NCBI GenBank assembly: GCA_946410525.1
Contig: CAMKAQ010000003.1
Coordinates: forward strand, 1-14,468
From: an uncultured Caryophanales bacterium
GTDB taxonomy: Bacteria; Bacillota_I; Bacilli_A; RFN20; CAG-826
Reading direction: 5' to 3'
DNA: 14,468 bases
The notes under the pieces were generated by a model, which was not told the origin of the DNA, searched no databases, and saw nothing but the letters and a program-made list of their open reading frames with translations. This document shows, in pieces, positions 1 through 14,468 of the stretch. A program made the translations under genes and the position numbers. Position 1 is the stretch's first letter, and every line of letters begins with the position of its first letter.

Positions 1-745
1 AAACGAATACCATGTCATCTCTAACGGCGTTTCCGATTTCTTCCATCCAATCGAAGCCCTCAAACCAGAGGAACTGAATGGCAAATTCGTCGTCACGATG
101 GTTGGAAGACTTGCTGATGAAAAGAGGCAGGACCTCATCATCAAAGCAGTCGCCAAATCCCGCTTCAACGAATATATTCAGATCATCCTTTGTGGCGCTG
201 GACCAAATAAGAAAAAGTACGAGAAACTCGCAAAAAAAGTCAAATTAGCGAACCCTCTCATCATCAAATTCTGCAAGCAAGAAGAGCTCCGTGAAGTTCT
301 TAACTTCACTGACCTTTATGTACACGCCAGCACATACGAGATCGAAGGCATTTCCTGCATCGAGGCCTTTGCTTGTGGCGCTGTGCCAGTCGTCAGCGAT
401 TCCGATGAATCCGCGACCAAATCCTTCTCCCTTAACGACAAGGAATGCGTCTTCAAAGCTGGAGACCCAGATAGCCTTTGTGACCGTATCGACTTCATGT
501 ATGAAAACCGCCAGGAAAAGAGGAAACTCTCTAGCCTCTACTTAGAATTCTCTAAGAAGTTCGCTCTCCCTCGTATGGTCGATGCCATGGAAGAAATGCT
601 TGGCGATGCGATAAGCGATATCGAAAACGGCCAAGACTTCCCAACGCTCTATCCAGATAAGAAGGATAAGAAACTTGCTGCGAAGATCTTCAAAAAGCTC
701 ATTAAGCAAGGCGTTGTCAAAGAACTTCCTGATTATTGCAAATGA
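1..745 (+). CDS. Glycosyltransferase family 4 (GT-B fold), 5'-truncated
   Basis: The reading frame is open from base 2, so the gene begins before the window and only the C-terminal ~247 residues are visible. They form the nucleotide-sugar-binding half of a GT-B glycosyltransferase. An NGVSDFF segment near the start matches the NGVD-type linker of the family. VGRLADEKRQD opens the second Rossmann domain, and the retaining-GT4 EX7E signature is seen as E-IEGISCI-E followed by AFACGAVPVV. The Lys-rich tail after residue ~190 of the visible part could favour contact with acidic lipids. Family knowledge says such enzymes transfer a sugar from UDP- or GDP-sugar to a lipid or polysaccharide acceptor at the cytoplasmic membrane face; acceptor and sugar cannot be told from sequence. 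A terminator follows directly after the TGA stop, so it ends its transcription unit. Confidence 0.9.
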   Translation, partial: NEYHVISNGVSDFFHPIEALKPEELNGKFVVTMVGRLADEKRQDLIIKAVAKSRFNEYIQIILCGAGPNKKKYEKLAKKVKLANPLIIKFCKQEELREVLNFTDLYVHASTYEIEGISCIEAFACGAVPVVSDSDESATKSFSLNDKECVFKAGDPDSLCDRIDFMYENRQEKRKLSSLYLEFSKKFALPRMVDAMEEMLGDAISDIENGQDFPTLYPDKKDKKLAAKIFKKLIKQGVVKELPDYCK

Positions 746-748
746 TGA

Positions 749-781
749 AAATCACCGAATCGGTAAATCGGTGATTTTTTT
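749..781 (+). terminator. Rho-independent terminator of the glycosyltransferase
   Basis: A perfect 10-bp stem, AAATCACCGA (749-758) with TCGGTGATTT (768-777), and a 9-base loop are followed by a run of T. It starts 3 bases after the stop codon. Its loop and right arm contain the 15-mer AATCGGTAAATCGGT, which reappears in the rex leader. Confidence 0.9.
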
Positions 782-811
782 GTTTACAAAGTAAAAACTC
801 CCAAGTATAAT
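780..811 (+). promoter_or_regulatory. rex promoter with candidate Rex operator over the -35
   Basis: TTTACA (783-788), a 17-bp spacer and a perfect TATAAT (806-811) make a strong housekeeping promoter. The -35 lies inside the inverted repeat TTTAC-AAA-GTAAA (783-795). The 18-mer TTGTTTACAAAGTAAAAA (780-797) matches 11 of 14 fixed positions of the Rex-type operator TTGTTAA-N4-TTAACAA by hand count. Autoregulation by Rex is therefore plausible but unproven. The predicted start of transcription (~818) leaves a leader of only about 15 bases, and I see no Shine-Dalgarno sequence in it. Confidence 0.7.
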
Positions 812-832
812 CGGTAAATCGGTAAAGCACTT

Positions 833-1468
833 ATGAAAAAGTATTCCAAAAACCAACTCCAAAGATATCCGATTTATCTCAAATACCTCCGCCAGTTAAA
901 AGAGCAGGGGTACATCTCGGTTTCTTCGCCTCTTATCGCCAAAGAACTTGGCTATAGCGAGGAGCAGATCAGAAAAGACCTTCAACTCGTCAGCAATGAA
1001 GCAGGACGTCCAAAGAAGGGAAGAAACATCGATAAGCTTATCGAGACTCTTGAGAACTTCCTCGGATATAGCTCACAGGCAAACGCCCTTCTTATCGGCG
1101 TCGGTCATTTAGGCAACGCCCTTATGAATTACCCGTTCTTTGAGGAAATGGGCATAACCATCATGGCGGGCTTTGATGAGGACCCAGCCAAAATCGGGAC
1201 CCTTACGAACGGCAAAAAGATCCTCGATATGAAGGAGCTTCCTCGTTATATCAAGGACTATAAAGCCCACATCGTCATTCTTACCGTTCCGGCTAATGTT
1301 GCCCAAAAAGTCACTGACTACGCAGTGAAATCAGGAGCCAGAGCCATTTGGAACTTTGCCCCAATCCATATCAATGCCCCAGCAGGAGTCGTCATCGAAG
1401 ACGTCAATATGGCATCTTCCTTAGCCGTCCTCTGGCATAGATATCTCAACTTAAAGAATATCGACTAG
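833..1468 (+). CDS. rex: Redox-sensing transcriptional repressor Rex
   Basis: This is a 211-residue protein of normal Rex length. Residues 1-80 are the winged-helix DNA-binding domain (RYPIYLKYLRQL, then ELGYSEEQIRKDL). Residues ~84-211 are the Rossmann domain with the NAD(H)-binding GVGHLG at 89-94 and an acidic residue at the end of the second strand (AGFDEDP, D115). NFAPIHINAP and the C-terminal swapped helix are also typical. Rex is a dimeric repressor of fermentation and respiration genes that leaves DNA when NADH is high. The usual YFGEFG after the recognition helix is replaced by LVSNEAG, so operator preference could differ slightly. The start is supported by alignment of the first residues with the family, not by a ribosome site. 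The stop codon overlaps the convergent methyltransferase by 4 bases, and there is no terminator between them. Confidence 0.95.
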   Translation: MKKYSKNQLQRYPIYLKYLRQLKEQGYISVSSPLIAKELGYSEEQIRKDLQLVSNEAGRPKKGRNIDKLIETLENFLGYSSQANALLIGVGHLGNALMNYPFFEEMGITIMAGFDEDPAKIGTLTNGKKILDMKELPRYIKDYKAHIVILTVPANVAQKVTDYAVKSGARAIWNFAPIHINAPAGVVIEDVNMASSLAVLWHRYLNLKNID

Positions 1469-2175
1469 TTGTTTTTGAAATGATATAGGCCGATCGACAC
1501 GGCATTATCAAGGTTAAGAGAATCAATCTCACTTGATTGGGCGATTATCAAAGGATCGCCCTTTTTTAAATATTCGGCAGGGAGTCCAGTCGCTTCGTTT
1601 CCAAAGACCAAAGAATATGGTTCTTGTTTCTTGGCTTCCCTTAATTCCGTCTTAGCCTGAAGCATGAACGGATAGAGGTGGTGGCCTGGGAACTCCTTTT
1701 CGTATTCCTCAAAAGAGGAATAATAACGGAAAGGCAATGAGAAAATCGCACCCATTGAGGAACGGACGCACTTAGGGTCGAAGCAATCGGCTGCCGGTTT
1801 GATGATGGCGATGCCACCGATCTCAAAAGCGGCCCCTGACCTAAGGATGGTTCCTAGGTTGCCCATGTTGGAAGGATTGACTAAGACGAGGTGATTCTTC
1901 TTCTCGTCTAGCTTGGATTCGAATTTCATGAACTCACCGATAGCCATGACATTGTCTTTGCCAGATAAAGCGGTGAAGATTTTCTCGTTATTCAAAATGA
2001 CGGGGATTTTAGCTTCTCTTGCTAGAGAAACGAGCTTATCAAAAGTCTCATCCCTTTTCTGTTTTGGGTTAATATACACGCGTTTTGCCACGGATTTTTT
2101 GCGTTTGAGCATCTCAATCGTGAGGGTTGTCCCTAGCGCGTAAGAGGTATCGTTGTTCTTGCTATATTTTTCCAC
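1465..2175 (-). CDS. SpoU/TrmH-family RNA 2'-O-methyltransferase
   Basis: This is a 236-residue SPOUT-class methyltransferase. The three family motifs are in order. Motif 1 is NMGNLGTILRSGAAF (residues 103-117), which contains the catalytic Arg112 expected from the family. Motif 2 is LVFGNEATGLP (189-199). Motif 3 is SSEIDSLNLDNAVSIGLYHF (214-233), where the knotted SAM site sits. An N-terminal substrate-binding extension covers residues 10-80. Such enzymes methylate ribose 2'-OH of tRNA or rRNA; the target cannot be assigned. The start is GTG: a TGA stop lies two codons upstream in frame, and no earlier start exists. A TATAAT on this strand (2187-2182) places transcription start on or next to the GTG, so the mRNA is probably leaderless. 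The gene is convergent with rex and divergent from the small gene at 2246. Confidence 0.93.
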   Translation of the reverse strand: MEKYSKNNDTSYALGTTLTIEMLKRKKSVAKRVYINPKQKRDETFDKLVSLAREAKIPVILNNEKIFTALSGKDNVMAIGEFMKFESKLDEKKNHLVLVNPSNMGNLGTILRSGAAFEIGGIAIIKPAADCFDPKCVRSSMGAIFSLPFRYYSSFEEYEKEFPGHHLYPFMLQAKTELREAKKQEPYSLVFGNEATGLPAEYLKKGDPLIIAQSSEIDSLNLDNAVSIGLYHFKNN

Positions 2176-2181
2176 CCCTCA

Positions 2182-2187
2182 ATTATA
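2182..2187 (-). promoter_or_regulatory. -10 box of the methyltransferase gene, implying a leaderless transcript
   Basis: TATAAT reads 2187 to 2182 on the minus strand. The usual 6-7 base distance to the transcription start ends at about 2175, which is the G of the GTG start codon. No clear -35 is visible at 16-18 bp. The GAGGGG touching the start codon is too close to serve as a normal ribosome site. Confidence 0.5.
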
Positions 2188-2245
2188 GCGACATTTTTAG
2201 GAAAATGAGCCTCTTCCTCTCTATATGAAAGTAGGAGGCAACAAT

Positions 2246-2626
2246 ATGGATAAAGATCCAGTAAGAATTGGTCGCATCAACATCAAAGTCGAAAAGGCCC
2301 TCGGATACGATTTCGGGGAGAATATCTTCTGTTACATCAGCGAAGAAAAACTAAGGGAATTCGCTTCAAGATGGCCAAGCGGTTACCTTAAGAAAGTGGA
2401 GGAATCCGCTCACATAATGAAGAACCCTCTCTATGTCGGCATCGATACGAAAAACAAGAGGCTCTACTATGTAAAAGAGTACATCGTGAATAACTCCTCT
2501 TTCAAAAAGGCCTGCCTTGTCCTTTCTTTTGAGAAGCAGCTTTCCCTAATGGATATCATCGCTCTCGACGAAAAGAAAATGGCCCTCATTTCGAGGACCA
2601 CTAGATTCGTTGCGGCTAAGTCTTAA
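2246..2626 (+). CDS. Small protein, possibly related to phage-type RelE/barnase-like (PBECR) domains
   Basis: The 126-residue start at ATG 2246 is chosen over the in-frame ATG at 2225 because AGGAGG (2233-2238) sits 7 bases before it and would lie inside the longer version. I do not recognise the protein firmly. Residues ~33-80 (LREFASRW, then YLKKVEESAHIMKNPLYVG, then a YYVKEY strand) recall the helix plus beta-sheet pattern of the PBECR group of putative RNase domains, where an 'i.nPdyig' motif precedes two strands. No catalytic set can be confirmed. No signal peptide or membrane segment is present, so it should be cytoplasmic. It stands alone, divergent from the methyltransferase and convergent with the membrane protein, with the two stops overlapping in TTAA. 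There is no visible antitoxin partner. Other readings, such as an ordinary conserved housekeeping protein, are equally open. Confidence 0.8.
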   Translation: MDKDPVRIGRINIKVEKALGYDFGENIFCYISEEKLREFASRWPSGYLKKVEESAHIMKNPLYVGIDTKNKRLYYVKEYIVNNSSFKKACLVLSFEKQLSLMDIIALDEKKMALISRTTRFVAAKS

Positions 2627-3330
2627 TAACCTGTCTCGTGAACGTATCTTCTTGCTAAGAGATTGTTGATGAGGATGAGAGCGAAATCGATGAAGGTGAT
2701 GATCGCGAAGATGGAAAGGATGGAGATAAAGACACCAGCCCAACCATTTCCTGCCGAGAAAGCATCTGGAAGATAGCTAGACATGATGAAGGTGTTTGAA
2801 TCAAACACAAGAGTGCTATAGGTCGAACCGCTCACAAGAAGCTTTCTCATCAATGAGAAAAGGTAATAGAAGATAGGGATGAATAACGGGAACATGCCAT
2901 AAGACCATTTGACCGTTCCTTTTTCTCCGAAAAGAATCCAATCAAGAAGGATGGCAAGAGGGAAGAAGACAAATGAGAGCAGCGAATAAAGAAGGGTGTC
3001 CGCTTTCATATAGTCAACACCGACGAAATAACAATAGAACGGATGGATGACGGCTAAAGAGACAAGAAGCGCAAGGGCACCATGGAAAAGGAAAGGCACG
3101 ACGCCAGGGGCGATTGTTGTTCTCTTTTCTTTCATGCCGATTGCGTTGGCGATTATCTCAGAGAGGATGATGATGCATCCAAATAAGGTGACGATGGAGG
3201 CATAACTTCCAAAGCCCACCCAAAAATTGTTCACCGCGTTGGTGGTGAGCTGAACCGTAAGAGTCCAGACTCCTAGCGCTAGGATGACGATACGGTATAT
3301 GAGTGCGATAAGTCTGTCTCTGATAACCAT
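2623..3330 (-). CDS. Six-pass membrane protein, Pr6Pr-like
   Basis: This is a very hydrophobic protein of 235 residues with about six membrane helices. The order of features fits the Pr6Pr/FAR-17a-like membrane family known from Firmicutes and Mollicutes: a long N-terminal helix, a histidine-proline step (AVIHPFYCYF), then PLAILLDWILFGEKG, a W-x-x-x-x-F-P-L-F helix and a final helix ending in ARR. The function of that family in bacteria is not established. The start is ATG 3330, with AGAGGA about 13 bases upstream. A 12-residue longer form from TTG 3366 is possible but has no ribosome site and begins with an atypical Lys/Arg/Gly stretch. The gene is monocistronic as far as seen, divergent from the tRNA, and its stop overlaps that of the small gene at 2246 by 4 bases. 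Confidence 0.85.
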   Translation of the reverse strand: MVIRDRLIALIYRIVILALGVWTLTVQLTTNAVNNFWVGFGSYASIVTLFGCIIILSEIIANAIGMKEKRTTIAPGVVPFLFHGALALLVSLAVIHPFYCYFVGVDYMKADTLLYSLLSFVFFPLAILLDWILFGEKGTVKWSYGMFPLFIPIFYYLFSLMRKLLVSGSTYSTLVFDSNTFIMSSYLPDAFSAGNGWAGVFISILSIFAIITFIDFALILINNLLARRYVHETGY

Positions 3331-3448
3331 GGGGCTATATTTTCCTCTTTTTCCTCCTCTTTTCAAGAGGGGTGACGGGCAATGGAGGATAAATAAATGT
3401 ACTTTCTATGGTAAAGAAAAGAATAATGAAAAGATAGTTATTTCTTCC

Positions 3449-3477
3449 TTGCTAAGGATAGGCAATGTGGCTAAACT
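3449..3477 (+). promoter_or_regulatory. Probable promoter of tRNA-His
   Basis: TTGCTA (3449-3454), a 17-bp spacer and TAAACT (3472-3477) lie about 10 bases before the tRNA. This is the short distance expected for a tRNA gene. Confidence 0.55.
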
Positions 3478-3487
3478 AATACGGCAC

Positions 3488-3565
3488 GGCGGAATTGGTG
3501 AAGTGGTCTAACACAACCGGCTGTGAACCGGTCATTCGGGAGTTCAAATCTCCTATTCCGCCCCA
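3488..3565 (+). tRNA. tRNA-His (anticodon GTG), CCA encoded
   Basis: A full cloverleaf can be drawn. The acceptor stem is 8 bp (3488-3495 with 3555-3562), with the extra G-1 paired to C73, the identity mark of tRNA-His. The D-stem is GTG/CAC (3498-3500, 3512-3514). The anticodon stem is ACCGG/CCGGT with loop CTGTGAA and anticodon GTG at 3523-3525. The T-stem is GGGAG/CTCCT with loop TTCAAAT. CCA is encoded at 3563-3565. It is a single gene, not part of a tRNA cluster here. Confidence 0.96.
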
Positions 3566-3576
3566 GAATGAAAATT

Positions 3577-3604
3577 AACGGCAGAAACAACCTGCCGTTT
3601 TTTT
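3577..3604 (+). terminator. Terminator after tRNA-His
   Basis: AACGGCAG (3577-3584) and CTGCCGTT (3592-3599) form an 8-bp stem with a 7-base loop, followed by T7. Confidence 0.92.
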
Positions 3605-3679
3605 GTGTCTTTTGTCTAAAACGTACCATCTCAAAAACACTATGTTTTATATGCAATAAAACACCGGTTAATAATCTCT

Positions 3680-3717
3680 TTGGACATAAAATACAAATAT
3701 TATATACAAAGTATATA
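3680..3717 (+). promoter_or_regulatory. Candidate promoter P1 of the giant surface protein, within a palindrome
   Basis: TTGGAC (3680-3685), 17 bp and TATACA (3703-3708) give a sigma-A-like promoter with transcription start near 3715 and a leader of about 120 bases. The -10 is inside the perfect inverted repeat TATATAC-AAA-GTATATA (3701-3717). Its core, TACAAAGTA, also occurs in the palindrome of the rex promoter (785-793). Confidence 0.45.
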
Positions 3718-3736
3718 AATTCAAGTTTCCTCTATT

Positions 3737-3772
3737 TTTGTGGCACTTTTGTGAAATATCGAAAGATAACAT
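3737..3772 (+). promoter_or_regulatory. Shared activator-type promoter, copy A (giant surface protein)
   Basis: TTTGTGG-CACT-TTTGTGA (3737-3754) is a pair of seven-base direct repeats with an 11-bp period. It is followed by 12 bases and a TAACAT -10 box (3767-3772). At the -35 position stands CACTTT, so RNA polymerase probably needs an activator. Transcription would start near 3779. A further TTGTG at 3772 overlaps the -10. The same arrangement recurs at 9624 and 12167. Confidence 0.6.
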
Positions 3773-3835
3773 TGTGTCAGCTAATTACATAACGGGAAAA
3801 CGTATATTTTTTTCCGCTATAAGGAGGATTGGACC

Positions 3836-6800
3836 ATGAAGAAAACGAGTCTAATTAAGAAGATCGCGCTATCTTTAGCGTGCTTTTTAGGCCTTAGCGC
3901 AGGCATCAGTGCGGTCGCCACAATGAGTGATGCAAAAGCCATTGATGCTTACATTATGCCTATCCAAAACGCCAAAGAAGGAGGAACGACCGAGGTCTTT
4001 GACATCACTGTTGCCCGCGGCAACAACAGCCGACCTGGCTCGTTCGACTTCCGCTACTTTGGGTACTCAGCCAGTTATTCAGAGCCCTGGATGAAATTTG
4101 ACAACAACTACGAACATGAGATGTATTTCAACTCCCCAACGATCATCAGAAGCGTGGACATCTCTTTCAGCAAAGCGATGAACGACAGTCCTTATCAGCA
4201 AATTTCAAAGGATAAAGTGCGTTTCACCGTCACTGGCAGTGGCACAACCTATACAGGAAACGGTGGGCTCCACATTTCCAACATCAATAAAAAATGCAAC
4301 CTCACCATCAAATTCGAATATGTATACGATCCCGATAGCAGCGTTGAGATTTATGACCCTGTAGTTAGCGTCACACGCGATAGCGCTAATGTGGTTACTT
4401 TTAATGCCAATGGAATCGGAACAGCTCCTGCTTCCCAGGAAGTCGGCGATGGCGAAAAAGTCACAAAGCCGACAAATCCAAAAGCAACCGGTTATACCTT
4501 CGGAGGTTGGTATAAAGAACCTGCCTGCACAAACGCATGGAATTTCGATACCGACACCGTCACCAGGGACACCACCCTCTACGCTAAGTGGACTCACATC
4601 GATTTCGCGATCAGCTGGGATTTCGATGGTGGAACCACCCCGGTCACTTACCCAACTAGCTACCACCAGATGGTCGGCTTTGCCATCGATCCTGTCAACA
4701 ACCCAGTCAAAGCTGGTTATGAGTTCGTTGGTTGGAGCGGAACTGGCATCAGCGGAACATCGATGTTCATCAATGTTCCTTCCGGCAGCACTGGCAACAG
4801 AAGCTACAAAGCCAACTGGGAATTAGAAGAATACACCATCGATTACGGTTCGTATTACGTTGAAGGAAACCCAACGAAATACACCATCTTCACCGAGACT
4901 TTCACCTTAATTAACCCAACATATACCGGTTACACCTTTGCCGGTTGGAGCGGTACTGGCATCCCAGACGATGAGACCTGCATGACCGTCACCATCCCTC
5001 AGGGATCGACTGGCAACAGAGAATACTGGGGCCACGTCCAAGCCAATAAATACGATGTCACCCTCGATCCAAACGGTGGCAGTGGCGGAACATCCACAAT
5101 CAAAGCCACTTATGGCTCAGGAATGCCTAAAGTCAATTCCCTCCCAACTTGGGAAGGCCATACCTTCATCGGTTACTTTGACGCCGTCGAAGGCGGAGCA
5201 ATGTACATCGATAGCAGTGGCAATTCCGCCAGAAGCTGGAATAAAGCCCATGAATGGACCCTTTACGCCCACTGGCTCGTCAATGTCGACTGCACCGTCG
5301 AAATGGATAACGGTTTCAGCGGAGTCTACGATGGCGACGATCACTACATCGTCGTCTCTCCGACCATTGCCACCACAGGTGAGCCTTTGACTGACGCCAC
5401 TATTTATTACGGAACCAGCGAAAGCTCCTGCAACAACAGCGATCTTGAGCAATTCAAATTCTCCGAAGCCGGCGATTACACCGTCTATTACAAAGTCGAA
5501 AGAGATGGTTACCAAACCAAAACCGGAAGCAAGTCTTTCACCATCGCAAAGGCCGAATCCGCAATCGAATCCAATCCAACAGCCATCACCGGACTTCAGT
5601 ACACTGGCGAAGATCAAACCCTTATCCAAGCCGGATCTGCCAACTATGGCAACATGCTTTATGCCTTGACCGACGAAGAGGTCGTTCCAGCTGACGGCGC
5701 TTTCAGCGAAGACCTCCCAGAAGCCTGCGATGTCGGCACCTACTATGTCTTCTATAAGACAAGTGGCGATAACAACCATAACCCAGTCGCCTCTTCAGAG
5801 ACTCAGATGGTGACCATCCAGATCTCAAGAGTCAGCAGAACAGAAGCTACGCTTCTTGACCAAGAAGTTCAGGCCTTCATCAATACCTATGAAGAGAGAT
5901 TCGAAAGCATCACCGATGATCTCGAAGATTATTTGCTCGATTTCGAAGACGAAGCCATCGTAGAAGATAACGTCACCGCTTCAGAACTCGAAGACTTGAT
6001 CGAAGAAATGAGAGAGCACTTCAGCCTTGCTAAAGTCGGCATCATGGAAGGAATGATCGAGGACATCAATGTCGTCGTCTATCCGGATTCCGAAACCGCC
6101 TTAGAAGAAACCCGTAATTACTACGACAACGTCTTGACCGCTGATGAAAAACTCATGGTCGATGGCGATCTCTATGACAACTTTATGTTCTGCGAGAGCG
6201 TCTATGATAAAGTCGACAACGTGGTTACGCTCGTCAAGAACCTCCCAACCCCATCCGAAGAGGAAGCCTACTTCGATGCCTGCGATGCCGCTTATGAAGC
6301 CTACTCCACCCTTTCAGCCAACGAAAAAGACGTCTTTGAAAACAACACCGAAGACGATTACCTTAAGACCCTCCTCGACAATTGCGGGGCCGCTAACACA
6401 ATTGAGCTCATCAAGAACATCGGAGAAATCACCTATGCTGGTGGTGATGCCGATAGCGAAGAGGCCATCAGAACCGCCGAAAGCAGCTATCAGTCCTTAA
6501 CTTCTGACCGTCAGGCCATCGTGCAAACCGTCAACTACGACAAGCTCCTTAGAGCCCGCGAAATCTATGACGCGGTCGATGATTTGGTCAACATGACTGA
6601 GCATCTCCCAACTCCATCCGAAGACGCCGACTATTACGATGCAGTCGATGCTGCCTACGAATTCTATGGCACCTTAGACGAAGATGAACTCGCCGTCTTT
6701 AATGGCGCTACCGATAGCAACCACGCTAAAAAGCTCCTTGATAATGTCGCCGCTCGCGAAGTCATCGAGATGATCGAAGACATCGGCGATCTCGTCTATG

Positions 6801-9556
6801 GCAATGGAACCAATGATTCCTTAGCCGCCATCACCGCCGCGAAGAACGCCCTCGAAGCCTTAAGCGTTGACCAGAAAGATATCGTCGACTTAGTCAACGG
6901 AGAGACTCTCTACCATGACTATGAGGTCTATAACGCCGTCGATGATGTCGTCAAACTCATCAAAGCCATCCCAACCCCATCCGAAGAAGAAAGCTACTTC
7001 AGAGCGGTCGATACCGCCTACCAGGCCTATCTCACCCTCTCGTTCGAAGAACTTGTCCTCCTTCGTGCCGCCATCGACGCCAACCACGAAAAGATCCTCC
7101 TCGATCACCTTGCCGCCCGCGGAGCCATCGAGAAGATCAAGGATATTGGCACCCTCACTTATGGCAAGGGTCAGTCCGACTCCTTAGAGGGCATCGAAGA
7201 AGCGGAAGAAGCCTATGCCGCTTTATCCGCTGACCAGAAAGCCATGGTTGATGCCGTCAATAAGGGCACCCTTACCCATGACCGCACCGTCTATGACAAC
7301 GTTGACAACGTCGTCAAACTCATCGAAGAAATCGGTGAAGTCAAATATAACGATGAGACCAAGGCCAAGATCGATGCCGCCAGAACCGCTTACGATGCTT
7401 TGACCGAAGAAGAAAAAGCCTTAGTCGGTTCCTTCAACCATAGCAACAAGACCTTAGAAGATGATGAGGCCGTCTACGAAGCCTTGAAGGTCATCGCTGA
7501 AATCGGCGAAGTCGGTTACGACACCGATACCGAAGACAAGATCGAAAAGGCCAGGGAGATCTATGATTCCCTTAGCGACGATCAGAAAGCCCTCCTTGGC
7601 GAAGAGCCTCTTAGCACCTTAACCAATGCCGAAAGCGACTACGCCACGATGAAGACCAATGGCGACACCCTCGTCACCGTTCTCCTTATCGTCACCTCCC
7701 TCGCCCTTCTTGGTGGAATCTTCTTCCTTGTCTTCCTCCTTTGGAAGAGAAAGAAGGAAAAAGAAGACGAAGAAAACAAAAAAGAGCCAGCAAAAGCCAT
7801 GTCAATTGCCGGGTTCCTCCCATTCATCGTCTTAACTAGCCACTATGTCGACGCCCCATACATCATCCTCTACGTCATCGCTCCGATCGCTGTCCTTATC
7901 TGGGTCGCCGTCCTCGTTCTCTTCATCTTGGGCAAGAAGGGCATCGGACCTTTCAAGAAGAAAGCCGCCCCAAAAGCCAAAGAAGAGGAAAAGCTTCTTG
8001 AGGAAAAGGCAGAGGAACCAGTTGAGGAAAAGAAACCTGAGGAAAAACCGGTTGAGGAAAAACCAGCCGAAGAGAAACCTCTTGAAAAAGAAGAGGAGAA
8101 AGCCACTCCAGAATCCGAACCTTCTAAAGAAGAAGAGGAAGATGAAGTCATCACCGTCTCCGATGAGAAAGGCAATCTCTTTGAGATCAGGTTCATCAAA
8201 TCCTTCACCGCCAAACTCAGCCAGTCCCCAGAAGAGACGAAGAAGTATTACGAAGAGCTCAAGAACGAGGTCCTCTCCTATAAGAAGACCAACTCAAGAG
8301 TCTCCTGGCATTACGATTCCGTCAATTCCGGTCGTAGCCAAGTCCTTAGATTCGCCATCAGAGGCAAGACCTTAGGCGTCTATCTCCCTCTCGACGCAGA
8401 GAAATATCTCGATAGCAAATACAAAGTTGAGAAAGTCTTCTCGAAGAAGTATGAGGATACCCCATGCTTATACCGCATCAAGAACGACAGAAGATGCGCT
8501 TACGCAAAAGAGCTCATCGCGATTGTCGCGGAGAAACTTGGCCTCCAAAAAGGCAAAGAGCAGCATGAGTCCTACATCATTCCTAAGGAATCCACCAAAG
8601 CCTTGCTCGCCAAAGGCCTCATCAAGGAACAGAAAGTCCAGATGAAGAAGAAGGCTGAGCCGGTCGTCGTTGAGACGAAGCAAAACGCTGACGGCGATGA
8701 AATCGTCAGAACCAGGGATAGCAGTGGAACCCTCTTTGAGATCAGGTACGTCAAATCCTTCACCGCTAAGCTCTCGCAGGCCAGCGAAGAGGTGAGGAAG
8801 TACTATAACCTCATCAAGAACCACGCTCTCTCCTATAAGAAAGCCAACTCCAGGATCTCCTGGCACTATGACGCCATCAACGTTGGCAGAGAACAAGTCC
8901 TCAAGTTCGCGATCAGAGGCAAGACCTTATGCGTCTACTACGCCCTTAATGAGGTGGACGAGAAGTACAAGGTTGAGACCGCCAAATCGAAGAAATTCGA
9001 GGATACCCCATGCCTCTATCGTGTTAAGAACGATAGAAGAAGCGTCTACGCCAAAGAACTCATCGACATCGTGATGAAAAAAGCCCATGCCGAGCTAGGC
9101 AAGGAATCGAGTGAGGATTTCACCATCCCATACGAATCCACCAAAGCCCTCTTAGCGAAGGGGCTCATCAAGGAATTCAAGACGAAAGTCAAAGAAACCG
9201 AGAAAGAAGAGTTCGTTGACGAGCACCACGAGGATATCTCCGTTGAGGAAGCCGACGCCAGAATGTCTGACGAAGCTGCCGCAGCGAGCATCGAAGAGGA
9301 TGCGAAGAGCAAGAAGCACGAAGGCAAGAAAGGCATCATCAATATCGACACCATCAGCAAAAACTTCCATGATGGCGATAAAGTTGACCTCGAAGCCTTA
9401 TGGGCCAAGAAGCTCATCCCGCAAAGCGTAGGCTACGTCAAAGTCTTAGCGAGAGGCACCATCAACAAGAGACTCGACCTTGATCTCCAGGATTATTCCC
9501 TCCAGGCGGTCAAGATGGTCCTCCTTGAAGGTGGCACCGTTAAGAAGGCGAAATAA
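3836..9556 (+). CDS. Giant surface protein: InlB-type repeats, helical repeats, membrane segments, cytoplasmic repeats and uL15-like C-terminus
   Basis: The protein has 1906 residues, started by AAGGAGG 8 bases before ATG. Residues 1-36 are a signal peptide (KKTSLIKK, hydrophobic core, then SDAKA). A beta-rich domain covers ~38-185. Four InlB/Listeria-Bacteroides-type repeats follow (~186-252, 259-328, 333-400, 406-480), each with GY.F.GW or a variant. Two beta domains of MBG/Ig type follow to ~665. Residues ~666-1278 are acidic and helical, with three 121-residue repeats and two shorter units (AYDALTEEEKALV type). Membrane helices lie at ~1280-1303 and ~1322-1366; the second stretch probably spans twice. 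Basic flanks (KRKKEK, KKGIGPFKKK) place the C-terminus inside. An EKP-rich linker, two ~155-residue repeats and a uL15-like domain (~1833-1906) complete it. There is no LPXTG motif; the anchor is the membrane segment. It is probably an adhesin or envelope-spanning linker. Function is inferred. Confidence 0.95.
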   Translation: MKKTSLIKKIALSLACFLGLSAGISAVATMSDAKAIDAYIMPIQNAKEGGTTEVFDITVARGNNSRPGSFDFRYFGYSASYSEPWMKFDNNYEHEMYFNSPTIIRSVDISFSKAMNDSPYQQISKDKVRFTVTGSGTTYTGNGGLHISNINKKCNLTIKFEYVYDPDSSVEIYDPVVSVTRDSANVVTFNANGIGTAPASQEVGDGEKVTKPTNPKATGYTFGGWYKEPACTNAWNFDTDTVTRDTTLYAKWTHIDFAISWDFDGGTTPVTYPTSYHQMVGFAIDPVNNPVKAGYEFVGWSGTGISGTSMFINVPSGSTGNRSYKANWELEEYTIDYGSYYVEGNPTKYTIFTETFTLINPTYTGYTFAGWSGTGIPDDETCMTVTIPQGSTGNREYWGHVQANKYDVTLDPNGGSGGTSTIKATYGSGMPKVNSLPTWEGHTFIGYFDAVEGGAMYIDSSGNSARSWNKAHEWTLYAHWLVNVDCTVEMDNGFSGVYDGDDHYIVVSPTIATTGEPLTDATIYYGTSESSCNNSDLEQFKFSEAGDYTVYYKVERDGYQTKTGSKSFTIAKAESAIESNPTAITGLQYTGEDQTLIQAGSANYGNMLYALTDEEVVPADGAFSEDLPEACDVGTYYVFYKTSGDNNHNPVASSETQMVTIQISRVSRTEATLLDQEVQAFINTYEERFESITDDLEDYLLDFEDEAIVEDNVTASELEDLIEEMREHFSLAKVGIMEGMIEDINVVVYPDSETALEETRNYYDNVLTADEKLMVDGDLYDNFMFCESVYDKVDNVVTLVKNLPTPSEEEAYFDACDAAYEAYSTLSANEKDVFENNTEDDYLKTLLDNCGAANTIELIKNIGEITYAGGDADSEEAIRTAESSYQSLTSDRQAIVQTVNYDKLLRAREIYDAVDDLVNMTEHLPTPSEDADYYDAVDAAYEFYGTLDEDELAVFNGATDSNHAKKLLDNVAAREVIEMIEDIGDLVYGNGTNDSLAAITAAKNALEALSVDQKDIVDLVNGETLYHDYEVYNAVDDVVKLIKAIPTPSEEESYFRAVDTAYQAYLTLSFEELVLLRAAIDANHEKILLDHLAARGAIEKIKDIGTLTYGKGQSDSLEGIEEAEEAYAALSADQKAMVDAVNKGTLTHDRTVYDNVDNVVKLIEEIGEVKYNDETKAKIDAARTAYDALTEEEKALVGSFNHSNKTLEDDEAVYEALKVIAEIGEVGYDTDTEDKIEKAREIYDSLSDDQKALLGEEPLSTLTNAESDYATMKTNGDTLVTVLLIVTSLALLGGIFFLVFLLWKRKKEKEDEENKKEPAKAMSIAGFLPFIVLTSHYVDAPYIILYVIAPIAVLIWVAVLVLFILGKKGIGPFKKKAAPKAKEEEKLLEEKAEEPVEEKKPEEKPVEEKPAEEKPLEKEEEKATPESEPSKEEEEDEVITVSDEKGNLFEIRFIKSFTAKLSQSPEETKKYYEELKNEVLSYKKTNSRVSWHYDSVNSGRSQVLRFAIRGKTLGVYLPLDAEKYLDSKYKVEKVFSKKYEDTPCLYRIKNDRRCAYAKELIAIVAEKLGLQKGKEQHESYIIPKESTKALLAKGLIKEQKVQMKKKAEPVVVETKQNADGDEIVRTRDSSGTLFEIRYVKSFTAKLSQASEEVRKYYNLIKNHALSYKKANSRISWHYDAINVGREQVLKFAIRGKTLCVYYALNEVDEKYKVETAKSKKFEDTPCLYRVKNDRRSVYAKELIDIVMKKAHAELGKESSEDFTIPYESTKALLAKGLIKEFKTKVKETEKEEFVDEHHEDISVEEADARMSDEAAAASIEEDAKSKKHEGKKGIINIDTISKNFHDGDKVDLEALWAKKLIPQSVGYVKVLARGTINKRLDLDLQDYSLQAVKMVLLEGGTVKKAK
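4391..5275 (+). repeat. Four InlB-type (Listeria-Bacteroides) repeats within the giant protein
   Basis: The four beta units of about 67-75 residues are divergent in DNA and not recent duplications. Recognisable elements are VTFNANG or VTLDPNGG at the start, then GYTFGGWY, GYEFVGWS, GYTFAGWS and GHTFIGYF, and a final KWT, NWE or HWL. Units 2 and 3 share the SGTGI and GSTGNR segments. Such repeats are common in adhesive surface proteins of gut Bacillota. Confidence 0.85.
6203..7291 (+). repeat. Three tandem 363-bp (121-residue) helical repeats
   Basis: Units start at the Tyr codons at 6203, 6566 and 6929, and a fourth start lies at 7292. Each step is exactly 363 bases. Each unit has VD..V.L then a Pro-Thr-Pro-Ser-Glu turn, AYeaY.tL, LLDn.aA, IE.I.DIG and an AL..DQKA.V helix. 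The protein unit is clearly conserved while codons differ, so length is under constraint. After 7292 two shorter units lack the PTPSE turn and continue to the membrane segment. Confidence 0.92.
8156..9175 (+). repeat. Two copies of a cytoplasmic basic domain in the giant protein
   Basis: Copy 1 is 8156-8629 (residues 1441-1598) and copy 2 is 8711-9175 (1626-1780). Both contain LFEIR, KSFTAKLSQ, SYKK.NSR.SWHYD, a basic FAIRGKTL, KYEDTPCLYR or KFEDTPCLYR, KNDRR and YAKELI, and both end in STKALLAKGLIKE. I recognise this pattern from proteins of Firmicutes and Mollicutes often labelled as uL15-like or hypothetical. No catalytic role is known to me. The basic, Arg/Lys/aromatic composition would suit nucleic-acid or phosphate binding, but this is inference. 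Confidence 0.85.
9332..9553 (+). other. uL15-like C-terminal domain of the giant protein
   Basis: The last ~74 residues contain KVDLEALWAKKLIPQSVGYV, then KVLARGTINKRLDL and a helix ending in LLEGGTV. This follows the order of the C-terminal half of ribosomal protein uL15: 'v.l..L....lip....vKvLg.G.l.k.l.v', then a helix and GG. The domain is fused to a membrane protein, so it cannot be the ribosomal uL15 itself. Whether it still binds RNA is unknown. Confidence 0.7.
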
Positions 9557-9570
9557 CCCTTTGGAAAATT

Positions 9571-9598
9571 GCCTGATTTAAGAAATCAGGCTTTTTTT
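9571..9598 (+). terminator. Terminator of the giant gene
   Basis: GCCTGATTT (9571-9579) and AAATCAGGC (9583-9591) form a perfect 9-bp stem with a 3-base loop, followed by T7, 14 bases after the stop codon. Confidence 0.95.
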
Positions 9599-9623
9599 CA
9601 CCCTTAGGGGAAAAGAGCCCTAC

Positions 9624-9659
9624 TTTGTGGCGCTTCTGTGACACTCTGTGATTTATAGT
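9624..9659 (+). promoter_or_regulatory. Shared activator-type promoter, copy B (63-residue membrane protein)
   Basis: TTTGTGG-CGCT-TCTGTGA (9624-9641), then 12 bases, then TATAGT (9654-9659). A third repeat, TCTGTGA (9645-9651), follows in phase, one turn further on. The -35 position holds CGCTTC. Transcription would start near 9666, giving a 60-base leader to the ATG at 9726. Confidence 0.65.
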
Positions 9660-9725
9660 TGGATCACCAAAAGCATTTTCGCCATATTCTGCCGAAAGCC
9701 ACTTTGTTTCGTGAGGAGGAAAAAC

Positions 9726-9917
9726 ATGGACAACTTCTGGGATGAAGAAGAAGGTTCCGAATGGGACAAAGAAGCTTTTAAGCAGTTCGGATCACAGCCG
9801 GCAAAGGCTCAAAAGAAAGAGAAGAAGGCCAAGTACGTTCTCCTCGTATCTGGAATCGGCCTTCTCACCGTCCTCGTCCTTGTCCTTGGACTCGTCTTCG
9901 GACTTGGCGCCCATTAA
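9726..9917 (+). CDS. 63-residue tail-anchored membrane protein
   Basis: Start ATG 9726 is set by AGGAGG at 9714-9719, 6 bases upstream. The longer in-frame start at 9648 lies before the -10 box and is rejected. Residues 1-20 are acidic and aromatic (DNFWDEEEGSEW). Residues 21-36 are basic (KAQKKEKKAK), and 37-63 are a single Gly/Leu/Val-rich membrane helix ending in GLGAH. There is no signal peptide, so the expected topology is N-inside with the C-terminal helix in the membrane. I do not recognise a family. It lies between the giant protein and the kinase and has the same promoter type as the giant protein. It may be a small membrane partner of one of them, for example tuning the kinase; this is inference. 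It ends with its own terminator. Confidence 0.88.
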   Translation: MDNFWDEEEGSEWDKEAFKQFGSQPAKAQKKEKKAKYVLLVSGIGLLTVLVLVLGLVFGLGAH

Positions 9918-9928
9918 TTAGAAGCCAA

Positions 9929-10008
9929 GGGTTAACACCCTAACTTAGTCAAAAGGTTACGCGGCTTGTAACCACAAGGTCCTTGCGCCACAGGGGCCTT
10001 TTTCTTTT
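9929..10008 (+). terminator. Structured 3' region with terminator after the small membrane protein
   Basis: Three hairpins follow each other: GGGT-TAAC-ACCC (9929-9940), GGTTAC/GTAACC with a 7-base loop (9955-9973), and the terminator AAGGTCC (9976-9982) with GGGGCCTT (9993-10000) plus a T-rich tail. The first two are more than a terminator needs and may protect the short mRNA's 3' end. Confidence 0.75.
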
Positions 10009-10046
10009 CTGCGTGCGCATTATTTTTATAAAATGTCCAAATTTTG

Positions 10047-10052
10047 TATAAT
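10047..10052 (+). promoter_or_regulatory. -10 box of the histidine kinase gene, near-leaderless
   Basis: A perfect TATAAT ends 12 bases before the ATG at 10065, so transcription should start at about 10059 and leave a leader of only ~6 bases. No ribosome site is present. The -35 region is A/T-rich without a clear hexamer. Confidence 0.6.
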
Positions 10053-10064
10053 ATTAACTAACAG

Positions 10065-11321
10065 ATGGATAATAAAAGCGTCTTCAATGCAACCGTATGC
10101 ATTATCGGCATTGCCCTTTTGCTCATTCATACGGTGAACGTGCTTCTAAAAAAGAACAGAAGAAGGGATGAGAATAATCTCCTCGCCTTCATCGTTTTCT
10201 ATGCCTTCCATCTTGCCGTGTATCTCGCTTTCACCCTCATCAAGATGAATTACACGAGCAATGAGTTCATCATCGGCTTCTACACGAGCTTCTACGTGAT
10301 GAACAACTTCCAGGTCTTACTTCTTTTCGCCTATGCGATTTCCTATATCCCAATCAAAAAGGAGACCTTCAATCTCCTCCTTGTCATAAGCTTGAGCTTA
10401 TATGCCGTCTTCATTGCTTTAGACATCACGAATATCTTCAACCACATGTTCTTCTACGCGGAGAATGGGGTTTACATGAGATCGAAGACGATGATCATCT
10501 CGCAAGGCTATCAATTTGTCACCTTCGCGATGGTCCTTTGTCTGGCCTTATTCCATAAGAAAGTCAAAGTCGGCGAGAAGATCTCCTTTGCCGTCTATTG
10601 CCTCTTGCCGCTTGTCGCCATCATCCTTCAAAACATCTTCCCAGGATACGCGATCGCCTATCTTTCCGTCGTCATCGGCGTTGAGATTCTCTTCCTCTTC
10701 GTCAACGTCAGAAAGAACATGCAGCTTGCCGATGAAGCCAAGAAGATCAAGGATGCGGAAGTGAAGATCATGATCTCCCAGATCCAGCCTCACTTCATCT
10801 ATAACGTCCTCGCCTCAATCTCGACCCTCATCCCGATGGATCCTGAAAAAGCCCAGCAAGGTCTCGACCATTTCACCGATTACCTTAGAGCCAACCTCTC
10901 TTCCTTGTCGAAGGATGGTCTAGTCAATTTCTCTGATGAACTTAGGCACATTGAAACCTATATCTCTTTAGAGAAGATGAGGTTCGAAGACCGTTTGGAG
11001 GTCGTTTATGACATCCAGGCCAAGGACTTCATGGTCCCGGCTTTATCTCTCCAGCCGATAGTCGAGAATGCGATTAAGCACGGCATCCTCAAGAAGATCG
11101 AAGGTGGAACCCTTACCCTTAAGACCTATGAGGATAGGGACGCTTACGTGGTAGTGGTGAGCGATAACGGCGTTGGTTTCAAAGTCGACGCCGTCAAAGG
11201 AGACGATCATTTCGGACTCAATAACATCAAGTACCGCATCTCCTCGATGTGCAAAGGCGATGTTCAGGTCGAAAGCGTGATTGATCAAGGAACAACCGTC
11301 ACGATTTCCTTCTATAAGTAG
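10065..11321 (+). CDS. LytS/YehU-type membrane histidine kinase
   Basis: This is a 418-residue protein. Residues 1-~220 contain seven predicted membrane helices with short loops and no extracellular domain, so the sensor is in the membrane, perhaps sensing a lipophilic ligand or a membrane partner. A short helix precedes the His_kinase domain (LytS/YesM class): SQIQPHFIYNVL with phosphoacceptor His243. PIVENAIKHG (N335) is the N box. DNGVGF (D367) and HFGLNNIK are the ATP-lid motifs. All key residues are present. Family knowledge: the kinase phosphorylates the partner regulator on Asp. The regulator follows 8 bases after the stop and is surely co-transcribed. The start codon lies ~6 bases after the predicted transcription start. 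Confidence 0.95.
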   Translation: MDNKSVFNATVCIIGIALLLIHTVNVLLKKNRRRDENNLLAFIVFYAFHLAVYLAFTLIKMNYTSNEFIIGFYTSFYVMNNFQVLLLFAYAISYIPIKKETFNLLLVISLSLYAVFIALDITNIFNHMFFYAENGVYMRSKTMIISQGYQFVTFAMVLCLALFHKKVKVGEKISFAVYCLLPLVAIILQNIFPGYAIAYLSVVIGVEILFLFVNVRKNMQLADEAKKIKDAEVKIMISQIQPHFIYNVLASISTLIPMDPEKAQQGLDHFTDYLRANLSSLSKDGLVNFSDELRHIETYISLEKMRFEDRLEVVYDIQAKDFMVPALSLQPIVENAIKHGILKKIEGGTLTLKTYEDRDAYVVVVSDNGVGFKVDAVKGDDHFGLNNIKYRISSMCKGDVQVESVIDQGTTVTISFYK

Positions 11322-11329
11322 GCGTGTTT

Positions 11330-12088
11330 ATGAAAGTGTTGCTAGTCGATGATGAGAAACTTCAGCTCATGAGGCTTGAAGGCGCAGTCAAGAAAGTCCT
11401 TCCTGACGCGGAGATTCTTTCATATATCAACCCTTTGGAGGCATATAGCCAGAACAAGGATAACCAAATCGACATCGCTTTCCTCGATATCGAAATGCCT
11501 GGCCTCAATGGGGTCATGCTCGCCAAGAAGCTCAAGGCCATCAACCCAAAGATCAACATCATCTTCGTGACTGCCTATGACAACTACGCCAGAGAAGCGA
11601 TGAAACTTCGTGCCTCAGGATATGTCTCTAAGCCTGTAAGCGAAACCAAAGTCAAAGAAGAAGTGGAGGGCCTCCGTTACCCGATCGAGCTTAAGCCATC
11701 CAAAGACCTTCAGATCAAATGCTTTGGAAATTTCGAGGTCTTCTTTGATGGAAAGCCTCTACGTTTCTCCTATTCGAAATCAAAAGAGCTCTTCGCCTAT
11801 CTAGTCGATAGAGAAGGTTCGGCGATCAACATCAACGAACTCAATGCCGTCCTTTGGGAAGAAGACCATAAGTCCTATCTAAGGAATCTCATCGCCGATA
11901 TTCAGAAAACCCTTAAGGACGTTGGCTGCCAAGACGCTTTCGTGAAAAGCCATAACGGATATTCGATCGACGTCGATAAAGTCGAATGTGACGCCTACGA
12001 ATACAAGAAGGGGAATCCTGACGCGGTACGTATGTACCGTGGGGAATACATGATTCAGTATTCTTGGCCGGTCTTCGAAACTTTCTAA
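11330..12088 (+). CDS. Response regulator with SARP/BTAD-like DNA-binding domain
   Basis: This is a 252-residue protein. Residues 1-~118 are a CheY-like receiver: D7/D8 in LLVDDEK, phosphoacceptor D53 in FLDIEMPGLNG, T81 and K101 in GYVSKPV. Residues ~126-252 are a winged-helix domain of the SARP/BTAD class rather than LytTR: KCFGNFEVFFDGKPLRFSYSK, then KELFAYLVDREG, LNAVLW, SYLRNLIADIQKTL and a closing MYRGEYMIQYSWP. The combination LytS-type kinase plus receiver-SARP regulator is known in gut Firmicutes; LytTR would be the classical partner. Start ATG 11330 is preferred to GTG 11324 because KVLLVDD then begins normally. SARP-type proteins bind direct repeats 11 bp apart, which is the geometry of the shared promoter element in this window. 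Confidence 0.92.
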   Translation: MKVLLVDDEKLQLMRLEGAVKKVLPDAEILSYINPLEAYSQNKDNQIDIAFLDIEMPGLNGVMLAKKLKAINPKINIIFVTAYDNYAREAMKLRASGYVSKPVSETKVKEEVEGLRYPIELKPSKDLQIKCFGNFEVFFDGKPLRFSYSKSKELFAYLVDREGSAININELNAVLWEEDHKSYLRNLIADIQKTLKDVGCQDAFVKSHNGYSIDVDKVECDAYEYKKGNPDAVRMYRGEYMIQYSWPVFETF

Positions 12089-12103
12089 AAATTGGAAAAT
12101 GGT

Positions 12104-12129
12104 AAAAGCAGCCATGACGGCTGCTTTTT
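12104..12129 (+). terminator. Terminator of the kinase-regulator operon
   Basis: AAAAGCAGCC (12104-12113), loop ATGAC, GGCTGC (12119-12124) and T5 form a compact stem 15 bases after the stop codon of the regulator gene. Confidence 0.93.
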
Positions 12130-12166
12130 CATACGTTTTCGAAAAAACTTTTAAAAAAGCGCCTTA

Positions 12167-12202
12167 TCCGTTGCGCTTTTGTGACAAGTGGGGTGTTACC
12201 AT
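12167..12202 (+). promoter_or_regulatory. Shared activator-type promoter, copy C (non-coding stretch)
   Basis: GCGCTTTTGTGA (12173-12184) is followed by 12 bases and TACCAT (12197-12202). Conserved core, spacing and -10 agree with copies A and B. The upstream repeat is poor here (TCCGTTG, 4 of 7). Transcription should start near 12209, and no open reading frame with a ribosome site follows before the terminator. Confidence 0.55.
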
Positions 12203-12208
12203 AGTCCT

Positions 12209-12436
12209 GCTTAAGATCCATATAGAGGCGATAAAATCCTGTTCCTTCCCTTTTTGGGCTTAAGCGAATCAAAACACAATTGCCTCTGGCATTTCCTGTT
12301 TCATGGATACGCCCGGTGAGCGGTCTCTCCTTTCTCCGCTCCAGTATCCATTCATAGAATGAGGATCATCCTATAGTTCCACCTCCTCATCTCTATCAAA
12401 AAAGCGGGCCCATCAGAAGTGGCGGGCCCTTTTTGT
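12209..12436 (+). ncRNA. Candidate ~228-nt regulatory RNA with anti-Shine-Dalgarno segments
   Basis: The stretch lies between a promoter (copy C) and a strong terminator and holds no convincing gene; the longest ATG frame is 19 codons and has no ribosome site. It is structured. ATGGATAC (12303-12310) pairs with GTATCCAT (12344-12351). Inside it GAGCGG (12318-12323) pairs with CCGCTC (12336-12341), closing a 12-base all-pyrimidine loop, TCTCTCCTTTCT. GCTTAAG (12209-12215) can pair with CTTAAGC (12259-12265), or ATAGAG (12222-12227) with CTCTAT (12391-12396). CCACCTCCTCAT (12379-12390) resembles the 3' end of 16S rRNA and is complementary to AGGAGG ribosome sites; eight bases pair with the site of the gene at 9726. 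I do not recognise an RNA family. 6S RNA or a mere long leader remain alternatives. Confidence 0.5.
12398..12436 (+). terminator. Terminator of the candidate RNA
   Basis: GGGCCC (12406-12411) pairs with GGGCCC (12424-12429) across a 12-base loop. It is flanked by an A-run on the left and TTTTT on the right. It separates the RNA from the AbrB operon, which has its own promoter. Confidence 0.85.
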
Positions 12437-12492
12437 TATTTAAAAGAACTGTTCTTTTTTAAAAATGAACAGCAAAACCCCGCTCTTTTTAA

Positions 12493-12535
12493 TTTTTGTG
12501 GGGGATATTGCACAAAAATGGGGGAGTAGTATAAT
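12493..12535 (+). promoter_or_regulatory. Promoter and candidate operator of the AbrB-ABC operon
   Basis: TTGCAC (12508-12513), 16 bp and TATAAT (12530-12535) form the promoter. TTTTTGTG (12493-12500) and CACAAAAA (12511-12518) are a perfect 8-bp inverted repeat with a 10-base spacer, covering the -35. TGGGGGA occurs at 12499 and again at 12519, 20 bp apart, on the same DNA face. An operator for the AbrB-type protein encoded first in the operon is likely. Confidence 0.65.
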
Positions 12536-12569
12536 AAGAAAAGTAAGAAAAGTAAGACGGAGGAAAGAC

Positions 12570-12773
12570 ATGAAAGAAATCGAAGACAATAGATTCATCG
12601 TCAGCGTCAGAGTGGGTCCTAAAGGCCAGATCACCATCCCAGTCCAGGGAAGAAAGATGTTCGACATCAAAGAAGGGGATACCCTTATGGTCATGGGTGA
12701 CAAGAAAAGAGGCCTCGCCCTTTTGAAGACTGACCTTTTCTACGAAATCATGGAACAGGGAGAGAAAAAATGA
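12570..12773 (+). CDS. AbrB/MazE/SpoVT-type DNA-binding regulator
   Basis: This is a 67-residue protein started at ATG 12570, with GGAGG (12559-12563) 6 bases before. The longer frame from 12465 would begin before the promoter and is rejected. RVGPKGQITIPVQGRKMFDIKEGDTLMV is the swapped-hairpin fold of the AbrB family, in which a dimer binds DNA through its beta-strand loops. GLALLK follows as the last strand, and a short helix ends the protein. It is the first gene of a four-gene operon; its TGA overlaps the ATG of the ABC ATPase (ATGA). Small AbrB proteins in this position usually regulate the transporter operon they head. A palindrome over the promoter fits autoregulation. An antitoxin role is unlikely because no toxin gene follows. 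Confidence 0.92.
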   Translation: MKEIEDNRFIVSVRVGPKGQITIPVQGRKMFDIKEGDTLMVMGDKKRGLALLKTDLFYEIMEQGEKK

Positions 12774-13621
12774 AGATCCTTGAAGTGAAGAACCTTTGCA
12801 AGCACTACGAGAAATTCGACCTCAAAAACGTCTCTTTTGAAATCAAGCCAGGCAAAATCATCGGCTTCATCGGAAGAAACGGCGCAGGCAAAACCACAAC
12901 TCTCAAGTGCATCTATAACCTCGCTAAGCCAACTAGCGGCGAGGTCCTATACGACTCAAAACCAATCATCGATGTTGAAGCGGACTACAAGCAAGAAGCC
13001 GCGATGCTCATCGGTGAGATGAACTATTACGGCGCCAAAACCGTCAAATCATTAACGAACGTCACCAAGAAGTTCTATAAGAACTGGGACGAGGACCTTT
13101 ATCACAGATACCTTGAAACCTTCAATATCGATGAGAATAAGCAAATCAAAGCCCTCTCAACCGGTATGAAGGTCAAATATGGTCTCGCTCTCGCTTTGTC
13201 TAGAGGCGCAAAAATCCTCCTTCTTGATGAACCAACCTCTGGTTTAGACCCAGTTAGTAGGGATGAGCTCCTCGATATCTTCCTTGATCTCGTAAGCGAC
13301 AAGGAACACTCAATCCTCTTCTCCACGCACGTCATCTCTGACTTAGAGAAATGCGCGGATGACATCATCTACATCAAGAAAGGGGAGATAATCGTTAACG
13401 AAAGCGTCTCCACCTTCGAATCCGCCTATCTCCGTTACGAAGGACCAAGCGAGATTCTTGCCAAAGAGAAAGACAGATTCATCTTCTATCGTGACCGCCT
13501 TGGGAAATTTGAAGGCATCATGAAGAAGAAAGATGAGATTGACGCCTTGGAAGGCGTAGAGAAAAGAAAGGCTTCCATGGAAGAGATCATGGTCGCATTC
13601 GAAAGGGGTGAGCAAGAATGA
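12770..13621 (+). CDS. ABC transporter ATP-binding protein (ABC-2 type)
   Basis: This is a 283-residue protein. Walker A is GRNGAGKT (35-42), the signature is LSTGM (129-133, a variant of LSGGQ), Walker B is ILLLDE (149-154), followed by PTSGLDP for the D-loop, and the switch histidine is in STHV (H187). The Q-loop region reads LIGEMNYYG; the usual Gln is replaced by Glu or Met. This also occurs in the YtrB-like branch of bacitracin/lantibiotic or cell-envelope ABC exporters. Residues ~215-283 are a C-terminal extension typical of these subunits. It powers the permease encoded next (4-base overlap, ATGA). The substrate is unknown. The operon resembles GntR/AbrB-led ytr-type loci that respond to cell-wall stress; this comparison is inference. 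Confidence 0.95.
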   Translation: MKILEVKNLCKHYEKFDLKNVSFEIKPGKIIGFIGRNGAGKTTTLKCIYNLAKPTSGEVLYDSKPIIDVEADYKQEAAMLIGEMNYYGAKTVKSLTNVTKKFYKNWDEDLYHRYLETFNIDENKQIKALSTGMKVKYGLALALSRGAKILLLDEPTSGLDPVSRDELLDIFLDLVSDKEHSILFSTHVISDLEKCADDIIYIKKGEIIVNESVSTFESAYLRYEGPSEILAKEKDRFIFYRDRLGKFEGIMKKKDEIDALEGVEKRKASMEEIMVAFERGEQE

Positions 13622-14277
13622 AAAAGCTTCTTTATAAAGAGATTGTGCTATGCACAAACTTCCAGATTATCCTTTTCACCTGTTTTGCCGTTTTCGTCCT
13701 TATCCCATCTTGGCCACCGGCAATCGCCTTCATCTATCCTTTAAGCGGACTTATGGCGTTATTCCCAACCTGTCTTGCCAACAAGGACATCGAATACACG
13801 TCGCTTCTCCCAATCAAGAAAACCGACATTGTTAAGGCAAAAGCCCTTTATTTAGGGCTCATCGAGATTGCGGTGGTCCTATTAGCCGCGATCGCTGGCC
13901 TTGTCAGGTTCTTCTTATATCCAACTCCAGAGAAACCTGAGGAGCTTGCCTATTTCATGGCCACTAGACCTAGCATCTCCTTATTAGGCTTCGCCTTCAT
14001 GTCCTTCGGTGTCATGAACCTTGTCCTCTTAAGCATGTATTATCGTGACCCATATAAGAGGCTCACCGGGCCAAACATCGTTTCCCTTATTGTCTGCATT
14101 CTCCTCCTTACCGCAGGATCGTTGGTCATTGCATTCATCCCTGCTTTGAGGGAATATGACACTATAGGATTAATCACACAGCTATTAACCTTGGGAGCGG
14201 GAATCATCCTTTATGTCCTCTTCAGCTTCCTTGGCTATAAGAGCGGTGCGAAAGCCTTCTTAAACATCGATCTATGA
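13618..14277 (+). CDS. ABC-2 type transporter permease
   Basis: This is a 219-residue membrane protein with about six helices (~16-32, 35-53, 77-101, 119-141, 153-176, 183-207). The cytoplasmic loop after helix 2 reads DIEYTSLLPIKKTDIVKAK. This is the D-E-x-x-LPx-(K/R)x-x-I-V-x-x-K pattern of the ABC-2 permease group that contacts the ATPase. It overlaps its neighbours by 4 bases on both sides, so stoichiometric translation with the ATPase and the lipoprotein is expected. Only one permease is visible; it could act as a homodimer, or a second permease gene may lie beyond the window. Confidence 0.9.
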   Translation: MKKLLYKEIVLCTNFQIILFTCFAVFVLIPSWPPAIAFIYPLSGLMALFPTCLANKDIEYTSLLPIKKTDIVKAKALYLGLIEIAVVLLAAIAGLVRFFLYPTPEKPEELAYFMATRPSISLLGFAFMSFGVMNLVLLSMYYRDPYKRLTGPNIVSLIVCILLLTAGSLVIAFIPALREYDTIGLITQLLTLGAGIILYVLFSFLGYKSGAKAFLNIDL

Positions 14278-14468
14278 GAAAACTAAGCGCTCTGACAACC
14301 TTTCTATTGACCCCATTGCTCCTAGCCTCTTGCTGGTATACGCCAGGCGTGAAAGTCGACAAAATCTTTGAAAGAGAGACAATCGAGGGCACTGGCATGT
14401 TCACTGAGCTAGTGCTCAACCTCGATAGAGACACCGAGACCGTCAAAGTGACCTTCGATCCCAATGGC
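14274..14468 (+). CDS. Lipoprotein of the ABC operon, 3'-truncated
   Basis: The frame opens with ATG in ATGA overlap with the permease stop and runs open to the window end (65 codons visible). Residues 1-19 are a lipoprotein signal peptide (MRKLSALTTF, hydrophobic core) with lipobox LLAS before Cys20. The mature protein would be lipid-anchored on the outer face of the membrane. Residues ~54-65 (ETVKVTFDPNG) look like the first strand of an InlB-type repeat (VTFDPNGG), so the lipoprotein may carry surface repeats like those of the giant protein. As the last known gene of the operon, it may be a substrate-binding or surface accessory part of the transporter. Confidence 0.88.
   Translation, partial: MRKLSALTTFLLTPLLLASCWYTPGVKVDKIFERETIEGTGMFTELVLNLDRDTETVKVTFDPNG

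Follow-up and report, generated by a model that had tools for sequence, protein, structure and literature searches.

Three sequence elements lying in front of a surface protein gene, a small membrane protein gene and an apparently non-coding stretch are copies of one 11-bp direct repeat, probably the operator of the response regulator whose gene lies at 11330-12088. The regulator would drive expression of the surface protein, of a 63-aa protein predicted to lie in the membrane and of a putative small RNA. At the level of sequence, we observe the repeat itself, the constant distance to a -10-like hexamer, a preferred start column, the conservation in relatives and the co-occurrence with the regulator gene. 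The window, as we call the analysed stretch of 14,468 nucleotides, comes from a 1.0-Mb assembly (1,006,554 bases in 170 contigs, 85% complete), in which it is contig 3.

The region from 3.7 to 12.4 kb of the window contains the surface, small membrane, kinase and regulator genes as well as the apparently non-coding stretch, all on the + strand. Element A (3737-3754) consists of the heptamers TTTGTGG (3737-3743) and TTTGTGA (3748-3754) arranged with an 11-bp period, and is followed by the predicted -10 TAACAT (3767-3772) and a predicted start at about 3779. Its predicted target is the gene at 3836-9556, which encodes a surface protein of 1906 aa with List_Bact_rpt (Listeria-Bacteroides) repeats, an internal TM segment and a C-terminal stretch resembling ribosomal L15/L27A. 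Between this gene and element B, a terminator scan detected a terminator-like hairpin (9571-9591) that extends with its T-run over 9571-9598. Element B (9624-9641) is built from TTTGTGG (9624-9630) and TCTGTGA (9635-9641), again with an 11-bp period, with a predicted -10 TATAGT (9654-9659) and a predicted start at about 9666. It precedes its predicted target (9726-9917), the gene of a 63-aa protein for which the hydropathy of orthologues predicts one TM segment, and another terminator-like hairpin was found by the scan 3' of this gene (9976-10000). Next come the genes of the sensor kinase (10065-11321) and of the response regulator. A hairpin like the one before B was recognised by eye before element C (12106-12130) and is absent from the list of the terminator scan. 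Element C (12167-12184) combines a degenerate first heptamer, TCCGTTG (12167-12173), with TTTGTGA (12178-12184). Its predicted -10, TACCAT (12197-12202), has in front of it the TG of an extended -10, which is found in copy C only among the three, and the predicted start lies at about 12209.

The preliminary description of this DNA had reported a 12-mer present three times, followed each time by a -10-like hexamer, and a heptamer pair with an 11-bp period in copies A and B. All three copies match GCRCTTYTGTGA with 0 mismatches, the hexamers TAACAT, TATAGT and TACCAT lie exactly 12 bases 3' of them, and the heptamer pairs are as claimed. While the 12-mer is thus present as described, the true element is longer and is a complete 11-bp direct repeat, TTTGTGGCRCT-TYTGTGRCA, located at the -35 position with the -10 exactly 12 nt downstream. 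The repeat unit is 11 bp long, roughly TTTGTGGCACT, and occurs in two tandem copies; the -35 position is occupied by CRCTTY, unlike TTGACA.

The specificity of the element depends on its length. The exact pattern GCRCTTYTGTGA-N12-TANNNT has three matches in the whole assembly, all inside the window and none within a recognised gene, an outcome in favour of the earlier reading, and the reversed control gave 0. With 2 mismatches allowed, the 12-mer alone had 8 matches in the window vs 4.1 expected, and the 12-mer-N12-TANNNT form had 6 matches in the assembly vs 5 in the reversed control; the loosened half-element is not specific and was dropped as a search key. With the 18-mer TTTGTGGCRCTTYTGTGA-N12-TANNNT at up to 3 mismatches, 24 matches vs 1 in the reversed control were obtained in the nine locus-bearing genomes of the genus, and no element was found outside the window in the window's own assembly at 3 mismatches. 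Moreover, a weight matrix of 36 columns was built from 28 sites at loci outside the genus. The three sites of the window score 38.3, 25.9 and 23.0 and nothing else in it exceeds 6, the maximum in 100 shuffled windows being 12.3. Since the 28 sites had been chosen by their likeness to the window's 18-mer, the recovery of the three sites is partly circular; the lack of other high-scoring sites in the window is free of that circularity.

The presence of the element follows that of the regulator gene. In the genus, the exact pattern was found in 7 of 37 genomes (14 matches; reversed control 0) and six of these encode the regulator; in the seventh, G005, the site-bearing contig ends inside the neighbouring kinase gene. 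None of the 28 genus genomes without the locus contains the exact pattern. In the other two genomes with the locus, G020 and G015, sites were found only when 3 mismatches were allowed. In G015 (66% regulator), no matrix site was detected in the 20 kb around the regulator gene, and its 3-mismatch sites are at noise level and lie away from that gene.

In the family (196 genomes), the regulator was detected at E<=1e-50 in 48 genomes and sites at up to 1 mismatch in 56, with 0 matches for the reversed control in all 196; copy C is missed by this pattern because its first repeat is poor. Sites were observed in 45 of the 46 genomes whose regulator is at least 61% identical, in neither of the two with a regulator at 40-48% identity (48% and 40%), and in 11 of the 148 without a regulator at E<=1e-50 (45/48 vs 11/148; Fisher P about 4e-30). 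G138 (72% regulator) has no site at up to 1 mismatch and none by the matrix on its 5.5-kb contig. Among the 11 site-bearing genomes without a close regulator, G194 holds a regulator remnant cut by the contig edge, and G043 a decayed regulator gene with a site still behind it. G102, a genome 94% complete with 13 sites, encodes only a 29%-identical relative and stands as a true exception. In a class set of 296 genomes, which shares members with the family set, sites were found in 6 of the 7 genomes with the regulator and in 3 of the 289 without (reversed control, 2 matches). The matches in G099, G330 and G345 were kept in the counts, although chance, or a misplaced contig in the case of G345, seems to explain them.

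The conservation that the preliminary description had called for was found in the genus, in the family and at loci outside the genus; the element is spread across a bacterial family rather than confined to this locus. Eighty public loci encode relatives of the regulator with 61-96% identity; six of them belong to genus genomes, which leaves 74 outside loci (1.11 Mb). For 20 of the 80, the title mentions rumen, reticulum or omasum, and many of the others come from RUG isolates, a designation for rumen genomes. They were deposited as, for instance, Bacilli, Erysipelotrichaceae or Bacillales, and also as Clostridia. In the 74 outside loci, the 18-mer had 28 matches vs 0 in the control at up to 2 mismatches and 54 vs 3 at up to 3 mismatches, and 53 of these 54 share the strand of the regulator. 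At the latter threshold, at least one site was present in 36 of the 74 loci and the 18-mer search found none in the other 38.

The 53 outside sites with enough sequence had been chosen by likeness to the 18-mer, blind to the sequence downstream. A TA...T hexamer was found at spacing 12 in 42 of them (next best spacing, 10/53), the TG of an extended -10 at its place in 27, and a pyrimidine-purine step at column 42 in 38, the next best column tested reaching 20/53. This column corresponds to positions 3779, 9666 and 12209 of the window, which are the predicted starts. The -10 of the outside sites resembles the housekeeping TATAAT. When all 80 loci are taken together, 11 of the 64 sites fall inside a mechanical open frame of at least 100 aa, and some of these are probably chance matches. 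In G006:C47, an element with 1 mismatch lies within a terminator-like hairpin behind a gene of the opposite strand.

The 42 outside sites followed by TA...T were sorted by the frame downstream. Open frames of at least 600 aa follow 17 of them, a Nif11-like precursor (strict pattern) follows 6, and other frames follow 12, including three times a protein of 464-465 aa whose copy in G131, when scanned, proved to be a radical SAM/SPASM protein; the remaining 7 lack a frame preceded by a ribosome-binding site within 400 nt. Five of the giant target proteins were scanned, of which three have List_Bact_rpt repeats, the fourth the related InlB B-repeat and the fifth no match. In three of the five, List_Bact_rpt proteins are encoded directly behind the regulator, and they have the repeats of the window's surface protein. 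In parallel, 20 stretches from 11 genomes were chosen for holding sites and form a selected sample rather than a census. Here, 39 of the 55 sites lie in front of peptide genes; the peptides have the form LLKGLTEEQIAKVKACK...LTDEQLxAVSGG-C... and nearly all are 56-102 aa long. The other sites precede five lipoprotein-like proteins, one long protein, three others and, in seven cases, none. Two such peptides were scanned; they reached 22.0 and 19.6 bits with the Nif11 Pfam model, below its cut-off of 23.8, and 21.1 and 19.6 bits with the Nif11 NCBIfam model, below its cut-off of 32.3. In G131, ten such peptide genes with one element each lie within 8 kb. A relative's genome may hold up to 29 sites (29 in G176). 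The earlier model of a dedicated activator and a small regulon is well supported, the element co-occurring with the gene at 11330 of the putative activator; some relatives, however, have tens of sites.

A further candidate target, unlinked to the locus, is a membrane protein in four sister genomes. Its site has 0 mismatches in G007 and 3 in G005, G019 and G020, where the hexamer lies 11 and not 12 nt behind. This target is not claimed for the window's genome, which contains only a 45%-identical relative of the protein (G000:C2:3428-3802) and, as noted above, no 3-mismatch element outside the window.

Four other explanations of these findings were weighed. Half-sites similar to TTGTGA occur in Rex and CRP operators, and the protein encoded at 833-1468 is presumably Rex-like, a name derived from its two Pfam domains; the operator might hence belong to this protein or to one of the CRP/FNR family. 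Rex and CRP operators are inverted repeats, however, whereas the element is a direct repeat with an 11-bp period, and no inverted partner was seen by eye in B and C. Furthermore, the Rex-like protein is encoded in 32 of the 37 genus genomes (E<=1e-20) vs 7 of 37 with the exact element. Rex was rejected as the cognate regulator, as its distribution does not track the element, and we regard another regulator of the TTGTGA type as very unlikely. Alternatively, the element may serve a specialised sigma factor, other than the housekeeping one, as its -35, as its fixed distance to the -10 across many promoters could suggest. That -10 is of housekeeping type, preceded by TG in the 27 of 53 sites mentioned above, the upstream part of the element is an 11-bp repeat, and its presence tracks a two-component regulator, all of which makes such a sigma factor a most improbable explanation. 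As for chance or the copying of one block within the locus, only three copies exist here, within 8.5 kb, and the loosened half-element is at background; nevertheless, the counts against reversed controls and the unlike flanks of the three copies, compared by eye, leave this explanation a negligible likelihood.

The same regulator could also bind the element and repress, or act only when unphosphorylated, and position alone cannot separate activation from repression. No sigma-70-type promoter was listed at B or C in a consensus scan of 9500-12600, a range outside which A lies; given this and the CRCTTY at the -35 position, the promoters should be weak unaided. The element moreover lies near the position taken by the AfsR box, centred at -29.5 in PMC10936776. 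Repression, or action of the unphosphorylated form alone, is for these reasons considered unlikely, and activation by the regulator encoded at 11330-12088 is retained as the preferred reading.

The regulator and the kinase have the features of a two-component pair that works by phosphorylation. The kinase carries His_kinase (PF06580) and HATPase_c domains after six hydrophobic segments, as seen in a simple hydropathy scan, and the regulator has a receiver domain (PF00072), followed by a predicted divergent winged helix of the OmpR/SARP type. The phospho-acceptor residues are present: in 64 sequences, D9, D10, D55 and T83 are nearly invariant and K103 is invariant, Asp55 being numbered by counting from 11324. 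A model of the regulator made by AlphaFold2 with the 64 sequences (pLDDT 85, pTM 0.58) predicts a receiver-winged helix fold; a single-sequence fold was discarded (pLDDT 37). In Foldseek, the predicted structure matched 1p2f with E 2.2e-13 over 229 columns and both domains, among OmpR/PhoB homologues, with a different domain arrangement (rmsd 14.7, TM 0.42), and the matches listed by VIA-align cover the receiver part only.

The DNA-binding domain stays below significance in family searches: Trans_reg_C reached 13 bits vs a cut-off of 26.2 (E 0.12), and EmbR (E 0.084) and AfsR (E 0.61) were found along with an unrelated dipeptidase (E 0.12). A profile search with this domain gave EmbR at E 0.28 beside the unrelated KaiC at E 0.27. 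Among 21 relatives of the regulator, 8 matched Trans_reg_C at E<=1 (best E 0.0028) and 6 weakly matched the NCBIfam AfsR model (best E 0.018); similar E values were obtained with unrelated models. No match to BTAD was found in the regulator at a threshold of E 10, although matches with an E above about 0.1 are mostly removed by the HMMER filters, and the protein extends by only about 35 residues beyond the predicted winged helix. A conserved stretch, CDAYEYKK..PDA.R.YRGEYM, forms the end of the domain and lies outside the part matched by the Pfam model. The source name "Two-component SAPR family response regulator" was borne by 2 of the 120 homologues listed out of 3963. Since no BTAD was found, we do not claim that the regulator is a SARP; its anatomy suggests that it works like a SARP or PhoB.

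From these features, we infer that the regulator binds and activates the three promoters, that it is phosphorylated, that the RNA is transcribed and that envelope and peptide genes are jointly controlled. The kinase would sense an envelope or extracellular signal and phosphorylate the regulator at Asp55. Two regulator molecules may then bind head-to-tail on the two repeats, with a centre at about -31.5 from the predicted start, where they would replace the -35 and dock region 4 of sigma and the RNA polymerase on an intrinsically weak -10. The protein products are predicted to be envelope proteins, and the RNA might act post-transcriptionally, possibly through pairing of its CU-rich stretches with ribosome-binding sites, a mode proposed for the CiaR-controlled csRNAs of streptococci.

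The predicted small RNA (12209-12440, + strand) folds with a z of -3.8 and its first hairpin begins at the predicted start. A GC stem (12404-12429) followed by a T-run (12430-12434) was recognised at its end by eye and by folding, and is absent from the list of the terminator scan. The stretch was aligned for seven of the nine locus-bearing genus genomes, without G005, G015 and G007, the last being truncated at the end of its contig, and the first hairpin is largely conserved. The consensus fold of the seven sequences is weak (-5.67 kcal/mol), 5 of its 18 pairs showing changes of both bases in one or more sequences, and all seven contain a segment rich in C and U, such as TCTCCTTT or CTTTCCTTT. 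Among 10 mRNAs of the window tried for pairing, none was a convincing target (best P 0.03, reached by 2, with no clear winner), and a search for RNA families returned nothing but tRNA-His at gathering scores.

Beyond the window, we lean slightly towards a wider reading, in which a newly recognised SARP-like two-component system would act as master switch in a family of uncultured Bacilli, many of which have been found in the rumen. A single sensor-regulator pair, with a single promoter grammar, would jointly fire giant InlB-repeat surface proteins, lipoproteins and arrays of CxxC-rich peptides with a Nif11 leader, whose genes have their own promoter copies; in the genus of the window, a regulatory RNA would be added. 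For this regulator group, no published operator was found in searches of an open-access library, and a concrete one, with spacing and predicted start, is now proposed. The host bacteria are known here only from metagenome assemblies. Their regulons become readable from sequence alone, as the matrix points to peptide precursors, surface proteins and RNAs, and the genes so marked may be under common control.

Several known systems share parts of this arrangement. PhoB-type regulators bind 11-bp direct repeats (the pho box) in place of the -35, and like OmpR/PhoB proteins the regulator has a receiver and a predicted winged helix, the modelled structure matching these homologues across both domains. 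It differs from them in falling below the Trans_reg_C cut-off and in its conserved stretch beyond the Pfam-matched part. The name SAPR stands for a receiver, a winged helix and a BTAD, the last of which is undetected here, and no operator of a SAPR-family regulator was found in searches of an open-access library.

In streptococci, PMC3091779 describes CiaR, which recognises the direct repeat TTTAAG-N5-TTTAAG with an 11-bp period and a -10 sought 10 nt behind, and the csRNAs, small CiaR-controlled RNAs with a terminator. A two-component regulator, an 11-bp-period direct repeat and small RNAs (here predicted) among the targets are common to both systems. They differ in the repeat sequence and in the spacing, which is 12 nt here; moreover, only one RNA is predicted, next to a surface protein and a membrane peptide as further targets. 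The likeness to csRNAs is one of arrangement only.

In geometry, the arrangement resembles the SARP-type promoters of Streptomyces, as defined in PMC5930380, PMC10972967 and PMC10936776, whose trait of direct repeats with an 11-bp period overlapping the -35 position is found here. In PMC10936776, the pair of 11-bp repeats bound by AfsR has its centre at -29.5 and overlaps the -35, and AfsR docks region 4 of sigma; the centre here lies about two positions further upstream of the predicted start. Both that source and PMC5930380 describe two direct repeats composed of a heptamer and a 4-bp spacer over the -35 near the -10. SARPs control antibiotic clusters, and the targets in the relatives often resemble precursors of peptide natural products. 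Unlike SARPs, the present system joins a receiver-domain regulator to a kinase partner, has no detected BTAD, occurs in Bacilli and uses another repeat sequence. Taken together, this suggests that the SARP mode, a takeover of the -35 position, is used by a two-component system of Bacilli for peptide products.

The surface protein of 1906 aa encoded behind element A (3836-9556) displays hydrophobic segments in its middle part, followed by two domains that are alike and then by a C-terminal stretch, residues 1834-1902, that matches ribosomal L15/L27A above the Pfam cut-off. This end of the protein is an odd fusion, and the L15/L27A-like stretch is probably located on the cytoplasmic side. The giant gene is absent from the locus in three sister genomes, G007, G006 and G021 (stretches L048, L050 and L054), in which nothing of its size separates the gene for the TM protein from that for the small membrane protein. 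In G006, a remnant matching the last 21 residues of the surface protein was found. All three genomes retain the kinase/regulator pair and element B.

In four sister genomes (L049 4189-4655, L079, L080 and L081), an unlinked element starts 62 bp upstream of the gene for a membrane protein of 134-135 aa, and no element was detected at 3 mismatches before its upstream tandem paralogue. Stretch L177 (1605-9528) carries 10 genes for CxxC-containing Nif11-like peptides within 8 kb, each preceded by its own copy of the element, and the portions of these peptides that follow GG vary.

A well-kept element lies immediately behind a decayed regulator gene in G043 (L201, about 1140-1311). In G006 (L078, oriented 4164), a terminator-like hairpin that follows an opposite-strand gene has an element with 1 mismatch as its loop. 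An exact element, near-identical to one in G206, was found in a genome from another family (G345:C49:1255-1288), which may reflect either a misplaced contig or horizontal transfer.

Elsewhere in the window, the protein encoded at 2225-2626 matches the phage-type nuclease family PBECR3 below threshold. The region 12570-14277, which directly follows the predicted RNA, encodes an AbrB-type regulator, then an ABC ATPase and a membrane subunit; the ATPase matches PmtA below the cut-off for that model.
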